A stretch of 64,000 bases of DNA, from NCBI RefSeq assembly GCF_029953285.1, contig NZ_JASAOI010000002.1, positions 310,001 to 374,000 on the forward strand, written 5' to 3'. Position numbers and translations under genes: made by a program. Positions 1 to 64,000 of the stretch are shown piece by piece. Each line of letters opens with the position of its first letter. The first letter of the stretch is position 1. The notes beneath the pieces are model-generated. The model saw only the letters and a list, made by a program, of their open reading frames with translations. It had not been told where the DNA came from and did no database searches. Origin of the DNA: Yinghuangia seranimata (GTDB taxonomy: Bacteria > Actinomycetota > Actinomycetes > Streptomycetales > Streptomycetaceae).

Positions 1-1364
1 TGCGCGCCCGTCGTGTCCATCGTGGGGCCGGGGATGACCTCGGCCCCGTGGCGCAGGGCCACCTGGGCGTAGACGCGCGCGTCGGTGCCCTCAGGCATGC
101 GGATCCACAGCACGGAGCCGCCGTCCGGGGTCTGCCACCGCCACTCCGGGAAGCGCGCCGCGAGCAGTTCGCTCATGGTCGCGAGCCGGGCGCGCCGGAG
201 CTGTTCGCGTTCCGGCGCGAGGGCGGGGAGCCCGGGCAGCAGCCGGGCCGCGAGGGCCTGGTCGAGCAGCGGGCTGCCGAGGTCGTTCAGTGCCTTGAGT
301 CGGGCCAGCCTGGCGACGGTGTCCTTAGGCGCGCGGATCCAGCCGATGCGGAGGCCGGGCCACACCGCCTTGGCGAGCGAACCCACCGTCAGTACCGTCG
401 CCCCGGTCGGATACGCGGCGATCGGGGGCGGCATGTCCTTGGGCGCCAGCGCCGCCGCGTGGGCGCTGTCCTCGAGGACCGGGAGGCGGTGCTCGGCGGC
501 GAGTTCGGCCACCCGGCGGCGGCGCCCGGCGGACATCAGGGTGCCGGTCGGGTTGTGGTAGGTCGGCATGACGTACAGCAACGCCGGTTTGTGCGCGGCG
601 AGTTCCGCCGCAAGCCGGTCGATCCTGATGCCGTCCGAGTCGAGTCCGACCCCGACCAGCCGTGACCCCGCCGCCCGGAACACGTCCAGACAGCCCGGCC
701 AGCCCGGCGACTCCACGACCGTCGTGGAGCCGCGCCCCAGGTACAGCTGCGCGACGAGCGTGACGGCCTGCGTCGCCCCGGTCGTCACCACCACCTGGTC
801 GGCGTCCGTCGGCAGCCCGTGCGCGGTGTGGTGGGCGGCGACGGCCGTACGCAGCGCGGGCAGGCCCGCCGGGTGGTAGCCCACGTCGCCGAGCAGCGCG
901 GGCAGGTCGTCGGCCACCAGGTCGAGCAGCGCCCGCCCCAGGTCGGGCCCGCCCGGCTCGGCCGCCTGGCCCAGGGAGATGACGTTCGGCGGCTGCGCCA
1001 CGAGCCGCTGGATCACCGCCGTGGCCTGCCCGCCGCGCACCCGGCCGTCCGCCGGGACGCGCGAGGCGGCGGCCGCGTCCGACACCCGGGTCCCGCTGCC
1101 CTGACGCGCCTCGGCCAGACCCGCCCCGCGCAGCGCGTCGTAAGCGGCCACCACCGTCGCCCGGCTGACCGACAGCGCGTCGGCCAGCCGCCGCTCGGCC
1201 GGCAGCCGGTCCCCGGCGCGCAGGTCCCCGACCCGGACGGCGCGCGCCAACGCGCCGCTCAGCCGCCGGTAGAGCGGCCCCTCGCCCGCGCTCCAGTCGC
1301 CCAGCAGGTCGATCAGCCCGGCCGGCTCGGATGTGTCAGGATTCCGGTCCACTTGCCCCTCCAT
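1..1364 (-). CDS. MocR/PdxR-family regulator (GntR HTH + aminotransferase fold), 3' end missing
   Basis: The reverse strand encodes an N-terminal GntR-type winged helix (LPAERRLADALSVSRATVV around residues 53-71) followed by a class I aminotransferase-like domain with the MPTYHNPTG and SLAKAVWPGLRIGW motifs; the Lys of SLAK would bind PLP. This is the MocR architecture, in which PLP or a PLP adduct is normally the effector and the protein acts as a DNA-binding regulator rather than an aminotransferase. The start is ATG 1362-1364. The stop lies beyond the left window edge. It is divergent from the DUF885-LysE pair, with only about 40 bp between starts, so it probably controls that pair (inference). 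Confidence 0.9.
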   Translation of the reverse strand, partial: MEGQVDRNPDTSEPAGLIDLLGDWSAGEGPLYRRLSGALARAVRVGDLRAGDRLPAERRLADALSVSRATVVAAYDALRGAGLAEARQGSGTRVSDAAAASRVPADGRVRGGQATAVIQRLVAQPPNVISLGQAAEPGGPDLGRALLDLVADDLPALLGDVGYHPAGLPALRTAVAAHHTAHGLPTDADQVVVTTGATQAVTLVAQLYLGRGSTTVVESPGWPGCLDVFRAAGSRLVGVGLDSDGIRIDRLAAELAAHKPALLYVMPTYHNPTGTLMSAGRRRRVAELAAEHRLPVLEDSAHAAALAPKDMPPPIAAYPTGATVLTVGSLAKAVWPGLRIGWIRAPKDTVARLARLKALNDLGSPLLDQALAARLLPGLPALAPEREQLRRARLATMSELLAARFPEWRWQTPDGGSVLWIRMPEGTDARVYAQVALRHGAEVIPGPTMDTTGA

Positions 1365-1405
1365 TGGCACGGGAGTCCGCGCCGCCGTGGCCCGAGGCTA
1401 ACGGC

Positions 1406-2944
1406 ATGGCATCCGAATACGATCTTGACCCCCGCCTTACGGCGATGTGCGACTTGTCCGTCTTCGCCGCACGCGACAGCGCGGGACTGCACCAGTACGA
1501 CGGCGTCGTCCAGGACCTGTCCCCGGACGGCGTACGACGCGGCCTCGCCGCCCTCGGCGGGCCGGCCGGCACGCAGGCCTACGCCGACCCGCACGACGAG
1601 GCGCACGCCTCGGCCGCCGAGGACGCCCTGCGCGCCCGCTTCGGCGAACTCGAACTGCACCGCAGCAACCCGCTGTGGCACATCGAGAACCTCGACGTGT
1701 CCTGCTACGACCGCGCCTACGCTCCCCAGCCCGAGCGCGACGCCGCCCGCACCGCCCACCTGCGCCTCTGGCCCGACGCCGTGGACGCCGCCATCGAATC
1801 CCTCGACCGCGTCCCCGCACCGCTGGCGGGGGCCACGCTACCCATGGCCATCGGCCTGACCGCCGCCTTCGAACCGGGCGGCGGCCCCATCCACAAGGCC
1901 GCCCAACGCGCCCACGCCCGCCTCGTCGCCCACCTCCTGATCGCCTCAACGGACGGCCCGCCGGACGCCGCACTCGGTGCCCCCGCGCTCGCCCGGCTCC
2001 TCGGCTCGGCCGAGGCCCTCACCGTCGACCTCACCGCGTTGTCGCTCCGCGTCGACGCCGAACGCGACCGCCTCCGCGAACTGCTCGACGAGTCCCTGCG
2101 CGCCATCGACCCCGACGCGCCCACCGCCGAAACCGTCCGCGCGCTCCAGGCGGACCACCCCGACGCCGGCGGCCTGCTGGCCGAGTTCGAGGGACTCGTC
2201 GACGAGGCGATCGCGTGGACCGCCGAACGCGATCTCGTGCCGTATCACGACCTCGAGGTGGACGTCCTGCCCATGCCGGACTCCCAACGCCGGGCACTCG
2301 CAGGCCTGTTCGCGTCCGCCCCGTACGAGCCGGAGACGCCCGCCGCGTTCCGGGTCAGCCTCCCGGGGAGCGCGTGGTCGAAGGCGGAGCGGGACCAGTG
2401 GCTGTCCGGCAGCTTCAACCGCACCCTCATGCCCAACATGGCCATCCACGAGGTCGCCCCCGGACACGCCAGCCACTTCACGGCGCTGCGTCGGGCCGGC
2501 AGCGACGTCCGCCGCACGCTCCACTCCGACGCGTTCATCGAGGGCTGGGCCCACTACTGCGAGGAACTCGCCCTCGAACAGGGCTTCCGCGGCGGCGGGC
2601 CGCGGGTCGCCGTCGCCGTCGCCCAGGACGCGCTGCGCCGCGTCACCCGCTTCGCGTGCGCGATCGGCCTCCACACCGGCAGCATGACGCTGGCCGACGC
2701 GACGGCACGGTTCGTCGACGACGTGTCGCTCTCCGGCCCCGCCGCCGTGCACGAGGCCGAGCGCGGGCTGTTCGACCCCACCTACGGCCGCTACACCTGG
2801 GGCAAGTTCGCCGTCGTCGACCTGCGCGAACAGGCCATGAAGCGCTGGGGCTCCGGCTTCACCCTCCGCCGCTTCCACACCGCCATGTTCGACCTCGGCG
2901 CTCCGCCGCTCGGCCTGCTCCAGACGGCGTTGGAACGCGGATGA
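1406..2944 (+). CDS. DUF885 family protein (putative metallo-hydrolase)
   Basis: A 512-residue protein with the DUF885 hallmark HEVAPGH at about residues 348-354 (HExxPGH, probable metal site) preceded by NRTLMPNMAI, and a second conserved block FIEGWAHYCEELALEQG. The reading frame is open from 1331, but that start would overlap the divergent MocR gene. ATG 1406 follows a gagg ribosome site and leaves room for a promoter. No signal peptide is visible, so it is probably cytoplasmic. DUF885 proteins resemble peptidases or carboxypeptidases, but the substrate is unknown. Its stop overlaps the next start (ATGA), so the exporter downstream is translationally coupled to it. Confidence 0.85.
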   Translation: MASEYDLDPRLTAMCDLSVFAARDSAGLHQYDGVVQDLSPDGVRRGLAALGGPAGTQAYADPHDEAHASAAEDALRARFGELELHRSNPLWHIENLDVSCYDRAYAPQPERDAARTAHLRLWPDAVDAAIESLDRVPAPLAGATLPMAIGLTAAFEPGGGPIHKAAQRAHARLVAHLLIASTDGPPDAALGAPALARLLGSAEALTVDLTALSLRVDAERDRLRELLDESLRAIDPDAPTAETVRALQADHPDAGGLLAEFEGLVDEAIAWTAERDLVPYHDLEVDVLPMPDSQRRALAGLFASAPYEPETPAAFRVSLPGSAWSKAERDQWLSGSFNRTLMPNMAIHEVAPGHASHFTALRRAGSDVRRTLHSDAFIEGWAHYCEELALEQGFRGGGPRVAVAVAQDALRRVTRFACAIGLHTGSMTLADATARFVDDVSLSGPAAVHEAERGLFDPTYGRYTWGKFAVVDLREQAMKRWGSGFTLRRFHTAMFDLGAPPLGLLQTALERG

Positions 2945-3570
2945 CCTCGCTCGCCGCGTTCGTCCTGGCCTCACTGGCGCTGGTCGCCATACCGGGGCCC
3001 AACCTGATCTACATCGTCACGCGCAGCGTGGAGGACGGGCGGCGGGCCGGCATCGTGTCGGCGCTGGGGGTGGAGACCGGGACGCTCGTCCACGTCCTCG
3101 CCGCCGTCGGCGGACTGGCGACCGTCATCGCCGACCACCCGCTGGCCTTCACCCTCCTGCGGTACACCGGGGCGGCCTATCTCGCCTACCTGGGCGTACG
3201 GGCCCTGATGTCGCGGCCGACGGCGGTGGGGGAGGAGGCCGACCCGGCCACTCCTCCCACGCGCCGCCGACTGCGGCGGCTCTACGGCGACGCGGTCCTG
3301 GTCAACCTGTTCAACCCGAAGGTCGTGCTGTTCTTCCTGGCCTTCTTCCCGCAGTTCCTGCCCCGGGACCTGTCGGCAGGCGAGACGCGGGCCCACATGC
3401 TGGTCCTCGGCCTGGTGTTCCTCGCCATCGCGCTCACCCTGGACCTCGGCTACGCGGCGCTGGGCGCGGCCCTCACCGGCACCCTCCGCGGCACCCCACG
3501 CCGCGCCCAGCAGATGGCCTACGTCACCGGCGGGATCTACCTGGGCCTGACCGCACTGGTGTTCGTCTGA
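2941..3570 (+). CDS. LysE/RhtB-family amino-acid exporter
   Basis: A 209-residue integral membrane protein. It begins with the family-typical hydrophobic segment containing AIPGPNLIYIV and carries NLFNPKVVLFFLAFFPQF in the centre, the LysE/RhtB signature, with five to six predicted membrane helices. The start ATG 2941 overlaps the DUF885 stop by 4 bp. Coupling to a putative peptidase under a PLP-binding MocR regulator suggests release and export of an amino acid or amino-acid-like compound. That is inference from context; the substrate is not readable from sequence. Confidence 0.9.
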   Translation: MTSLAAFVLASLALVAIPGPNLIYIVTRSVEDGRRAGIVSALGVETGTLVHVLAAVGGLATVIADHPLAFTLLRYTGAAYLAYLGVRALMSRPTAVGEEADPATPPTRRRLRRLYGDAVLVNLFNPKVVLFFLAFFPQFLPRDLSAGETRAHMLVLGLVFLAIALTLDLGYAALGAALTGTLRGTPRRAQQMAYVTGGIYLGLTALVFV

Positions 3571-3710
3571 CGCCGGACGTCCGACCCGGACACCCGACGC
3601 GCGGCCCCGGCCACGGGGGAGCCGGGCCCGCGCGGCCCTGCCTGGAGCGCGGTCCGCGCCGGCGGGGGACGGTCGTCGCCGCCAGGCGCGACACCGGACG
3701 GTCCGGCCCG

Positions 3711-3935
3711 TTGCGGGAGGCGGCCGCGGCGGCAGGCTTCGCCCCGCACACCGACGAGAACGCGCACGGCGACCGGTCCAACGTGCCGGCGACGTTCACC
3801 GACGTCGACGCCGCCCGTACCGCGCTGCCGGCGGTGGGTGCGCGAGCGCAGCGCGCCGGGCGAAGTCGCCTCCGGCGTGCGGTGGACGCCGACGGCAACC
3901 GCTTCGGCCTCCGAGGTCAGGGCGCGTCCAGTGGG
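3711..3935 (+). pseudogene. possible remnant of a VOC (glyoxalase/bleomycin-resistance fold) protein
   Basis: The frame contains FTDVDAARTALPAVGA and, 21 residues on, VDADGNRFGLRGQ. These resemble the end of a VOC-domain protein, where a 'DVDAARxxL' helix is followed by a DPDGNRFGL strand carrying a metal ligand region. The expected N-terminal half and a good start are absent, and the frame then runs into low-complexity sequence. This is pattern recognition only; it may be coincidence in GC-rich DNA. Confidence 0.3.
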
Positions 3936-4033
3936 ACTCCAGGTCGGGCGCGCGCGTGCCACACGACGGGGCTCATCCGAAGAGATCCACCAGGCACGCC
4001 CTGGCCGCGCGGACCCGGCGGTGCGGGGTCCGG

Positions 4034-4058
4034 GGTGGCGACGGGTTCCGTCGCCACC
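4034..4058. terminator. 11-bp perfect stem-loop, candidate terminator
   Basis: Arms GGTGGCGACGG (4034-4044) and CCGTCGCCACC (4048-4058) enclose a GTT loop. No U-tract follows, as is common in actinomycetes. It lies downstream of both flanking transcription units, which converge on it, so it could serve either direction. Confidence 0.4.
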
Positions 4059-4328
4059 GGTCGGACGCGCCACAGCGGGGCCGGGTTCGGCGGCGGCGAG
4101 GGCGCGCAGCAGGGCGAGGTCGGCGCGGCGCGTCCGGCGTGGTTGGCGGGGGCGCGCGGGTTAATCCCGCGAACCGCCAGTGCCGTGATCTGCGGTGCGC
4201 GGGCCCGGGCGGTCGTCAGCGGCGGTCTGCGCGGCATGCGGCACCTCACGAGCCGTTCCGCGTCGATCGCACTGGCGTTCGTCCAGGCCCGGCGGCGTGC
4301 GGCGGCGCGTGTGCCCCAGCCGTCGTGG

Positions 4329-4541
4329 TTACGTGCCGGAGGGGGCCGGGCCCGCCGCCAGCAGGTTGCCGTAGGCCGCTAGGCATTCGGCGCAGGGCGG
4401 GGCGTCGGCGCCGTCGTCCTGGGCGGTGGTGACGGCCGGCTCGATCGGGAGGCCGCACAACGGTGTGACCGCTCCGGTCGGGGTGATGTGCCAGGCGCGG
4501 GGCTGGGCGTCGCTGCCTGTGTGGAGTCGCATCTCGTGCAT
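4329..4541 (-). CDS. small Cys-rich actinobacterial protein, function unknown
   Basis: A 70-residue protein starting MHEMRLHTG with the pattern H-x(5)-TPLCGLP followed by PPCAECLAAYG. His plus LCG plus CxEC suggests a small metal-binding (zinc-ribbon-like) fold. Short proteins with the same HI-(x)n-LCG-(x)n-CxxC arrangement are common in actinomycetes as regulators or as unassigned proteins next to them. It has its own start and a plausible upstream region on the reverse strand, but no strong ribosome site. I do not know its function. Confidence 0.55.
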   Translation of the reverse strand: MHEMRLHTGSDAQPRAWHITPTGAVTPLCGLPIEPAVTTAQDDGADAPPCAECLAAYGNLLAAGPAPSGT

Positions 4542-4886
4542 CGCCGGCGTCCCTTCCGGTGGAACGGCATACCCATCCGCAGGCTATGCCGGGTCGGCCC
4601 GGTCGGCACCCGCTGGACGGGGCCGTCCGCGTGTCGGCGGGGCGTCACCTGGCCGGCGGATGGTGAACGGTCACCCGTTCGCCGTAGTGGCGGGTCGGTG
4701 GGGGTGGCGTGCGGCGGCGTCGGCACGGTTGGTGTGGGGGCGTTGCGGGGGCGGGCCCAGGGGGTGCGCGAGGTGGCGGCGGACCGGGCGGGTCACCCGT
4801 GCTGGCTAGCCCGGTGCCTGTGCCTTTGCGGGACCTTGCGGCGGTTGTTGGACTGAAATCCTGTTCCGGCACTGGAGGCCCGCGCC
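4542..4886. promoter_or_regulatory. divergent upstream region of the Cys-rich and clp genes, with two dyads
   Basis: This 345-bp non-coding stretch contains two inverted repeats: GGCATA (4566-4571) with TATGCC (4585-4590), and GAACGG-TCAC-CCGTTC (4665-4680), which extends with one G-T pair to 4662-4683. I see no HAIR (HspR), CIRCE (HrcA) or clear ClgR box, so the usual heat-shock operators are not evident. The clp ribosome site ggagg lies about 9 nt before its ATG. Confidence 0.35.
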
Positions 4887-7382
4887 ATGTCCGTCCCCTC
4901 GTACGGCTCCTTCGGCCCGTCCGACCCGTTCGGCGACCTGCTCAACCGGTTCTTCGGCATGTCGCCCGCGGCGTCGCCGCCGGCCGTGCAGCGGGTGCCG
5001 ATCGGCAAGCTGCTGACCGAGTCGGCGCGCGAGCTGCTCGCGCGGGCCTCCGCCAAGGCCGAGGAGGACGGCGGGTCGGACCTGGACACCGAGCACCTGC
5101 TGTGGGCCGCCACGCAGACCGAGCCCACGCGGACCCTGCTGGACAAGGTCGGCGCAGACCCGGACCGGCTCGCGCGCGACCTCGCAGACGTGCTGCCGCG
5201 CGAGGGCGGCGTTCCGTCCGCGCAGCCCGGCCTCACCCCGGCGGCCAAGCGCGTGCTCATCGGCTCGCACGCCCTCTCGCGGGCCTCGGGCGGCACGTAC
5301 GTCGGCGGCGAGCACATCCTCGGCGCGCTGCTCGGCGACCCCGACACCGGCGCGGCCAAGCTGCTCAAGGCCCGCGGCGTCGACACCGACGCGCTGGCCT
5401 CCGGCGTCGCGCGGGTCGCCCGCGGGGAGGGCGCGCCGCAGCCGCCCGAAGAGTCCGACACGCCGACCCTCGACGAGTTCGGCCGCGACCTGACCGAGGA
5501 CGCCCGCGCCGGACGCCTCGACCCCGTGGTCGGCCGCGCCGAGGAGATCGAACAGACCGTCGAGATCCTGTCCCGGCGCAGCAAGAACAACCCGGTGCTC
5601 ATCGGCGAGCCCGGCGTCGGCAAGACCGCGATCGTCGAGGGCCTCGCGCAGCGCATCGTGTCCGGCGACGTCCCGCAGCCGCTCAAGGACAAGCGCGTCG
5701 TCGCGCTCGACCTGCCGGGCCTGGTGGCCGGCTCGAAGTACCGCGGCGAGTTCGAGGAGCGCCTGAAGAAGGTCATCGACGAGGTCAAGGCCGCCGAGCA
5801 CTCCACCATCCTGTTCATCGACGAACTCCACACCGTCGTCGGCGCGGGCGCCGGCGGCGAGGGCGCGATGGACGCCGGGAACATGCTCAAGCCCGCCCTG
5901 GCCCGCGGCGAACTGCACGCGGTCGGCGCGACCACCCTCGACGAGTACCGCAGGTACATCGAGAAGGACGCCGCGCTGGAACGCCGCTTCCAGCCCGTCC
6001 TGATCCCCGAGCCGTCCGTCGACGAGACCATCCAGATCCTCGAAGGGCTGCGCGACGCCTACGAGGCCCACCACCAGGTGCGCTTCACCGACGAGGCGCT
6101 GGTCGCCGCCGCCGAGCTGTCCGACCGCTACATCAGCGACCGGTTCCTGCCCGACAAGGCGATCGACCTGATGGACCAGGCCGGCGCCCGCGTCCGGCTG
6201 GCCTCGTTGGGCCGCAGCACGGCGGAGGCCGACCGCGAGGACGAACTCGCCACGCTGCGGCGCGAGAAGGACGAGGCCGTCGCCGCCGAGGACTTCGAAC
6301 GCGCGGGCGAGATCAAGGGGCGGATCGCCGAGATCGAGGGCACGTCGGCCGGCGTCGAGGAACGCCGCGAGGGCGTCGCCGCGGTGCGGGAGGCCGACAT
6401 CGCCGAGGTGCTGTCCCGCAAGACCGGCATCCCCGTCGCGCAACTGACCCAGAACGAGAAGGAACGCCTCCTCAGGCTCGAGGACGCCCTCCACGAACGG
6501 GTCGTCGGCCAGGACGAGGCCGTCGTCGCCGTCGCCCAGGCGGTGCGCCGCTCACGCGCGGGCATGGGCGACCCGGACCGCCCCGTCGGGTCGTTCCTCT
6601 TCCTCGGCCCCACCGGCGTCGGCAAGACCGAGCTCGCCAAGGCCCTCGCCGGAGTGCTCTTCGGCGACGAGAACCGCATGATCCGCTTCGACATGAGCGA
6701 GTTCCAGGAGAAGCACACCGTCTCCCGGCTCATCGGCGCCCCGCCCGGATACATCGGACACGACGAGGCCGGGCAGCTCACCGAGAAGGTCCGCCGCCAC
6801 CCCTACAGCGTGCTGCTCTTCGACGAGGTCGAGAAGGCCCACCCGGACGTGTTCAACGCACTGCTCCAGGTCCTCGACGACGGCCGCCTGACGGACGCAA
6901 AGGGCCGCACCGTCGACTTCCGCAACACCGTCGTCATCATGACCAGCAACATCGGCGCGCACCGCATCCTCGTCCACCACGGCGACGTCAGCGAGATCCG
7001 CGACGACCTCATGAGCGACCTGCACGCCCGGTTCCCACCGGAGTTCCTCAACCGCATCGACGAGATCATCGTCTTCCACGGCCTCGACAAGGACGACCTC
7101 GCCGAGATCGTCGGCCTGCTGCTCGACGGCAGCCGCCGCCGGCTCCGCGCGCAGAGCCTCGAACTGCGCGTCACCGACGCCGCGAAGGACCTCCTCGTCA
7201 CCCTCGGCCACAAGCCGGAGTTCGGCGCCCGGCCGCTGCGCCGCACGATCCAGACCGAACTCGACAACCGCGTCGCGAACCTGCTGCTCGGCGGGGAGGC
7301 CCTGCCGGGCGACGAGATCGTCGCCGACGCGAAGGACGGCGAGATCGTGTGCTCGATCGGACGGCCGGAGCCCTCGCTCTAG
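4887..7382 (+). CDS. ClpC-like AAA+ ATPase (Clp/Hsp100 family)
   Basis: An 831-residue Hsp100 protein with a Clp N-terminal repeat domain (about 35-180), a first AAA domain with Walker A GEPGVGKT (240-247) and Walker [11 protein letters not shown], a short UVR-type middle region ([20 protein letters not shown], about 466-485), and a second AAA domain with Walker A GPTGVGKT (from about 574). The short UVR linker places it with ClpC rather than ClpB. The tip loop carrying an [LIV]G[FL] tripeptide, which ClpC/ClpA use to dock on ClpP, is not seen after the second Walker B, where the sequence runs [16 protein letters not shown]. It may therefore work as a disaggregase or with another partner (inference). 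It differs from housekeeping ClpC by a Pro/Ser-rich N-terminus beginning [10 protein letters not shown]. Its stop overlaps that of the convergent kinase. Confidence 0.92.
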
Positions 7383-9346
7383 GCGACCTTCGCGCAGATG
7401 AGGCGGCCGTCCCACGCCGTCCACGAATACGAGTAGTGGTTGGGCACGCTCGGGCACGAACTGGTGGTGGTGCCCGCCGCGTACACCGCGGTGATCTGCA
7501 TGATGTAGTCGAACGCGACCGGTACCTTGTCGGCGCTGCAGTTCCACACGGTCATCAGGTTTGCGGAACCCACCGTGTCGCCCGACTTCTCCGCGAGGAA
7601 GCACTGGCCAGAGCGGAACTGGCGTTCCACGCACAGGGCGGTCGTCGATATGTCGTCGTTGACGTGCCACCACACCGACTGCCCTGCGCCGGCCGCACAC
7701 GCGCCCGAGCTCGAACGGACGGACGAGACGCGCAGGTACGCGTTCGCGCCGCCGCAGCTGACGTCGTTCGGGACGCTGCTGCTCCACTTGCCGTAGCCGT
7801 CCGAGTAGGCGTCGAGGCAGTCGCCCGCGGAGATTGCGGCGAACGCCTTGTCCTCGGAACTCTGGGTGCGGGCGGGGGTGGTGCGGGGGGCGGCGCCGCC
7901 GCCGCTGGTGCTGCTGCTGCCTCCGCTGCTGCCGCTCCCGCCGGTGCCGTAGGCGTTGCTGCCGGACGACGAACTGCCGGACGTGGAGCTGCCGGAGGTG
8001 GAGCCGCCGGACGTGGAGCCGCCGCTGGTCAGGCCGGAGCTGGCGTAGCTGTAGGGCGACCGCGTGGACGAGGTGTTGCTCTTGTTGCTGTCGTCGCCAC
8101 GGCTCCAGGGGTGCCAGATGACGAGCCCGATGACGGCGAGGATCACGAGCATGACGCCCCAGCCGTCGTCGGACTTGTTCTTCGGCGGTTCGGTTTTTTT
8201 CGGCGGTTCCGCCTTCGGGGGCTCCTTCTTCGGCGCTTCGGCCTTCGGTGCCTCCGCCTTCAGCGGCACCCGCTTCGCCGACGCCTTCTTCGCCGCGTCC
8301 TTCTTCGCCGGCTCCTTCTTCGGCGTCTCGTCCTGCTTCGGTGCCCTCTTCTTCGGCTCCGGCGGCTTCCTATCCTGCTTCGGCGGCTTGCCGACACGCG
8401 TCCCCGCCTGCACGGTCTCCATGAACCGCTCGGGGTTGTCGGCCAGTTCGCGGCCGTGCTTGGCGTACTCCTCGATGAGGTCGCTCCACCGGCCCGGCAG
8501 CCAGCGGTCGCCGCCCAGCGACGTCGGCGCGCGGTCGAGGTCGCGGGCGAAGTAGTCGAGGAGGTCGCGCGGTCCGGGGCGGTCGTTGGGGTCGCGCGCC
8601 AGGCACGCGCTGATCAGCGGGTACAGCTCCTGGGGCAGGCCGTCGAGCTGGACGTCGGCGGTCCGCACGTACTCGAGGAGCCGGAACATGTCGCTCTCGT
8701 CGGCGTACGGCGGGCGGCCCACGGCGGTGTAGAACAGCGTGGCGCCCAGCGAGTACACGTCGGACGCCTCGGTGGACGGCTGCCCGACGGACTGCTCGGG
8801 CGAGGTGAACGCGATCGTGCCGAGGGTCAGGGCCGTGCGGGTCATGTCCGTCGCGTGCGAGATCCCGAAGTCGATCAGGCGCGGACCGTTCAGCGGCAGC
8901 AGGATGTTCTGCGGCTTGACGTCGCGGTGCACCACGCCTTCGTCGTGCAGCGCGATCAGCGCGCGGGCCGTCCCGGCGGCCGTCCACCTCACGGCCGACG
9001 CGGGCAACTTCCCGGCGAAACGGACGAGTTCGGTGAGCGGCGGCGCGGCGATGTAGTCGATGGCCATCCACGGCCGGCGGGCGTCCGGGTCGGCGTCGCG
9101 TACGCGCGCCGTGAACGGGCTGTCGACCCGCCGTGCGAGGGCGACTTCGCGGGCGAAGCGCCGCCGGTCGGTGTCGGCGACGTCGCCTTCCGTGAGCAGT
9201 GTCTTGACCGCCGCGAGCGAGCCGTCCGTCGAACGCGCAAGATAGACACGCCCCATGCCGCCCGCGCCGAGCCGGCCGAGCAGTCGGTAGGTGCCGAGTC
9301 GCACCGGATCGGCGGCGTCGAGTGGTGTGATCCCGTTTACGGCCAT
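7379..9346 (-). CDS. membrane Ser/Thr protein kinase (PknB-like) with Cys-rich extracytoplasmic domain
   Basis: A 655-residue protein. Residues about 18-275 form a Hanks-type kinase with glycine loop GRLGAGGMG, ATP-binding Lys48, catalytic HRDVKPQN (140-147) and DFG (159-161). A Lys/Pro/Ala-rich juxtamembrane stretch (about 318-392) precedes one membrane helix (about 397-412), a Ser/Gly/Thr-rich linker, and an external domain with about eight cysteines (510 to the end). It lacks PASTA repeats. The C-terminal domain resembles LppU-type domains found on other actinobacterial kinases and lipoproteins. ATG 9346 follows a gggggca site; an in-frame ATG at 9418 would add 24 non-kinase residues. It converges on clp and the stop codons overlap within CTAG. 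Confidence 0.9.
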   Translation of the reverse strand: MAVNGITPLDAADPVRLGTYRLLGRLGAGGMGRVYLARSTDGSLAAVKTLLTEGDVADTDRRRFAREVALARRVDSPFTARVRDADPDARRPWMAIDYIAAPPLTELVRFAGKLPASAVRWTAAGTARALIALHDEGVVHRDVKPQNILLPLNGPRLIDFGISHATDMTRTALTLGTIAFTSPEQSVGQPSTEASDVYSLGATLFYTAVGRPPYADESDMFRLLEYVRTADVQLDGLPQELYPLISACLARDPNDRPGPRDLLDYFARDLDRAPTSLGGDRWLPGRWSDLIEEYAKHGRELADNPERFMETVQAGTRVGKPPKQDRKPPEPKKRAPKQDETPKKEPAKKDAAKKASAKRVPLKAEAPKAEAPKKEPPKAEPPKKTEPPKNKSDDGWGVMLVILAVIGLVIWHPWSRGDDSNKSNTSSTRSPYSYASSGLTSGGSTSGGSTSGSSTSGSSSSGSNAYGTGGSGSSGGSSSTSGGGAAPRTTPARTQSSEDKAFAAISAGDCLDAYSDGYGKWSSSVPNDVSCGGANAYLRVSSVRSSSGACAAGAGQSVWWHVNDDISTTALCVERQFRSGQCFLAEKSGDTVGSANLMTVWNCSADKVPVAFDYIMQITAVYAAGTTTSSCPSVPNHYSYSWTAWDGRLICAKVA

Positions 9347-9435
9347 GCAGTGTTGCCCCCGTGGTCCATCTACGCCGCGCGACGTCCTGAAACGGTTCTC
9401 CGCGGCGTTGTTCAGCATGTCGGCAACTCGGCGGC

Positions 9436-9455
9436 TGAATCAACGGGTTGATTCA
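9436..9455. promoter_or_regulatory. operator-like palindrome upstream of the kinase gene
   Basis: TGAATCAAC-GG-GTTGATTCA has perfect 9-bp arms and is AT-rich within GC-rich DNA. It lies 90 bp upstream of the kinase start. The size and symmetry fit a dimeric regulator site (MarR- or GntR-like spacing), but no cognate regulator is adjacent. Confidence 0.45.
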
Positions 9456-9572
9456 CTTGATGCGGCGCCCCCTCACCCTGTATGGGGCTCTGGCGATGCG
9501 ACAGGTCACGCCGTCGGCAACACACCGACTTCGCGGTTGGCGTTCGCGGCGGGAACCGGCCATGATTACGAA

Positions 9573-9663
9573 CCTCCGCCAAGTCCCGGCGGAGGCTCAG
9601 GCCTTGCCGCGACGACGGGGGTGTCGCGGCAAGGCCTTCCCTCCGGGCCTCCGTCCGAGGTCC
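9573..9663 (+). ncRNA. cluster of three consecutive hairpins, possible structured leader RNA or small RNA
   Basis: Hairpin 1: CCTCCGCC (9573-9580) with GGCGGAGG (9588-9595), loop of 7. Hairpin 2: AGGCCTTGCCGCGAC (9599-9613) with GTCGCGGCAAGGCCT (9623-9637), a perfect 15-bp stem with a 9-nt loop. Hairpin 3: GGGCCTC (9645-9651) with GAGGTCC (9657-9663), containing one G-U pair. They sit 150-240 nt upstream of a histidine kinase gene. Alternatives are a transcription terminator pair, a cis-acting leader, or a free small RNA. I do not recognise a known riboswitch. The strand is assigned by analogy to the downstream gene. Confidence 0.35.
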
Positions 9664-9719
9664 GCGTCGCCGAGGTCCGTTCGCCCCCCGCACGCCGCGT
9701 GTCGGTCTGGGCGCACAAC

Positions 9720-9771
9720 CCGGTAGGGCTATCCCCACTCCCGGCCTGACCAGGCCCTTTCCGCCTACCGG
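9720..9771. promoter_or_regulatory. nested dyad just upstream of the first histidine kinase gene
   Basis: Outer arms CCGGTAGG (9720-9727) and CCTACCGG (9764-9771) enclose an inner dyad GGCCTG-AC-CAGGCC (9742-9755). It ends about 45 bp before the kinase start and could be an operator pair or a leader stem. Confidence 0.35.
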
Positions 9772-9816
9772 ACGGTGCACAGTAGGGGCAGCGAACGGGA
9801 AGCGGAGGAATGCGGC

Positions 9817-11076
9817 ATGAAGCAGCTGGGTGCGTGGGCGACGCGGGTCGGGATGGGCTTCGTCCGGACGTGCGTCGTCGCGGGCGTCGGCCTGGCGGTC
9901 CCGGCGGTGTGGGCGGGCGCCGTGGCGTGGGGGATCGCGTGGGGTGCCCAGAACCCGTGGTCGTGGCTGATGCCGGTCGTGCTGGTGTGCGTCGGGACGC
10001 TCGCGCTGTCCCGACCGGTGTGCCAGGCCGTCCGGGCCCTCGTCGCGCGGTGGACCGGCACCGCCGTCCCCGGCGGATACATGAAGGCCGCGCCCGTCAC
10101 GCGGATGGCCACCGGCTTCTGGTGGAACGGCTTCGGCTACGAACGCACCCGCCGCGACGCGCTGATGGACCAGCGGTGGCGGCTGTGGGCGAAGGACCCA
10201 GCCACGTGGCGCGACCTGAGGTTCACAGCGGTCCTGCCGTTCACGGCGGGCGTCGTCGCGGCGGTGCCCCCGGCGGGGGCGGCCGTCGCCGTCGTCGGCC
10301 TGAGCTCGTCGGGCGCGGGGGCCCGCGTCGCAGGAGCCCTCGGCCTGGTCGCCGCCGTCGCCGCCTCGCCCTACGCGTGGCGCGTCCTCGAGCGGGTCGC
10401 CGTCCGGCTCCTGCGCCCGTCGCGGTCGATGGCCCTAGCCGAGCGGGTGGACGAACTCACCGCGCGGCGCGCCGACACCACCATCGCGCAGGCCGCCGAG
10501 ATCCGCCGCATCGAACGCGACCTGCACGACGGCGCGCAGGCCCGCCTCGTGGCCCTCGGCATGTCCCTCGCGACCGCCCAGAAGCTCATGGACAAGGACC
10601 CCGACCAGGCCCGCGCCCTGATGCGCGACGCGCAGGCCGGCGCCACCGCGTCCCTCGCCGAACTCCGGGACCTGATCCGGGGCATCAGCCCGCCGGTGCT
10701 CAACGAGCGCGGCCTCGCCGAGGCGGTGCGGGCGCTCGCGCTCGACGTCCCGCTCGACGTGGCGGTCAGCGCGGAGGAGGACCTGCGCCTCGACCCGCCG
10801 GTCGAGGCCGCCGTCTACTTCGGCGTCGCGGAACTGCTGACCAACGCGGTCAAGCACGCGCGGGCGTCGCGGGCCCGCGTCGTCCTCGGCCGCGACCACG
10901 ACGGCCTCGTCGTCGACGTCGAGGACGACGGCCGCGGCGGCGCCGACCTCCGCCCCGGCGGCGGGCTCGCCGGACTGCGGCGCCGGCTCGCGGCGTTCGA
11001 CGGCACCCTGGAGATCACCAGCCCGCCGGGCGGACCGACGCGTGCGAGGATGACCGTGCCATGCGAATCCTTGTAG
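9817..11076 (+). CDS. NarL-type sensor histidine kinase
   Basis: A 419-residue protein with four or so membrane helices in the first 210 residues, a HisKA_3 dimerisation/phosphoacceptor segment IRRIERDLHDGAQARLVALG (phosphorylated His within LHDGAQ) and a C-terminal HATPase domain (ELLTNAVKHARA as N box; DVEDDGRGG as G box). ATG 9817 was chosen because GGAGGA lies 7 nt upstream; an earlier in-frame start at 9775 lacks a site. It would autophosphorylate and pass phosphate to the response regulator whose gene overlaps its 3' end by 16 bp. The signal sensed is unknown. It is paralogous to the pair at 18340-20319. Confidence 0.92.
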   Translation: MKQLGAWATRVGMGFVRTCVVAGVGLAVPAVWAGAVAWGIAWGAQNPWSWLMPVVLVCVGTLALSRPVCQAVRALVARWTGTAVPGGYMKAAPVTRMATGFWWNGFGYERTRRDALMDQRWRLWAKDPATWRDLRFTAVLPFTAGVVAAVPPAGAAVAVVGLSSSGAGARVAGALGLVAAVAASPYAWRVLERVAVRLLRPSRSMALAERVDELTARRADTTIAQAAEIRRIERDLHDGAQARLVALGMSLATAQKLMDKDPDQARALMRDAQAGATASLAELRDLIRGISPPVLNERGLAEAVRALALDVPLDVAVSAEEDLRLDPPVEAAVYFGVAELLTNAVKHARASRARVVLGRDHDGLVVDVEDDGRGGADLRPGGGLAGLRRRLAAFDGTLEITSPPGGPTRARMTVPCESL

Positions 11077-11708
11077 CCGAAGACCTCTACCTCCTGCGCG
11101 ACGGGATGGTCCGCCTCATCGAAGCCTGCGGCCACGAGGTCGTCGCCACGGCCGCCACGGGGCCCGAGACGCTCGAAGCGCTCCGCACGTGGCGCCCCGA
11201 CGTCTCCGTCATCGACGTCCGCATGCCGCCGAACCAGACCGACGAGGGCCTCCGCGCCGCGCTCGCCGCCCGCGCCGAAACCCCCGGCCTGCCGGTGCTC
11301 ATCCTGTCCCAGCACGTCGAACAGCTCTACGCCCGCGAGCTCCTCGCCGACGGCACCGGCGGCGTCGGCTACCTGCTGAAGGAAAGCGTCTTCGACGCCG
11401 ACCAGTTCATCGGCTCCCTCGAACGCGTCGCGGCCGGCGGCACCGCGATGGACCCGGCCGTCATCGCCAGACTCCTCACCAGCGGCACCGGCAACGCCGC
11501 CCTCGACAAACTCAGCGAGCGCGAGTACGAGGTCCTGGGCCTGATGGCCGAAGGCCTCTCCAACAAGGCCATCGGCCGCCGCCTCTTCCTCAGCGAGAGC
11601 GCCGTCGGCAAGTACACGACGTCGATGTTCACCAAACTCGGCCTCGCGGACGACGACGACACCAACCGCCGCGTCCGCGCGGTACTCACCTACCTGAACG
11701 GCGCGTAG
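11061..11708 (+). CDS. NarL/FixJ-family response regulator
   Basis: A 215-residue protein with a receiver domain MRILVAEDLYLLRDG, an acceptor Asp in SVIDVRMPP, and a LuxR-type HTH (LSEREYEVLGLMAEGLSNKA, then FLSESAVGKYTTSMFTKLG). It starts inside the kinase gene, so expression is coupled and the two form a cognate pair. Close paralogues of both partners are found at 18340-20319 in the same arrangement. Target promoters are unknown; the dyads upstream of the kinase gene are candidates for autoregulation. Confidence 0.92.
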   Translation: MRILVAEDLYLLRDGMVRLIEACGHEVVATAATGPETLEALRTWRPDVSVIDVRMPPNQTDEGLRAALAARAETPGLPVLILSQHVEQLYARELLADGTGGVGYLLKESVFDADQFIGSLERVAAGGTAMDPAVIARLLTSGTGNAALDKLSEREYEVLGLMAEGLSNKAIGRRLFLSESAVGKYTTSMFTKLGLADDDDTNRRVRAVLTYLNGA

Positions 11709-11745
11709 GGTTCGGCCGGACCGGCTTCCCTGACGCCCCGTTACC

Positions 11746-11850
11746 GTGATCGCGCTGGACGACACGCGCCGGCGGCTGACCGCGCACGACGCCAAGCGAA
11801 GGCCGCCCGGCCGCAACACCCACGGCATCCGGGTGTGGAAGGTCTCCTGA
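11746..11850 (+). pseudogene. 34-codon open frame, probably a gene remnant
   Basis: A GTG-initiated frame encodes VIALDDTRRRLTAHDAKRRP and ends HGIRVWKVS. It sits in the short gap between the response regulator and the convergent sigma gene. It looks like the C-terminal tail of a degraded protein, but I do not recognise the family. It has no ribosome site. Confidence 0.22.
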
Positions 11851-11857
11851 CCCGCCG

Positions 11858-12787
11858 TCACACTCCGCTGGCGTCGCGGCGGGCCTCTTTCAGCTCGTCG
11901 TTGACGGCCCACGCGTCGCCGACCGGGCCGAGGTGGCTGAGCTTGTCGGGGTTGCTGACGCCGCGGACGGCCTGGATCCGGTTGTCGCGGATGTCGAGGG
12001 CCATCGTCTGGAGGATCCTGCCGTCGCGGTCGCGGAAGATCGCGCCGGGCTGGCCGTTGATCTCGTGCGGCTCGATGGCGGCCTCGATGCTGAGCAGCAG
12101 CGGGATGACCGTGCCGAGCAGGCGGGCCACGTTCTCGGCGCCGAGGACGGGGCGGGCGAAGCGCGGGGTCTTGCCGCCGCTGTCGCCGACGAGTTGGGCG
12201 TCGGCGGCCAGCAGGTCGCGCAGGCCGGCGACGTCGCCGTTCTTCATCGCGTCGAAGAACCGGGTGGCCAGCTCCTGGCGTTCCGTGCGGTCGGCCTCGA
12301 AACGCGGCCGGCCGTCCTGCATGTGGCGGCGGGCGCGCACGAGCAGTTGGCGGCACGCCGCCTCCGAGCGCCCGACCGCGGCGGCGATCTCGTCGAAGCC
12401 GAACGCGAAGACCTCGCGGAGCACGAACACCGCGCGCTCCAGCGGGCTGAGCCGCTCCAGGAGCAGCAGTGCAGCCATCGACAGCGAGTCGGCCAGCTCG
12501 GCCGAACGCTCGGGGTCCTGGTACGGGTCGCTCAGCAGCGGCTCGGGGAACCACGGGCCGACGTACTCCTCGCGCCGCACGCGCGCCGAGCGCAGCACGT
12601 CGATGGAGATCCGCGTGACGGCGGCGGAGAGGTAGGCCTTCGGCGACACCGGCCGGGTCGCCGTGCCGTCGTAGCGCAGCCACGTCTCCTGCACCGCGTC
12701 CTCGGCCTCGGCCACGCCGCCGAGGATGCGGTAGGCGATGGAGAACAGCAGCGGCCGCAGTTCCTCGAACTCCTCGACCTTGCTCAC
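11858..12787 (-). CDS. sigJ: ECF41-group RNA polymerase sigma factor (SigJ-like) with SnoaL-like C-terminal domain
   Basis: A 309-residue extracytoplasmic-function sigma factor with region 2 (AEDAVQETWLRYDG) and region 4 (SPLERAVFVLREVFAFGFDE), followed by a NTF2/SnoaL-like extension of about 130 residues that regulates activity in this group. All three ECF41 hallmark motifs are readable: WFPEP (79-83, usually WLPEP), DSGGK (202-206, usually DGGGK) and NPDKL (279-283). The start is GTG 12787. ECF41 factors have no anti-sigma and typically sit beside a carboxymuconolactone-decarboxylase/AhpD-like gene that they transcribe; that gene lies immediately upstream here. The symbol reflects the mycobacterial homologue. 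Confidence 0.92.
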   Translation of the reverse strand: MSKVEEFEELRPLLFSIAYRILGGVAEAEDAVQETWLRYDGTATRPVSPKAYLSAAVTRISIDVLRSARVRREEYVGPWFPEPLLSDPYQDPERSAELADSLSMAALLLLERLSPLERAVFVLREVFAFGFDEIAAAVGRSEAACRQLLVRARRHMQDGRPRFEADRTERQELATRFFDAMKNGDVAGLRDLLAADAQLVGDSGGKTPRFARPVLGAENVARLLGTVIPLLLSIEAAIEPHEINGQPGAIFRDRDGRILQTMALDIRDNRIQAVRGVSNPDKLSHLGPVGDAWAVNDELKEARRDASGV

Positions 12788-12859
12788 GCCGGATCCCGTT
12801 CCTTGAGGTTGCGCCGTCCGGCCGTGGGGGCGGCACGGACGCCTACGAAGATCATCTCG

Positions 12860-12901
12860 GATCCGCGGCCCGGGGCCGCGTTCGGCCCCGGACCGCGGAT
12901 C
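12860..12901 (-). terminator. strong hairpin between the AhpD-like gene and the sigma gene
   Basis: GATCCGCGG (12860-12868) pairs with CCGCGGATC (12893-12901), and the stem continues through CCGGGGCC/GGCCCCGG with one mismatch, leaving a 6-nt loop. That gives about 17 base pairs. It would end or attenuate the AhpD-like transcript before the sigma gene, reducing read-through from the ECF41 promoter into sigJ. Confidence 0.65.
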
Positions 12902-12909
12902 GTGCCAGG

Positions 12910-13383
12910 TCAGTGGAACCGGCCGGGCTCGTAGCCGCCGACCGGCTGATGCGTGACCACGTTCAGCCGGTTCGCCATGTTCATGAAGCAGACCAGGAGG
13001 ACCAGCGCGGCGAGCTGCTCCTCGTCGTAGTGCTTCGCGGCGTTGTCCCACACCTCGTCGCTGACGCCGCCGGCGCCGTCCGCGACCCGGGTGGCCTCTT
13101 CCGCCAGCTCGAGCGCGGCGCGCTCGGCGTCGGTGAACATCGGGGCCTCGCGCCACGCCGCGACCATGTGCAGCCGCACCGCGGTCTCGCCGGCCGCCTC
13201 GCCCTCCTTGACGTGCATGTCGATGCACGCCGCGCAGCCGTTGATCTGGCTGACGCGCAGGGAGACCAGCTCGCGCGTCGTGGCGGGCAGCGGGGACTCC
13301 ATGATGCTCTTGCCGATCGCCATGCCGTACTTGAGGGTCTTGCCGGCGGTCGGGATGGCGAAGAAGTCCAGTCGCGGGCTCAT
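12910..13383 (-). CDS. carboxymuconolactone decarboxylase/AhpD-like protein
   Basis: A 157-residue protein of the CMD/AhpD fold with the redox motif GCAACIDMH (Cys50, Cys53, His57), the expected active site of AhpD-type peroxidase partners. The start ATG 13383 has AAGGAG 6-7 nt upstream. It is the conserved neighbour of ECF41 sigma factors, and its upstream region carries the ECF41 promoter signature (13424-13450), so it is the likely direct target of the sigma factor next to it. The physiological substrate of these proteins is not established; a redox or hydroperoxide role follows from the CxxC motif. Confidence 0.92.
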   Translation of the reverse strand: MSPRLDFFAIPTAGKTLKYGMAIGKSIMESPLPATTRELVSLRVSQINGCAACIDMHVKEGEAAGETAVRLHMVAAWREAPMFTDAERAALELAEEATRVADGAGGVSDEVWDNAAKHYDEEQLAALVLLVCFMNMANRLNVVTHQPVGGYEPGRFH

Positions 13384-13423
13384 GGCGTGCTCCTTGGTGG
13401 TCGTTCGAGGCTTACAACCACGA

Positions 13424-13450
13424 GACGGGGCAGCCCGGCCGCCAGTGACA
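13424..13450 (-). promoter_or_regulatory. ECF41-type promoter for the AhpD-like gene
   Basis: Reading the reverse strand, TGTCACT (13450-13444) is followed after 16 nt by CGTC (13427-13424). The known ECF41 consensus is TGTCACA - 16 nt - CGTC. Predicted transcription would start about 35 nt before the AhpD-like ATG. Confidence 0.8.
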
Positions 13451-13486
13451 TGGCGCGGGTGTGACCTGGGTCTCCCCGGGCGGCCG

Positions 13487-14119
13487 TCAGTCGCTCATGG
13501 CCAGCCGCAGCCCGAAGCCGGCGATGATCGTGCCGGTCACGCGGTCGAGGACGCGGCGCGCGGCGGGCTTGGCCAGCTGGTGGCGGATCACCCGCGCGAA
13601 GCCGATCAGCACCGCCGACCAGACCAGACCGAGCACGATGTGAATGGACGTCAGCAGCACGCCGAAGGCCAGGTGCGGGGCGCCCGGCGGGATGAACTGC
13701 GGGAGCATCGCCACGTAGACCACGCCGACCTTGGGGTTGAGCAGGTTCGTCAGCGCGCCCCGCCGCCACGCGGTCAACAGGCCGCCCGGCGCGGCGGCTT
13801 CGGCCGTGGCGTCGGCCAGGGGGACGCGGCGCCAGGTGTCGTACAGCATCCGCGCGCCCATCCACACCAGGTACGCGGCGCCCACCCAGCGCAGCACGGT
13901 GTACGCCAGCTGCGACGCCGTCAGCAGCGCGGTGATTCCGAGGGACGTGAGCACGCCCCAGGTGAGGGTGCCCGTCTGTATGCCCAGGACCACGCCCCAG
14001 GCCTGGCGCCGGTTGCCCAGCGCCGATGTGCGCAATATCAGTGCGGTGTCCAGGCCGGGGCTGAGTGTCAGCAGGGCGGCGACGAGGGTGAATGACCACA
14101 GGGCGGTTGCGATAGTCAT
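13487..14119 (-). CDS. LysE/RhtB-family exporter
   Basis: A 210-residue membrane protein with the family N-terminus TLSPGLDTALILRTS and central NLLNPKVGVVYVAMLPQFIP. It is a distant paralogue of the exporter at 2941-3570. It lies downstream of the methyltransferase gene on the same strand, with a 69-bp gap that can hold its own promoter. The substrate is probably an amino acid or analogue, by family; nothing in the sequence narrows it further. Confidence 0.9.
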   Translation of the reverse strand: MTIATALWSFTLVAALLTLSPGLDTALILRTSALGNRRQAWGVVLGIQTGTLTWGVLTSLGITALLTASQLAYTVLRWVGAAYLVWMGARMLYDTWRRVPLADATAEAAAPGGLLTAWRRGALTNLLNPKVGVVYVAMLPQFIPPGAPHLAFGVLLTSIHIVLGLVWSAVLIGFARVIRHQLAKPAARRVLDRVTGTIIAGFGLRLAMSD

Positions 14120-14188
14120 GCGCCCAACGTAGTCGCGGGGGAGGGGTCGGCCGAGGTCGGGCCGGACCCTCTTCCCGTGCCGTCGGCG

Positions 14189-14980
14189 TCAGCTCTCCGG
14201 GCGTCGCGCGTACGCCGTGAACGACGGCGCGAAGAACGTCGCCGGCCCGGTCATCGCGTTGTACGCAGCGTCCCACCGGGCGATGTCCTCCGCCGACGCC
14301 AGCCCGTCCTCCACCATCGCGTCCCGCGCCGCCCACGCCGGCCCGCGCATGCCCGGCGGCGGGTTGACGACGTCGATCCGCCCCTGGAAGTAGGCGAGTT
14401 CGAGCCCCGCCGCGGTGAGCAGCCGGTCGAGCTTGGCGCCGATCTCCAGGTCGTTTCCGCGGCGGCGGTGGAACTCGCGGTAGCGGTCGTGGAGTTCGTT
14501 GACGGCCGGGTCGATCGGCGCGCGGAACCTCAGGTAGGCGGCGTCGACGTCGGTGAGGTAGACGGAGCCGCCGGGGCGGACGAGTCCGGCGAGGTGGTCG
14601 ACGATCTCCTGCTCGTGACCGCCGTTGTGGGCCAGCACGTGCCGGAGCATGACCAGGTCGAACGTCCCCGCGGGCAGTCCGGTCGCCGTCGCAGGGGCGT
14701 TCACGGTCGTGACCGCGGCGCCCTCCTTGTCGGCCAGCGCCCGCGCTATGGCCAGCGCCTGCGGGTCGCGGTCGACGGCCCACACCTCGCCGCCCGGCGC
14801 GGTCAGCGCGGCGAGGCGCACCGACACCGCACCGGGCCCGCAGCCCACGTCCGCGACACGAGCGCCGGGCACCGCGCCCGCGTCGGTCCACAGGTGGCGC
14901 TCGGCCCGTTCGGCGCTGTCGGCCATGATCCGGTAGCGGGCGACCTCGGCGTCGCTGAGGGTGAGGGCGTAGTCGGCCAT
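14189..14980 (-). CDS. SAM-dependent methyltransferase (class I)
   Basis: A 263-residue protein with motif I VADVGCGPGAVSVRL, an acidic motif II (EVWAVDRDP) and a post-motif LVMLRHVLAHNGG typical of small-molecule methyltransferases. The start is ATG 14980, 66 bp from the divergent PLP-decarboxylase start. No signal peptide or DNA-binding module is present. The substrate is unknown. Divergent pairing with a decarboxylase could indicate joint action on an amine, but this is speculative. Confidence 0.88.
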   Translation of the reverse strand: MADYALTLSDAEVARYRIMADSAERAERHLWTDAGAVPGARVADVGCGPGAVSVRLAALTAPGGEVWAVDRDPQALAIARALADKEGAAVTTVNAPATATGLPAGTFDLVMLRHVLAHNGGHEQEIVDHLAGLVRPGGSVYLTDVDAAYLRFRAPIDPAVNELHDRYREFHRRRGNDLEIGAKLDRLLTAAGLELAYFQGRIDVVNPPPGMRGPAWAARDAMVEDGLASAEDIARWDAAYNAMTGPATFFAPSFTAYARRPES

Positions 14981-15046
14981 GCTCCAGTGTGGCCGCCGCG
15001 CGCGAACGCCGTGGTGCCGACGCGCCGGTGCTGGTTGACTGCCGCC

Positions 15047-16483
15047 GTGACCGATCCGCTCCACGACCGCGACACCGCCGAAGCCGCGCTGGAGAGGGTG
15101 TTCCGCGCCGTCGGCCCGTACCTGGACGCACTGCCCGAACGTCTCGTCCACGACCGCTCCGCCGACCGGCTGCTGGACGAACTCGGCGGGCCGCTCCCGG
15201 AGAAGGGCCTCGGCAGCCTGGACAGCGTCGACGAACTGTTGCGCGTCGGCACGCGCGCCGCGACGCACTCGACCGGGCCGCGGTTCTTCCACCTCGTCGT
15301 CGGCGGCGCCACCCCGGCCGCGACCGCCGCCGACTGGACGGCGTCGCTGCTCGACCAGGCGGGCGGCCTGCAGATCAGCTCGCCGCTCGCCGCGCGCGTG
15401 GAGACCGTCGCGCTCGGCTGGCTCAAGGAACTGTTCGGGCTCCCCGCCTCGTACGGCGGCGTCATCACCCCGAGCGCGACCCTCGCCCACGTGACCGGAC
15501 TCGCCTGCGCCCGCACCTGGTGGGGCGACCGGCACGGCGTCGACGTCGCCGGGCAGGGGCTGGCCGGCCTGCCCGCCATGCCGGTCTTCAGCAGCGGGCT
15601 CGTCCACCCCACCAGCCGCAAGGCGCTCCAGGTGCTCGGCTGCGGACGCGACACCCTGCGCACCTTCGCGCGCGACGACGCCGGGCGTGTCGACCTGCCG
15701 GCCCTCGAGGCGGCACTCGCGGACCTCGACGGAGCGCCCGCCGTCATCGTGGGCAACCTCGGCGACGTGTACGCGGGCGAATGCGACCCGCTGGACGCCT
15801 TCGCCGACCTCGCCGAGCGGTACGGCGCGTGGCTCCACGTCGACGGCGCGTTCGGCATGTTCGCGACGCTCTCGCCGCGCACGGCGCACCTGGCCGCAGG
15901 CGTCGAACGGGCGCACTCCATTACGGCCGACGGGCACAAGTGGCTCAACGTCCCCTACGACTGCGGCTTCTCCTTCGTCCGCGAACGCGCTTACCAAACA
16001 CGGACGTTCGGCCCCTGGGGCGTCTCCTACCTGCCCGAGGCCGACGGCCGCGACCCCGACTACAACACCCTCGGCCCGGAGTCCTCGCGCCGGGCCCGCG
16101 CCCTGCCGGTGTGGGCGACCCTGCGCGCGTACGGCCGCGACGGCCACCGCGCGATGGTCGAACGCCACCTCGACGTCGCCGACCACCTCGGCGGCCTCCT
16201 CGACGCCGAGCCCGACTTCGAACTCCTGGCGCCGCCGCAGCTGTGCATCGTCAGCTTCCGCTACCGGCCCGAGGGTGTGGCGGAGGAGCACCTCGACGAG
16301 CTGAACTCCCGTCTGAACGAGGCGATCCTGCGCGACGGGCGGGTCTACGTCGGCAACGCGACCTACCGCGGCGTGCGCGGCCTGCGGTGCGCGATCGTCA
16401 ACTGGCGCACGACCCGCGAGGACGCGGAGCTGCTGGTCCGCGTCCTGCGCGAGCTGACCGCGGAGCTCGCCGGCCGAGCGTGA
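15047..16483 (+). CDS. PLP-dependent group II decarboxylase / aminotransferase class V-like protein
   Basis: A 478-residue protein of the glutamate/aromatic-amino-acid decarboxylase fold. TADGHKWLNVPYDCGF contains the PLP-binding Lys (HKW), LHVDGAFGMFA holds the Asp contacting the PLP nitrogen, and GGVITPSATLAHV matches the phosphate-binding region. GTG 15047 starts VTDPLHDRDT; upstream in-frame codons would run into the divergent promoter region. By family it removes CO2 from an L-amino acid; the substrate is not predictable by eye. Its stop codon lies inside the first unit of a 13-bp tandem repeat. Confidence 0.88.
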   Translation: MTDPLHDRDTAEAALERVFRAVGPYLDALPERLVHDRSADRLLDELGGPLPEKGLGSLDSVDELLRVGTRAATHSTGPRFFHLVVGGATPAATAADWTASLLDQAGGLQISSPLAARVETVALGWLKELFGLPASYGGVITPSATLAHVTGLACARTWWGDRHGVDVAGQGLAGLPAMPVFSSGLVHPTSRKALQVLGCGRDTLRTFARDDAGRVDLPALEAALADLDGAPAVIVGNLGDVYAGECDPLDAFADLAERYGAWLHVDGAFGMFATLSPRTAHLAAGVERAHSITADGHKWLNVPYDCGFSFVRERAYQTRTFGPWGVSYLPEADGRDPDYNTLGPESSRRARALPVWATLRAYGRDGHRAMVERHLDVADHLGGLLDAEPDFELLAPPQLCIVSFRYRPEGVAEEHLDELNSRLNEAILRDGRVYVGNATYRGVRGLRCAIVNWRTTREDAELLVRVLRELTAELAGRA

Positions 16484-16524
16484 AGGCCGAGCGTGAAGGC
16501 CGAGCGTGAAGGCCGAGCTCGAAC
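16473..16524. repeat. 13-bp tandem repeat (3 exact copies plus 1 diverged) spanning a stop codon
   Basis: Units GCCGAGCGTGAAG start at 16473, 16486 and 16499; a fourth, diverged copy begins at 16512. The decarboxylase stop TGA (16481-16483) is in unit 1. Because 13 is not a multiple of three, each later unit presents the same TGA in another frame. Confidence 0.9.
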
Positions 16525-16594
16525 GCGGTGCGGGTGCGAAGGCCGGCTCGGCGGTTCGCGCTGTAGGTCCTTCCTGCGGGCCCCGGCCGCGTGT

Positions 16595-19668
<3,074 letters not shown>

Positions 19669-19671
19669 GAC

Positions 19672-20319
19672 ATGCGCATCGTGATCGCCGAAGACGCGGC
19701 CGTCCTCCGGGACGGCCTCGTCCAGTTGCTGACCGACCGAGGGTACGAGGTCCCCGCGGCCGTGCCCGACGCAGACGGCCTGCTGGCCGCCGTCGACGAG
19801 CACCGCCCCGACGCGGTCGTCGTGGACATCCGCATGCCCCCCACGCACACCGACGAAGGCCTCCGCGCCGCGATCGAACTGCGCAGGGCCCACCCGGCGA
19901 TCGGCGTCCTGGTGTTCTCCCAGTACGTCGAGACCCGCTACGCCTCCCGGCTGCTCGCCGAGAACGCCGCCGGCGTCGGCTACCTCCTCAAGGAACGCGT
20001 CGTCGACGTCCGCGACTTCGTGGACGCCCTCAAACGCGTCGCGGCAGGCGGCACCGCCCTCGACCCCGAGGTCGTCGGCCAGCTCCTGGCCGCCTCGCGC
20101 CGCGCCGAGGCCGGGCTCGAGACCCTGAGCCCGCGCGAACGCGAGGTCCTGGGCCTGATGGCGGAAGGCCGCTCCAACGCCGCCATCGCCAAGCAACTGA
20201 GTGTGAGCGACCGGGCGGTGGAGAAGCACGTCGGCGGCATCTTCACCAAGCTCGACCTGCCGCCGTCGGACGAGGACCACCGCAGGGTGATGGCCGTGCT
20301 GAAGTATCTGCGAGGCTGA
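19672..20319 (+). CDS. NarL/FixJ-family response regulator
   Basis: A 215-residue protein with receiver MRIVIAEDAAVLRDGLVQLL, an acceptor Asp in AVVVDIRMPP and a LuxR HTH (LSPREREVLGLMAEGRSNAA, then LSVSDRAVEKHVGGIFTKLD). It starts 3 bp after the kinase stop and is its cognate partner. It is a close paralogue of the regulator at 11061-11708, so the two systems probably arose by duplication; insulation between them would depend on a few interface residues. Confidence 0.92.
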   Translation: MRIVIAEDAAVLRDGLVQLLTDRGYEVPAAVPDADGLLAAVDEHRPDAVVVDIRMPPTHTDEGLRAAIELRRAHPAIGVLVFSQYVETRYASRLLAENAAGVGYLLKERVVDVRDFVDALKRVAAGGTALDPEVVGQLLAASRRAEAGLETLSPREREVLGLMAEGRSNAAIAKQLSVSDRAVEKHVGGIFTKLDLPPSDEDHRRVMAVLKYLRG

Positions 20320-20569
20320 CCGCCTCCCCGACGGGTACGTGGCGCCGCGACCTCCCCAGCGGATGCGGCGGCCACATCGACGGGGCGTCTGCCATCCGCG
20401 ACCGCCCGGCGACGCCGGCGGGGACCGCGCCTTTCACCCGCACGGCGCAGGTTCTCCACCCGGAAGGGGTGCGCCTCACTCGAACGGTCGCCTCCGCGTC
20501 GCCGCCTCCCCTCCGGCCACGGAGAGTGGTTGGAGCAAGGTGCACCGGCCGTCGGAGAGGACCGAAGCC

Positions 20570-20797
20570 GTGGTGAGAATCGCCGTCGACCTGAACCGCT
20601 GTCAGGGGTACGCGCAGTGCGCGTTCCTCGCCCCCGAGACCTTCGCCATGCACGGCGAGGAGGCGCTGCTCTACAACCCCGAGGTCGACGAGGCGCACCG
20701 AGAGAAGCTGCTCCAGGCCGCCGCGGCCTGCCCCGTCCAGGCCATCCTCGTCGACGCCGTGGACGTCCCGGCCAAGGCGGTGTCCGGTGGGCGGTGA
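20570..20797 (+). CDS. P450-type ferredoxin, single [3Fe-4S] or [4Fe-4S] cluster
   Basis: A 75-residue protein, VVRIAVDLNRCQGYAQC with the C-x5-C arrangement and a downstream CPVQAI. This is the pattern of Streptomyces-type P450 ferredoxins that hold a [3Fe-4S] cluster. Two GTG codons (20570 and 20573) are possible starts; GGAGAGG lies about 9 nt before the first. It is the first gene of a ferredoxin-reductase-P450 operon and should carry electrons from the reductase to the P450 two genes on. Its 3' end overlaps the reductase start by 11 bp. Confidence 0.9.
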   Translation: MVRIAVDLNRCQGYAQCAFLAPETFAMHGEEALLYNPEVDEAHREKLLQAAAACPVQAILVDAVDVPAKAVSGGR

Positions 20798-22178
20798 CGG
20801 AACCCTCGACCGGCTCAAGCGCAAGGGCCGCATCGTCGTCGTGGGCGCGTCGCTGGCCGGCCTGCGCGCCGCCGAGACCCTGCGGGACAAGGGCTTCGCG
20901 GGGTCGCTGACGCTGGTCGGCGACGAACCGTACGAACCGTACGACCGGCCCCCGCTGTCCAAGGGCGTGCTGCTGGGCAAGGCGAGCGCCGACCGCACCG
21001 CGCTGCCGAGGCTCCGGAACGTCGACGCGAAGTGGCGGCTCGGCGTTGCCGCCACCGGCCTCGACATGGGCGCCCGGCGGGTGCGGCTGGCCGACGGCGA
21101 CGAGGTGCCGTACGACCGGCTGCTGATCGCCACCGGCGTCCGGGCGCGGCCGTGGCCGCACGAGGGCGAGGGGGCACTCGACGGCGTCATCGTCCTGCGC
21201 ACCCGCGACGACAGCGCCGCGCTCTCCCGCATGCTCGCCGCGGGCCCCCGGCGGGTCCTCGTCATCGGCGCCGGGTTCACCGGCTCGGAGATCGCCTCCG
21301 CGTGCCGCGAACGCGGCCACCATGTCACCGTCGCCGAACGCGCCGCCGCGCCCCTGGTCGGCGCCCTCGGCGGCGTGGTCGGCGCGGTCGCCGCCGAACT
21401 CCAGCGCGAACACGGCGTGGACCTGCGGACCGGCGTGATGGTGACCGCTTTGGACGGCGACGCCGCGGGGCGCGTGCGCTCCGCGCAGCTGTCCGACGGC
21501 TCCTCCGTGCGGGCCGACGTGGTGATCGTCTCGCTCGGCGCCACCCGCAACACCGAGTGGCTCTACGGGTCCGGACTGGGCGCCGGGCCCCGGGGCATCG
21601 CCTGCGACGCCGGGTGCCGCGCGTTCGACATCCGCGGCATCGTCACCGACGACATCTACGCGGCGGGCGACGTCGCGCGCTGCCCGCACCCGCTGTTCGG
21701 CTACCAGTTCCTGACATTGGAGCACTGGGGCAACGCCGTGGCGCAGGCGGAGATCGCGGCGCACAACATGCTCAGCGAGAGCGTCGACCGCGTGCCCCAC
21801 ATGGAGGTGCCGTCCTTCTGGTCCTCGCAGTTCGGGATCAACATCAAGTCGGTCGGCGTGCCCTCGATGGGGACGGAGATCCTCATCACGCAGGGCTCGC
21901 TCGAAAGCCGCCGGTTCGTCGGCGTCTACGGCTACCAGGGACGCGTCATCGGCGCCGTCGGCTTCGACAGCGCCCGGTGGCTGCCGTTCTACCAGGAGCA
22001 GATCGAGGCGGCCGCCCCGTTCCCGCCGGAGTTCTCCACCGTCGACCGGCGCACGGACGGACAGCGGCCGGTCGACGCGGACTTCCCCGACCCCTCGGTG
22101 CCCACCCACGGCCCCACCGTGACCCTCAGCGGGTACGCGCCGGACGACCGCCGGATGACGTTCGTTCCAGCGCACTGA
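20787..22178 (+). CDS. NAD(P)H-dependent ferredoxin reductase (FAD/NAD-binding)
   Basis: A 463-residue flavoprotein with FAD motif RIVVVGASLAGLRAAETL, the PYDRPPLSKGVL block typical of putidaredoxin-reductase-type enzymes, NAD site VLVIGAGFTGSEIASACRER and the second FAD contact DIYAAGDVARCPHPLF. GTG 20787 overlaps the ferredoxin gene. It delivers electrons from NAD(P)H to the ferredoxin, and so to the P450. Having reductase, ferredoxin and P450 together is unusual because many actinomycete P450s borrow shared reductases; here the chain is self-contained. Confidence 0.92.
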   Translation: MGGDGTLDRLKRKGRIVVVGASLAGLRAAETLRDKGFAGSLTLVGDEPYEPYDRPPLSKGVLLGKASADRTALPRLRNVDAKWRLGVAATGLDMGARRVRLADGDEVPYDRLLIATGVRARPWPHEGEGALDGVIVLRTRDDSAALSRMLAAGPRRVLVIGAGFTGSEIASACRERGHHVTVAERAAAPLVGALGGVVGAVAAELQREHGVDLRTGVMVTALDGDAAGRVRSAQLSDGSSVRADVVIVSLGATRNTEWLYGSGLGAGPRGIACDAGCRAFDIRGIVTDDIYAAGDVARCPHPLFGYQFLTLEHWGNAVAQAEIAAHNMLSESVDRVPHMEVPSFWSSQFGINIKSVGVPSMGTEILITQGSLESRRFVGVYGYQGRVIGAVGFDSARWLPFYQEQIEAAAPFPPEFSTVDRRTDGQRPVDADFPDPSVPTHGPTVTLSGYAPDDRRMTFVPAH

Positions 22179-22212
22179 CCCGCCCTGACCCGCACGGCCA
22201 CGAGGACCCGCC

Positions 22213-23448
22213 ATGACGCTATCGCTGCTGCACCAGATCCTGGACTACTCCAACCGGTCGAATCCGTACCCGCTCTACGAGGAGCTGCGGAAGACGCCCG
22301 TCTACCGCGAGGACGGCGGACCGTACGTGGTCAGCACGTACTACGAGATCCGCAGCCTGTTCCACGACCCCCGGATCAGCTCGGACACCCGCAACCGGAC
22401 CGGGAGCGCCGCCGACCCGCTGGGCGGGGACTCCCACGAGGAGGCCGCCCTGCCGCCGAGCTTCCTGAAGCTCGACCCGCCGGAACACGACCGGCTGCGG
22501 CGCATGACGAACCGGCCCTTCGGCCCGCCGCACTCCCCGCACCGCGTCGACGGGATGCGCCCGGAGCTGCGCGAGATCATCACCGGCCTCATCGACGGCA
22601 TCAGCGACCCCAGCCGGTTCGACCTGGTGGAGGAGGTCTCGTACCCGTTCCCGGTGACGGTGATCTGCCGGCTGCTCGGCGTGCCGCGGGAGGACGAGGC
22701 GCGCTTCCACGTGTGGGCGGACACCCTCGCCGCCAGCCTCGACCCCGACCCGGACGCCGACTCCGCCGACCGCGGCAAGGTCGCGAACGAGGCGCGTATG
22801 CAGCTCGGCATGTACCTGGCCGGCCTGATCGAGGAGCGCCGCAAGAACCCCGGGGACGACATGCTCTCGCAGCTGGCGACCGCCAAGGGCGAGGACGGTC
22901 CCATGACCACGATGGAGCTGCTGAGCACGGCGGCGCTGCTCCTGATCGCGGGCCACGAGACGACGGTCAACCTCATCACCAACGGGATGCTGACCCTCCT
23001 GCGCCACCCCGACGTGCTCAAGCGGCTGCGTCGCGAGCCGGGGCTGGCGGTGCCCCTCGTCGAGGAACTGCTGCGCTACGAGCCGCCGGTGCAGCTGGTG
23101 CCGCAGCGCACGACCCTCGCCGAGATCGAGATCCGCGGCGTCACGATCCCCAAGGGCTCGCCCGTGTGGCTGGTCCTGGCCGCGGGCAACCGCGACCCCC
23201 AGCGCTTCAAGGACCCGGACCGCTTCGACCCGGACCGCCCGGACGTCCAGCACCTCGGTCTCGGCAGCGGCATCCACAGCTGCTTCGGCGCACCGCTCGC
23301 CCGACTCGAGACCCAGTTCGCCCTGTCCGAACTGGCCCGCCGGCTGGAGAAGCCGCGCCTGATCGAGGACCCGCCCCCGTACCGACAGAACGCCGTGCTG
23401 CGCGGGCCGCGCCAACTACACATCGCCTGCGACGGAATCCGCCCGTAG
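22213..23448 (+). CDS. cytochrome P450
   Basis: A 411-residue bacterial class I P450 with the I-helix oxygen-activation motif AGHETT, the K-helix ExxR in EELLRYEPPVQ, and the haem loop GLGSGIHSCFGAPLARLE with the axial ligand Cys357. The usual Phe seven residues before the Cys is replaced by Leu (LGLGSGIHSC). Start ATG 22213; the gap from the reductase gene is about 34 bp, so they are co-transcribed. The substrate is unknown; general resemblance is to secondary-metabolism or steroid/terpene P450s. Family number (CYP) cannot be given without a search. Confidence 0.95.
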   Translation: MTLSLLHQILDYSNRSNPYPLYEELRKTPVYREDGGPYVVSTYYEIRSLFHDPRISSDTRNRTGSAADPLGGDSHEEAALPPSFLKLDPPEHDRLRRMTNRPFGPPHSPHRVDGMRPELREIITGLIDGISDPSRFDLVEEVSYPFPVTVICRLLGVPREDEARFHVWADTLAASLDPDPDADSADRGKVANEARMQLGMYLAGLIEERRKNPGDDMLSQLATAKGEDGPMTTMELLSTAALLLIAGHETTVNLITNGMLTLLRHPDVLKRLRREPGLAVPLVEELLRYEPPVQLVPQRTTLAEIEIRGVTIPKGSPVWLVLAAGNRDPQRFKDPDRFDPDRPDVQHLGLGSGIHSCFGAPLARLETQFALSELARRLEKPRLIEDPPPYRQNAVLRGPRQLHIACDGIRP

Positions 23449-23482
23449 CACCGCCGGCCCGGCGTCACCGAGGAGACCAAGG

Positions 23483-23980
23483 ATGCAGCCCCTCCGACGG
23501 GCGGCCACCGCCGCCGCCACCGCGCTTTTCTGCCTGGGCAGCGTGCTCTTCGCGAGCACCACGGCCACGGCCCGCGCCGACACGTGGGGGACCTGGGTCA
23601 GCTCCTCCAACGGCAAGTGCCTGACGCTCTTCCCGGACAACGACGTCATCGGGCTCGCCACGTGCGAGGCGGGCCGCCAGACCCAGCTCTGGACCAACGA
23701 GTTCGTGGACGAAGGGCAGTTCGTCTACCAGCTGCGCAACGCCGCGGGCGGCTGCCTGTGGGCCGAGAACATCCAGGGCGTCCGCTACGCGTACCGGACC
23801 ACCTGCAACGCGAACGACAAGGAAAAGCGCTTCGTCGTCGCCAACGGCTACATCTCACCCGACTTCGCGCGCGGCATGAAGCTGATGGTCACCAAGGCCT
23901 ACGGAATCGAGATCGTCGCCTTCACCGTCCCCGCCGACTACAACGACCCACGCGTGCGATGGACCTACCACCCGGCCTAG
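23483..23980 (+). CDS. secreted ricin-type lectin-like protein
   Basis: A 165-residue protein with a clear Sec signal peptide (positively charged start, ALFCLGSVLFASTTATARA, cleavage after ARA). The mature part is one beta-trefoil-like domain: TWVSSSNGKCLTLF, ATCEAGRQTQLW and GCLWAENI resemble ricin B repeats with Q-x-W-like and G-x-C-L motifs. Gly/Cys spacing suggests two disulphides. It follows the P450 gene by 34 bp on the same strand and may be part of the same transcript. Function is probably carbohydrate or surface binding, but no ligand can be named. Confidence 0.7.
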   Translation: MQPLRRAATAAATALFCLGSVLFASTTATARADTWGTWVSSSNGKCLTLFPDNDVIGLATCEAGRQTQLWTNEFVDEGQFVYQLRNAAGGCLWAENIQGVRYAYRTTCNANDKEKRFVVANGYISPDFARGMKLMVTKAYGIEIVAFTVPADYNDPRVRWTYHPA

Positions 23981-24098
23981 CCCGCACACGAACGTCGTGT
24001 CGTCGGCGACGGGACGGCCTGACGCATCAGCCCGGGGTCGCCGATACCCGCTACCTGAGCGCGACTTCTGGCCCCCGCACGCATGATCGACTGCGTGC

Positions 24099-24570
24099 AT
24101 GGCGAGACAGGTATGGCCGACGGCCGTCGCATGTGCAGTAGTGGCCGGCCTGGCGGTCACCGCGTGTGGCGAGGACGGGCGTCGGCTCCCCGGCGTCTAC
24201 GGCCCGGCACACACACCGCGAGCCGGTCGAACGGCGGTTCCCCCAACTGGGAGCGTTCGAGAGGGCGACATGGGTTTACGGCTCCATGGTGAACGCCCCC
24301 AGAGACCGGATCCCAGGCGCCTCATACGACCGCTTCGCCGGACTCGCCTGGCTGTCCCCGGCCGACACGGAACGCCTCCGAACCGGATTCACCTGGACAC
24401 GCTGCACCACAGTGATCACCGCCGACATCCCCAAGGCGGTGCAGAAGGCCGCCCCGCAGAACGCCGAGTGGTGCTCGTCGGACGCCTTCGAAGCCCTGGC
24501 ACCCGAACCACCGGAACTGCGGTTCGACGCCCGCGACGGCGTCGTCTACTTCGCCGACCACGAAGGTTGA
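24099..24570 (+). pseudogene. frameshifted lipoprotein gene
   Basis: The first frame gives a lipoprotein signal, MARQVWPTAVACAVVAGLAV followed by TAC (lipobox VTAC) and EDGRRLPG. The sequence homologous to the rest of such a protein continues in the next frame (RRFPQLGAFERATWVYGSMV ... CTTVITADIP ... RFDARDGVVYFADHEG) from about 24190 to the stop at 24570. A single +1 shift near 24190-24210 would join them, so it is a recent inactivation or a sequence error. The C-terminal part has a TW/Y-rich start and paired cysteines, typical of small actinobacterial lipoproteins of unknown role. Confidence 0.6.
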
Positions 24571-24716
24571 CGGACGGTCGTCAGAAAGTCTCGCCTCCGT
24601 CGCCCGCGTGCCGCGCCGCCTGGTCCACGCGGGGCCGGCCAGGACGCTACTGGGCAGCTCCGACGCAAGCCGTTGCCGGAGGGCCAGCGAAGGGCCTAGG
24701 CGCGGTGCCGGTAGCG

Positions 24717-25055
24717 CTAGGCGTACTCGGAGAACACGTTGATCAGGGTTTCCACGCGCGTGCGCAGCGTGGGGTCGTGGGCGCCGTGGAGGCGTAGGGA
24801 CAGGACGTCGGATCCGACGGCTACGGCGAGGTGGAGTTCCACGGCGTGGAGTGAGCCGACGATCGGGTAGGTGTACCAGCCGTTCGGGGACTCGTCGTCG
24901 GTGTGTTCGATGCCGAACTCGATCGCGTCGAGGTCGAGGGGGCCGAGGTCGTAGGCGGCGTAGGTGCACAGCCAGCGCAGGAACGGCCGGAGGTTGGGGC
25001 GCATGATCCAGCCGGTTAGCGGGGTGGTCGCGTCGTCTGGCTGCACGGGGGTCAC
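24717..25055 (-). CDS. hypothetical protein
   Basis: A 112-residue acidic protein starting MTPVQPDDATTPL with GWIMRPNLRPFLRWLCTYAA and DAIEFGIEHTDDESPNGWYT. No membrane helix, signal peptide or known motif is recognised. Composition and length are gene-like and the frame has its own start, 3' of a short non-coding gap (24571-24716) that shows nothing notable. It shares its strand with the LysR gene upstream. I do not recognise the family. Confidence 0.6.
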   Translation of the reverse strand: MTPVQPDDATTPLTGWIMRPNLRPFLRWLCTYAAYDLGPLDLDAIEFGIEHTDDESPNGWYTYPIVGSLHAVELHLAVAVGSDVLSLRLHGAHDPTLRTRVETLINVFSEYA

Positions 25056-25107
25056 GATCGCAGTGTGGTGCCTGGGTGGGCGATCGGTTTTGCGGAACGG
25101 GTGGTGG

Positions 25108-26007
25108 TCAGGGGGCGGTGGGCAGGGTTTGGGCCCAGGGGGTGTGGTGGGCGGTGGCCAGGGCCAGGCGTTCGTGGGGTGGGTTTGGGGTGATCGGGCG
25201 CCAGGTGAGGGTTGGGTCGTCGGCTATGGATGGGGCGGGGCGTAGGGCGATGAGGTTTGGGGTGGTGCGGAGGGTGAGGCGGAACTGGGCGTGGCTGCCT
25301 GGGGGTTCGGTGATCAGGTCTGGGGTCCAGCCGTTTGTGGCGAGGGTGTCCAGGACCGTTGCGGCGAATTCGGGGGCGTTGGCTGTGGGGAACCAGAGGA
25401 GGCGTTGGTCGGTCAGGTCGGTCCAGGTGAGGGTGGGGTGCGCGGCTAGGGGGTGGGTGGTGGGGAGGACGGCGCCTAGGGACTCGTCGGAGAGGAGGTG
25501 CAGGGCTAGGCCGGTTGCGTCGCAGGGGAGGCGGAGGATGCCGTAGGCGAGGTCGCCGGTGCGGAGCATGTGGATCTGGTTGCGGGTTGTGAGTGGGGTG
25601 ATGCGCGGCCGGGCCTGACCGTCAGCGGTGATGAGGGCGGTTGCCGCGGCGAGCACGGGTTCCGGGACGCCTGGGCTGACGCCTAGCGTGGGCTCGGACG
25701 GCACGCCGCGGGCGGCCGCGAGGGCCGTTTCCAGTTCGGCGAAGGCGCGTCGGGCGCCGTGGAGGAGGCGTTCGCCGGCCTCGGTCGGTTCCATGCCGTG
25801 TGGCCGTCGGTGGAACAGGGGTACGCCGACCCGGCGTTCCAGGGCCCGGATCTGCTGGCTGAGGCTGGGTTGGGCGATGCGCAGGCATTCGGCGGCGGCC
25901 GTCACGGTGCCGGCGTCGGCGACCGCGGCGAGGTAGCGCAGGTGGCGGAGGTCGACGCCGTTCAGCGGGTCCTGTCGGTCCTGTCGGTCCTGCCGGTCCT
26001 CGTTCAC
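25108..26007 (-). CDS. LysR-family transcriptional regulator
   Basis: A 299-residue protein with an N-terminal LysR winged helix (LRHLRYLAAVADAGTVTAAA, then QPSLSQQIRALERRVGVPLF) and a periplasmic-binding-like effector domain. GTG 26007 is the start. The first residues contain a (DRQ) triplet encoded by 9-bp DNA repeats, a slippage-prone tract outside the fold. Divergent from the YciI-like gene, with ATAGG/CCTAT dyads in the gap, it fits the usual LysR arrangement of controlling its divergent neighbour and itself. The effector is unknown. Confidence 0.9.
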   Translation of the reverse strand: MNEDRQDRQDRQDPLNGVDLRHLRYLAAVADAGTVTAAAECLRIAQPSLSQQIRALERRVGVPLFHRRPHGMEPTEAGERLLHGARRAFAELETALAAARGVPSEPTLGVSPGVPEPVLAAATALITADGQARPRITPLTTRNQIHMLRTGDLAYGILRLPCDATGLALHLLSDESLGAVLPTTHPLAAHPTLTWTDLTDQRLLWFPTANAPEFAATVLDTLATNGWTPDLITEPPGSHAQFRLTLRTTPNLIALRPAPSIADDPTLTWRPITPNPPHERLALATAHHTPWAQTLPTAP

Positions 26008-26016
26008 GCTGCCTCT

Positions 26017-26046
26017 CTATGGAACCCGGTATAGGTGCCAGCCTAT
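26017..26046. promoter_or_regulatory. dyad cluster between LysR and YciI-like genes
   Basis: CTAT (26017-26020) pairs with ATAG (26031-26034), and ATAGG (26031-26035) pairs with CCTAT (26042-26046) across TGCCAG. The interlocking dyads resemble a LysR binding region. Confidence 0.4.
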
Positions 26047-26104
26047 GGCCCGGTCAGGTGGTCGGTCTTGGCGCCCGGCGACCCGGGCGCGGTTGGCTGG
26101 ACGC

Positions 26105-26359
26105 ATGTTCCTGATCATGTTTACGTACACGGCCCCGCTGTCCACCATCGACGAGCTGGTCGACGCGCACTACAACAACCCCGGCGGTGTCTTCGCGAAG
26201 GGCATGGTCCGCATGGCGGGCCGGCTTGAGCCGCGGACCGGCGGGATGATCATCGCCGAGGGGGAGCGCGCGGAGGTCGAGGCCGCCGTCGCGTCCGACC
26301 CGTTTGTGGTGAACGGCGCGGCGACCGTGGAGATCGTCGAGTTCCACCGGACCCGGTAG
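26105..26359 (+). CDS. YciI-like domain protein
   Basis: An 84-residue protein, MFLIMFTYTAPLSTIDELVD, ending with a SDPFVVNGAATVEIVEFHRT block. This is the YciI ferredoxin-like alpha/beta fold, in which a His/Asp pair (SDPF region) is thought to act in small-molecule chemistry. ATG 26105 was chosen over an upstream in-frame ATG because the YciI fold begins here. It is divergently transcribed from a LysR regulator, which is the likely controller. It is not of the DGPF type associated with ECF42 sigma factors, as no DGPF motif is present. Confidence 0.8.
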   Translation: MFLIMFTYTAPLSTIDELVDAHYNNPGGVFAKGMVRMAGRLEPRTGGMIIAEGERAEVEAAVASDPFVVNGAATVEIVEFHRTR

Positions 26360-26368
26360 CCGCAGCGG

Positions 26369-27283
26369 TCAGGCGTCGCGCGGGTCCGGCGTGATCGTCC
26401 CCACCGCGTCCTTCAGCGTCGTCAGCAGCGTGTCGACGAGCGGCTGCGCCCAGCGCCGGCGGGCGGTGAGGGCGCCGATGTGCCGGACCGGGCGCGGGTG
26501 CTCGAGCGGGATGAAGGCGAGGCTGTCGGCCTTGTGGGTGGCCAGCGCGATGCGCGGGATCAGCGCGATGCCGACGCCGGCCTCGACCAGCGACTGGCTG
26601 AAGAGGTAGTCGGTGCTGGTGCACACCACGTCCGGCTGGAATCCGGCCATGCCGGACGCGCGCGCGAGCGGCGCGCCGGCCGCGCCGCAGCCTTCGATCC
26701 AGCGTTCGTCGGTCAGCTCGGCGATCGGCAGGGAACGGCGCCGCGCGAGCCGGTGCGAGCGCGGCATGACGAGCCACATCTGCTCGTCCATGAGCGGCGT
26801 CCACACCAGGCCGGGCACCTCGGGCGTGCGGCCGAAGTGGTACGCGAGCGCCAGGTCGGCGCGGCCCTCGCGGACGAGGGCGGCGGCGTCGGCCGGCTCG
26901 GCCTCGCTGACGGTCAGCTCGACGTCGCGGTAGTGCGCGTTGAGGGCGATCAGCGCGGGCGGCAGCAGCGACTGCCCGGCGCTGGTGAACGTGGCCACCG
27001 CGAGGCGCCCGGTGTGCCCGTCGGCGAGCCGGTCGATCCGCTCCTGTGCGGCGGCCAGCTCGGCGGCGACGGTCTCGGCGGCCTCGACGAGCACGCGCCC
27101 GGACTCGGTGAGCGTGACGCCGCGCGTGCTGCGCTCGACGACCGGCCGGCCCAGCGACTTCTCGAGGGCGGCGACCTGCTGCGACACCGCCGACGGGGTC
27201 AGCAGGAGGGAGGCCGCGGCCTTGGCGAAGCTGCCCTGCTCGGAGACCTCGCGCAGGATGCGGAGCCGATGCACGTCGATCAT
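26369..27283 (-). CDS. LysR-family transcriptional regulator
   Basis: A 304-residue protein with an N-terminal HTH (HRLRILREVSEQGSFAKAAA, then LTPSAVSQQVAALEKSLGRP) and a LysR substrate-binding domain. The start ATG 27283 has a strong AAGGAGG site that overlaps the operator-like dyad at 27292-27307. The divergent gene is an EamA transporter 71 bp away, so it probably regulates that exporter and itself. It is a separate subgroup from the LysR gene at 25108-26007. Confidence 0.92.
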   Translation of the reverse strand: MIDVHRLRILREVSEQGSFAKAAASLLLTPSAVSQQVAALEKSLGRPVVERSTRGVTLTESGRVLVEAAETVAAELAAAQERIDRLADGHTGRLAVATFTSAGQSLLPPALIALNAHYRDVELTVSEAEPADAAALVREGRADLALAYHFGRTPEVPGLVWTPLMDEQMWLVMPRSHRLARRRSLPIAELTDERWIEGCGAAGAPLARASGMAGFQPDVVCTSTDYLFSQSLVEAGVGIALIPRIALATHKADSLAFIPLEHPRPVRHIGALTARRRWAQPLVDTLLTTLKDAVGTITPDPRDA

Positions 27284-27291
27284 CAGTCCTC

Positions 27292-27307
27292 CTTAATGGT
27301 CGTTAAG
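27292..27307. promoter_or_regulatory. operator-like dyad between LysR and EamA genes
   Basis: CTTAA-TGGTCG-TTAAG has perfect 5-bp arms and lies directly against the LysR ribosome site. Spacing and position fit an autoregulatory LysR site. Confidence 0.5.
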
Positions 27308-27353
27308 CAGTTCATCACTTCTGCTGTCGACACTATCCGAGGACGATGAATGC

Positions 27354-28274
27354 ATGACACGGAAAGCCTGGCTCCTCTTCGCCTCGATGTCGATCGTGTG
27401 GGGCGTCTCGTACCTCTTCATCAAGATCGCCGTCGACGAGATGTCCGCGCCGGTGGTCGTCGTGTCCCGCACCGCGATCGCCGCGATCGTCCTGGTGCCC
27501 CTCGCGCTGCGCCGCCGGGCCTTCGACGCGCTGCGCGGCCGGTTCAAGATCGTCGCGCTGCTGGCGATGACCCACGTGACCGGGCCGTTCCTGCTCATCA
27601 CCTACGGCGAGGTGCACATCTCGTCGTCGCTGACCGCGCTGCTGATCGCCTCGCAGCCGATCATGATCGCGCTCATCGCCCTCAAGATCGACGCCAGCGA
27701 GCGCGTCACCGGCCCCCGCGCCGTCGGCCTGGCCGTCGGCCTCGGCGGCGTCGCGACGCTCGTCGGCTTCGACCTGACCGGCGACCGGCTGGGCCTGCTC
27801 GGCGCCGGCATGGTGCTGCTCGCGTCGCTCGGCTACGCGTGCTCGACGCTCATCGTCAAGCGGAAGCTGTCGGACGTCCCGCCGCTCGGCATCGTCGCCT
27901 CCACGATGAGCATCACCACCGTCGTGCTGCTCCCGCTCGCGATCGCCACCGCGCCCACCTCGATGCCCAGCGGCAAGGCGCTCGGCTCGCTGGCCGCGCT
28001 CGGCCTGGTGTGCACCGCGCTCGCGTTCCTGGCCTTCTACCAGCTCATCGCCGAGGCGGGCGCCGGGCGGGCCGCGCTCATCACGTACATCAACCCGGTC
28101 GTCGCCGTGCTGCTCGGCGTGCTGGTGCTCGACGAGAAGCTCACCTGGTCGATCGTCGCCGGCACCGCGCTGATCCTGGCCGGCTCGTGGTTCGCGACCC
28201 GGCCGACGGCGCCCGCCCCCCAGGCGCCGGCGACCGCGTCGCCCGTCGAGGGCGAGCTCACCCCGACGCGCTGA
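27354..28274 (+). CDS. EamA (DMT superfamily) transporter
   Basis: A 306-residue protein with about ten membrane helices in two EamA repeats (SIVWGVSYLFIKIAVDEM at the start; YINPVVAVLLGVLVLDEKLT near the end). By family it exports metabolites or amino acids. ATG 27354 follows GAGGACG. It is divergent from a LysR regulator with a dyad between them. Its last 17 bp overlap the convergent VWD lipoprotein gene. Confidence 0.92.
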   Translation: MTRKAWLLFASMSIVWGVSYLFIKIAVDEMSAPVVVVSRTAIAAIVLVPLALRRRAFDALRGRFKIVALLAMTHVTGPFLLITYGEVHISSSLTALLIASQPIMIALIALKIDASERVTGPRAVGLAVGLGGVATLVGFDLTGDRLGLLGAGMVLLASLGYACSTLIVKRKLSDVPPLGIVASTMSITTVVLLPLAIATAPTSMPSGKALGSLAALGLVCTALAFLAFYQLIAEAGAGRAALITYINPVVAVLLGVLVLDEKLTWSIVAGTALILAGSWFATRPTAPAPQAPATASPVEGELTPTR

Positions 28275-31206
28275 CCACGACGTCGTACGGCGGCGTGCCG
28301 CCCCCGGCGCCGGTCCTCAGCCGAACCGTGTAGTCCGCGGAGTCGGCGGGGATCGGCGCCGAGCGCGTCTGGCACACCGACGCGTACCCGAGCAGCTCGG
28401 ACCCGTCGCCCCGGACCACGTCCAGCTGCACCGAGCAGTCCGCCTTCGGCCCCTGCTTGACCGTCAGCTGCGTGTACCCGGTGACGGTGAACGGCAGCTC
28501 CTTGACGCCGCTCGGGCCGTCGACCTTGCCCGTGCAGCTGACGTTGTCGACGTCGTTCTTCACACACGAGGCGTCCAGCCCACCCGGCGCGGGCGTCGTC
28601 GGCATCGTCTTCTCCTGCTGCGCGACCGCCGCCGCGAACTCGCTCTTCCCGGTGAGCGCGACGTCGAGGATGCAGGCCTCCAGCAGCCCGGCGTCGGTGA
28701 TCCCGGCCGCCCTGCACGTCGCCTCGGCCTGCGCGCGCCCCGGCAGCGTCTTCGGGTCGGGCGCAGCGCGCGGGAAGTTCCGGTCGGTGAACGTCGCGGT
28801 CGACTGGCCGGGCGCATAGTCGAACAGCGACTTCTCCTGCTTGATCCGCCAGTGGTCGGCGTACGCCCCGTGCAGGTCGGCCGGTTTCGCGGGCGGGGCG
28901 AGCACGCTGCCGCCGCCGGTGTCCAGGTCGTTGGCCGGCTTCCCGTCGAAGTCGCCGAGCAGGCCGTTGAGCCGGCCCTTGCGCGAGTCGGGGACGTACA
29001 GGTCCGTCTTGAAGCCCCACGACCCGATCGGCGTGACATAGAGGTGCGAGCCGTCCGGCCACACGACGGTGTAGTTCGCGCCCATCCCGTCGCCGGTGCG
29101 GTTGAGGTAGCCGCCTTTGGGCAGCTTGGTGTCGCCTGCCGCCGGGGTGATCGTCCTGCCGTTGAGGTGCACATCGATACGCGGCTGGGCGCCGGTCGTC
29201 AGATACACCCCCACCTTGTCGCCGTTGACGTTCGCGGCCACCGCCGAGTTGACGCTGATCGAGGTCAGGTTGCCCCAGGGGCTCTGCCGCGACTGCACGA
29301 GCAGGCTGTCGTCCAACGACGCGGCGAGCGTGAACTCACCGACGGACTGCAGGTCGTAGCGCAGCTTGTCGAACGTCTGCAGGTGCGGGTCGCCGTTGCT
29401 GGTCCCGCCGCCGCACGTCGGCGCGAGGAACGGCTTCGCCCGTCCCAGCGAACCGGACGGCTGCCGCGCAAGCATCGACTTCCCGCCGCCCGCGGGCGGC
29501 GTGCACGACGGCGTCGAGGCCCCGCCGGATCCGCCGCCGGATCCGCCCCCGCCTCCGCCGCCGGGCTTGGGCTTGTTCTTCGGGTCGCCGCAGAAGTCCT
29601 TGATGCTCTGGCCGTACATCAGCACCTGCGTGGCCTGCGTACCGCCGGTCGCGCCGAGGTAGCCGCGCCCCGGGTCGACCTTGGTGAAGTCCGTTCCGTA
29701 GCCGGGGCTGTCCTCCGGGCACTCGCACTTGGACCCGAGCGTGCAGTACACGTCCGTGAGGTGCTCGGGCAACGTGAAGTCATAGCCCGGCGCCGGGCCG
29801 AACCGGCCGAACAACGTGCCGCCCTTGCCCTGTTCGAGGCGCACGATGTCCGCATTGAGGTCGAGTCGCGCGAACATCGGTTCGAACGCCCCGGGATCGA
29901 CCGCGTTGACCTGGTGGGCGTTGGTGAGCGGGATGACGACCTTGCCGTCGCGCAGGCCGTCGTCGGTGATACCGATGCCGTCGGTGTTCCACGCGGGCCC
30001 GTGCTCGCCGCCGCGGTAGAAACCGGCGCCCCACGCAGTGAGCACGTCGTCCCGTCTGCCGTCGAGCAGCGCGTTGAACGCGTCCGTGTTGTGCGGTCTC
30101 TTGCCGGCGCTGCCGGCGTTCAGGGCCGGGCGGATCACCGACCACACGTCCACGCCGCGGTACTCGAGCTCGTTGAAGAAGCCCATCGCGGCCTCGTCCA
30201 TCGTGCGGAGATCGAGCTTGTCGAGGGTGAGGTACTTCTTCCAGTCCCACGGCTGGTCGTAGTGGCCGGTGACCTTGGCGGCGATCCAGTCGCACATGCC
30301 TTGTGTCAGCCATTCGGGGGTATGGCCGAAGAAGTCCTCGTCGTCGAGGATCATCCCCTGGGCGCAGTGCCCGAGTTCGTGGGCGAGGAACTCCTCGCGC
30401 TGCCGGGCCGTGAACGAGTCTTCGCCGGTCGTCCTGCCTGTCTTCGGGTCCTTCTTTTTCGCGAACGTCACCGGGTACACGTTGACCTCGCACTGCTGCC
30501 CGGACGTGGTGCTGTTCCAGCCCGTGGCGTCGGCGAGGGCGTCGGGGCGCTGGTTGAACGGGCGGCACGCCGCGATGTGCACCCTGGTGTCGAGCTTCAG
30601 GTTGGGGGCGAGCTTGTCCCACAGCTCGTGGAGTTGCGTTTCGATGGCCTTGTCGGCACGGCTCCCGGGGCCGCACGAGGCGATCACAGGGTCGAGGGCG
30701 GGCGGCATCGCGGGCTTGGCCGCACCCTTCGTCCCGCCGGGCGACGCCTTGGTCGGGCGCGGCGTCGTGGTCGGCTTGGGCGTCGGCCCCCGTGTCCCGC
30801 CGGCCTTGCGTAGGGCGACGGCGCGCGGTTCGTCCTGCCCGGTCAACGCGGCGACGGCCGCCCGCTGGTCCGCGGACAACTGGTCCCAGTAGAGGCTGAT
30901 CCAATGCAGGGCCGATGTGCCCGACTGCACTCCGGAGGTCGTCGCCTGCGGAGCCTGGACGCCGGGCAGCGGCCCGTACGCGACCGCGAAGCCGGCCAGC
31001 GCCATCTCCTGGCTGACCTCGCCCTCGGGGCCGGACATGGCCAGGACCTTCTGCCAGGCGGTCGGCTCGGCCTTGGCGCCGCCCCCCTTCTCGTCCTTGT
31101 CGGTGAGGTGCTTGAGGAAGCCGCAACCCCCCACCGTCAGCATGAGCGCGGCGGCGAGCACCGCCACCGCCGCCCTCATCCGCGTCGACAACCCCGCTGC
31201 GTGCAT
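28258..31206 (-). CDS. lipoprotein with metallopeptidase-like and von Willebrand type D domains (paralogue 1)
   Basis: A 982-residue surface lipoprotein: signal peptide with lipobox TVGGC (Cys28), a PEGEVSQEMALAGFAVAYG helical region, a Pro/Thr/Lys linker (about 138-168), and a Cys-rich metallopeptidase-like region with HELGHC (His276, Glu277, His280). Residue 302 in WLTQG, where gluzincins normally have the third ligand Glu, is Gln. A Gly/Ser linker (about 548-562) leads to a VWD domain from GDPHLQTFD (605-613) through LNGLLGDFDGKPANDL, where the usual CGLC cysteines are replaced. A beta-rich C-terminal domain follows. ATG 31206 gives a normal lipoprotein signal; the longer frame does not. 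It is the downstream gene of a tandem pair with 31326-34331. Confidence 0.88.
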   Translation of the reverse strand: MHAAGLSTRMRAAVAVLAAALMLTVGGCGFLKHLTDKDEKGGGAKAEPTAWQKVLAMSGPEGEVSQEMALAGFAVAYGPLPGVQAPQATTSGVQSGTSALHWISLYWDQLSADQRAAVAALTGQDEPRAVALRKAGGTRGPTPKPTTTPRPTKASPGGTKGAAKPAMPPALDPVIASCGPGSRADKAIETQLHELWDKLAPNLKLDTRVHIAACRPFNQRPDALADATGWNSTTSGQQCEVNVYPVTFAKKKDPKTGRTTGEDSFTARQREEFLAHELGHCAQGMILDDEDFFGHTPEWLTQGMCDWIAAKVTGHYDQPWDWKKYLTLDKLDLRTMDEAAMGFFNELEYRGVDVWSVIRPALNAGSAGKRPHNTDAFNALLDGRRDDVLTAWGAGFYRGGEHGPAWNTDGIGITDDGLRDGKVVIPLTNAHQVNAVDPGAFEPMFARLDLNADIVRLEQGKGGTLFGRFGPAPGYDFTLPEHLTDVYCTLGSKCECPEDSPGYGTDFTKVDPGRGYLGATGGTQATQVLMYGQSIKDFCGDPKNKPKPGGGGGGGSGGGSGGASTPSCTPPAGGGKSMLARQPSGSLGRAKPFLAPTCGGGTSNGDPHLQTFDKLRYDLQSVGEFTLAASLDDSLLVQSRQSPWGNLTSISVNSAVAANVNGDKVGVYLTTGAQPRIDVHLNGRTITPAAGDTKLPKGGYLNRTGDGMGANYTVVWPDGSHLYVTPIGSWGFKTDLYVPDSRKGRLNGLLGDFDGKPANDLDTGGGSVLAPPAKPADLHGAYADHWRIKQEKSLFDYAPGQSTATFTDRNFPRAAPDPKTLPGRAQAEATCRAAGITDAGLLEACILDVALTGKSEFAAAVAQQEKTMPTTPAPGGLDASCVKNDVDNVSCTGKVDGPSGVKELPFTVTGYTQLTVKQGPKADCSVQLDVVRGDGSELLGYASVCQTRSAPIPADSADYTVRLRTGAGGGTPPYDVVVSASG

Positions 31207-31325
31207 GCCGTCCCCCCGGACGCTTCGGGCCGGTGGTCTCCCCGCGACGGCCCCTCTGATTTCACGGTAGGTACGCGCTGTCCCGGCCACCCGGGACCGC
31301 TGTCCCGACTTCCGTCACAGCCTCG

Positions 31326-34300
31326 TCACACGCCGCTTCCAACGGTGAAGCCGTACGTTCCCGCGACCGCGGCGTCGGTCTTGTCGACCACCACGAAGTA
31401 CTCGCCGTCCGCCGGCAGAACGACCGGTCCCAGGTCCCGGCACACCGACACCGGCTTCCGCAGCAGCGTGGCCTCGGAGTACCGGACGACGATGTCCCGG
31501 TACAGCGACCAGCGCAGCCGGCAGTCGGCGTCGCCGGTGTGGCGCAGGTCGACGGTGGTGCCCTTCGTGCCGGTGAACGCGAACTCGTGGTCCCAGTCGC
31601 CGGCCGGCAGGTAGCCCGCGCAGGCCATCGCGCCCGTGCCGCCGGTGCGTACCGTGTCGCCGACCGCGACCGGGAACCGCTTGGTGTTGGCGGCGCCCGG
31701 CGTCGTGACCACGCACGCCGGGTCCACCGGCAGGCCGGCGCCCGCGCCCGGCCCGGCCGCCGCCTGGAACTTCTGCTCCGCGCCCGCGCTGCGCGCGAAC
31801 TCGTCGTGCCCGGTGAGCGCGACGTCCGCGACGCACGCCTCACGCAGCCGCGGGTCGGTGACCCCGGCCTCCGCGCAGCGCGCCTCGGCGGCGGGCCGGT
31901 TCGGCAGCGCGGCGGCAGGGCGCTCCGCGGGGAACGCCCGGTCGGTGTACGACGCGGTGGAACGCCCCGGCGCGTAGTCGAACAGCGACTCCTCGGCCCT
32001 GATCCGCCAGTGGTCGGCGAACGCGCCGTGCAGGTCGGCCCACGCCGGCGGCTGCGCGAGCGCCGAACCTCCCGCGGTGACAAGGTCGTTCGCGGGTCGG
32101 CCGTCGAAGTCGCCGAGCAGCCCGGACAGCCCGCCGGCGCGCGCCGCGGCGACGGCGAGGTCCGCCTTGAGGCCATAGCCGCCGATCGGCGTGACGAACA
32201 GCGTGCTTCCGTCCGGCCATGCGACGGCGTAGGCCGGCGCCGCGGCGGCGCCCGAGCGGGTCAGGCGGCCGCCCTTGGGCAGCGCCGTCACCCCGGCCTG
32301 CGGCACGGTCGCGCCGCCGTTGAGGCGGACGTCCACACCACCCGCGCCCGTCAGATAGAACCCGACCCGGTCCCCGGCGACGTCGGCCGCCACCGCCGTG
32401 TTGACGGCGACCGCGCGCGAACCGGCCACCGGCTCCTGGCGGGTCTGCACGCGCATCCCGTCGCCCGGCGCCTGGACGAGCGTGAACTCGCCCGCCGCCT
32501 GGAAGTCGTAGCGGTCGCCGTCGAACGTCGCCAGGTGCGGGTCGCCGAAGCTGGACCCGGCACCGCACCCGGCGCACCCGGACGGCGGGCCTTCGGGGCC
32601 GTTCGGCCCCGGCGCGCTTGGGGACGCCGGAGAGCCGTGAGGCGCAGGCTCCCTCGGATCGGCCGGTTTGCCGCAGAAGTCCGCGAGGCTGCGCCCGCCG
32701 ACCACCACCGCCGCGCTGTCGGTTCCGCCCGTGAGCGCGACCAGCGCGGGCCCGGAGTCGATCCGGGTGAACGCCGTCCCGGCGCCCGGGCTGTTGTCGG
32801 GGCAGCGGCACGCCGCGCCCCGGGTGCAGAACGTCTTCCCGAACGCCTGCGCGAACGTGTAGTCGTCGAGGGCACCCGGCCCGAACCGGCCGTGCGCCGA
32901 GCCGGAACCGCCGTCCCACAGCCGCACCACCTCGGCCTTGAGGTCGACCGAGCCGAGCTGGCCACCGAACGGGCCGCTGAGCTGGGTGTACGCGGGGCCG
33001 TGGTCGGTCACCTGGCCCGACACCTTCGGAACCCAGCTCGACGCGGTGACGCCGACGCCGCGCGCGTCCCATTCGCGGCTGCGCCCGGGCTGCCGGACGA
33101 GTGCGGAGATCCACGCGTCGAGCAGTGCCGCGCGGCCGGGGCCGCCCGCGGTGGTCGTCGCCGCGGTGAACACCGCGTCGCCGCCGGACGGCACCGCCTC
33201 CTTGATTCTTCGGATCGCGGGGAAGAGGTCGACGCCATGCGTCGACAGGTGGAACCAGAAGCCGAGGGCCGACGAGCCGCGCCGGTTCAGCGGTGTCCAG
33301 TCCGGTGTGTCGGCGACCGGCGTCAGATATGTGGGCCACGACGGGTCGTAGCCGGGGATCGATCCTACGAGCGTCGCGGCGCACCACGCCGCGAGGCCTT
33401 CCTCCACCCACGCCGGCATCAGCATGAACCGGGGCTGGGGCAGGATCGCGATGCTGAAGCAGTGCGTCAGCTCTTCGACCAGTGTGAACTCCTGGTCGGC
33501 GCGGCTGTCCGAGCGGAACGGCGGCAGCACGGCGATACGGCAAACGGTCTCCGTGCCGTCGTGCCCTGCGTCGGCGAACGCCCGCACGCCGGGGGCCACC
33601 TCGCCGTGCGGGTCGAACGCGGCGGGGTCGGCCAGGCACACGCGGATGTGCAGGTGGTCCGTCGCGGCGGACATCCGCACGGCCAGCTGATTGGTCTCGT
33701 AGGACGCCCGCGTGTCGATGTCCGGGTCGCGGGACGTGCCCGCAGGGCAGGTGAACAGGCGCCCGGCGGGGGAGCCCGGCGTGGGGGTGTAGCCGGTAGG
33801 CGCGAGCGGCGGCGCGTCCGGGACGGAACGCCGCAGGGGCACGGCTTTCTGCGACGGCGCCGCGTTCGACGTCGCCGTTGCCGTCGCCGAGGGCTTGGCC
33901 GTCGGCGTGGAGGGCTTCGCCGTCGGCCCGGCTCCGTCGCCCTCGCCGTCGCCCACGTCCGGTGTCCCCGCCTGCAACCAGCGGTCCGCCGCCGTCCGCT
34001 GATCGGGCGTCAGCTCGGTCCAGTAGCCCTCGAGCCACCGGACGGCCGCGCTGCCCGAGGTGATCCCGTCGCGACCGCCCTGCGGCGCGGGGACGCCGGG
34101 CAGCGTGCCGAACGTCGCCGCGAACGCCGCGAGCGCCATGTCCTTGGTGACCTCGCCGTGCGGGCCCGCCATGGCCAGCACCCGGTCCCACGCGGTCGGT
34201 TCGGCGGTGTCGGGCCGACGGTCGTCGCGGGCCTTCGCGAGCAGTCCGCAGCCGGCGAGCGCCAGGACCAGGACGAGCGCGACCGCGGTGTGCGCCCACC

Positions 34301-34331
34301 TGCCACGGACGTGCGTACGCGATGCGGACAT
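31326..34331 (-). CDS. lipoprotein with degenerate metallopeptidase-like and von Willebrand type D domains (paralogue 2)
   Basis: A 1001-residue paralogue of the next gene with the same order: lipobox LALAGC (Cys28), GPHGEVTKDMALAAFAATFG, Pro/Thr linker, metallopeptidase-like region, VWD domain from GDPHLATFD (596-604) through SGLLGDFDGRPANDL, then the conserved DHWRI-xx-EESLFDYAPG segment. Here the HExxH position reads EELTHC (Glu286, Glu287, His290), so the first ligand His is lost, but the downstream position keeps Glu311 (WVEEG). The C-terminal domain differs from paralogue 1 and resembles a pre-peptidase C-terminal beta-sandwich. It is first in the pair, with 119 bp between the genes and a distinctive operator-like element upstream. 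Confidence 0.88.
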   Translation of the reverse strand: MSASRTHVRGRWAHTAVALVLVLALAGCGLLAKARDDRRPDTAEPTAWDRVLAMAGPHGEVTKDMALAAFAATFGTLPGVPAPQGGRDGITSGSAAVRWLEGYWTELTPDQRTAADRWLQAGTPDVGDGEGDGAGPTAKPSTPTAKPSATATATSNAAPSQKAVPLRRSVPDAPPLAPTGYTPTPGSPAGRLFTCPAGTSRDPDIDTRASYETNQLAVRMSAATDHLHIRVCLADPAAFDPHGEVAPGVRAFADAGHDGTETVCRIAVLPPFRSDSRADQEFTLVEELTHCFSIAILPQPRFMLMPAWVEEGLAAWCAATLVGSIPGYDPSWPTYLTPVADTPDWTPLNRRGSSALGFWFHLSTHGVDLFPAIRRIKEAVPSGGDAVFTAATTTAGGPGRAALLDAWISALVRQPGRSREWDARGVGVTASSWVPKVSGQVTDHGPAYTQLSGPFGGQLGSVDLKAEVVRLWDGGSGSAHGRFGPGALDDYTFAQAFGKTFCTRGAACRCPDNSPGAGTAFTRIDSGPALVALTGGTDSAAVVVGGRSLADFCGKPADPREPAPHGSPASPSAPGPNGPEGPPSGCAGCGAGSSFGDPHLATFDGDRYDFQAAGEFTLVQAPGDGMRVQTRQEPVAGSRAVAVNTAVAADVAGDRVGFYLTGAGGVDVRLNGGATVPQAGVTALPKGGRLTRSGAAAAPAYAVAWPDGSTLFVTPIGGYGLKADLAVAAARAGGLSGLLGDFDGRPANDLVTAGGSALAQPPAWADLHGAFADHWRIRAEESLFDYAPGRSTASYTDRAFPAERPAAALPNRPAAEARCAEAGVTDPRLREACVADVALTGHDEFARSAGAEQKFQAAAGPGAGAGLPVDPACVVTTPGAANTKRFPVAVGDTVRTGGTGAMACAGYLPAGDWDHEFAFTGTKGTTVDLRHTGDADCRLRWSLYRDIVVRYSEATLLRKPVSVCRDLGPVVLPADGEYFVVVDKTDAAVAGTYGFTVGSGV

Positions 34332-34432
34332 GGCGCCCCCCGGCGTTCCGCGCGGCCGGACTCCCCGGCTCGGCCGCCCTTCTCCGCACGGTAGGCGCGC
34401 GGGTCCGGCTCCGGTGCCCCTCGGGCCGTAAT

Positions 34433-34466
34433 TTCACCACAGTTTTACTGCGGTGAATGTGGTGAA
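34433..34466. promoter_or_regulatory. AT-rich operator-like element upstream of the VWD lipoprotein pair
   Basis: TTCACCACAGT (34433-34443) and ACTGCGGTGAA (34447-34457) form an 11-bp dyad with one mismatch around TTT. A further half-site TGTGGTGAA (34458-34466) follows as a 9-bp direct repeat. The GTTCACC core recalls PhoP units, but the 9-bp period does not fit the 11-bp Pho box. Confidence 0.5.
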
Positions 34467-34502
34467 CCCTTCGAGGCGGCCGGACCCGCGCCGACAGACG
34501 TG

Positions 34503-35306
34503 TCAGTCCTTGTACTCCGGCACCCGCTTCTCCTTGCGGGCGATGATCGCCTCTTCGAAGTTCTGCGTCGTCAGGCGGACGTACAGCTGTGCGTGTCCTT
34601 CCGCGTCCATGTGCGCCTGCATGCTCCCGGCCTCCAGGCCCGCCCACAGCATGCGCTTGGTCACCTCGACGCCGACCCGGCTGAACCCGATGATCCGGTC
34701 CGCCAGGTCGAGGCACTCGTCGAGCAGCTTCTCGCCCGGCACGACCCGCGAGACCAGGCCGATGCGCTCGGCCTCGACGGCGTCGACGTCCCGCCCGGAC
34801 AGCATGATCTCGAACGCGCGCGACGAGCCGATGGCGCGCGGCAGCAGGTAGCTGATGCCGAGCTCGCTCGCCGTCAGCCCGTTGTTGATGCCGGCCGCGC
34901 GGAAGTACGCGGCCTCCGAGGCGATCCGGATGTCCGTCGCGACCGACAGGCAGAACCCGCCGCCGATCGCCGGGCCGTTGATCGCGCCGATCACCGGCTG
35001 GTGCAGCTTGCGCAGCCCGAGGATGACGTCGTCGAGGATCTCCATCGAACGCCGGGCGATGCTGGTGCGGGTCAGCCCCTTCACGCCCGGGATCCGGCCC
35101 GAGCTCTCCAGGTCGGCGCCCGAGCAGAAGCCGCGCCCCGCGCCGGTGAGCACGACCACCCGCGTATCGTTGTCCGCGCTGACCTCCTCGAGGGCCTCGC
35201 GGAAGGGCACCATCACGTCGAACGCCATCGCGTTCATCCGCTCCGGGCGGTTGAGCGTGATCAGGGTCACGTGTGGGCGCGGCTTGTCGATGAGCACAAA
35301 CGACAT
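34503..35306 (-). CDS. enoyl-CoA hydratase/isomerase family protein
   Basis: A 267-residue crotonase-fold protein with LNRPERMNAM, the CoA/oxyanion loop GFCSGADL, a second oxyanion segment INGPAIGGGF and ASELGISYLLPRAIGSSRAF, which carries the Glu in the active-site region. It is probably cytosolic and acts on an acyl-CoA; hydratase and isomerase cannot be separated by eye. The start is ATG 35306. It is divergent from the methyltransferase at 35403, and about 100 bp separate it from that start. It is not obviously linked to the VWD genes downstream. Confidence 0.92.
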   Translation of the reverse strand: MSFVLIDKPRPHVTLITLNRPERMNAMAFDVMVPFREALEEVSADNDTRVVVLTGAGRGFCSGADLESSGRIPGVKGLTRTSIARRSMEILDDVILGLRKLHQPVIGAINGPAIGGGFCLSVATDIRIASEAAYFRAAGINNGLTASELGISYLLPRAIGSSRAFEIMLSGRDVDAVEAERIGLVSRVVPGEKLLDECLDLADRIIGFSRVGVEVTKRMLWAGLEAGSMQAHMDAEGHAQLYVRLTTQNFEEAIIARKEKRVPEYKD

Positions 35307-35402
35307 GGGGCGACATCCTCGAGCGGTCGGCGAGCTGAGCGCGGGTCAGGTGTTCTTGATCGTGTCAATGATGACGGTCCAGCGCACCGGTACGGGGGCA
35401 CG

Positions 35403-36143
35403 ATGTCAAGAGGCGGGCAGGCGGAAAGGCAGCACGGCATGCGGGGCGGGAACGCGGTACCTCCTGCCGACCCGCAGTCGTTCGACACCTTCGCGGGCGA
35501 CTACGACCGCTACTCCGACCTCCACGACCCGCTCGGCGACTGGCTCGCCGCGCGCCTCGCCGAACTCGCCCTCCACGGCGGCCGCGCCCTCGACGCCGGC
35601 TGCGGATCGGGCCGCCACGCGCAGGCCCTCGCCGACACGTACGACGAGGTCGTCGCCGCCGACCTCAGCCCCGCCCTCATCGAGACCGCCCGGCTGCGCC
35701 GCCCGCACGCCAAGGTCCGCTACGAGGCCCTCGACCTGCACCACGTCACCGACGAGGCCGGCTTCGACCTCGTGGTGTGCATGGCGACGCTGCACCACGT
35801 GCCCGACTTGGACAAGGCGCTTCAGCACCTGCGCTCGCTGGTCCGCCCCGGCGGCACCGCCATCCTCGTCGACAACGTGTCGCCCCGGCCCACACCCGCC
35901 CGTTGGGCGTACATCACCGGCGCCGTGTACGAGCTCCCCGCCGACCTCGTCCGCCTCGGCCCCCGCGACGCCTGGTGGCTCTTCCGCTTCCGCACCGGGC
36001 GCCGCTGGCTCGACCACCTGCTCAGCGACCGCTACCTGACCCGCGGCCAGTACGAGCGCCGCTACGCCGCGGCCTTCCCCGGCGCCGCGTTCGACGACCT
36101 GGGCTTCGCCCACGCGATGGTGTGGCACCACGACGCGGCCTGA
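35403..36143 (+). CDS. SAM-dependent methyltransferase (class I)
   Basis: A 246-residue protein with motif I ALDAGCGSGRHAQAL, acidic loop VVAADLSP and motif LVVCMATLHHVPDLDKAL, a UbiE/Methyltransf_11-type fold. ATG 35403 gives a 12-residue leader before a second in-frame ATG at 35439; the latter has a GAAAGG site and is an equally likely start. Its substrate is unknown. It is convergent with the lipoprotein gene 36151-36777, with a 7-bp gap. Divergent pairing with the crotonase gene may mean a common promoter region. Confidence 0.88.
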   Translation: MSRGGQAERQHGMRGGNAVPPADPQSFDTFAGDYDRYSDLHDPLGDWLAARLAELALHGGRALDAGCGSGRHAQALADTYDEVVAADLSPALIETARLRRPHAKVRYEALDLHHVTDEAGFDLVVCMATLHHVPDLDKALQHLRSLVRPGGTAILVDNVSPRPTPARWAYITGAVYELPADLVRLGPRDAWWLFRFRTGRRWLDHLLSDRYLTRGQYERRYAAAFPGAAFDDLGFAHAMVWHHDAA

Positions 36144-36150
36144 CGCGTCG

Positions 36151-36777
36151 TCAGCCCGCCGCCGGGTGCAGGTGGGTGCGCAGGAACTCCGCCAGGTCCT
36201 TCGCGGTCACCGTGCCTTTGGCGGACAGCGCGACCAGCGCCGTGTGCGTGGCGTCCGGCGGCGTGGCCAGGGTGACGACCGCGACCGGCTCGGTCCAGGT
36301 GTGGCAGGAGTTGGTGCACTCGTAGTACTGCTGCTCGAAGACGGTCGCCTCGCCGAGCGGGGTCGCGACGGTCGTGCGGTTCGCGGCGTCGGCCGGGACG
36401 TCCGCGGCGGTGCGGTAGACGCCGTGGTTGCCGTTCCCGGGCTTCTGCGTCGACGGGGCGCACGACGTCGGCCAGGCCATGAACGTCACGCTGCGCTTCG
36501 CGTCGAGGTCGACCCGGATCGGGGGCGGCGGGCAGGTCTTGGCCACGTACGTCCCCGCGGCGGCGTCCGACACCGCGCCGCCCGCCGGGAGGTCGACGGC
36601 GAAGCGGACCGGGTCGGCGTTGATCTGCTCGCTGTGCGGCGGCGCCGACCGGCCCGTCGAGGCGGTCGGCGTGGGGGAGGAGCCGGACGCCGCATCGTCC
36701 GACGACGCGCAGCCCGCCGCCGCGAACACGGCCAGCCCCGCCGCCACGACCGCCCGTGTGATGCTGCCTCGTTCCAT
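36151..36777 (-). CDS. hypothetical lipoprotein
   Basis: A 208-residue protein with a lipoprotein signal ITRAVVAAGLAVFAAAGC (Cys23) and a Ser/Thr/Pro-rich linker. The mature domain contains four cysteines (AKTCPPPP, WPTSCAPS, YYECTNSCHTW) and an alternating beta pattern, typical of small actinobacterial extracytoplasmic proteins. I do not recognise the family. ATG 36777 is the start. It stands alone between a convergent methyltransferase gene and the APH-like gene upstream on the same strand. Confidence 0.75.
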   Translation of the reverse strand: MERGSITRAVVAAGLAVFAAAGCASSDDAASGSSPTPTASTGRSAPPHSEQINADPVRFAVDLPAGGAVSDAAAGTYVAKTCPPPPIRVDLDAKRSVTFMAWPTSCAPSTQKPGNGNHGVYRTAADVPADAANRTTVATPLGEATVFEQQYYECTNSCHTWTEPVAVVTLATPPDATHTALVALSAKGTVTAKDLAEFLRTHLHPAAG

Positions 36778-36878
36778 TGCCCGCCCCCATGACGCGCCGT
36801 GGGCGGCCCTCCGTGCGGGCCGCGCCTACCGGAGGTGAGACGCGCACGGGCCGATCCGGTTCCCGGCGGTCGGCCGCG

Positions 36879-37727
36879 TCAGCCCAGGTCCCACAGCAGG
36901 CGGTAGTACGCGATGCGCTCGGCGTCGGGCGCGATGCCGTACGCGTCGTACAGCACGTGGTCGTAGCCCGTCCCGTAGTTCCAGTCCAGGCTCCACGCCG
37001 CCACGGCGAGGTCGGCCCAGCGGTCGGCGACGCCGAGCGAGCCGAGGTCGACGTGGGCGGCGAACGAACCGTCGGCGTGCAGCATGGTGTTGGGCACGCA
37101 CGTGTCGCCGTGGCAGACGACGAGCCGGTCGATCGGCGGCGGGGTGTCGATGAGCGCGCGGGCTCCGGCCACGGTGAGGTGGCGGTGCTCGGGCGACCAG
37201 TCGGCGGGGCCTTCGCCGTCCTCGATGCGTTCGTCCGCGCGTGCGAGGCGCTGTGCGACGCTCCACTCGAACGGGCAGTCCTCCACCGGCAGCGCGTCGT
37301 GCAGCAGCCGCAGCCCGCGCCCGATCCCGGCCACCGCCGTGGTGATCGTCGCCGCGTCCGCGCACCAACGCGGGTCGACGGCCGTGACGCCCGGCACCGC
37401 GCGCGTGACCAGCCACGCGCCGTCCGCGTCGGACCCGTGCTCGACGACCTCGGGGACCGGGATCCACCGCGACGCCCACGCCAGCCGCGCCGCCTCGCCC
37501 GGCAGGTCGATCTCGGGCGTTCCGGCGGCGACCCACTTGACGTACCTGACGTCGCCGGGCGCGGCGTCGAGACGGAAGGTCAGCCCGCCGAGCTCGTTGA
37601 CCCACACCGGCGTCAGCGGAAACCCGCCCGCGAGCGCGCCCACGACGCCCGGCACCGGGACCGGACCCGTCGGGATCTCCGGGACGACGCGGGGCTCGGA
37701 CGGTACGGGCGTGTCGGCGTGAGTCAT
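36879..37727 (-). CDS. APH(3')-like aminoglycoside phosphotransferase family protein
   Basis: A 282-residue kinase-fold protein with the Brenner motif VVCHGDTCVPNTML (catalytic Asp, Asn) and HVDLGSLGVADRWADLAVAA, which match the APH(3') family closely, plus LLHDALPVEDCPF upstream. APH(3') enzymes use ATP to phosphorylate the 3'-hydroxyl of kanamycin-type aminoglycosides. Chromosomal members in actinomycetes may instead act on other substrates, so resistance is inferred, not shown. ATG 37727 was chosen with GGTGGGG upstream; a GTG at 37733 is also in frame. Confidence 0.8.
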   Translation of the reverse strand: MTHADTPVPSEPRVVPEIPTGPVPVPGVVGALAGGFPLTPVWVNELGGLTFRLDAAPGDVRYVKWVAAGTPEIDLPGEAARLAWASRWIPVPEVVEHGSDADGAWLVTRAVPGVTAVDPRWCADAATITTAVAGIGRGLRLLHDALPVEDCPFEWSVAQRLARADERIEDGEGPADWSPEHRHLTVAGARALIDTPPPIDRLVVCHGDTCVPNTMLHADGSFAAHVDLGSLGVADRWADLAVAAWSLDWNYGTGYDHVLYDAYGIAPDAERIAYYRLLWDLG

Positions 37728-37823
37728 AGGCACCCCACCCTAGGCACCGACCACGAAACGTTCCTCCCAATAACCGCCCGGACGGGCCCGCGCCGACGGT
37801 GCGGCACGGGCCCGACCCACCCA

Positions 37824-38141
37824 CTACAGCTCGAACTTCGCCCGGCTCGCCTCCGGCACCAGGTCCGTGTACTCCGGGTGCTTGCGGATCCAGCCGCGGA
37901 TGAACGGGCAGTACGGCAGCACCCCGAGCCCCCGCTCGCGCGCCGAGTCCAGCGCCCCGCGCGCCAGCACACCGCCCAGGCCCTGGCCGCCGAACTTCGG
38001 GTCGATCTCGGTGTGGATGAACGCGATCTCGTCGCCGTGCAGGAAATACTCGGCGAAGCCCGCCGGTTCGGCGTCGCCCTCGACCGTGATCTCGTAGCGG
38101 GACTTGTCGGGGTTGTCGGCAACGGTCGTGCTGCTGCTCAT
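37824..38141 (-). CDS. GNAT N-acetyltransferase (YjdJ-like)
   Basis: A 105-residue single-domain GNAT protein. FIHTEIDPKFGGQGLGGVL includes the acetyl-CoA pyrophosphate loop (GGQGLGG), and VLPYCPFIRGWIRKHPEY is the conserved C-terminal block of the short YjdJ/Gtt-like family. ATG 38141 is the start. Substrate unknown. About 100 bp separate it from the APH-like gene on the same strand; a joint role is not evident. Confidence 0.88.
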   Translation of the reverse strand: MSSSTTVADNPDKSRYEITVEGDAEPAGFAEYFLHGDEIAFIHTEIDPKFGGQGLGGVLARGALDSARERGLGVLPYCPFIRGWIRKHPEYTDLVPEASRAKFEL

Positions 38142-38338
38142 CGCTGGCTCCTCGGCTCGGTGGACGATCTTCGGCTTCGTCGCGAGTCAACCACGCGAAG
38201 GCCCCGTGTCATCCGCCGTTGTGGCGTGAAAGCGCAGGCCACCGTGTCCCGATTGGCCGGTGACAGCCTGTTGACGGGCCCGACAGACTGACGGGAACGG
38301 CCGCGTGGTCGGCCGGCTCAGGGGCTCAGAGAGGGCGG

Positions 38339-38953
38339 ATGCAGATGCGTGTCGCGGTGGTGACCTTCGACGGTTTCAACGAGCTGGACAGCTTCATCGC
38401 GTCCGGACTGATCAACCGCGCCCACGCGCACGGTGTCACCGCGACCATCGTCACGCCGACGCCGGTCGTCACATCGATGAACGGCGTCGAGGTACGCGGC
38501 CAGGAACCGCTCGACTACGCCGCCGAGGCCGACGTCGTCCTCATCGGCAGCGGCATCAAGACCCGCGACGTCGTCGCCGACGACCGCCTGATGGACCTCC
38601 TCCCGCTCGACCCGGAACGCCAGCTGATCGGCTCCCAGTGCTCGGGCGCCCTCGTTTTGGCCCGCCTCGGGTTCCTCGACACGATGCCCGCGTGCACCGA
38701 CACGACGTCGAGGCCGTTCGTCGAAGCATGCGGCGTCACAGTCCTCGACGCCCCCTTCCACGCCGAAGGCAACATCGCCACCGCCGGCGGCTGCCTCGCC
38801 TCCCAGTACCTCGCCGGCTGGACCCTGGTCCGCACCGTCGGCGAGGCCGCCGCCCGCGACGCCATCGACTACGCGGCCCCCGTGGGCGAGAAGCGCGCAA
38901 CGGTCGAACGCGTGATGGCAGCGATCCGCGCCGGAGAACCCGCGCTGCGCTGA
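38339..38953 (+). CDS. DJ-1/PfpI family protein
   Basis: A 204-residue protein, VAVVTFDGFNELDSFI followed by the nucleophile elbow IGSQCSGALVLARLGF (Cys in QCSGA) and a His/Glu region in FHAEGNIATAGGC. This is the DJ-1/ThiJ/PfpI fold as in isonitrile-hydratase-like or transcriptional-regulator-associated members; an AraC-type HTH is absent. AGAGAGGGCGG precedes ATG 38339. It could be an isonitrile hydratase, a glyoxalase III or a stress protein; activity cannot be chosen from the sequence. Confidence 0.85.
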   Translation: MQMRVAVVTFDGFNELDSFIASGLINRAHAHGVTATIVTPTPVVTSMNGVEVRGQEPLDYAAEADVVLIGSGIKTRDVVADDRLMDLLPLDPERQLIGSQCSGALVLARLGFLDTMPACTDTTSRPFVEACGVTVLDAPFHAEGNIATAGGCLASQYLAGWTLVRTVGEAAARDAIDYAAPVGEKRATVERVMAAIRAGEPALR

Positions 38954-39100
38954 CCCCGACGGGCGTCCCGGAGCAGGTGCGGCCGGGCAGCGGAAGCGTC
39001 TGTGCGACCCCATGCGTGGCGTGTTGTACGAGTGTCCGCGATGATCTCCCGATAGCTCCCGACCTGCTCGAATGGTGATGGTGTCGACGATGGTGCCTGA

Positions 39101-40447
39101 ATGACCGCGCACGAGCGAATAGCCGACATGCCCGGCGACCCGGTCGCGGCGGCCGGCCCCAAGCCGGCCGCGGTCGGTGCGGGCCCGGGTGGCGACGTCG
39201 ACCTGCCGCGCCTCCGTCGGCGGACGGTGCGGGTGCTTGTGCTCGCGCAGGTCGTGGGCGGGATCGGGGTCGGGTCGTCGCTGGCGGTCAGTGGGCTGCT
39301 GGCCGAAGACCTGTCCGGGTCGCAGACGTGGTCGGGGTTCGCGGTTACGGCGATCACGCTCGGGGCGGGGTTGTTCGCGTTGCCGCTTGCGCGGGTGGCG
39401 GACGCGCGTGGTCGGCGGGTCGCGCTCACGCTCGGTTGGAGCACCGCGGCGTGCGGGTCGCTCGTGGTCATCCTCGCGGCCGTGCTCGGCTGGTTTCCCC
39501 TCATGCTCGCCGCGTTCGTGGTCTTCGGCGCCGGTTCGGCCGCCAACCTGCAGTCGCGGTACGCGGCCGCCGACCTCGCCGACGACGCAACCCGGGCTCG
39601 CTCGCTCGCGATCGTCGTGTGGTCGACGACCGTCGGTGCGGTGGTCGGCCCCAACCTCAACAGTCCGGGCGCGGCGGTCGGCCGCGCGCTCGGGCTGCCG
39701 GAGCTGGCCGGGCCGTACGTGTTCTCCGCGCTGTCCTTCGTCGGCGGCGCGCTGACCATGTGGATCCTGCTGCGCCCCGACCCGCTGCTGACCGCGCGCG
39801 AGTTGGCCGCGTCCAGCGCCGGCACGGGACCGGCCGCGCCGCCGCCCCGCGCCTCGATGCGGTCCTCCCTCGCCGTGATCCGCTCCTCGCGTCCGGCGAT
39901 GCTCGCGGTGGCGTCGGTGGTGCTCGGGCACGCGGTGATGGTGTCGGTGATGGCGATGACGCCCGTCCACATGAAGGACCACGGCGCGGCGCTGACCCTC
40001 GTCGGCCTGACCATCAGCCTGCACATCGCCGGCATGTACGCGCTGTCCCCGCTGGTCGGCTGGGCCGCCGACACGATCGGCCGGATCCCGGTGATCATCG
40101 CGGGCCAGCTGGTGCTGCTCGGCGCGGTGCTGGTCGCGGGCCTGTCCGGGCACAGCGTGCCGGTCACCATGGTCGGCCTGGTGCTGCTCGGCGTGGGCTG
40201 GTCGTGCTCGATGGTGGCGGGCTCGTCGCTGTTGGCCGAGTCGGTGCCGCAGGCCGCGCGGCCGAGTGTGCAGGGGACGTCCGACCTGCTGATGAACCTC
40301 GCCGGCGCGGCGGGCGGAGCGCTGTCCGGTTCGGTGCTGGCCGCGGCGGGCTACGGCGGCCTCAATGCCGCGGCAGGCCTGGTCGTGCTGCCCGTGCTGG
40401 CCGTGGTGTCGGGTTACGCCCTGGGCCGGGCGCGGCGTACCGCCTGA
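39101..40447 (+). CDS. MFS transporter
   Basis: A 448-residue major-facilitator protein with about 12 helices, motif A-like LARVADARGRRVALTLG in the loop between helices 2 and 3 and a cytoplasmic central loop near PPPRASMRSSLAVIRSS. Conserved segments resemble drug-exporter MFS proteins; the substrate is unknown. ATG 39101 begins a 35-residue hydrophilic N-terminus. No clear ribosome site is seen, and an internal ATG at 39128 is possible. It stands alone before the NDH-2-like gene. Confidence 0.9.
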   Translation: MTAHERIADMPGDPVAAAGPKPAAVGAGPGGDVDLPRLRRRTVRVLVLAQVVGGIGVGSSLAVSGLLAEDLSGSQTWSGFAVTAITLGAGLFALPLARVADARGRRVALTLGWSTAACGSLVVILAAVLGWFPLMLAAFVVFGAGSAANLQSRYAAADLADDATRARSLAIVVWSTTVGAVVGPNLNSPGAAVGRALGLPELAGPYVFSALSFVGGALTMWILLRPDPLLTARELAASSAGTGPAAPPPRASMRSSLAVIRSSRPAMLAVASVVLGHAVMVSVMAMTPVHMKDHGAALTLVGLTISLHIAGMYALSPLVGWAADTIGRIPVIIAGQLVLLGAVLVAGLSGHSVPVTMVGLVLLGVGWSCSMVAGSSLLAESVPQAARPSVQGTSDLLMNLAGAAGGALSGSVLAAAGYGGLNAAAGLVVLPVLAVVSGYALGRARRTA

Positions 40448-40567
40448 CCGCCCCTGACCTGCGCGGACGCGGCCCCGAGAGGTGCCACGCGGCAAATCGC
40501 CATATGTTGGAGCAAACCGGGTGTCGCTGACCGGCGGCCCCGGGTTGCCTACCGACAAGGGGCACCG

Positions 40568-41920
40568 ATGGAGCAGTCCCGGGTGGTCGTGGTCGGCGCC
40601 GGATTCGCCGGATTCGAATGCGTGCGGCGCCTTGAGAAGTCGCTGTCGCCACATGACGCTGACATCACCCTCGTCAGCCCCGGCGGCTACATGCTCTACC
40701 TGCCCCTGCTGCCGCACGTCGCGGCGGGCGTCATCTCGTCCCGCTCGATCGCGGTGCCGCTCTACCGCATGCTCAAGCGCACGCACATCGTGCCGGGCGG
40801 GGCGATCGGGGTGGACCTGGACGCGAAGGTCTGCGTGGTCCGCAAGATCACCGGCGAGGTCGTGAACCTGCCGTACGACCAGATCGTCATCTGCCCCGGC
40901 AGCGTCACACGCACGTTCGACATCCCCGGGCTCGACAAGTACGGCCGCGGCATGAAGAACCTCGCCGAAGCCGTCGCGCTGCGCGACCATGTCATCGCGC
41001 AGCTCGAGCTCGCGAACTCCAGCACCGACGAGTCCGAGCGCCGCGCCCGCTGCCAGTTCGTCGTGGTCGGCGGCGGCTACGCGGGCGTCGAGACCGCCGC
41101 GTGCCTGGAGATGGTCACCAGCTCCGCGCTCGACCACTTCCCGCGGCTCGACCCGTCGCAGCTGCGGTGGACCGTGGTCGACCTCGCGCCGCGCCTCATG
41201 CCCGAGCTCGGCGAGAACCTCGGGCGCGCCGCGCTCGAGATACTCGCGAAGCGCGGCGTGGACGTCCGCCTGGAGACCAGCGTCAACGAGGTCACCGAGG
41301 ACACCGTCACCCTGACCACCGGGCAGGTCCTGCCGTGCCGCACCCTCGTGTGGACGGCCGGTGTGGCGCCGAGCCCGCTGATCGCCACCCTCGGCGCCGA
41401 GACCGTGCGCGGCCGCCTGGCCGTCGGCGCGGACCTCGCCGTGCCGGGCCGCCCCGACGTGTTCGGGATGGGCGACGCCGCCGCGGTGCCCGACCTCGAC
41501 AAGGGCGACGGCGCGGTGTGCCCGCCGACCGCGCAGTACGCGATGCGGCAGGCCCGCATTGCCGCGCACAACGTCGTCGCGGCGATCAAGGGCAAGCCGT
41601 ACTCCCGGTTCCGGCACAAGGACCTCGGCCTGGTCGTCGACCTCGGCGGCACCGAGGCGGTCGCCCGCCCGCTCGGCCGCGAACTGCGCGGCCTCCCGGC
41701 GCAGGCCATCACCCGCGGATACCACCTCATGGCGCTGCCGTCGCTGCGCGCCCGGGCCCGCGTCGGCGCGGGCTGGGCGATGCACGCGGTCGCCGGCGAC
41801 GACTTCATTCGACTGGGGTTCCTCGCGGGACGCACCGGCGCGCTGTCGGACTACGAGCACCGGACGGCGTACCTGAGCCGCGACGAGGTTGCGGCGCAGG
41901 CCCGGCGGGACGGCGACTGA
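40568..41920 (+). CDS. NDH-2-like NAD(P)H:quinone oxidoreductase
   Basis: A 450-residue two-dinucleotide-domain flavoprotein: FAD motif VVVVGAGFAGFECVRRLEKS, YLPLLPHVAAG (isoalloxazine side), NAD motif FVVVGGGYAGVETAACLEMV and the second FAD contact VFGMGDAAAVPDLDKG, followed by CPPTAQYAMRQARIAAHNVV. These are typical of type II NADH dehydrogenases. The C-terminal part has a hydrophobic, membrane-contact segment. Start ATG 40568 follows AAGGGG. By family it oxidises NADH and reduces menaquinone without proton pumping. Confidence 0.88.
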   Translation: MEQSRVVVVGAGFAGFECVRRLEKSLSPHDADITLVSPGGYMLYLPLLPHVAAGVISSRSIAVPLYRMLKRTHIVPGGAIGVDLDAKVCVVRKITGEVVNLPYDQIVICPGSVTRTFDIPGLDKYGRGMKNLAEAVALRDHVIAQLELANSSTDESERRARCQFVVVGGGYAGVETAACLEMVTSSALDHFPRLDPSQLRWTVVDLAPRLMPELGENLGRAALEILAKRGVDVRLETSVNEVTEDTVTLTTGQVLPCRTLVWTAGVAPSPLIATLGAETVRGRLAVGADLAVPGRPDVFGMGDAAAVPDLDKGDGAVCPPTAQYAMRQARIAAHNVVAAIKGKPYSRFRHKDLGLVVDLGGTEAVARPLGRELRGLPAQAITRGYHLMALPSLRARARVGAGWAMHAVAGDDFIRLGFLAGRTGALSDYEHRTAYLSRDEVAAQARRDGD

Positions 41921-41924
41921 ACCA

Positions 41925-41939
41925 CCGCCCGTCGGGCGG
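41925..41939. terminator. bidirectional terminator between convergent genes
   Basis: CCGCCCG-T-CGGGCGG fills the 23-bp gap between the NDH-2-like gene and the hydrolase gene, so it is placed to serve both. The tight centre would open to a 5-nt loop with a 5-bp stem. Confidence 0.45.
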
Positions 41940-41943
41940 GTCG

Positions 41944-42759
41944 TCAGCCGCGGTCCGTGAGGAAACCCAGCACCGACGCGACGTAGTCGTCCGGGTTCGT
42001 CTCGTGCGGGACGTGCCCCGCGCCCTCCAACGTGCGGACCCGTGCGCCGGGCACGGCGCGGGCCAGCCGTTCGATGATGACGGCGAACCACGACGGGCTC
42101 ACCGTGCCGTGTGTCAGCAGCGCGGGGGCGGACAGGCCGCCGAGACCGTCCAGGTCGACGACCGACCAGCCCGGATCGGCCTGTTCGTCGAGGAAGGTCG
42201 GCGCGTTGCCGATGCACATCTGCTTCTGGTCCTCGGGCAGCCGGTCCCACATGCCTGGCCCCAACGCGACCTCGTCGACGAACTTGTGCGCGCCCCCCTC
42301 GGCGTCGCCGGCGCGCAGCGCCTCAAGCACCCCGGCGATCCGCCTGCCCGTCTCCTGCATGGCCGGGGCCAGCGCGGGATCGTCGGCGACGACGCCCATA
42401 AGCGGGGGCTCGTGGACGATGAGGCTGCGGAACAGCTCCGGGTGGCGGGACGCGAGGCCGAGCGCCGTCGACCCGCCGAACGAACTGCCGGCGACGTGGG
42501 CGGGGCCCGCGTCGAGCATCCCCATGAGGGAGGCGAGGTCGTCCTCGTCCTCGCGGCGACTGCCCTGGCCGGACGGGCGTTCGCTGCGGGTGTGCCCGCG
42601 GCGGTCGTACGTCAGCACCTGGTACCGCTCGGCGAGGGCGGGGACGACGAGGCCCCACGTGTGGCCGTCCGTCCACGAGCCGTGCACGAGCACCAACGGC
42701 TCGCCTGAACCGACGATGTCGTAGTGCAGGGTGACACCGTTGACCTTGGCGCGGGGCAT
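41944..42759 (-). CDS. alpha/beta hydrolase
   Basis: A 271-residue alpha/beta-hydrolase with the oxyanion motif LVLVHGSWTDGHTWG, nucleophile elbow GSSFGGSTALGLASRH (Ser in GSSFGG), and a C-terminal His in EGAGHVPHETNPDDYVASV. ATG 42759 is preceded by AGGAGG, a strong site; a longer frame to 42864 has no support. Substrate unknown. It is divergent from the large BTAD regulator with a 256-bp gap. Confidence 0.9.
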   Translation of the reverse strand: MPRAKVNGVTLHYDIVGSGEPLVLVHGSWTDGHTWGLVVPALAERYQVLTYDRRGHTRSERPSGQGSRREDEDDLASLMGMLDAGPAHVAGSSFGGSTALGLASRHPELFRSLIVHEPPLMGVVADDPALAPAMQETGRRIAGVLEALRAGDAEGGAHKFVDEVALGPGMWDRLPEDQKQMCIGNAPTFLDEQADPGWSVVDLDGLGGLSAPALLTHGTVSPSWFAVIIERLARAVPGARVRTLEGAGHVPHETNPDDYVASVLGFLTDRG

Positions 42760-43015
42760 GCGGTCCTCCTCACGAGGCGCGAGGGACCTCCGCCCTCCCC
42801 GCGTTGGTTGCCCGTCACCGCGAGAGACAACCGTCGCGCGGCCCGCGCCACCCGTCCGGCGCACACCGAGGACGATGCGCGCGGGGCACGGGTGCGGAAC
42901 GGAAATTTCAGGTCACGCATCTCCTCAAGATCCTTCCCGCGTGCCAGAATCCTTCTCCGTCACACCGCTCGGCCGAGACGGTTGGCGCGCTCGGGGAGCT
43001 GGGGAGAAAGCCGAC

Positions 43016-46000
43016 GTGGCGGAACGGGGTTCGGCCGCGACCGGGGACCCGGGGCGCGGCGTACAAGCGCGTGGAACGGACGAACGGCACGGGGGCTCCG
43101 ACGAGACACGGCCGCACAGCGGCGACGAGGTACGGGCGCACAGCGGCGACGCGGCGGCCGGCGTGGCGGTTGACGCGGCCGGTGCGAACCGGCGGGCGGG
43201 CCAAGGCGGCACGGGAGCGGGTGCCGGTCGGCAGGGCCGCGGCAACGACGGGGAGTCGTCTGACGGCGGGGTCGTTCCGGGTGAGCGGTCTCCGGGCGGA
43301 GGCACGGACTCCCGGCCCAGCGCGCGGGCGGACGCGGCGGCCGGTGGAACCGACGCGAACGGGCGGGCCGGCCAAGACGGTTCGGCAGCCGGCGCGGGCT
43401 CCGGGCGGCGGGGCCGCGGGCACGGCGGCGAGCCGGCGGACGGCGGGGTCGTGCCGGGTGCGCGGTCTCGGGGCGGTGGCGCGGACTCCAGGTCCAGCGT
43501 GCCGTCGGCGGACCGCGGCGTGATGTCGGTGGGGGAGGGCGGTGGGGCGGACTCCGGGTCCAGCGTGCCGTCGGCGGACCGCGGCGTGATGTCGGCGGGG
43601 GAGGGCGGTGGGGCGGACTCCCGGTCCAGCGTGCCGTCGGCGAAGCGCGGCGTGATGGCGGTGGGGGAGGGCGGTGGCGCGCGGACGGACTTGCGGGGTA
43701 CCGCGGTTGATGCGGGCGGCGGCTCGGTGGTGCCGGGTGCGCGGTCGCACGGTGCGGCGCGGGAGGAATCCCCACCGCGCGGTGCGGTGGGGGACGAATC
43801 CACACCGGTGGCACGGTCCCGGCAGTCGCGCGAAGAGGCTTCTTCCGGCGGCAGGTTGGTCGGCGGCCGTATTGCGCATCCGCACATCGACGCCGGGGCG
43901 TCGGTCGAGCCGTTCCCGCGTCCCACCCCGCCCGGCGGGCCCGGGCACGACGGCGGCCAGGCCCACCCCGAGGTCGGGGCGACGCGGAGGTCCGTGCGGG
44001 GGAGGCCCGCGCCGCCGCCCGGGGCGTTGGTGCGGCCGCGGCTCATCGCGGTGTTGGACGCCGTGCGCGACGCGCGGCCCGTCCTGCTGTCCGCGGCGGC
44101 CGGGCACGGCAAGACCACGCTGCTCGACCAGTACGCCGAGCGCTGGCCCGGGCCCGTGGTGCGGATCAGGTTCCTGCGCGGGGACACCGACACGCCGCGC
44201 GAGGTGCGGGCGCGCGTCGCCGAGAAGACCACCGTGCCCGGCACGCTGGCCGTCGTCGACGACCTGCACCACCTCCCGGACGCCGCGCACGTGTTCGAAC
44301 ACCTCGCGATGGCCCTGCCGCCTGGCGCGCACCTGCTCGCCGCGACGCGGCCGCTGCCCGCGTTGAACCTGTCCCGGGCCGAGCTCGCGGACACCGTCGT
44401 GGTCGGCCCCGACGACCTGCGGCTGCGCTGGTGGGAGGTCGACCGGCTGTTCACCGACGTGCACGGGAGGCCCGCCGACCCCGTCCTCGCGTGGGACGCC
44501 GCGTGGCTGACCGGCGGGTGGGCCGCGCCGCTGCACGAGTTCCTGCTCTGCACCCGGGAGCTGAGCCCCCGTCAGGCGCGGCGGACACTCACCGCGCCCG
44601 GCGTGCCGTTCGCCGCCGGCTACCTCGACCGGCAGATCCTCGACGACCTCGACGCCGAACTCTCCGTGTTCCTCACCCGCATCGCGATCCTCACCGAGTG
44701 CACGATCGCCGACGTCGCCGACGCCGACACCCCCGCGGCTCGGGCCGCCGCGGGCGCGCTGCTGCGTCGCGGCGAACGGCACGGCGTCCTGATGCGCCGA
44801 GGCGCGGCGTACGCGGGGGAGCAGCTGCTGCGCCACCTGCTCGTGCACCGCCTGGCGACCACCTACCCGGATGCGCCCGCGGTGTTCGCCGCCGCGATCC
44901 CGCGCATGCGGGACGCCGACGACCCGGTCGGCGCCGCGTGGGCGGCCTACCTGGCGCGCGACCGGGAGGCGTTGCGCGAGCTGATGGACCGCAACCCGGT
45001 CGTCATTGCCGCCGCGCTGCCGGAGCACTGGCACGGGCTGCTGCGGACGTTCGCCGGCCCGGCCCGCCCCGTCGACCGGCAGGCGGCGCGCATGGTCGTC
45101 GGCGACCTCGGGGTGCTGACCGAGGCCGGCGACACCGCGCTGCACGCCACCGGAACGGCCATCAGCGGCCTGGTGGAACGACCCCTCGGCACCCCGGTCG
45201 GGCTGCCGTTCGACCCGCGCGGCGACATGCTGCACGGCATCACGCTGGTCGCCTCCGGCGACTATCGCGGCGCCGAACGGGTGCTCGGCGCGGTCGCGGC
45301 CGAGCACGCCGGGGCGCCGGGCGCGGCCGCCGCGCTCATGGTGTGGCTGTCGCGACTGCTGGGCGGACACGGCGGCGACGTGCGCGACGTGGAGGCGGCC
45401 GCGTCCCGGGTCGCCGGCCACGGCCCGGTGTGGCTGGCGCGTATGGCGCGTGCCGCGCTCACCCTGACCGGCGCGTCCGAACACCTGGGCGAGGCCGAGG
45501 CGGTGCGGGCCGCGTGCGAGCGGCTCGGCGACGTGTGGGGCGCGGCGATCGCCGGGCACATCGCGGCGTGCGCGGGCGTGCTGCGGGGCGAGCCCGACCC
45601 GGGCGCCCTGGAACGCGCCGCGCGCGGCCTCGAGGCGGCCGGCCTGACGGCTGCTGTGCCGTGGGCGCTCACCTACGAAGCGCTCGCCCGCGCCCAGCTC
45701 GGCGACTCCGGCGCCCACGAGTACGCCGACCGCGCCGCCGTCGAGGCCGAACGATGGGAACTGCCGGGCGCCGTCGTCCTCGCACGGGCCGCCCGGCTGC
45801 TCGCGGACCCGGCCGCGCCGGGCGCCGACCACGACGGCCTCGCCGTCGAAGCGGAGCGGCTCGGCATCCGGCTCGACACCTTCCTGCGGCTGCGGCGCGG
45901 CGGCCCGGACCCGCAGGCGACGCCCGTCGACATCCGCTGCTTCGGCGGCTTCGCGGTGCGGCTGGCCGGCAAGCCGCTCGACCTGCTCGCGCTCGCGCCG

Positions 46001-46468
46001 CAGAGCCGGGTGCTGCTGCGGCTGCTCGCGCTGCACGCCGGCCACCCCGTGCACCGCGAGGTCCTCGCGCTCGCGCTGTGGCCGGACGCGCCGGCGGACG
46101 CGGCGTTCCACCGGCTCCAGACGGCCGTGTACAAGCTGCGCCGCTTCCTGGAGCCGGCGCGCGGGCGGCGCGGCGCCTCGGAGTTCGTGCCGTTCGAGGA
46201 CGGCGCGTACCGGCTGCGCCTGCCCGAGGGCTCCTACCTGGACGTGGCGGCGGCCGAGGGCGCGCTCGCCCGGGCCCGCCAGGCCGCGGCCCGCCGCGAC
46301 GCGGGCGCCGAGGCGCGCACCCTGCGCGAACTGCTGTCCGTGGCCGACGCGGTGCTGCTGCCGGAGACCGGCCCCGAGGAGTGGGTGGTCGGCCCGCGCG
46401 AACGCTGGGCGGACGTCGCCGCCGAGGCCCGGCACCGACTGGGCGAACTGGCGGAGAGCGCGGCGTAA
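43016..46468 (+). CDS. large ATPase/BTAD (SARP-like) transcriptional regulator with disordered repeat N-terminus
   Basis: About 1150 residues. The first 330 are disordered (Gly/Ser/Ala/Arg/Asp-rich) and include three 22-residue repeats (SSVPSADRGVMSVGEGGG). A MalT-like NTPase follows, with Walker A AAGHGKTTLL (about 360-369) and Walker B LAVVDDLHHL (about 410), then helical/TPR-like repeats. At the C-terminus lies a winged helix (VDIRCFGGFAVRLAGKPLDL) followed by a BTAD domain (ADAAFHRLQTAVYKLRRFLE), so the DNA-binding part is C-terminal rather than N-terminal as in SARPs. GTG 43016 has GGGGAGAAAG at 7 nt. Such proteins are pathway-specific or stress regulators; the target is unknown. Divergent from the hydrolase gene. 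Confidence 0.82.
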   Translation: MAERGSAATGDPGRGVQARGTDERHGGSDETRPHSGDEVRAHSGDAAAGVAVDAAGANRRAGQGGTGAGAGRQGRGNDGESSDGGVVPGERSPGGGTDSRPSARADAAAGGTDANGRAGQDGSAAGAGSGRRGRGHGGEPADGGVVPGARSRGGGADSRSSVPSADRGVMSVGEGGGADSGSSVPSADRGVMSAGEGGGADSRSSVPSAKRGVMAVGEGGGARTDLRGTAVDAGGGSVVPGARSHGAAREESPPRGAVGDESTPVARSRQSREEASSGGRLVGGRIAHPHIDAGASVEPFPRPTPPGGPGHDGGQAHPEVGATRRSVRGRPAPPPGALVRPRLIAVLDAVRDARPVLLSAAAGHGKTTLLDQYAERWPGPVVRIRFLRGDTDTPREVRARVAEKTTVPGTLAVVDDLHHLPDAAHVFEHLAMALPPGAHLLAATRPLPALNLSRAELADTVVVGPDDLRLRWWEVDRLFTDVHGRPADPVLAWDAAWLTGGWAAPLHEFLLCTRELSPRQARRTLTAPGVPFAAGYLDRQILDDLDAELSVFLTRIAILTECTIADVADADTPAARAAAGALLRRGERHGVLMRRGAAYAGEQLLRHLLVHRLATTYPDAPAVFAAAIPRMRDADDPVGAAWAAYLARDREALRELMDRNPVVIAAALPEHWHGLLRTFAGPARPVDRQAARMVVGDLGVLTEAGDTALHATGTAISGLVERPLGTPVGLPFDPRGDMLHGITLVASGDYRGAERVLGAVAAEHAGAPGAAAALMVWLSRLLGGHGGDVRDVEAAASRVAGHGPVWLARMARAALTLTGASEHLGEAEAVRAACERLGDVWGAAIAGHIAACAGVLRGEPDPGALERAARGLEAAGLTAAVPWALTYEALARAQLGDSGAHEYADRAAVEAERWELPGAVVLARAARLLADPAAPGADHDGLAVEAERLGIRLDTFLRLRRGGPDPQATPVDIRCFGGFAVRLAGKPLDLLALAPQSRVLLRLLALHAGHPVHREVLALALWPDAPADAAFHRLQTAVYKLRRFLEPARGRRGASEFVPFEDGAYRLRLPEGSYLDVAAAEGALARARQAAARRDAGAEARTLRELLSVADAVLLPETGPEEWVVGPRERWADVAAEARHRLGELAESAA
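43492..43689. repeat. three 66-bp in-frame tandem repeats
   Basis: Copies begin at 43492, 43558 and 43624 with gtccagcgtgccgtcggcg; the first two are nearly identical, the third more diverged. The period is 22 codons, so copy-number change keeps the frame. Confidence 0.9.
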
Positions 46469-46977
46469 CGCGCGGGCGCCCGCGGCGCGTTCGCGCCCGG
46501 TTCCGGAACGCGGTCGCGACCGCCGTGCCGGCGCGGGACAGGTCTCAGATCGGGCGGCCCTGGAGGCGCTCGGAGTAGCCGTAGGTCGTTGTCCCGTTCC
46601 TGAACCAGGCCTGTGCGCAGACGCCGCTTCTCAGCAGGACGTCGGTGGCGGCGTTGCCGTCGATGGGCCTACGAGCCCGTTGCCGGACGCGGCGACGACC
46701 GATCCCGGGGCGTCGGCGCCGTTCGGTCGGGGGCGGGGCTACGGGGGAGTGGACGGGCGGTGGCCCGGCGTTCCGGTTCCGGCGGGGCGGTCTCCCGCAC
46801 CCGTCGGCCTCGCGCCGGACCTCCCCCCTCCCGTCGGCGGTTCGCGCCGCCGTCCCCCGTACCCCCCTTGCGTACCCCTTGAGAGCACCGTAGGGGCGGG
46901 CTCTCACCAGCCACTCAACGCGAGTCGGTCGCAGCCGGAAATCTTCGGGCGAATTCCGTACGAGTTCGGCCGAAGAT
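46469..46977. other. 509-bp stretch without an intact gene
   Basis: It begins with the palindrome CGCGGGC-GCCCGCG (46471-46484) just after the regulator stop, a possible weak terminator. A C-terminal protein remnant follows on the reverse strand (46545-46685, listed separately). From about 46690 to 46977 I see no feature. Confidence 0.5.
46545..46685 (-). pseudogene. C-terminal remnant of a secreted protein
   Basis: The reverse-strand frame ends GNAATDVLLRSGVCAQAWFR and NGTTTYGYSERLQGRPI before a stop. The Cys, aromatic and Gly pattern resembles the last 45 residues of a small secreted, SH3b-like actinobacterial protein. The upstream frame turns into Arg/Pro-rich noise, with no start or signal peptide. 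It is best read as a decayed gene end. Confidence 0.3.
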
Positions 46978-47421
46978 CTAAGGAAATTCGTCATCGCGGT
47001 CGTTGGCGCGGTACCAGACCGCGAGGGCCACGACCACCGCCTCCAACAGGCCCGTGCGCGCGGCCTCGGCGATCGTCCCGTCGCAGAACCGCTCGCCGCG
47101 GACGATGCCGGTCGCGGCGAGCACCGCCTCGTCCGGTGTGAGGCCGCCGGGCTTGGTGTGGTCGGGTACGGCGCGCGCACGCCAGTCGGCGTGCGGGCTC
47201 ACCGCGCCCACCCGGTCGAGGAGTCGGACGGCGTGCGAAACGCCGTCGCTGTAGCGGTAGTACGGGAATCCACCGATCGTCCCGTCGGCTCGCTCCGGCG
47301 GTACGACCAGCGTCGCGCCGGTGTCGAGCGTCGCGAACGAGCCTGCCAATGCCGATAGTTCAGCCCACTCGGTGACCCGAGAGCGGTCCAGGTGCGCGCT
47401 GAGCGGCAGGTCGTCTTCCAT
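46978..47421 (-). CDS. DUF6508-like hypothetical protein
   Basis: A 147-residue acidic protein beginning MEDDLPLSAHLDRSRVTEWA with GGFPYYRYSDGVSHAVRLL and DEAVLAATGIVRGERFCDG. The pattern is that of DUF6508-type proteins, which have no established role. ATG 47421 was chosen; a GTG at 47475 in the same frame lacks a ribosome site and would overlap the MFS promoter. No membrane or signal segment is seen. It is divergent from the DHA2 exporter, whose promoter lies in the gap. Confidence 0.6.
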   Translation of the reverse strand: MEDDLPLSAHLDRSRVTEWAELSALAGSFATLDTGATLVVPPERADGTIGGFPYYRYSDGVSHAVRLLDRVGAVSPHADWRARAVPDHTKPGGLTPDEAVLAATGIVRGERFCDGTIAEAARTGLLEAVVVALAVWYRANDRDDEFP

Positions 47422-47452
47422 GCCCGCGAGTCTCTCAAAGCCCCGCTCCTCG

Positions 47453-47482
47453 TTGACGGCTTCGTGGCGCGGCACCTAACAT
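47453..47482 (+). promoter_or_regulatory. vegetative-type promoter of the DHA2 exporter
   Basis: TTGACG (47453-47458), an 18-nt spacer and TAACAT (47477-47482) form one of the most consensus-like sigma-70 promoters in the window. The -10 overlaps the operator at 47479-47499. Confidence 0.65.
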
Positions 47483-47499
47483 CCCGACCGTCGGTATGT
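47479..47499. promoter_or_regulatory. TetR-type operator
   Basis: Arms ACATCCCGAC and GTCGGTATGT flank one central base, with one mismatch in the dyad. The CCGAC/GTCGG core is frequent in TetR-family sites at efflux genes. It covers the -10 and start region, so binding would block transcription. The TetR gene at 49882 in the same cluster is the likely partner. Confidence 0.6.
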
Positions 47500-47513
47500 A
47501 AAAGGAGACCCGG

Positions 47514-49022
47514 ATGCCAGGCACGGCCCCGCACGACCCGAACCCCCCGGCCACCCCGACCACTTCGACCAGCCCAACCACCACCCTGAGCACCCCGAGC
47601 ACCCCGACCACGCAGAAGAGCGCGGCACTCGTGCTGGTGCTCGCCTGCGGGGGATCGTTCGTCTCACTGCTCGACGTCACCATCGCCAACCTCGCCGTCC
47701 CGGATCTGCAACGGGACTTCACGAGCGCGTCCGTCGCCGACCTGACCTGGGTCATGTCGCTGTACGCGATCGCCTTCGCCGCACTGCTCGCCCCCGCCGG
47801 GCGGCTCGCCGACACCGTCGGGCGCCGCCGCCTGTACCGGGTCGGCATCGTCGTGTTCACCCTCGCGTCGGCCGCCTGTGCCGCCGCGCCGAACCTCGCG
47901 ACCCTGCTCGCCGCCCGCGCGGTCCAGGGCCTCGGCGCCGCCGCCCTCGTACCCGCCTCGCTCGCCATCGTCCTCGGGCAGGTGCCCCCGGCCCGGCGTG
48001 CCGCCGCGATCGGCGCGTGGGGCGCGTCCGCGTCGCTCGCCGCCGCGCTCGGCCCCAGTCTCGGCGGCATCCTCGTCGACGTATTCGGGTGGCGCTCGGT
48101 GTTCCTCATCACCGTGCCGATCGGACTCGGCCTGCTGCTCGTCACCGGCGCCGCCGAAGACAGCCGCAACGGCGAACGCACCCCCGACCTCGCCGGATCC
48201 GCGCTGCTCGCGGGCGGCATCGGCACCCTCGTCCTCGGCGTCACTCAGGGCTCGGCATGGGGCTGGGCCGACGCGCGCACGCTCGCCTGCGTGCTCGGCG
48301 GCGTCGTCCTGCTCGTCGTCGCCGTCGTGCGCGCCGCCCGGCACCCGCGGCCCGGCCTGGACGTCGGGCTGTGGCGCAACCGCCCCTACGCGTTCGCCAA
48401 CGTCGTCTCGTTCCTGTTCGGCGTCGTGCTCTACCCGTGGATGCTGCTCGGCGTCCTCTACCTCACCCAGATATGGCACTACAGCGAGCTGCGTGCCGGA
48501 TTCGCCATGACCCACGGCGCGGTCGTGTCCGCCTTCGCCGGGCTCGTCGTAGGCCGGTTCGCACAGAAGATCAACCCGCGCACAGCCGTCATCGCGGGCG
48601 AGCTGATCCTCGCGGGCACCGCGCTGTGGCTCGGGCTCGCCGTCCCCGAGACTCCGTCGTTCGTGACCCTGTGGCTGCCCACCGGCGTCACGCTCGGGCT
48701 CGGGATCGGCGCGGTCAGCACCGGCGCGTCGAGCGCCGCCACGCTGTCCGTCGCCCCGGCCAAGTTCGCGGGTGCCGCCGGGCTCAACATGACCGCCCGG
48801 CAGCTCGGCGGCGCGCTCGGCATCGCGGTGCTGGCCACCGTCATGCAGCGCGAAGCCGGCCACGGCACCGACGCGTTCGCCGACCTGTTCTTCCTGTTCG
48901 CGGCCCTGTCCGTGCTCACGGCCATTGCCGCACTCGGACTGCCGACACGACCGCAGGCCGCCCCCGCCGCGGTGGTGCCTCAGCACGCCCCCGCGTCTGC
49001 CATCGAGGAGGTCCCCGCATGA
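47514..49022 (+). CDS. DHA2-family MFS drug exporter (14 helices)
   Basis: A 502-residue transporter with a Thr/Pro/Ser-rich N-terminus of about 35 residues, then motif A LLAPAGRLADTVGRRRLYRV and GSFVSLLDVTIANLAVPDLQ, which place it in the 14-helix DHA2 family (QacA/EmrB-like). AAAAGGAG precedes ATG 47514. A consensus promoter and a TetR-type operator lie upstream. Its stop overlaps the next start (ATGA), so the SGNH hydrolase is co-translated. It probably confers export of a lipophilic drug or metabolite. Confidence 0.92.
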   Translation: MPGTAPHDPNPPATPTTSTSPTTTLSTPSTPTTQKSAALVLVLACGGSFVSLLDVTIANLAVPDLQRDFTSASVADLTWVMSLYAIAFAALLAPAGRLADTVGRRRLYRVGIVVFTLASAACAAAPNLATLLAARAVQGLGAAALVPASLAIVLGQVPPARRAAAIGAWGASASLAAALGPSLGGILVDVFGWRSVFLITVPIGLGLLLVTGAAEDSRNGERTPDLAGSALLAGGIGTLVLGVTQGSAWGWADARTLACVLGGVVLLVVAVVRAARHPRPGLDVGLWRNRPYAFANVVSFLFGVVLYPWMLLGVLYLTQIWHYSELRAGFAMTHGAVVSAFAGLVVGRFAQKINPRTAVIAGELILAGTALWLGLAVPETPSFVTLWLPTGVTLGLGIGAVSTGASSAATLSVAPAKFAGAAGLNMTARQLGGALGIAVLATVMQREAGHGTDAFADLFFLFAALSVLTAIAALGLPTRPQAAPAAVVPQHAPASAIEEVPA

Positions 49023-49711
49023 CCACGACCCCGTTCCGCAACGACCACTACCGGCTCGACTTCGCCGACGAGACCCGGCTGCTGGCCGGCGCGCACTGGG
49101 AACGCCTCGTGGTGCTCGGCGACAGCATCGCCGAAGGGATCGGCGAGGCCACCGAGGGCTTCCCCGACCAGGGATGGGCGGACTCCGTCGCCGACGCGCT
49201 CCGCCGGGCCAGGCCGGGCCTGGCGTACCTCAACCTGGGCACACGCGACCTGCGGGCCGACGCGGTCCGCAAGACACAGCTCGACGCGGCGCTCGCGTTC
49301 GGCCCCGACCTGGCGATCGTGGTCGCCGGCGGCAACGACCTGCTGCGGGGCCGCTTCGAGGTCGAGCCGGTCGCCGCAGAGGTCGAGGCGATGGTCGAGG
49401 CACTGGCCGCCACCGGCGCGGACGTCGTCACCGTCGGGCTGTACGACTGCACGGGCAGCCCGTACATCCCCGACGAGTTCCGCGCCCCGCTGACCGCGCG
49501 CATCCACGAACTCAACGACGCCACGTGGGACATCGCACTGCGCCACGGGGCGCTGCACCTGGACTTCACCAACGACCCGGGCTCGGCCGACCCGTCGCTG
49601 TACGGCAGCGACGGACTGCACGGCAACCGGCGCGGCCACTCCTACACGGCGGCCGTCGCCGTGCGCGCGCTCGGCGCGCGGCTGGGGAACCGGGTGGGCG
49701 AGGGCGCGTGA
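49019..49711 (+). CDS. SGNH/GDSL-family hydrolase
   Basis: A 230-residue protein with the three SGNH blocks: LVVLGDSIAEGIGE (catalytic Ser in GDS), VVAGGNDLLRG (Gly and Asn of the oxyanion hole) and SDGLHGNRRGHS (Asp and His of the triad). No signal peptide is present, so it is cytoplasmic. It is a lipase/esterase-type fold with unknown ester substrate. Coupling to the DHA2 exporter by a 4-bp overlap suggests that it alters the exported compound or its derivatives (inference). Confidence 0.92.
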   Translation: MTTTPFRNDHYRLDFADETRLLAGAHWERLVVLGDSIAEGIGEATEGFPDQGWADSVADALRRARPGLAYLNLGTRDLRADAVRKTQLDAALAFGPDLAIVVAGGNDLLRGRFEVEPVAAEVEAMVEALAATGADVVTVGLYDCTGSPYIPDEFRAPLTARIHELNDATWDIALRHGALHLDFTNDPGSADPSLYGSDGLHGNRRGHSYTAAVAVRALGARLGNRVGEGA

Positions 49712-49881
49712 GCACGCACATAGGCGGGCGCGCGGATGTACACGCGGACGCACGCAAGGGCGGGCACACCTGCGCACACCTGAGCGGCCGCTGGAGCCGA
49801 CGTCTGTGCCGAGCCAACGACTGTGGCGGACGCGAGCCCGTCCTCTAGGGGCGTGCGGCGGGTGTGGGGTTGAATAGACGG

Positions 49882-50514
49882 ATGGGCACCTCGACGACCC
49901 CCCGCACCCGCCGCACGCAGCAGGAACGCTCCGGGGCCACGACCGCTGAGCTGCTCGCGGCCGCCCGCGAGCTGTTCGCCGCCGAGGGCTACGCGGCCAC
50001 GTCCCTGGACGCGGTGTGCGTCCGCGCGGGGGTCAGCAAGGGCGCCCTGTACCACCACTTCCGCAACAAGGAGGACCTCTTCCGCGCGGTCTACACCGCC
50101 GAGGAGGCCCGGATCGCCGAGGCTGTCGCGGCCGCGTACCTGGCCACCCACGAGGGCGACCTGTGGGACGCGGTGTTCGAGGGCTGCAAGGCCTACCTGG
50201 AGATGTCCCTCGACCCGGGAGTGCAGCGGATCCTGCTCATCGACGGGCCGGGCGCGCTCGGCGTCGAGGTCGTCGACGAGCTGACCGCGAGCTGCGTGCA
50301 GCAGATGTTCCTGGGCGTGCGCCGTGCCGTGAAGGCCGGGCGTATCGCGCCGCGGCCGGTCGAGCCGCTCGGACGGCTGCTGTTCGGCGGCCTCAGCGAG
50401 TCGGCCAAGAGCATCGGGCGCGCGGCCGACCCCGCGCAGGCGCAGGCCGAGGCGATCGCCGAACTGCGCAGGGTCTTCGACGCGTTGGCCGTGGCGCCGG
50501 GTGACGCCGGGTGA
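49882..50514 (+). CDS. TetR-family transcriptional regulator
   Basis: A 210-residue protein with an N-terminal TetR HTH (AAEGYAATSLDAVCVRAGVS followed by KGALYHHFRNKEDLFRAVY) and an all-helical ligand domain. ATG 49882 was chosen, while GTG 49864 would add six residues. It follows the exporter and hydrolase genes after a 170-bp non-coding gap (49712-49881) in which no dyad is seen, so the operator at 47479-47499 is its best candidate site. This gives a drug-inducible exporter module. Confidence 0.9.
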   Translation: MGTSTTPRTRRTQQERSGATTAELLAAARELFAAEGYAATSLDAVCVRAGVSKGALYHHFRNKEDLFRAVYTAEEARIAEAVAAAYLATHEGDLWDAVFEGCKAYLEMSLDPGVQRILLIDGPGALGVEVVDELTASCVQQMFLGVRRAVKAGRIAPRPVEPLGRLLFGGLSESAKSIGRAADPAQAQAEAIAELRRVFDALAVAPGDAG

Positions 50515-50683
50515 CCTGCGCGGGCGCCCCGCGTCGGACGGTTTCCACCGGGCGAATCGGCGCGCCGTGGCAAGGGCGGTTGCACGGCGGTGGGGGCGCC
50601 GGGTAGACACAGGGGGCAACCCCCGTCGATCGTCGCCGGACCCTTCCCCCGAGGTCAGGCACCAGGCCCAGAGGAACCGAGAC

Positions 50684-51412
50684 ATGGCGTTGTTCCGCCG
50701 CAACCAGCCCGCCCCCGGACAGTCCGGCCAGTTCGGTCAGCCAGGGCCCGGCGCGCCAGGCGGCTTCGGCGGCCCCGGCGGCGACGTGCGGCAGATGCTG
50801 GTCGGCGCGCCCGTCGACCGCGTGCGTCAGGACCTGCGCCTGTCGGTGACCCGCGGCGGGCCGCACCTGGCCCCGCCCGCACTCGCGTGGCCGCTGGGCG
50901 ACGAGCTCGCGGCCGTCGCGTGCGTCAAGCTCCCCGACGGCCAGATCGTCACGGCGGAGATCCCGATGGCGCAGGCCTGGGGGATGGGCCCCGAGGACGT
51001 GTGGCTCCAGTGCGCGACCAACCTGCGCGGCGAGCACTTCGCGCGCAGCGAGTTCGACACGGCGGCCGGCGTGACGATGACGATGTTCACGGGGCAGGGC
51101 TGGCCGGGCACCGCGCACCTGGTGCGGATCGGCGAGGCGCTCGGCGAGGACGTCCCGCACGGCGCGCTGGTCACCGTCCCGGACGAGAACACGCTGCTCG
51201 TCGTGCCGCTGAACAACCAGCGCGTGCTGGACGTCGTGCCGCAGATGTACCAGACGGGGCACGAAATCACGCGCGGGCAGCACCCGTTCAGCACCCGCAC
51301 GTACTGGTGGCACGAGGGCGTGCTGGAGCCGCTCGAGGTGCAGTGGCAGGGGCAGCTGGCGCGGGTCAGCGGATCGCCGAGGTTCTCGCAGACCGTGGCC
51401 GCGCTGCGCTAG
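50684..51412 (+). CDS. hypothetical protein, actinobacterial
   Basis: A 242-residue protein, MALFRRNQPAPGQSGQFGQP, a Gly/Pro/Gln-rich disordered N-terminus followed by an alpha/beta domain (LPDGQIVTAEIPMAQAWGMG, LVRIGEALGEDVPHGALVTV). GAGG lies upstream of ATG 50684. No membrane helix or known motif is recognised, and it is probably a cytosolic house-type protein seen widely in streptomycetes. It is monocistronic between TetR and the HAD gene. Confidence 0.7.
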   Translation: MALFRRNQPAPGQSGQFGQPGPGAPGGFGGPGGDVRQMLVGAPVDRVRQDLRLSVTRGGPHLAPPALAWPLGDELAAVACVKLPDGQIVTAEIPMAQAWGMGPEDVWLQCATNLRGEHFARSEFDTAAGVTMTMFTGQGWPGTAHLVRIGEALGEDVPHGALVTVPDENTLLVVPLNNQRVLDVVPQMYQTGHEITRGQHPFSTRTYWWHEGVLEPLEVQWQGQLARVSGSPRFSQTVAALR

Positions 51413-51478
51413 TGCCCCGCGCGGCGGCGGCACGGCCCGAACCGGGGGACCCGGCGGGGTGGAGGGCGAACCTGCCTG

Positions 51479-51499
51479 GTCAGCGCGCTATACGCTGAC
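51479..51499. promoter_or_regulatory. dyad over the putative -10 of the HAD gene
   Basis: GTCAGCG (51479-51485) and CGCTGAC (51493-51499) flank CGCTATA. TATACG (51489-51494) ends 8 nt before the GTG start, so the mRNA may be leaderless and controlled by a protein bound here. Confidence 0.35.
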
Positions 51500-51502
51500 C
51501 CG

Positions 51503-52093
51503 GTGATCATTTCCCTGCCCTCCGGCGACTTCCGTGCCTACCTGTTCGACTGCGACGGCACGATCGCCGACTCGATGCCCCTGCACTACGTCGCCTGGAA
51601 GCAGGCCCTCGACGAATGGGACTGCGTGTTCCCCGAGGACCTCTTCTACGACTGGGGCGGCCGGACGGTGGCGGACATCATCGCCTCGCTCAACGAGAGC
51701 CAGGGCCTGGACATGCCGGTGGAAGCGGTCGCGCGCCGCAGGGAGGACCTGTACCGCGAGAGCCTCCCGCAGCTCACCGCGGTCCCGGGCATCGAGGCGC
51801 ACATCGAGGACGGCTACGAGCGCATACCGATGGCCGTCGTGTCGGGCAGCACGCGCGACTCGGTCACCGCGTCGCTGACCACGCTCGGGCTCCTCGACAG
51901 GTTCGACGTCTTGGTGTGCGCCGGCGACTACGCGAAGGCCAAGCCGGACCCGGAGGGCTTCCTCCGCGCGGCCGAGCACCTCGGCGTTCCCCCGGAGGAG
52001 TGCCTGGTCTTCGAGGACACCGACATGGGGATCCAGGCCGCCACGGCGGCGGGCATGGCCTCCGTGCGGATCCCGCAGCCCCGGCAGCGGTGA
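51503..52093 (+). CDS. HAD-family phosphatase (beta-phosphoglucomutase-like)
   Basis: A 196-residue HAD hydrolase: motif I AYLFDCDGTIADSMPLHYVA (nucleophile Asp), motif II VVSGSTRDSV and motif III CLVFEDTDMGIQAATAAGM. A small helical cap between motifs I and II makes it a subfamily IA member, close to fructose-1-phosphate/6-phosphogluconate phosphatases. Start GTG 51503 has no ribosome site and probably sits at or near the 5' end of a leaderless mRNA. The sugar-phosphate substrate is not known. Confidence 0.9.
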   Translation: MIISLPSGDFRAYLFDCDGTIADSMPLHYVAWKQALDEWDCVFPEDLFYDWGGRTVADIIASLNESQGLDMPVEAVARRREDLYRESLPQLTAVPGIEAHIEDGYERIPMAVVSGSTRDSVTASLTTLGLLDRFDVLVCAGDYAKAKPDPEGFLRAAEHLGVPPEECLVFEDTDMGIQAATAAGMASVRIPQPRQR

Positions 52094-52149
52094 AGTCCCG
52101 GGCGCCGGCCGGGTACTTCGACGACGCCCCCTCGGTTGCCGCCCCGACC

Positions 52150-52155
52150 TAGAAT
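52150..52155 (+). promoter_or_regulatory. -10 element for a leaderless LAL gene
   Basis: TAGAAT lies 7 nt before ATG 52163, and no ribosome site is present, so transcription should begin at or next to the ATG. A good -35 at normal spacing is not visible, so an activator may be needed. Confidence 0.4.
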
Positions 52156-52162
52156 CCACGCC

Positions 52163-54652
52163 ATGGAGCTGCTGGAGCGGGAGCGTCCCCTCGACGCGTT
52201 ACGCAGCTGCCCGCCCGGCCATGTCGCGCTCGTGTCCGGCGAGGCCGGAATCGGCAAGACCACGCTGGTCGGGGCCTTCTGCGAGGGCGCCGGAATCCCG
52301 GTGCTGTGGGGTGCGTGCGACGCGCTGCGCACCCCGCGCCCGCTCGGCCCGCTGCGGGACATCGCCCGCCAGACGGGCGGCGAACTCGCGAAAGTGGTCG
52401 CGGAGGACGGGCCGCGGCACGCCGCGTTCACCGCATTCCTGGACCACGTGTCCGAGCGGGACTGCGTGGCCGTCGTCGAGGACGCGCACTGGGCCGACGA
52501 GGCGACAATCGACCTGCTCCTCTTCGCCGCGCGCAGGATCGCCGAGACGCGCTGCGTGCTCGTGGTGACGTACCGGGAGGACGAGGTCGGCCCCGCCCAC
52601 CCCTTGCGGGCGATGGTCGGTGCCCTCGCGACCGACCGGTCCGTGCGCCGGGTCCGGCTGCGGCCCCTGTCGGCGGCGGCCGTCGGCGCGCTGGCCGGGC
52701 CGCGCGGTCTGGACGGCGCGGAACTGCACGCCCGCACCGGCGGAAACCCCTTCTTCGTGACCGAGGTTCTGGCGGACCCGGACCCGACGGTGCCCGAGAC
52801 CGTACGGGACGCCGTACTCGCGCGGGCGGCGGCCCTGGGACCGGAGGAACGCCGCGCGCTGGAATCGGTGGCGCTCTTCCCCGGCCACGCGCCCCTCGAC
52901 CTGGTCCAGGCGCCGCCCGAGGCCGTCGACTCGTGCGTGGCGGCGGGCATGCTCGTCGCGGAGGGCGCCCGGGTCCGCTTCCGCCACGAACTGGCCAGGC
53001 TCGCCGTCGAGGACGGCATCCTGCCGGGCCACAAGGCGGCGCTGCACAGGCGCGCCCTGGACGACCTCGCCCGCCGCGGCGCCGACGCGGCCGTACTCGC
53101 GCACCACGCCGAGGCGGCCGGCGACGCGGAGGCGGTGCTCCGGCACGCCACATCGGCCGCCGAACGCGCCTCAGCGGTAGGCGCCCACCGGCAGGCGGCC
53201 GACCACTACGCGCAGGCCGTGCGGTTCGCCGGAGCGCTCCCCGCGCGGCAGCGCGCCGAGCTGCTGGAACACCTGGCCGAGGAGTGCGGTCGGGTCGAAC
53301 GGGCCGAGGACGCGGTCGCCGCCTCCCTGGAGGCGCTCGCCTGCCGGCGGGCCGAAGACGACACGGAACGCGAGGCCGCGCTGCTCGCCCGGCGGGCGCA
53401 CTACCTGTGGTCCGTGGGCGAGAACGACGCCGCACACGCGTCGATGCGGGACGCGCTGGCGCTCGCCGAACGGCTGCCCGAAGGACCGGCGCTCGCCGCG
53501 GTCTTCGCCTGGTCGGCGCACCTGCTCATGCTGGCCCGCGACATCCCCGGAGCCGTGTCGGCGGGGCAGCGCGCGATCGGGCTGGCCGAGCGGTACGGGG
53601 AAGAGACCCTGCTCATCAGGGCGCTCAACGCGATGGGCTCCGCCCAGTGGTTCCAGGATCCGGCGGCGGCCGAGCAAACCCTCGGCAGGTGCCTGGACGT
53701 CGCCCGCCGCATCGGCGACGACGCGGCCGTCGGCGCCGCGCTGCTCAACCTCGGCTCGGCCGCGGGGGAGATCCGCCGGTACGAGACGGCGGAGCGGTGG
53801 CTGCGCGAGACCGTCGCCTGGTGTGCGACGCGCGACCTGGACGCAGCCCGGCGGTACGCGACCGCGTGGCTGGCGCGGTGCCTGTTCGAGCGCGGCCTGT
53901 GGTCGCAGGCGGCGGGCACGGTCGACCAGGCGGCCGCGGCGGCGCGCGCGCCGACCAGGATCGTCACGCTCACCGTCCTCGGCCGGCTGCGGACCCGCCG
54001 CGGCGACCCGGGCGCGGCCGAAGTGCTGGACGAGGCCTGGGAATCGGCCGTCCGGACCGGCGACCTGCAACGGCTCTGGCCCGTCGCGGCAGGACGGGCG
54101 GAACTCGCCTGGCTCGCCGGGAGCCCGACCGACGCGCTCGTGCGTGAGACGTACGGGCTCGCGGTACGCCTCGGCCACTCCTGGGCGATCGGCGAACTGG
54201 GGCAGTGGCTCGAGCCGCCCGAAGCCCCCGAGGCCGCGGCGGCGCCGTACCGCGCGGACCCGGTCGAGGCGGCCCGCGCCTGGGAGGCACTGGGCTGCCC
54301 GTACGAGGCGGCGTCGGCCCTGGCCAGGAGCCCGGAGCATCTCACCGACGCGTTGCGGGTGTTCGAACAACTCGGCGCGCGCCCCGCGGCGGACCGCGTG
54401 GCGAAGGCACTGCGCGACCTCGGCCGCCGGGCGCCGCGGCGGTCCACACTCGCCCACCCGAACGGGCTCACGGCGCGCGAGGCCGACGTCCTCGACCTGC
54501 TGCGCGAGGGGCTGCGCAACGCCGAGATCGCCGAACGCCTGTCCATAGCGCCGAAGACGGTCGACCACCACGTGTCGGCGGTCCTGGCCAAGCTCGGCGT
54601 GCGCACACGCCGAGAGGCGGCGAGGCGTCCCCCCGCCCCACCGCCTCCCTGA
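52163..54652 (+). CDS. LAL-family (large ATP-binding LuxR) regulator
   Basis: An 829-residue regulator with N-terminal Walker A SGEAGIGKTTLV (25-36), Walker B CVAVVEDAHWADEA, helical TPR-like repeats in the middle and a C-terminal LuxR HTH (LTAREADVLDLLREGLRNAE, then SIAPKTVDHHVSAVLAKLGV). It is somewhat shorter than typical LAL proteins (about 900-1000). It converges on the DUF4242 gene with a gap of 20 bp. The likely role is ATP-dependent activation of neighbouring or pathway genes. Its gene appears to be leaderless. Confidence 0.92.
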   Translation: MELLERERPLDALRSCPPGHVALVSGEAGIGKTTLVGAFCEGAGIPVLWGACDALRTPRPLGPLRDIARQTGGELAKVVAEDGPRHAAFTAFLDHVSERDCVAVVEDAHWADEATIDLLLFAARRIAETRCVLVVTYREDEVGPAHPLRAMVGALATDRSVRRVRLRPLSAAAVGALAGPRGLDGAELHARTGGNPFFVTEVLADPDPTVPETVRDAVLARAAALGPEERRALESVALFPGHAPLDLVQAPPEAVDSCVAAGMLVAEGARVRFRHELARLAVEDGILPGHKAALHRRALDDLARRGADAAVLAHHAEAAGDAEAVLRHATSAAERASAVGAHRQAADHYAQAVRFAGALPARQRAELLEHLAEECGRVERAEDAVAASLEALACRRAEDDTEREAALLARRAHYLWSVGENDAAHASMRDALALAERLPEGPALAAVFAWSAHLLMLARDIPGAVSAGQRAIGLAERYGEETLLIRALNAMGSAQWFQDPAAAEQTLGRCLDVARRIGDDAAVGAALLNLGSAAGEIRRYETAERWLRETVAWCATRDLDAARRYATAWLARCLFERGLWSQAAGTVDQAAAAARAPTRIVTLTVLGRLRTRRGDPGAAEVLDEAWESAVRTGDLQRLWPVAAGRAELAWLAGSPTDALVRETYGLAVRLGHSWAIGELGQWLEPPEAPEAAAAPYRADPVEAARAWEALGCPYEAASALARSPEHLTDALRVFEQLGARPAADRVAKALRDLGRRAPRRSTLAHPNGLTAREADVLDLLREGLRNAEIAERLSIAPKTVDHHVSAVLAKLGVRTRREAARRPPAPPPP

Positions 54653-54672
54653 AGTCCCCCCTAGGCCGACCG

Positions 54673-54945
54673 TCAGTGGTAGAAGTACGGGTCCAGGACG
54701 CTGACTTCGGTGATCCCGTCGACCGGCAGGCCGGTGTCCTCCGCGGCGAGGCGGATCGCCTCCGGCGACGGCCCGTCGTACACGCAGTACGACTCGCTCT
54801 TGTCGGTGCTGACGTAGGACTGGACCCACGTCACGCCGTGCTCGGCGTTGCCCGCGACCGTGTTGCGCGTGGCCTTGGCGCCCTCGTCGTCGGTCGGGAT
54901 GACCAGACCGTCGGGGAACTTCCTCTGAACGATGTATCGCGGCAT
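54673..54945 (-). CDS. DUF4242 protein (SCO4226-like nickel-binding fold)
   Basis: A 90-residue protein, MPRYIVQRKFPDGLVIPTDD, with VTWVQSYVSTDKSESYCVYD and VLDPYFYH. This is the DUF4242 ferredoxin-like fold, in which SCO4226 of S. coelicolor binds nickel. ATG 54945 has AAGGGAG upstream; a longer frame to 54999 has none. DUF4242 genes often sit beside LuxR-type ATPase regulators, as here. Physiological role unknown. Confidence 0.88.
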   Translation of the reverse strand: MPRYIVQRKFPDGLVIPTDDEGAKATRNTVAGNAEHGVTWVQSYVSTDKSESYCVYDGPSPEAIRLAAEDTGLPVDGITEVSVLDPYFYH

Positions 54946-55072
54946 AGTGCACGCTCCCTTCTGACCACGAGTCTCGGGGCGGGCACCATGCCGCGACATC
55001 GGTGGAAGCTCCCTATCTCACGGAGCCGATCTCCCTATGCCGGCCGCATCAGCGGCCGTTTCCGCGGCCGGA

Positions 55073-55801
55073 TCAGCGTCCGGTCGCGAGGTTCGCGCCG
55101 CCCGTGACGTCCAGGACGACGCCGGAGATGAAGCCGTTGCCGGCCACCATGCGTATCGCGTCGCCGATCTCGTCCGCGTGGCCGACCCGCCCGACCGGGG
55201 TGGTCGCGGCCAGGCCCTCGAAGAACTCGGTGCGGGCCGCCTCCGGAACGCGGTCCCACCACGGGGTGTCGACGACGCCGGGGGAGACGGCGTTCACCCG
55301 CAGCGGGGCCAGCTCCACCGCGAGCGGCGGCACCATCGCCTGAAGCGCCCCGTTGATCGCGGCCAGGCCGGACGACCCGGCATATGCAGCACGCGCAGAG
55401 GCGGCGGTGACCATGGTGACCGAGCCGTCCCGGCGCAGCGTCGGCAGCGCGGCCTGCAGGATCCGCAGGTACGGCCAGAACTTTCCGTCGAAGCCGGCGG
55501 CGAGGTGGTCGAGGTCCAGCTCGGCGAACGCGCCGGAGCCGGCGGAGCCGCTGAGCGCCAGCACAAGGTGGTCGACCGTCCCCGCACCCGCGAAGAACGC
55601 GGCCACCTGCGCGGAATCGGCGCCGTCGAGGCGGTAACCGGTGGTCTTGCCGCCGATCCGCTCGACCGCCGCGTCGAGCCGGGCCTGGTCGCGTCCGGTG
55701 ACGACGACCTCCGCGCCGTCCACGGCGAACCGCTTCGCGGCGGCCTCGCCGATGCCGGAGCTGCCGCCCATCACCACGACGCGCTGACCGGTGAGGTTCA
55801 T
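55073..55801 (-). CDS. SDR-family oxidoreductase with substituted catalytic residues
   Basis: A 242-residue Rossmann protein with cofactor motif GGSSGIGEAAAKRF and the later VNAVSPGVVDTPWW. At the usual YxxxK position the sequence reads SGLAAINGALQAM: Tyr is replaced by Leu and Lys by Asn, so classical SDR catalysis is doubtful. It could be a divergent enzyme or a NAD(P)-sensing protein. ATG 55801. It is divergent from a TetR gene with two matching operator-like palindromes between, so it is surely the TetR target. Confidence 0.88.
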   Translation of the reverse strand: MNLTGQRVVVMGGSSGIGEAAAKRFAVDGAEVVVTGRDQARLDAAVERIGGKTTGYRLDGADSAQVAAFFAGAGTVDHLVLALSGSAGSGAFAELDLDHLAAGFDGKFWPYLRILQAALPTLRRDGSVTMVTAASARAAYAGSSGLAAINGALQAMVPPLAVELAPLRVNAVSPGVVDTPWWDRVPEAARTEFFEGLAATTPVGRVGHADEIGDAIRMVAGNGFISGVVLDVTGGANLATGR

Positions 55802-55823
55802 GGCACTTCCTTCGTTCTCGTCG

Positions 55824-55848
55824 TTGCCGAGACTGTTCGTCTCGACAA
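55824..55848. promoter_or_regulatory. operator palindrome 1 of the SDR/TetR divergon
   Basis: TTGCCGAGAC and GTCTCGACAA (one mismatch) flank a 5-bp centre TGTTC. It shares its sequence with the second palindrome 9 bp away and overlaps the SDR promoter region. Confidence 0.75.
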
Positions 55849-55857
55849 CGTCGATGA

Positions 55858-55882
55858 TTGTCGAGACTCAGAGTCTCGTCAA
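55858..55882. promoter_or_regulatory. operator palindrome 2 of the SDR/TetR divergon
   Basis: TTGTCGAGAC and GTCTCGTCAA (one mismatch) flank TCAGA, which itself extends the dyad to GAGACT-CAG-AGTCTC. It ends 16 bp before the TetR ATG, beside the TetR -10 candidate TAAACT (55887-55892). Confidence 0.75.
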
Positions 55883-55898
55883 GGGATAAACTGCGGGC

Positions 55899-56558
55899 AT
55901 GACGACGCGACCCGACAGCACCACCGAAGAGCCGGACATCGGCGCCGGGACGGACGCGGATGCCGCCGGTCGCCCCCATACCGGCCGCAGGCGCAACGAG
56001 CAGGTCCGCCGCGCGATCCTCGACGCCGTGATGCGGCTGCTCGCCCGCGCCGACGGGTCGCCCGTCACCGTCGACACCATCGCCAAGGAGGCGGGCGTCG
56101 GAAAGCAGACGATCTACCGGTGGTGGCCCTCCAAGGGCGCGGTGTTCCTCGACGCGCTCACCGACCACGCCGTCACCGTCGTGCCGGACGCCGACACGGG
56201 AACCCTCGCGCACGACCTGGAGATCGTCATCGGCGCCAGCTACACCGGCGCCGTCGCACCCCAGACCGCACCCGTGCTGACCACCCTCGTCCGCGAGGCC
56301 GCGCACGACCCGCACCTGGCCGCCATGATGCGGGACTTCACCGCGGTCCGCCGCGCCGCCCTCCACGCGGTGCTGGAACGCGCCCGCGCCCGAGGCGAAC
56401 TCGCCGAGGACGCGGACGTGGAACTGATGGTCGACCAGGTCTACGGCGTGCTCTGGTACCGACTGCTGGTCGGACACGCCCCCCTCGACGAGACGGTCGC
56501 GAACCGCCTCGCCGCGACGCTCACCGCAGGCAACGCGCCGAAGGAATCAACGACCTGA
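55899..56558 (+). CDS. TetR-family transcriptional regulator
   Basis: A 219-residue protein with an N-terminal 30-residue hydrophilic tail, the TetR HTH (VTVDTIAKEAGVGKQTIYRW) and a TetR_C-like helical domain. ATG 55899 lies 6 nt after TAAACT and has no ribosome site, so the message is probably leaderless. It is divergent from the SDR gene with two identical-type operators, giving autoregulation plus control of the SDR. Ligand unknown. Its 3' side faces the nested inverted-repeat element. Confidence 0.92.
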   Translation: MTTRPDSTTEEPDIGAGTDADAAGRPHTGRRRNEQVRRAILDAVMRLLARADGSPVTVDTIAKEAGVGKQTIYRWWPSKGAVFLDALTDHAVTVVPDADTGTLAHDLEIVIGASYTGAVAPQTAPVLTTLVREAAHDPHLAAMMRDFTAVRRAALHAVLERARARGELAEDADVELMVDQVYGVLWYRLLVGHAPLDETVANRLAATLTAGNAPKESTT

Positions 56559-56642
56559 CGGGGCATCGGACGCGGTGACGCAAGTGTGACGCGAGCACCC
56601 CCCGATGAGGGAGTTCTGGTGATTCGCATACGTGACGACACA

Positions 56643-56996
56643 GTGAGGTGGGGGTCCAAGGTCACGCGCCCCACGCTGGAACCACAACCCGGCAGCGCAA
56701 CAAAACCAAGCAACAAAACCCGCCCGCACCCCACGCAAACCGCAGCCCGGCGGAGCAAAGCAAACAAAGTGCGTCCACACCCCGCGCCCCTCCCGCCAAT
56801 CGCCAAGGTAGTCAGCGCGGACGGCCCGCGGGTCAAGGCGCCTCCCGAACCCCGGGACAGGCCGACAGCACGAAGAAGACCCCACCGCGCCTTGACGCGC
56901 GGGCCGTCCAAGCGAAAATCCCAAAGCGGGAGGGGCGTCAGGCCGAAACCACACATCAGGTCAGGAACGGTGCAGGCCAAGGACCCCAGGCCTCAC
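56643..56996. repeat. nested inverted-repeat intergenic element
   Basis: Three pairs of complementary segments are nested: GTGAGG (56643) and GGGGTCC (56651) with GGACCCC (56981) and CCTCAC (56991); CGCCCCTCCCGC (56785) with GCGGGAGGGGCG (56926); and a 23-bp arm at 56819-56841 matching 56887-56909 with one mismatch, separated by 45 bp. The left part is unusually A-rich (runs such as CAACAAAACC). It fills the convergent gap between TetR and the ECF42 gene. It may be a MITE-like element, a decayed mobile end or a large bidirectional terminator. Confidence 0.65.
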
Positions 56997-58237
56997 CCGT
57001 CGGAAGCCCGCGCCCGCTCCTCCAGATACCGCCGCTCCGGCTCACTGGTCGTCAAGCGCGCCGCCTCCGCGAACCCCTCCCGCGCCGCCGCCCCCTCGCC
57101 GGCCCTCTGCATCAGGTGAGCCCGCACCGAGGCCAACCGATGATGGCCCCGCAACGCGCCCGTCGCCGCCAGTTCGTCCAGTGCGGCCAACCCCTCCTTC
57201 GGGCCGAACACTTCGGCCAAAGCCACCGCGCGGTTCAGCTCCACCACGGGCCCCGGGGCGACGCGTCGGAGCAGGTCGTACAGGCCGAGGATCTGCACCC
57301 AGTCCGTCTCCTCCGCCGTCGCCGCCTCGTCGTGCACCGCCGCGATCGCCGCCTGCAACTGGTAAGGACCCACCTCACCGCGCGGCAGCGCCTCGGTCAC
57401 CAGCGCGACGCCCTCCGCCACGAACTCCCGGTTCCAGCGCGACCGGTCCTGGTCGGCCAGCGGCACCAGGGCCCCATCGGCCCGGGTCCGGGCCGCACGC
57501 CGCGCGTCGGTCAGCAGCATCAGGGCCAGCAGCCCCGCCGCCTCCGCGTCGTCCGGCAGCAGCCGCCGGACCTCACGCCCCAGCCGGATCGCCTCAGCGG
57601 TCAGGTCGGTGCGTTGCAGCGCGTCGCCCGAACTCGCCGTGTACCCCTCGTTGAAGACCAGGTAGAGCACGTGCAGGACGACCCGCATCCGGTCCGGCCG
57701 GTCCTGCGGCGGCGGCATCACGAACTTCGCGCCGGACTGCTTCACCTTCTGCTTGGCGCGGCTGATCCGCTGCGCCATCGTCGCCTCGGGCACCAGGAAG
57801 GCGCGCGCGATCTCAGCGGTGGTGAGACCGCCGACCGCCCGCAAGGTCAGCGCGACCTGCGACGGTTCGGACAGCTCCGGGTGGCAGCACAGGAACAGCA
57901 GGGTGAGCGTGTCGTCCCGATCGGCCCCGCGTTCCTCGTCGGCGCCCGGCGCCTGCCACGCGTCGCCCGGTGTCCGCGCGAACGCGGTCTCCTCCCGGCG
58001 TTCGCGGGCCTCCTCACTCCGCAGCCGGTCGGTCAGCCGCCGCGATGCCACGGTGATCAGCCACGCCCGCGGGTTGTCAGGCGTCCCGTCCGCCGGCCAC
58101 TGCTGCGCGGCCGCGAGCAGCGCCTCCTGCACCGCGTCCTCGCACAGGTCGAAGTGCCCGTACCGACGCACGAGCGCCCCGAGCACCTGCGGCGCACACG
58201 CACGCAGCAGCGCCTCGGCGCCCGGATCAAGGCTCAC
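56993..58237 (-). CDS. ECF42-group sigma factor with TPR-like C-terminal extension
   Basis: A 414-residue sigma factor with region 2 (DLCEDAVQEALLAAAQQWPA), region 4 (GGLTTAEIARAFLVPEATMA followed by QRISRAKQKVKQSG) and a long helical extension (from about residue 170) typical of the ECF42 group (DUF6596/SigI-like), with GYTASSGDALQRTDLTAEAI. GTG 58237 was chosen with GAGGAGC upstream; a longer frame to 58327 would overlap the terminator. ECF42 factors usually neighbour a DGPF protein; none is adjacent here. Confidence 0.9.
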   Translation of the reverse strand: MSLDPGAEALLRACAPQVLGALVRRYGHFDLCEDAVQEALLAAAQQWPADGTPDNPRAWLITVASRRLTDRLRSEEARERREETAFARTPGDAWQAPGADEERGADRDDTLTLLFLCCHPELSEPSQVALTLRAVGGLTTAEIARAFLVPEATMAQRISRAKQKVKQSGAKFVMPPPQDRPDRMRVVLHVLYLVFNEGYTASSGDALQRTDLTAEAIRLGREVRRLLPDDAEAAGLLALMLLTDARRAARTRADGALVPLADQDRSRWNREFVAEGVALVTEALPRGEVGPYQLQAAIAAVHDEAATAEETDWVQILGLYDLLRRVAPGPVVELNRAVALAEVFGPKEGLAALDELAATGALRGHHRLASVRAHLMQRAGEGAAAREGFAEAARLTTSEPERRYLEERARASDG

Positions 58238-58299
58238 GATTCGGCGCTCCTCACCCGAAGACGGCGGCGGGTACCCCCTTGAACCCAACCTATCCGTCG

Positions 58300-58346
58300 A
58301 AAAAGCCGCACGGCCGGTGCGCCCCACAACGCACCGGCCGTGCGGC
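58300..58346 (-). terminator. rho-independent terminator of the ABC export operon
   Basis: GCCGCACGGCCGGTGCG (58305-58321) pairs perfectly with CGCACCGGCCGTGCGGC (58330-58346) over an 8-nt loop. Read on the reverse strand the stem is followed by TTTTT, a rarity in this genome. It ends the operon 58367-62191. Confidence 0.88.
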
Positions 58347-58366
58347 CGTTCCCCGTTCTCGGATGG

Positions 58367-59605
58367 TCAGCCGGTGGCCAAGGCCTCCGTCGGCGTCAGC
58401 CGTGCCGCGCGGGCCGCCGGGTAGAGACCGGCGACGGCTCCCACCAGGGCCGACGCTGCGATGGCCGCGGCGAGGGCGCCTGCTGGGATGGCGAAGGGCC
58501 AGCCCTTGGCCGTCGCGTAGCCGTAGGTGGCCAGGCCGCCGAGGGCCGCTCCGGCGAGGCCGCCGAAGCCGGCCAGGGCCACGGCTTCGGTGAGGAACTG
58601 GGTCCTGATCTGGCCCCGGTGGGCGCCGAGGGCTCGGCGGAGGCCGATTTCCTGGCGGCGTTCGAGGACGGCGATCACCATCGTGTTGGCGACGCCGACG
58701 CCGCCGACGAGGAGGGCTACCGCGCCGAGGCCGAGGAGGAGGGCGTTGAAGGTGTCCTTCGCCGCCAGTTGCGCGGCCAGCGCGTCGGAGGGGCGGCTGA
58801 CCTTGACCTCGTTGGGGCTCTTCGGGTTGACGGTGGGGGCCAGCACGTCGCGGACGGCCTCGACCGCGGACTCCTTGGTGCGTGTGTAGACGTTGCCCGG
58901 GTGGCCGTCGAAGCCCAGGTAGGTCTTCGCCGCCTCCCAGCCGACCATCGCCGAGCTGTCGAGCTCAGGTGCGAGCGGCACCGGGTCGAGGATCCCGAGC
59001 ACGGTGAACCACTGGTCGCCGAGCCACACCTGGCCGCCCGGCGCGTCGACACCGAGCCGGTCGGCCGCCTTGGCGCCCAGGACGACGCCTGGGTAGCGGC
59101 CCGTCGCCGGGTCGAGGAACCGGCCGCTGCGCAGCTTGCCGCCGACGGTGCCGAGCAGGTTGTCGCGCGCGGCGAGGACCTGGATGCCGCCGGTGATGCG
59201 GGAGTCGACCTTGTCGGTGCGACGCACCGTCGCCGAGGTCTTGCCGGTCTGGGTCGCCGACTCGACCGGTCCGATGCGCTGCACCATCCCGTCGGCGTCC
59301 TCGGGCAGTTTGACCTCGGCGCCGGCGAAGTTGCTGCCGGGGCCGACCGAGAGCAGGTTGGTGCCGAGCTTCGCGATCTGGTCGGCGAGTTGCGCCTGGC
59401 TGGAGGTGCCGATGCCGACCACCGCGACCATCGCCGCGACGCCGATCGCGATGCCGAGCGCGGAGAGCACCGCCCGCAGCTTGCGGCCGCGCAGGCCCGA
59501 CAGCCCGACGGCGAGGATGTCGCGTGGGCGCAGGCGCGCGGGGGAGGGCAGCTTCTCGGACGGCGCAGCGGGGGCCGTACGCGCGAACTGTTCGGTGGCG
59601 GTCAC
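58367..59605 (-). CDS. MacB-like ABC transporter permease
   Basis: A 412-residue permease. One N-terminal helix (GRKLRAVLSALGIAIGVAAM) is followed by a periplasmic MacB_PCD domain (about 70-280), and three C-terminal helices include GGVGVANTMVIAVLERRQEI and GLRRALGAHRGQIRTQFLTE. This is the FtsX/MacB topology used for mechanotransmission. It overlaps the ATPase gene by 4 bp. With the ATPase and the membrane-fusion-like protein it forms a MacAB-type exporter for peptides, drugs or lipoproteins. Confidence 0.95.
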   Translation of the reverse strand: MTATEQFARTAPAAPSEKLPSPARLRPRDILAVGLSGLRGRKLRAVLSALGIAIGVAAMVAVVGIGTSSQAQLADQIAKLGTNLLSVGPGSNFAGAEVKLPEDADGMVQRIGPVESATQTGKTSATVRRTDKVDSRITGGIQVLAARDNLLGTVGGKLRSGRFLDPATGRYPGVVLGAKAADRLGVDAPGGQVWLGDQWFTVLGILDPVPLAPELDSSAMVGWEAAKTYLGFDGHPGNVYTRTKESAVEAVRDVLAPTVNPKSPNEVKVSRPSDALAAQLAAKDTFNALLLGLGAVALLVGGVGVANTMVIAVLERRQEIGLRRALGAHRGQIRTQFLTEAVALAGFGGLAGAALGGLATYGYATAKGWPFAIPAGALAAAIAASALVGAVAGLYPAARAARLTPTEALATG

Positions 59606-60360
59606 GCGCCCACCCCCAGCCCGCCCGGCGCGGCACCGGCGAGGCCGGTGTCCTCCGTGACCCGTCCGTCCCTGATCCGCACCCGGCGCGGCAGCGACGC
59701 CGCCAGCTCGCCGTCGTGCGTGATGACCGCGATGGTCGTGCCCTGCGCGTTGAGTTCCCGCAGCAGGTCGACGACGGCCGCGCCGGACGCCGAGTCCAGC
59801 GCGCCGGTCGGCTCGTCGGCGAGGACGATCCGCGGCCGCGACACGACCGCGCGGGCGATCGCGGTGCGCTGCCGTTCGCCGCCGGACAGCTCGTGCGGCC
59901 GGTGGTCCAACCGCTGTCCGAGCCCGACGCGTTCGAGCGCCTCCGCGGCGCGCTCGCGCCGGTTCGAGTGCCCGATTCCGTGGTACAGCAGGCCGTTCGC
60001 GACGTTGTCGAGCGCGCTCAGGTGCGGCGACAGGAAGAACTGCTGGAACACGAACCCGATCCAGCGCGCCCGCACCGCGGACAGCCGGCGGTCGGACAGC
60101 GTCGCGACGTCGTGTCCGAGGACGCGGACCGTGCCCGAGCTGGGCCGGTCGAGCGTCCCCATGAGGTTGAGCAGCGTCGACTTGCCGGACCCGGACGGGC
60201 CGACGATCGCCAGCAGTTCGCCCTGCCGGATGCTCAGGCTGGCGTGGTCGAGCGCGGTCAGCCCGCCCGCGTACGTCTTGGTCGCCTCGCTGAGGGTGAT
60301 CACCTCCGTGTCGGGCCCGCCGAACTGCGTCGGGACGAGGGTCTTTTCGGCCCCGGTCAC
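59602..60360 (-). CDS. ABC transporter ATP-binding protein (MacB/LolD-type)
   Basis: A 252-residue ATPase with Walker A IVGPSGSGKSTLLNLMGTLD, signature LSGGERQRTAIARA, Walker B RIVLADEPTGALD and an H-loop His in VITHDGELA. The NLMGTLDRPSSG segment is characteristic of the LolD/MacB class. GTG 60360 is the start. It overlaps its neighbours by 4 bp on both sides, a strongly coupled operon that fixes the subunit ratio. Confidence 0.95.
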   Translation of the reverse strand: MTGAEKTLVPTQFGGPDTEVITLSEATKTYAGGLTALDHASLSIRQGELLAIVGPSGSGKSTLLNLMGTLDRPSSGTVRVLGHDVATLSDRRLSAVRARWIGFVFQQFFLSPHLSALDNVANGLLYHGIGHSNRRERAAEALERVGLGQRLDHRPHELSGGERQRTAIARAVVSRPRIVLADEPTGALDSASGAAVVDLLRELNAQGTTIAVITHDGELAASLPRRVRIRDGRVTEDTGLAGAAPGGLGVGA

Positions 60361-61616
60361 GCCGGCACCCGCACCTTCTGCCCGGCGGCGAGCCCGTCGC
60401 CTGTCACCTCGACCCGGCCGTTCGCGAACAGCCCCGGCTTGACGCCGACGAGGCGCTTGCCGCCCAGGTCGTCCACGACCTCGACCCCGTACCCGCCCTC
60501 GGCGAGCGCGACGAGCGCGTTGACCGGCACCGACAGCACGTGCTTGCGCGAGTCGCCGACGAACCCGACGCTGACCGGCGCGCCGTCGAGCGCCCCCGCG
60601 TCGTCGGGCTTGTCGAGCGCGACGGTCACCTGGATGACCGACTTGCCGCCGCCCTGGCCGGGCATGCCGCCGCCGTTGTTCTCCTCCTTGGTCGCGACGG
60701 TGCCGATGTCGGTCACGGTGCCGGGCGTGGTGCGGCCGTCCGGCAGCTTCACGGTCACCTTGTCGCCCTTGTGCGCGAGCTTCTGCTTGTCGACGGGCAG
60801 CGGCACGGACACCTGGCGGCCGGTCCCCGACACGGTCGCCACCTCGCCCTGCGCGGGCGCGCCGACCGAGGCCTTCAGCGCGGTCACCCGCACCGCGCCC
60901 GGCTGCACGGCGATGTCGGACGGGTCGACCGTGCCGGTCTGCGGCGCGCCGAGCGACTTCTGCCAGCGCTTGACCGCCTCGGTGGTGCCGTCGGTGAACT
61001 TGTCGTCGATCGACAGGCCCTTGCCGAAGCCGAGCGCGACCAGGTTCCGCTTGACGAGCCGGACGTCGGGGCCGTCGGCGACGCCCTTGGACAGCGCCCG
61101 CCACAGCGGCGCGTCGCCGTAGAACAGCGGGACCGAGCGGCCGTTGACCTGGTAGATCGCCTCGCCCTGTTTGACGATGTCGCCGACCTTGGGCAGGCCG
61201 GTGTAGATCCGGTTGCCGGAGTCCTGCTTGTTGTCCTTGTTGGCGTTGTCCTTCCCGCCGCCGGGGGGCTGGGACGGGCTGCCGCCGGGCGCGGGGTTGC
61301 CCGCGCCGCCCGAGCCCGACCCGGCGCCGGCCCCGTTCCCGCCGGGCGCCCCCGCGCCACCGCCTGTGCCGCCCGGGTCCTTCGCCTGCGCGTACACCGT
61401 CCCCGTCCCGCCGAACCCGAGCGTGCCGTCGACGTCGTCCGACACCGTCAGGTCGCCCTGGACGATCGGCACCGTCGCCCCCGAGGGCTGCTGCTTGGAC
61501 TGCGAGGACGCCTTGCCGTCGTGGTCGGGGCCGAACACCACCGTGCCCGTCACGCCGAGCGCGACGACCGCGGCGACCCCGGCCACCGACACCGTCCTGA
61601 CCGTGCGTGTGCGCAT
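60357..61616 (-). CDS. membrane fusion-type protein with peptidoglycan-binding domain
   Basis: A 419-residue protein with an N-terminal membrane helix (VSVAGVAAVVALGVTGTVVF), a Gly/Pro/Asn-rich linker (about 80-130), a barrel-sandwich/lipoyl-like region (IYTGLPKVGDIVKQGEAIYQ), an inserted PG_binding_1 domain (VKRNLVALGFGKGLSIDDKF) and the HlyD/RND-adaptor beta barrel (KLAHKGDKVTVKLPDG). It is the Gram-positive counterpart of MacA, anchored to the cell wall by the peptidoglycan-binding domain. ATG 61616 overlaps the preceding lipoprotein stop by 1 nt (TGATG). Confidence 0.92.
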   Translation of the reverse strand: MRTRTVRTVSVAGVAAVVALGVTGTVVFGPDHDGKASSQSKQQPSGATVPIVQGDLTVSDDVDGTLGFGGTGTVYAQAKDPGGTGGGAGAPGGNGAGAGSGSGGAGNPAPGGSPSQPPGGGKDNANKDNKQDSGNRIYTGLPKVGDIVKQGEAIYQVNGRSVPLFYGDAPLWRALSKGVADGPDVRLVKRNLVALGFGKGLSIDDKFTDGTTEAVKRWQKSLGAPQTGTVDPSDIAVQPGAVRVTALKASVGAPAQGEVATVSGTGRQVSVPLPVDKQKLAHKGDKVTVKLPDGRTTPGTVTDIGTVATKEENNGGGMPGQGGGKSVIQVTVALDKPDDAGALDGAPVSVGFVGDSRKHVLSVPVNALVALAEGGYGVEVVDDLGGKRLVGVKPGLFANGRVEVTGDGLAAGQKVRVPA

Positions 61617-62191
61617 CAGCGGGTCACCGTCACGCCACCGGCGCCGTTCGGGGCGCACGCCTTGAACGCCGCGTCGGCCTTGTCCTTGTCCGCCCCCATG
61701 TCGATGGCCAGGCCCTCGCCGGAGCCCGGGTCCGGGACGTTCATGCCGTGCTCGCGCAGGCAGCGCGCCATCTTGAGACTCTGCTCGCGCTGCTCGGCCT
61801 TGTCCTTCTCGCTGACCTCGCCGCCGTTGGGGAGCCACTTGCGGCAGGCGTTGGAGGCGTCCTCCATCTTCTTGTTGTCGCCGCTGTCCGCGGGGATGGC
61901 CTGCGCCATCATGCTGCCGTCCGAGGAGGGGTCGGGCATGTCGATCCCGTGGTCGCGCATGCAGCCGGCGTACTTGACCATGTCGCCCTTCTCGCCGGCG
62001 GCCTTCTCGACCGCGCCCGGGGACTGGGATCCGCCCTTGTCACCCAGCGAGGCGACCTTGTCGTCCTTCTTGCCGCCGGAGTCGCCGCCGCCGCACGCGG
62101 TCAGCATCAGGGCCGACGCCATCGCCAGCGCGGCCGTCCCCGTGATCGTGCGCGCCATCCGGGTGCGGTGGAGCAGAGGCAGGTTGCGCAT
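61616..62191 (-). CDS. lipoprotein with two REHG/PDP repeats, first gene of the ABC operon
   Basis: A 191-residue protein with a lipoprotein signal (ALAMASALMLTACGGG) and two copies of a cysteine motif: YAGCMRDHGIDMPDP and MARCLREHGMNVPDP, each with Cys, [RD]HG and PDP. Such proteins recur upstream of MacAB-like operons in streptomycetes. The duplicated Cys-x3-HG-x3-PDP suggests a paired metal or disulphide site. ATG 62191 with GAAGGGA upstream; M12 is a possible alternative start. Probable accessory or substrate-binding role for the exporter. Confidence 0.85.
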   Translation of the reverse strand: MRNLPLLHRTRMARTITGTAALAMASALMLTACGGGDSGGKKDDKVASLGDKGGSQSPGAVEKAAGEKGDMVKYAGCMRDHGIDMPDPSSDGSMMAQAIPADSGDNKKMEDASNACRKWLPNGGEVSEKDKAEQREQSLKMARCLREHGMNVPDPGSGEGLAIDMGADKDKADAAFKACAPNGAGGVTVTR

Positions 62192-62282
62192 CGCGCGGTC
62201 CCTTCGCCGTGGGGCGGCCCCTTGCCGCCCGGCCAGGGGACATGTCTACGAGCCGCGCGGTTGGCGCCCGGTTCGCGCCGTG

Positions 62283-62301
62283 CTAACCGGGTCCTAACCG
62301 G
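62283..62301. promoter_or_regulatory. 11-bp-period direct repeat, probable response-regulator site
   Basis: CTAACCGG occurs at 62283-62290 and again at 62294-62301, an 11-bp period (one helical turn), as expected for two OmpR-type monomers in tandem. It lies between the divergent ABC operon and two-component genes. Confidence 0.5.
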
Positions 62302-62430
62302 CCGGGACGGAACCTGGTTCGGGTCGGGCGCGGCAGGGGGCGCCCTGGTATGGAGTTTGTGGTGGTATGCCGGGATCAGGCACAGTCGTCGGACGACGTC
62401 GCGTGTGTGTACGGAAGGAGCCCGCGCCGG

Positions 62431-63087
62431 ATGAAGGTGCTCATCGTCGAGGACGAGGAGGAGATGGCCGAGCTGCTGTCCGACGGACTGCGGCGCCAGG
62501 GCTTCTCCGTCGACGTCGCCCGGGACGGCGCCCGCGCGCTCGAATGCGCGGCCGCGTCCGCCTACGACGTCGTCGTCCTCGACCGCGACCTGCCGGTGCT
62601 CCACGGCGACGCGGTGTGCCGCACCCTGGTCGCCACCCGCAACGGCGCCCGCATCCTCATGCTGACCGCCTCCGGGGCGCTGGCCGACCGCGTCGACGGG
62701 CTCAACCTCGGTGCCGACGACTACCTGGCCAAGCCCTTCGCGTACACCGAGCTCGTCGCCCGCATCCACGCGCTCGCCCGGCGCGGCGGCGGAACGGCGG
62801 TCGCGACCGTCCTCGAACGGCACGGCGTCGTCCTCGACACCCAGCGCCACCTCGCCGAGCGCGACGGACGGCTGCTGCGGCTCAGCCCCAAGGAGATGCT
62901 CATCCTCGAACTCCTGCTCGCCGCCGACGGAGGCGTCGTGACCCACGCCGACCTGCTCGACGAGGCGTGGGAGGAGGCCGTCGACCCGCGCAGCTCGGTG
63001 GTCAAGGTCGCCATCCACGGGCTGCGCCGCAAGCTCGGCGACCCGCCGCTGATCGAGGCGGTCCCGGGGATCGGGTACCGGCTGTGA
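62431..63087 (+). CDS. OmpR/PhoB-family response regulator
   Basis: A 218-residue protein: receiver MKVLIVEDEEEMAELLSDGL with acceptor Asp in VVVLDRDLPVLHGD and the Lys in LAKPFAYTELVARIHALARR, then a winged-helix DNA-binding domain (RLLRLSPKEMLILELLLAAD and SSVVKVAIHGLRRKLGDPPL). GGAAGGAG lies 10 nt upstream of ATG 62431. It is divergent from the MacAB-like operon, with a direct-repeat site between, and overlaps the kinase start (GTGA). It is the probable regulator of the exporter. Confidence 0.93.
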   Translation: MKVLIVEDEEEMAELLSDGLRRQGFSVDVARDGARALECAAASAYDVVVLDRDLPVLHGDAVCRTLVATRNGARILMLTASGALADRVDGLNLGADDYLAKPFAYTELVARIHALARRGGGTAVATVLERHGVVLDTQRHLAERDGRLLRLSPKEMLILELLLAADGGVVTHADLLDEAWEEAVDPRSSVVKVAIHGLRRKLGDPPLIEAVPGIGYRL

Positions 63088-64000
63088 GCGGGGGGACGGA
63101 CAAGGCGGCGACGGCGGCCGGGGCCGGGGCCGGGGTCGGCGGGCGCGACGGCGCGCGGGGCGCCCGCTGGTGGCACCGTCTGCCGCCGTACACGCTGCGG
63201 ATCCGCACCCGGCTCGCCCTGCTGCACGCCGGGCTGTTCGTGCTGTGCGGCGCCGCGCTGCTGATCGTCCAGTACATCGCGGTCACCCGGATCCTGGGCG
63301 ACCACAGCGCGGTGGTCACCACGGTCCCGGCGAACACGGCGACGCTGCCCACCGCCCCCGACTACGAACAGATGCAGCCCGTGGTCCCGGCGCAGCCCGC
63401 GCCGGGGATGAGCGGCAGCAGCCCCGCGCAGCCGCTGACGCCGATACAGATCGCCCAGGCCGCGACGGTCGCGACCGCACGGTTCGTGAGCTTCAAGTCC
63501 GTCGTCCTCGACTCGCTGGTCGGACAGTCGCTGATCACCCTCGGCCTCCTCACCGTGGTCGCCGCCGCGCTCGGCTGGTGGACGGCCGGACGCTCCGTCG
63601 CCCGCCTCCACGCGGTCACCGTCGCCGCGCGCCAGATCTCCGAGCGCAACCTGCACGACCGCCTCGCGCTCGTCGGCCCCCAGGACGAGATCAAGGAACT
63701 CGGCGACACCATCGACGCCATGCTCGGCCGCCTCGACCGCGCCTTCGCCGCCAACCGGCGCTTCGCGGCCAACGCGTCCCACGAACTGCGCACACCGCTC
63801 GCGTTGCAGCGCACCGCGCTGGAGATCCCGCTCGCGGAAGGCCGCGTGCCCGACGACCTCAAGCCGTCGATCGAACGCGCGCTGCGGGCCACCGAACGCA
63901 GCGAACGCCTCGTCGGCAGCCTGCTGTTGCTCTCCAAGGGCCAGCAGGGCCCGGAGAGCTACCGCGAGACCGACCTCGCCGCGCTCGCCGACGAGGCCGT
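63084..64000 (+). CDS. sensor histidine kinase, partial (3' end beyond window)
   Basis: GTG 63084 overlaps the regulator stop. The first about 30 residues are Gly/Ala/Arg-rich, followed by a membrane helix (LLHAGLFVLCGAALLIVQYI), an extracytoplasmic loop rich in Pro/Ala/Gln, a second helix (ITLGLLTVVAAALGWWTAGR), a HAMP-like segment and the H box FAANASHELRTPLALQ at about residue 232, then LVGSLLLLSKGQQ. The catalytic HATPase part lies outside the window. The cognate partner is the OmpR regulator; the signal may be related to the exported substrate or envelope stress. Confidence 0.92.
   Translation, partial: MSGGTDKAATAAGAGAGVGGRDGARGARWWHRLPPYTLRIRTRLALLHAGLFVLCGAALLIVQYIAVTRILGDHSAVVTTVPANTATLPTAPDYEQMQPVVPAQPAPGMSGSSPAQPLTPIQIAQAATVATARFVSFKSVVLDSLVGQSLITLGLLTVVAAALGWWTAGRSVARLHAVTVAARQISERNLHDRLALVGPQDEIKELGDTIDAMLGRLDRAFAANRRFAANASHELRTPLALQRTALEIPLAEGRVPDDLKPSIERALRATERSERLVGSLLLLSKGQQGPESYRETDLAALADEA

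Follow-up and report, generated by a model that had tools for sequence, protein, structure and literature searches.

The GDPH tetrapeptide is a self-cleavage motif in many, though not all, VWD domains, and mucin-type VWDs are cut at this site. In the D10 VWD of FCGBP, changes of either the Asp or the His of the motif stop self-cleavage, and changes of Gln4094, placed 14 residues past Asp4080, reduce it (PMC10880436). VWDs also occur together with zincin-like peptidases in secreted proteins of myxobacteria and others that carry Lipocone domains, for which a role of the VWD in adhesion has been proposed (PMC12419801). On the peptidase side, it is established that some metallopeptidase homologues have lost ligands along with activity and serve in binding or as scaffolds, and the proteins described here resemble them in that zinc ligands are lost while the protein is kept whole; the review on such pseudopeptidases enters LTA4H in its table as HExxHx18E with Y378 (PMC11266112).

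We analyzed two neighboring genes of Yinghuangia seranimata, hereafter P1 and P2, with coordinates given as positions within the window, that is, the whole 64,000-nt stretch of contig NZ_JASAOI010000002.1 (310,001-374,000). P1 (28258..31206, minus strand) encodes a predicted 982-aa lipoprotein consisting of a signal peptide with a lipobox (Cys28), an N-terminal domain, a peptidase-like domain, a Cys-rich region, a VWD followed by a C8-like stretch, and a variable C-terminus, whereas P2 (31326..34331, minus strand) encodes a 1001-aa lipoprotein built in the same way; apart from VWD, the domain names are our own reading. The longest P1 frame opens at a GTG at 31290, and the start was set at the ATG at 31206 because a GGGGGGA-type ribosome site precedes it. 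Both genes are undamaged frames of ~1000 codons with a GC3 of 0.93-0.94. P2 lies upstream of P1 on the common strand, with a gap of 119 nt that holds no terminator-like site; sigma-70-type promoters numbered zero in 28100-34700, which equals the chance expectation. The 3' end of P1 overlaps a convergent EamA-type transporter gene (27354-28274, plus strand) by 17 bases (28258-28274). The initial annotation had described two proteins of about 1000 residues with a lipobox and a VWD, and both features are borne out: by inspection, P1 and P2 have a signal peptide with the lipobox Cys of bacterial lipoproteins (VGGC and LAGC, Cys at residue 28 in each), and the VWD (PF00094) scores 36.4 bits in P1 and 36.7 bits in P2 against a Pfam cut-off of 22.9, being the sole Pfam domain above its cut-off in either protein. 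Searching the genome that contains the window uncovered two further paralogues, namely Par3 (contig 1; G000:C1, about 217.7-220.6 kb; L007 7695-10622, plus strand) and Par4 (same contig as the window, at a distance of ~230 kb; G000:C22, about 107.0-109.8 kb), both with HELTH and the third-ligand Glu. P1 is 39% identical to P2, 44% to Par3 and 43% to Par4. A shared operon was discarded, as a rough gene call inspected by eye, with window neighbors annotated in part, revealed no neighbor common to the P1/P2, Par3 and Par4 loci.

GDPH stands at the start of the VWD at residues 605-608 of P1 (29383..29394, minus strand) and 596-599 of P2 (32535..32546, minus strand), within VWD plus C8-like stretches that span residues 603-858 (28633..29400, minus strand) and 594-846 (31794..32552, minus strand), respectively. 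A profile of the VWD stretches of the four paralogues, all of which carry GDPH and a Gln at D+14, matched an FCGBP chain with an E of 1.7e-30, followed by mucins and VWF. The likeness to mucin-type VWDs (FCGBP, MUC5B, MUC2) thus comprises the profile match, GDPH and the Gln at +14, whereas P1 and P2 differ from them in having no Cys within the VWD itself and no TIL or E module by Pfam, and in their bacterial lipoprotein context. Among ten VWDs, four of them from the paralogues and six from five further genomes, the motif reads GDPH in seven, GEPH in two and GDTH in one, and Gln at +14 occurs in all ten; since VWDs devoid of GDPH keep this Gln too, the residue alone does not point to cleavage. 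Self-cleavage of P1 and P2 at GDPH is therefore put forward as a prediction from the motif. The Lipocone-bearing proteins combine a zincin-like peptidase with a VWD as P1 and P2 do, which is a likeness of architecture; they carry a prok-SAA Lipocone toxin domain (PMC12419801), whereas Pfam finds no such extra domain in P1 or P2.

We then examined the zinc site. In gluzincins this site, two His plus one Glu, forms within a single chain. Neither P1 nor P2 retains the full ligand set. P1 has HELGH (residues 276-280; 30367..30381, minus strand) and a Gln at the third-ligand column (Gln302, CAA; 30301..30303, minus strand), where each of the nine proteins compared with it has Glu. P2 has EELTH (residues 286-290; 33462..33476, minus strand), in which Glu286 replaces the first His, and keeps the third ligand (Glu311, GAA; 33399..33401, minus strand). 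These residues, as first annotated, were confirmed in both genes. The distance from HExxH to the third-ligand position is 21-22 residues, and the general-base Glu of HExxH is kept in both proteins. A Tyr within the segment [SG]Y[DES][AG].G, putatively catalytic by analogy with M1-type enzymes, is gone from both, the segment reading MDEAAMG in P1 and RGSSALG in P2. Each protein also has an extra Cys after the third-ligand position that is not found in Par3 or Par4, Cys305 of P1 (30292-30294) three residues past Gln302 and Cys317 of P2 (33381-33383) six residues past Glu311.

Outside P1 and P2 we counted eight relatives (Par3, Par4, G307, G260, G458, two of G960, and G978, the latter counted though its match covers ~100 positions with an E of 7e-9). 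All eight keep HExxH and the Glu, and seven of them the Tyr, in a segment like SYDAIG, the exception being Par3. The weaker class-sample matches G083, G069 and G118 (E 2.5e-6 to 8.1e-6) were left out of this count; two of them, G083 and G069, likewise have HExxH and Glu (HEITH…TEG and HELTH…AEG). A full HExxH...E is thus the norm in the family, which comes near to what the initial annotation had named as refuting its own proposal of reciprocal ligand loss. The substitutions in P1 and P2 are real, and the columns are H, H and E in all eight relatives. Their reciprocal aspect is weak: if chance removed one of the three ligands from each protein, simple arithmetic gives a probability of 2/3 that the two would differ in the ligand lost.

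To compare divergence among the four paralogues, we scored lone departures, that is, alignment columns in which one of P1, P2, Par3 and Par4 differs from the other three, within domain borders that we set ourselves. In this order, the counts were 5, 7, 3 and 8 in the N-terminal domain (78 columns), 12, 19, 9 and 2 in the peptidase core (200 columns, ligand changes included), 11, 9, 7 and 3 in the Cys-rich region (145 columns), 8, 11, 7 and 10 in the VWD (165 columns), 2, 6, 4 and 8 in the C8-like stretch (87 columns), and 8, 4, 2 and 2 in the tail (116 columns). Invariant columns amounted to 67/165 in the VWD and 30/200 in the core. From the core and VWD counts it follows that the peptidase domain is under the tightest constraint in Par4, whose site is complete, and that change in the VWD is even across the four. 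The Cys-rich region shows the same skew, so P1 and P2 change faster outside the catalytic part as well. Fisher tests of core versus VWD, all uncorrected, yielded p 0.008 for P1+P2 against Par4, a contrast picked after the counts had been seen, and 0.028, 0.015 and 0.054 for P1, P2 and Par3 alone against Par4, whereas P1+P2 against Par3+Par4 was not significant (p 0.062); bootstrap ranges of the core/VWD branch ratio overlap (P1 1.72-4.20, P2 1.89-4.66, Par3 1.37-3.50, Par4 0.85-2.13). The divergence contrast between ligand-lost and ligand-kept copies is only suggestive.

We consider it somewhat better than even, with a probability of roughly 0.55, that P1 and P2 are peptidase homologues that decayed independently of each other and are retained for surface binding or auto-processing by the VWD. 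Their ancestor would have been a lipoprotein that combined an active gluzincin-type peptidase with a VWD-C8-like module, from which P1 and P2, as lipid-anchored proteins of the cell surface, would each have separately lost one zinc-site residue and the putative catalytic Tyr. These losses make both proteins most likely pseudopeptidases, and we infer from them a loss of peptidase activity. The VWD module with its GDPH would be the part preserved, serving most likely in surface binding or as a scaffold, possibly with a single cut at the Asp-Pro bond inside the VWD that leaves two chains staying together; both the self-cleavage and the binding role are inferred from sequence. Any peptidase work would be left to the intact paralogues, above all Par4. 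Hence, among the three roles initially proposed, the non-catalytic surface role fits best, whereas division of labor and a complementing complex found no support. The inactive metallopeptidase homologues named in the passages cited from the pseudopeptidase review are eukaryotic, unlike P1 and P2. Speaking against decay, Par3 holds all ligands but has a raised core count and no Tyr, and Par4, if placed near the root, would likewise show few lone departures. A GDPH-bearing mucin-type VWD on a peptidase-like actinomycete lipoprotein, in a genome that holds both live-looking and dead-looking copies, would offer a simple bacterial setting for asking what VWD self-cleavage does and why dead peptidases are kept. 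On a broader and quite doubtful view, the proteins would make up an uncatalogued lipid-anchored peptidase-VWD family with stepwise decay of the peptidase (Par4 complete, Par3 without the Tyr, P1 and P2 without ligands) and a self-cutting VWD kept throughout; the dead copies, sharing the cell surface with the live paralogues, would bind or regulate these or act as decoys for them.

The metal site might also be altered instead of lost, P1 with His, His and Gln or Cys305, and P2 with Glu, His and Glu, binding zinc or another metal with changed or weak activity. Retention of the general-base Glu in both proteins and the extra Cys305 and Cys317 near the third ligand are consistent with such a site, in which Gln302 of P1 might hold zinc weakly, Cys305 could be a substitute ligand, and Glu286 could take part as a ligand in P2. 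We nonetheless hold it to be rather unlikely, as the putative Tyr is lost from both and lone departures in the cores of P1 and P2 exceed those of Par3 and Par4; the AlphaFold models, with a mean pLDDT of 34.5 (P1) and 32.4 (P2), are too poor to place residues or to judge a thermolysin-like fold.

The assignment of the region as peptidase-like rests on the relatives of P1 and P2. Pfam peptidase models gave no match to either protein at E up to 1. Peptidase_MA_2 (PF13485) weakly matches Par3 (E 0.0022) and Par4, and BSP (PF04450) weakly matches G307 and one G960 protein, in all cases over the active-site region and below the curated cut-offs. Nine counted members were scanned (P1, P2, Par3, Par4, G307, G260, two of G960, and G978; G458 was left out), and none of them has a Pfam peptidase above cut-off. 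A seven-protein family profile found as its best PDB match the aminopeptidase 3cia (E 0.0089) in an alignment that spans HExxH...W..EG, a stretch also shared with leukotriene A4 hydrolase (2xpy), which ranked among the top profile matches with an E of 0.34 at best; a PDB search with a first N-terminal alignment returned nothing of use. The likeness to these M1 enzymes is bounded by the E values, by the ~50 residues matched, by the absence of any M1 model above the Pfam cut-off and by the broken ligand sets of P1 and P2. By way of the M1 profile match and the sub-threshold Pfam matches of relatives, we regard the region of P1 and P2 as a probable gluzincin relative. The lack of Pfam peptidases above cut-off in the nine members and the modest E of the best PDB match would also suit a region that never was a peptidase, its HExxH being an incidental remnant of an adhesion domain. 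This is improbable, however, because HExxH, a Glu at 17-31 residues and the Tyr occur together in VWD-less relatives of five taxonomic families, because the family profile aligns with M1 aminopeptidases precisely at HExxH...E, and because the more distant G083 protein, outside the count, passes the Peptidase_MA_2 cut-off (35.8 vs 32.4 bits).

Descent of P1 and P2 was assessed in domain trees, neither of which groups them as sisters. The peptidase tree places P1 next to Par4, weakly supported (75/78), and does not reject a P1+P2 grouping (p-AU 0.162). In the VWD tree the partner of P1 is Par3 (96/92), and rejection of P1+P2 is marginal (p-AU 0.045). Among the C-terminal tails, P2 and Par3 share 49% identity, against 19-26% for the other five pairs, of which P2 and P1 share 19%. 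Trees and tails together indicate that the tandem pair did not arise by a clean, recent duplication followed by reciprocal loss, a scenario that finds no support in the position of P1 next to Par3 in the VWD tree or in the P2 tail being nearest to that of Par3. Exchange among the paralogues, tails included, is likely. It is highly improbable that the two proteins complement each other in a single complex or split the labor, each supplying the missing part of the other, given that a gluzincin site sits in one chain, with HExxH and the third-ligand position 21-22 residues apart here, that the Tyr is missing from both, that the two do not group as sisters, that all eight relatives, two of them in the same genome, have intact ligand sets, and that differing losses arise by chance two times in three. 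The adjacency of the genes on one strand, 119 nt apart across a gap free of terminator-like sites, and the different ligands missing had favored that idea, as do peptidase pairs with one inactive partner such as the M16 alpha/beta MPP, though the other partner there is intact (PMC11266112). The pair itself is not a new type of complementing enzyme.

The family proved patchy across the samples searched. Neither of the two other genomes of the genus matched full-length P1, and its peptidase region had no match elsewhere in the taxonomic family, for which 60 other genomes, the two congeners included, were searched. Matches at E up to 1e-5 were found in 5/393 other genomes of the class sample, and further matches in 1/390 others of the order sample and 2/345 others of the phylum sample; 1/22 genomes in the family of G260 and 1/166 in the order of G307 matched, these being G260 and G307 themselves. 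The samples overlap, and the class, order, phylum and G307-order searches may miss members because 4 to 9 first-look candidates were scored per genome. Contig scans queried with P1 or with an alignment of all four proteins, as well as a viral contig scan, yielded nothing of use. Literature on this lipoprotein family or on actinobacterial VWDs was not found in a search that mostly left subscription papers outside. A mobile origin was discarded, as no phage record matched the VWD stretch and matches in the plasmid collection were limited to it: 16 records at 26-43% identity, some annotated as Calx-beta or YD-repeat proteins, and none to the N-terminal half of P1 (E up to 1e-5) or to Par4 (E up to 0.01).

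With the VWD profile, 5/393 other genomes of the class sample matched (six candidates scored per genome), and the peptidase domain of the P1/P2 type was in none of the frames seen among these matches. Two genomes of another taxonomic family have proteins with an M91-type HELNH domain, a VWD-C8-like module and C-terminal PPC domains (L035 4025-7531, plus strand; L036 5985-9146, minus strand), in which the M91 Pfam score is 26.4 in one, above the cut-off of 25, and 23.4 in the other, below it; they are a second, different zincin-VWD pairing. In genomes G292 and G078, a GEPH VWD (Asp to Glu) lies behind a region that appears nuclease-like by eye and is followed by repeats (L038 3-3899, minus strand; L039 1-4509, minus strand), those of L038 being PPC-like by Pfam.
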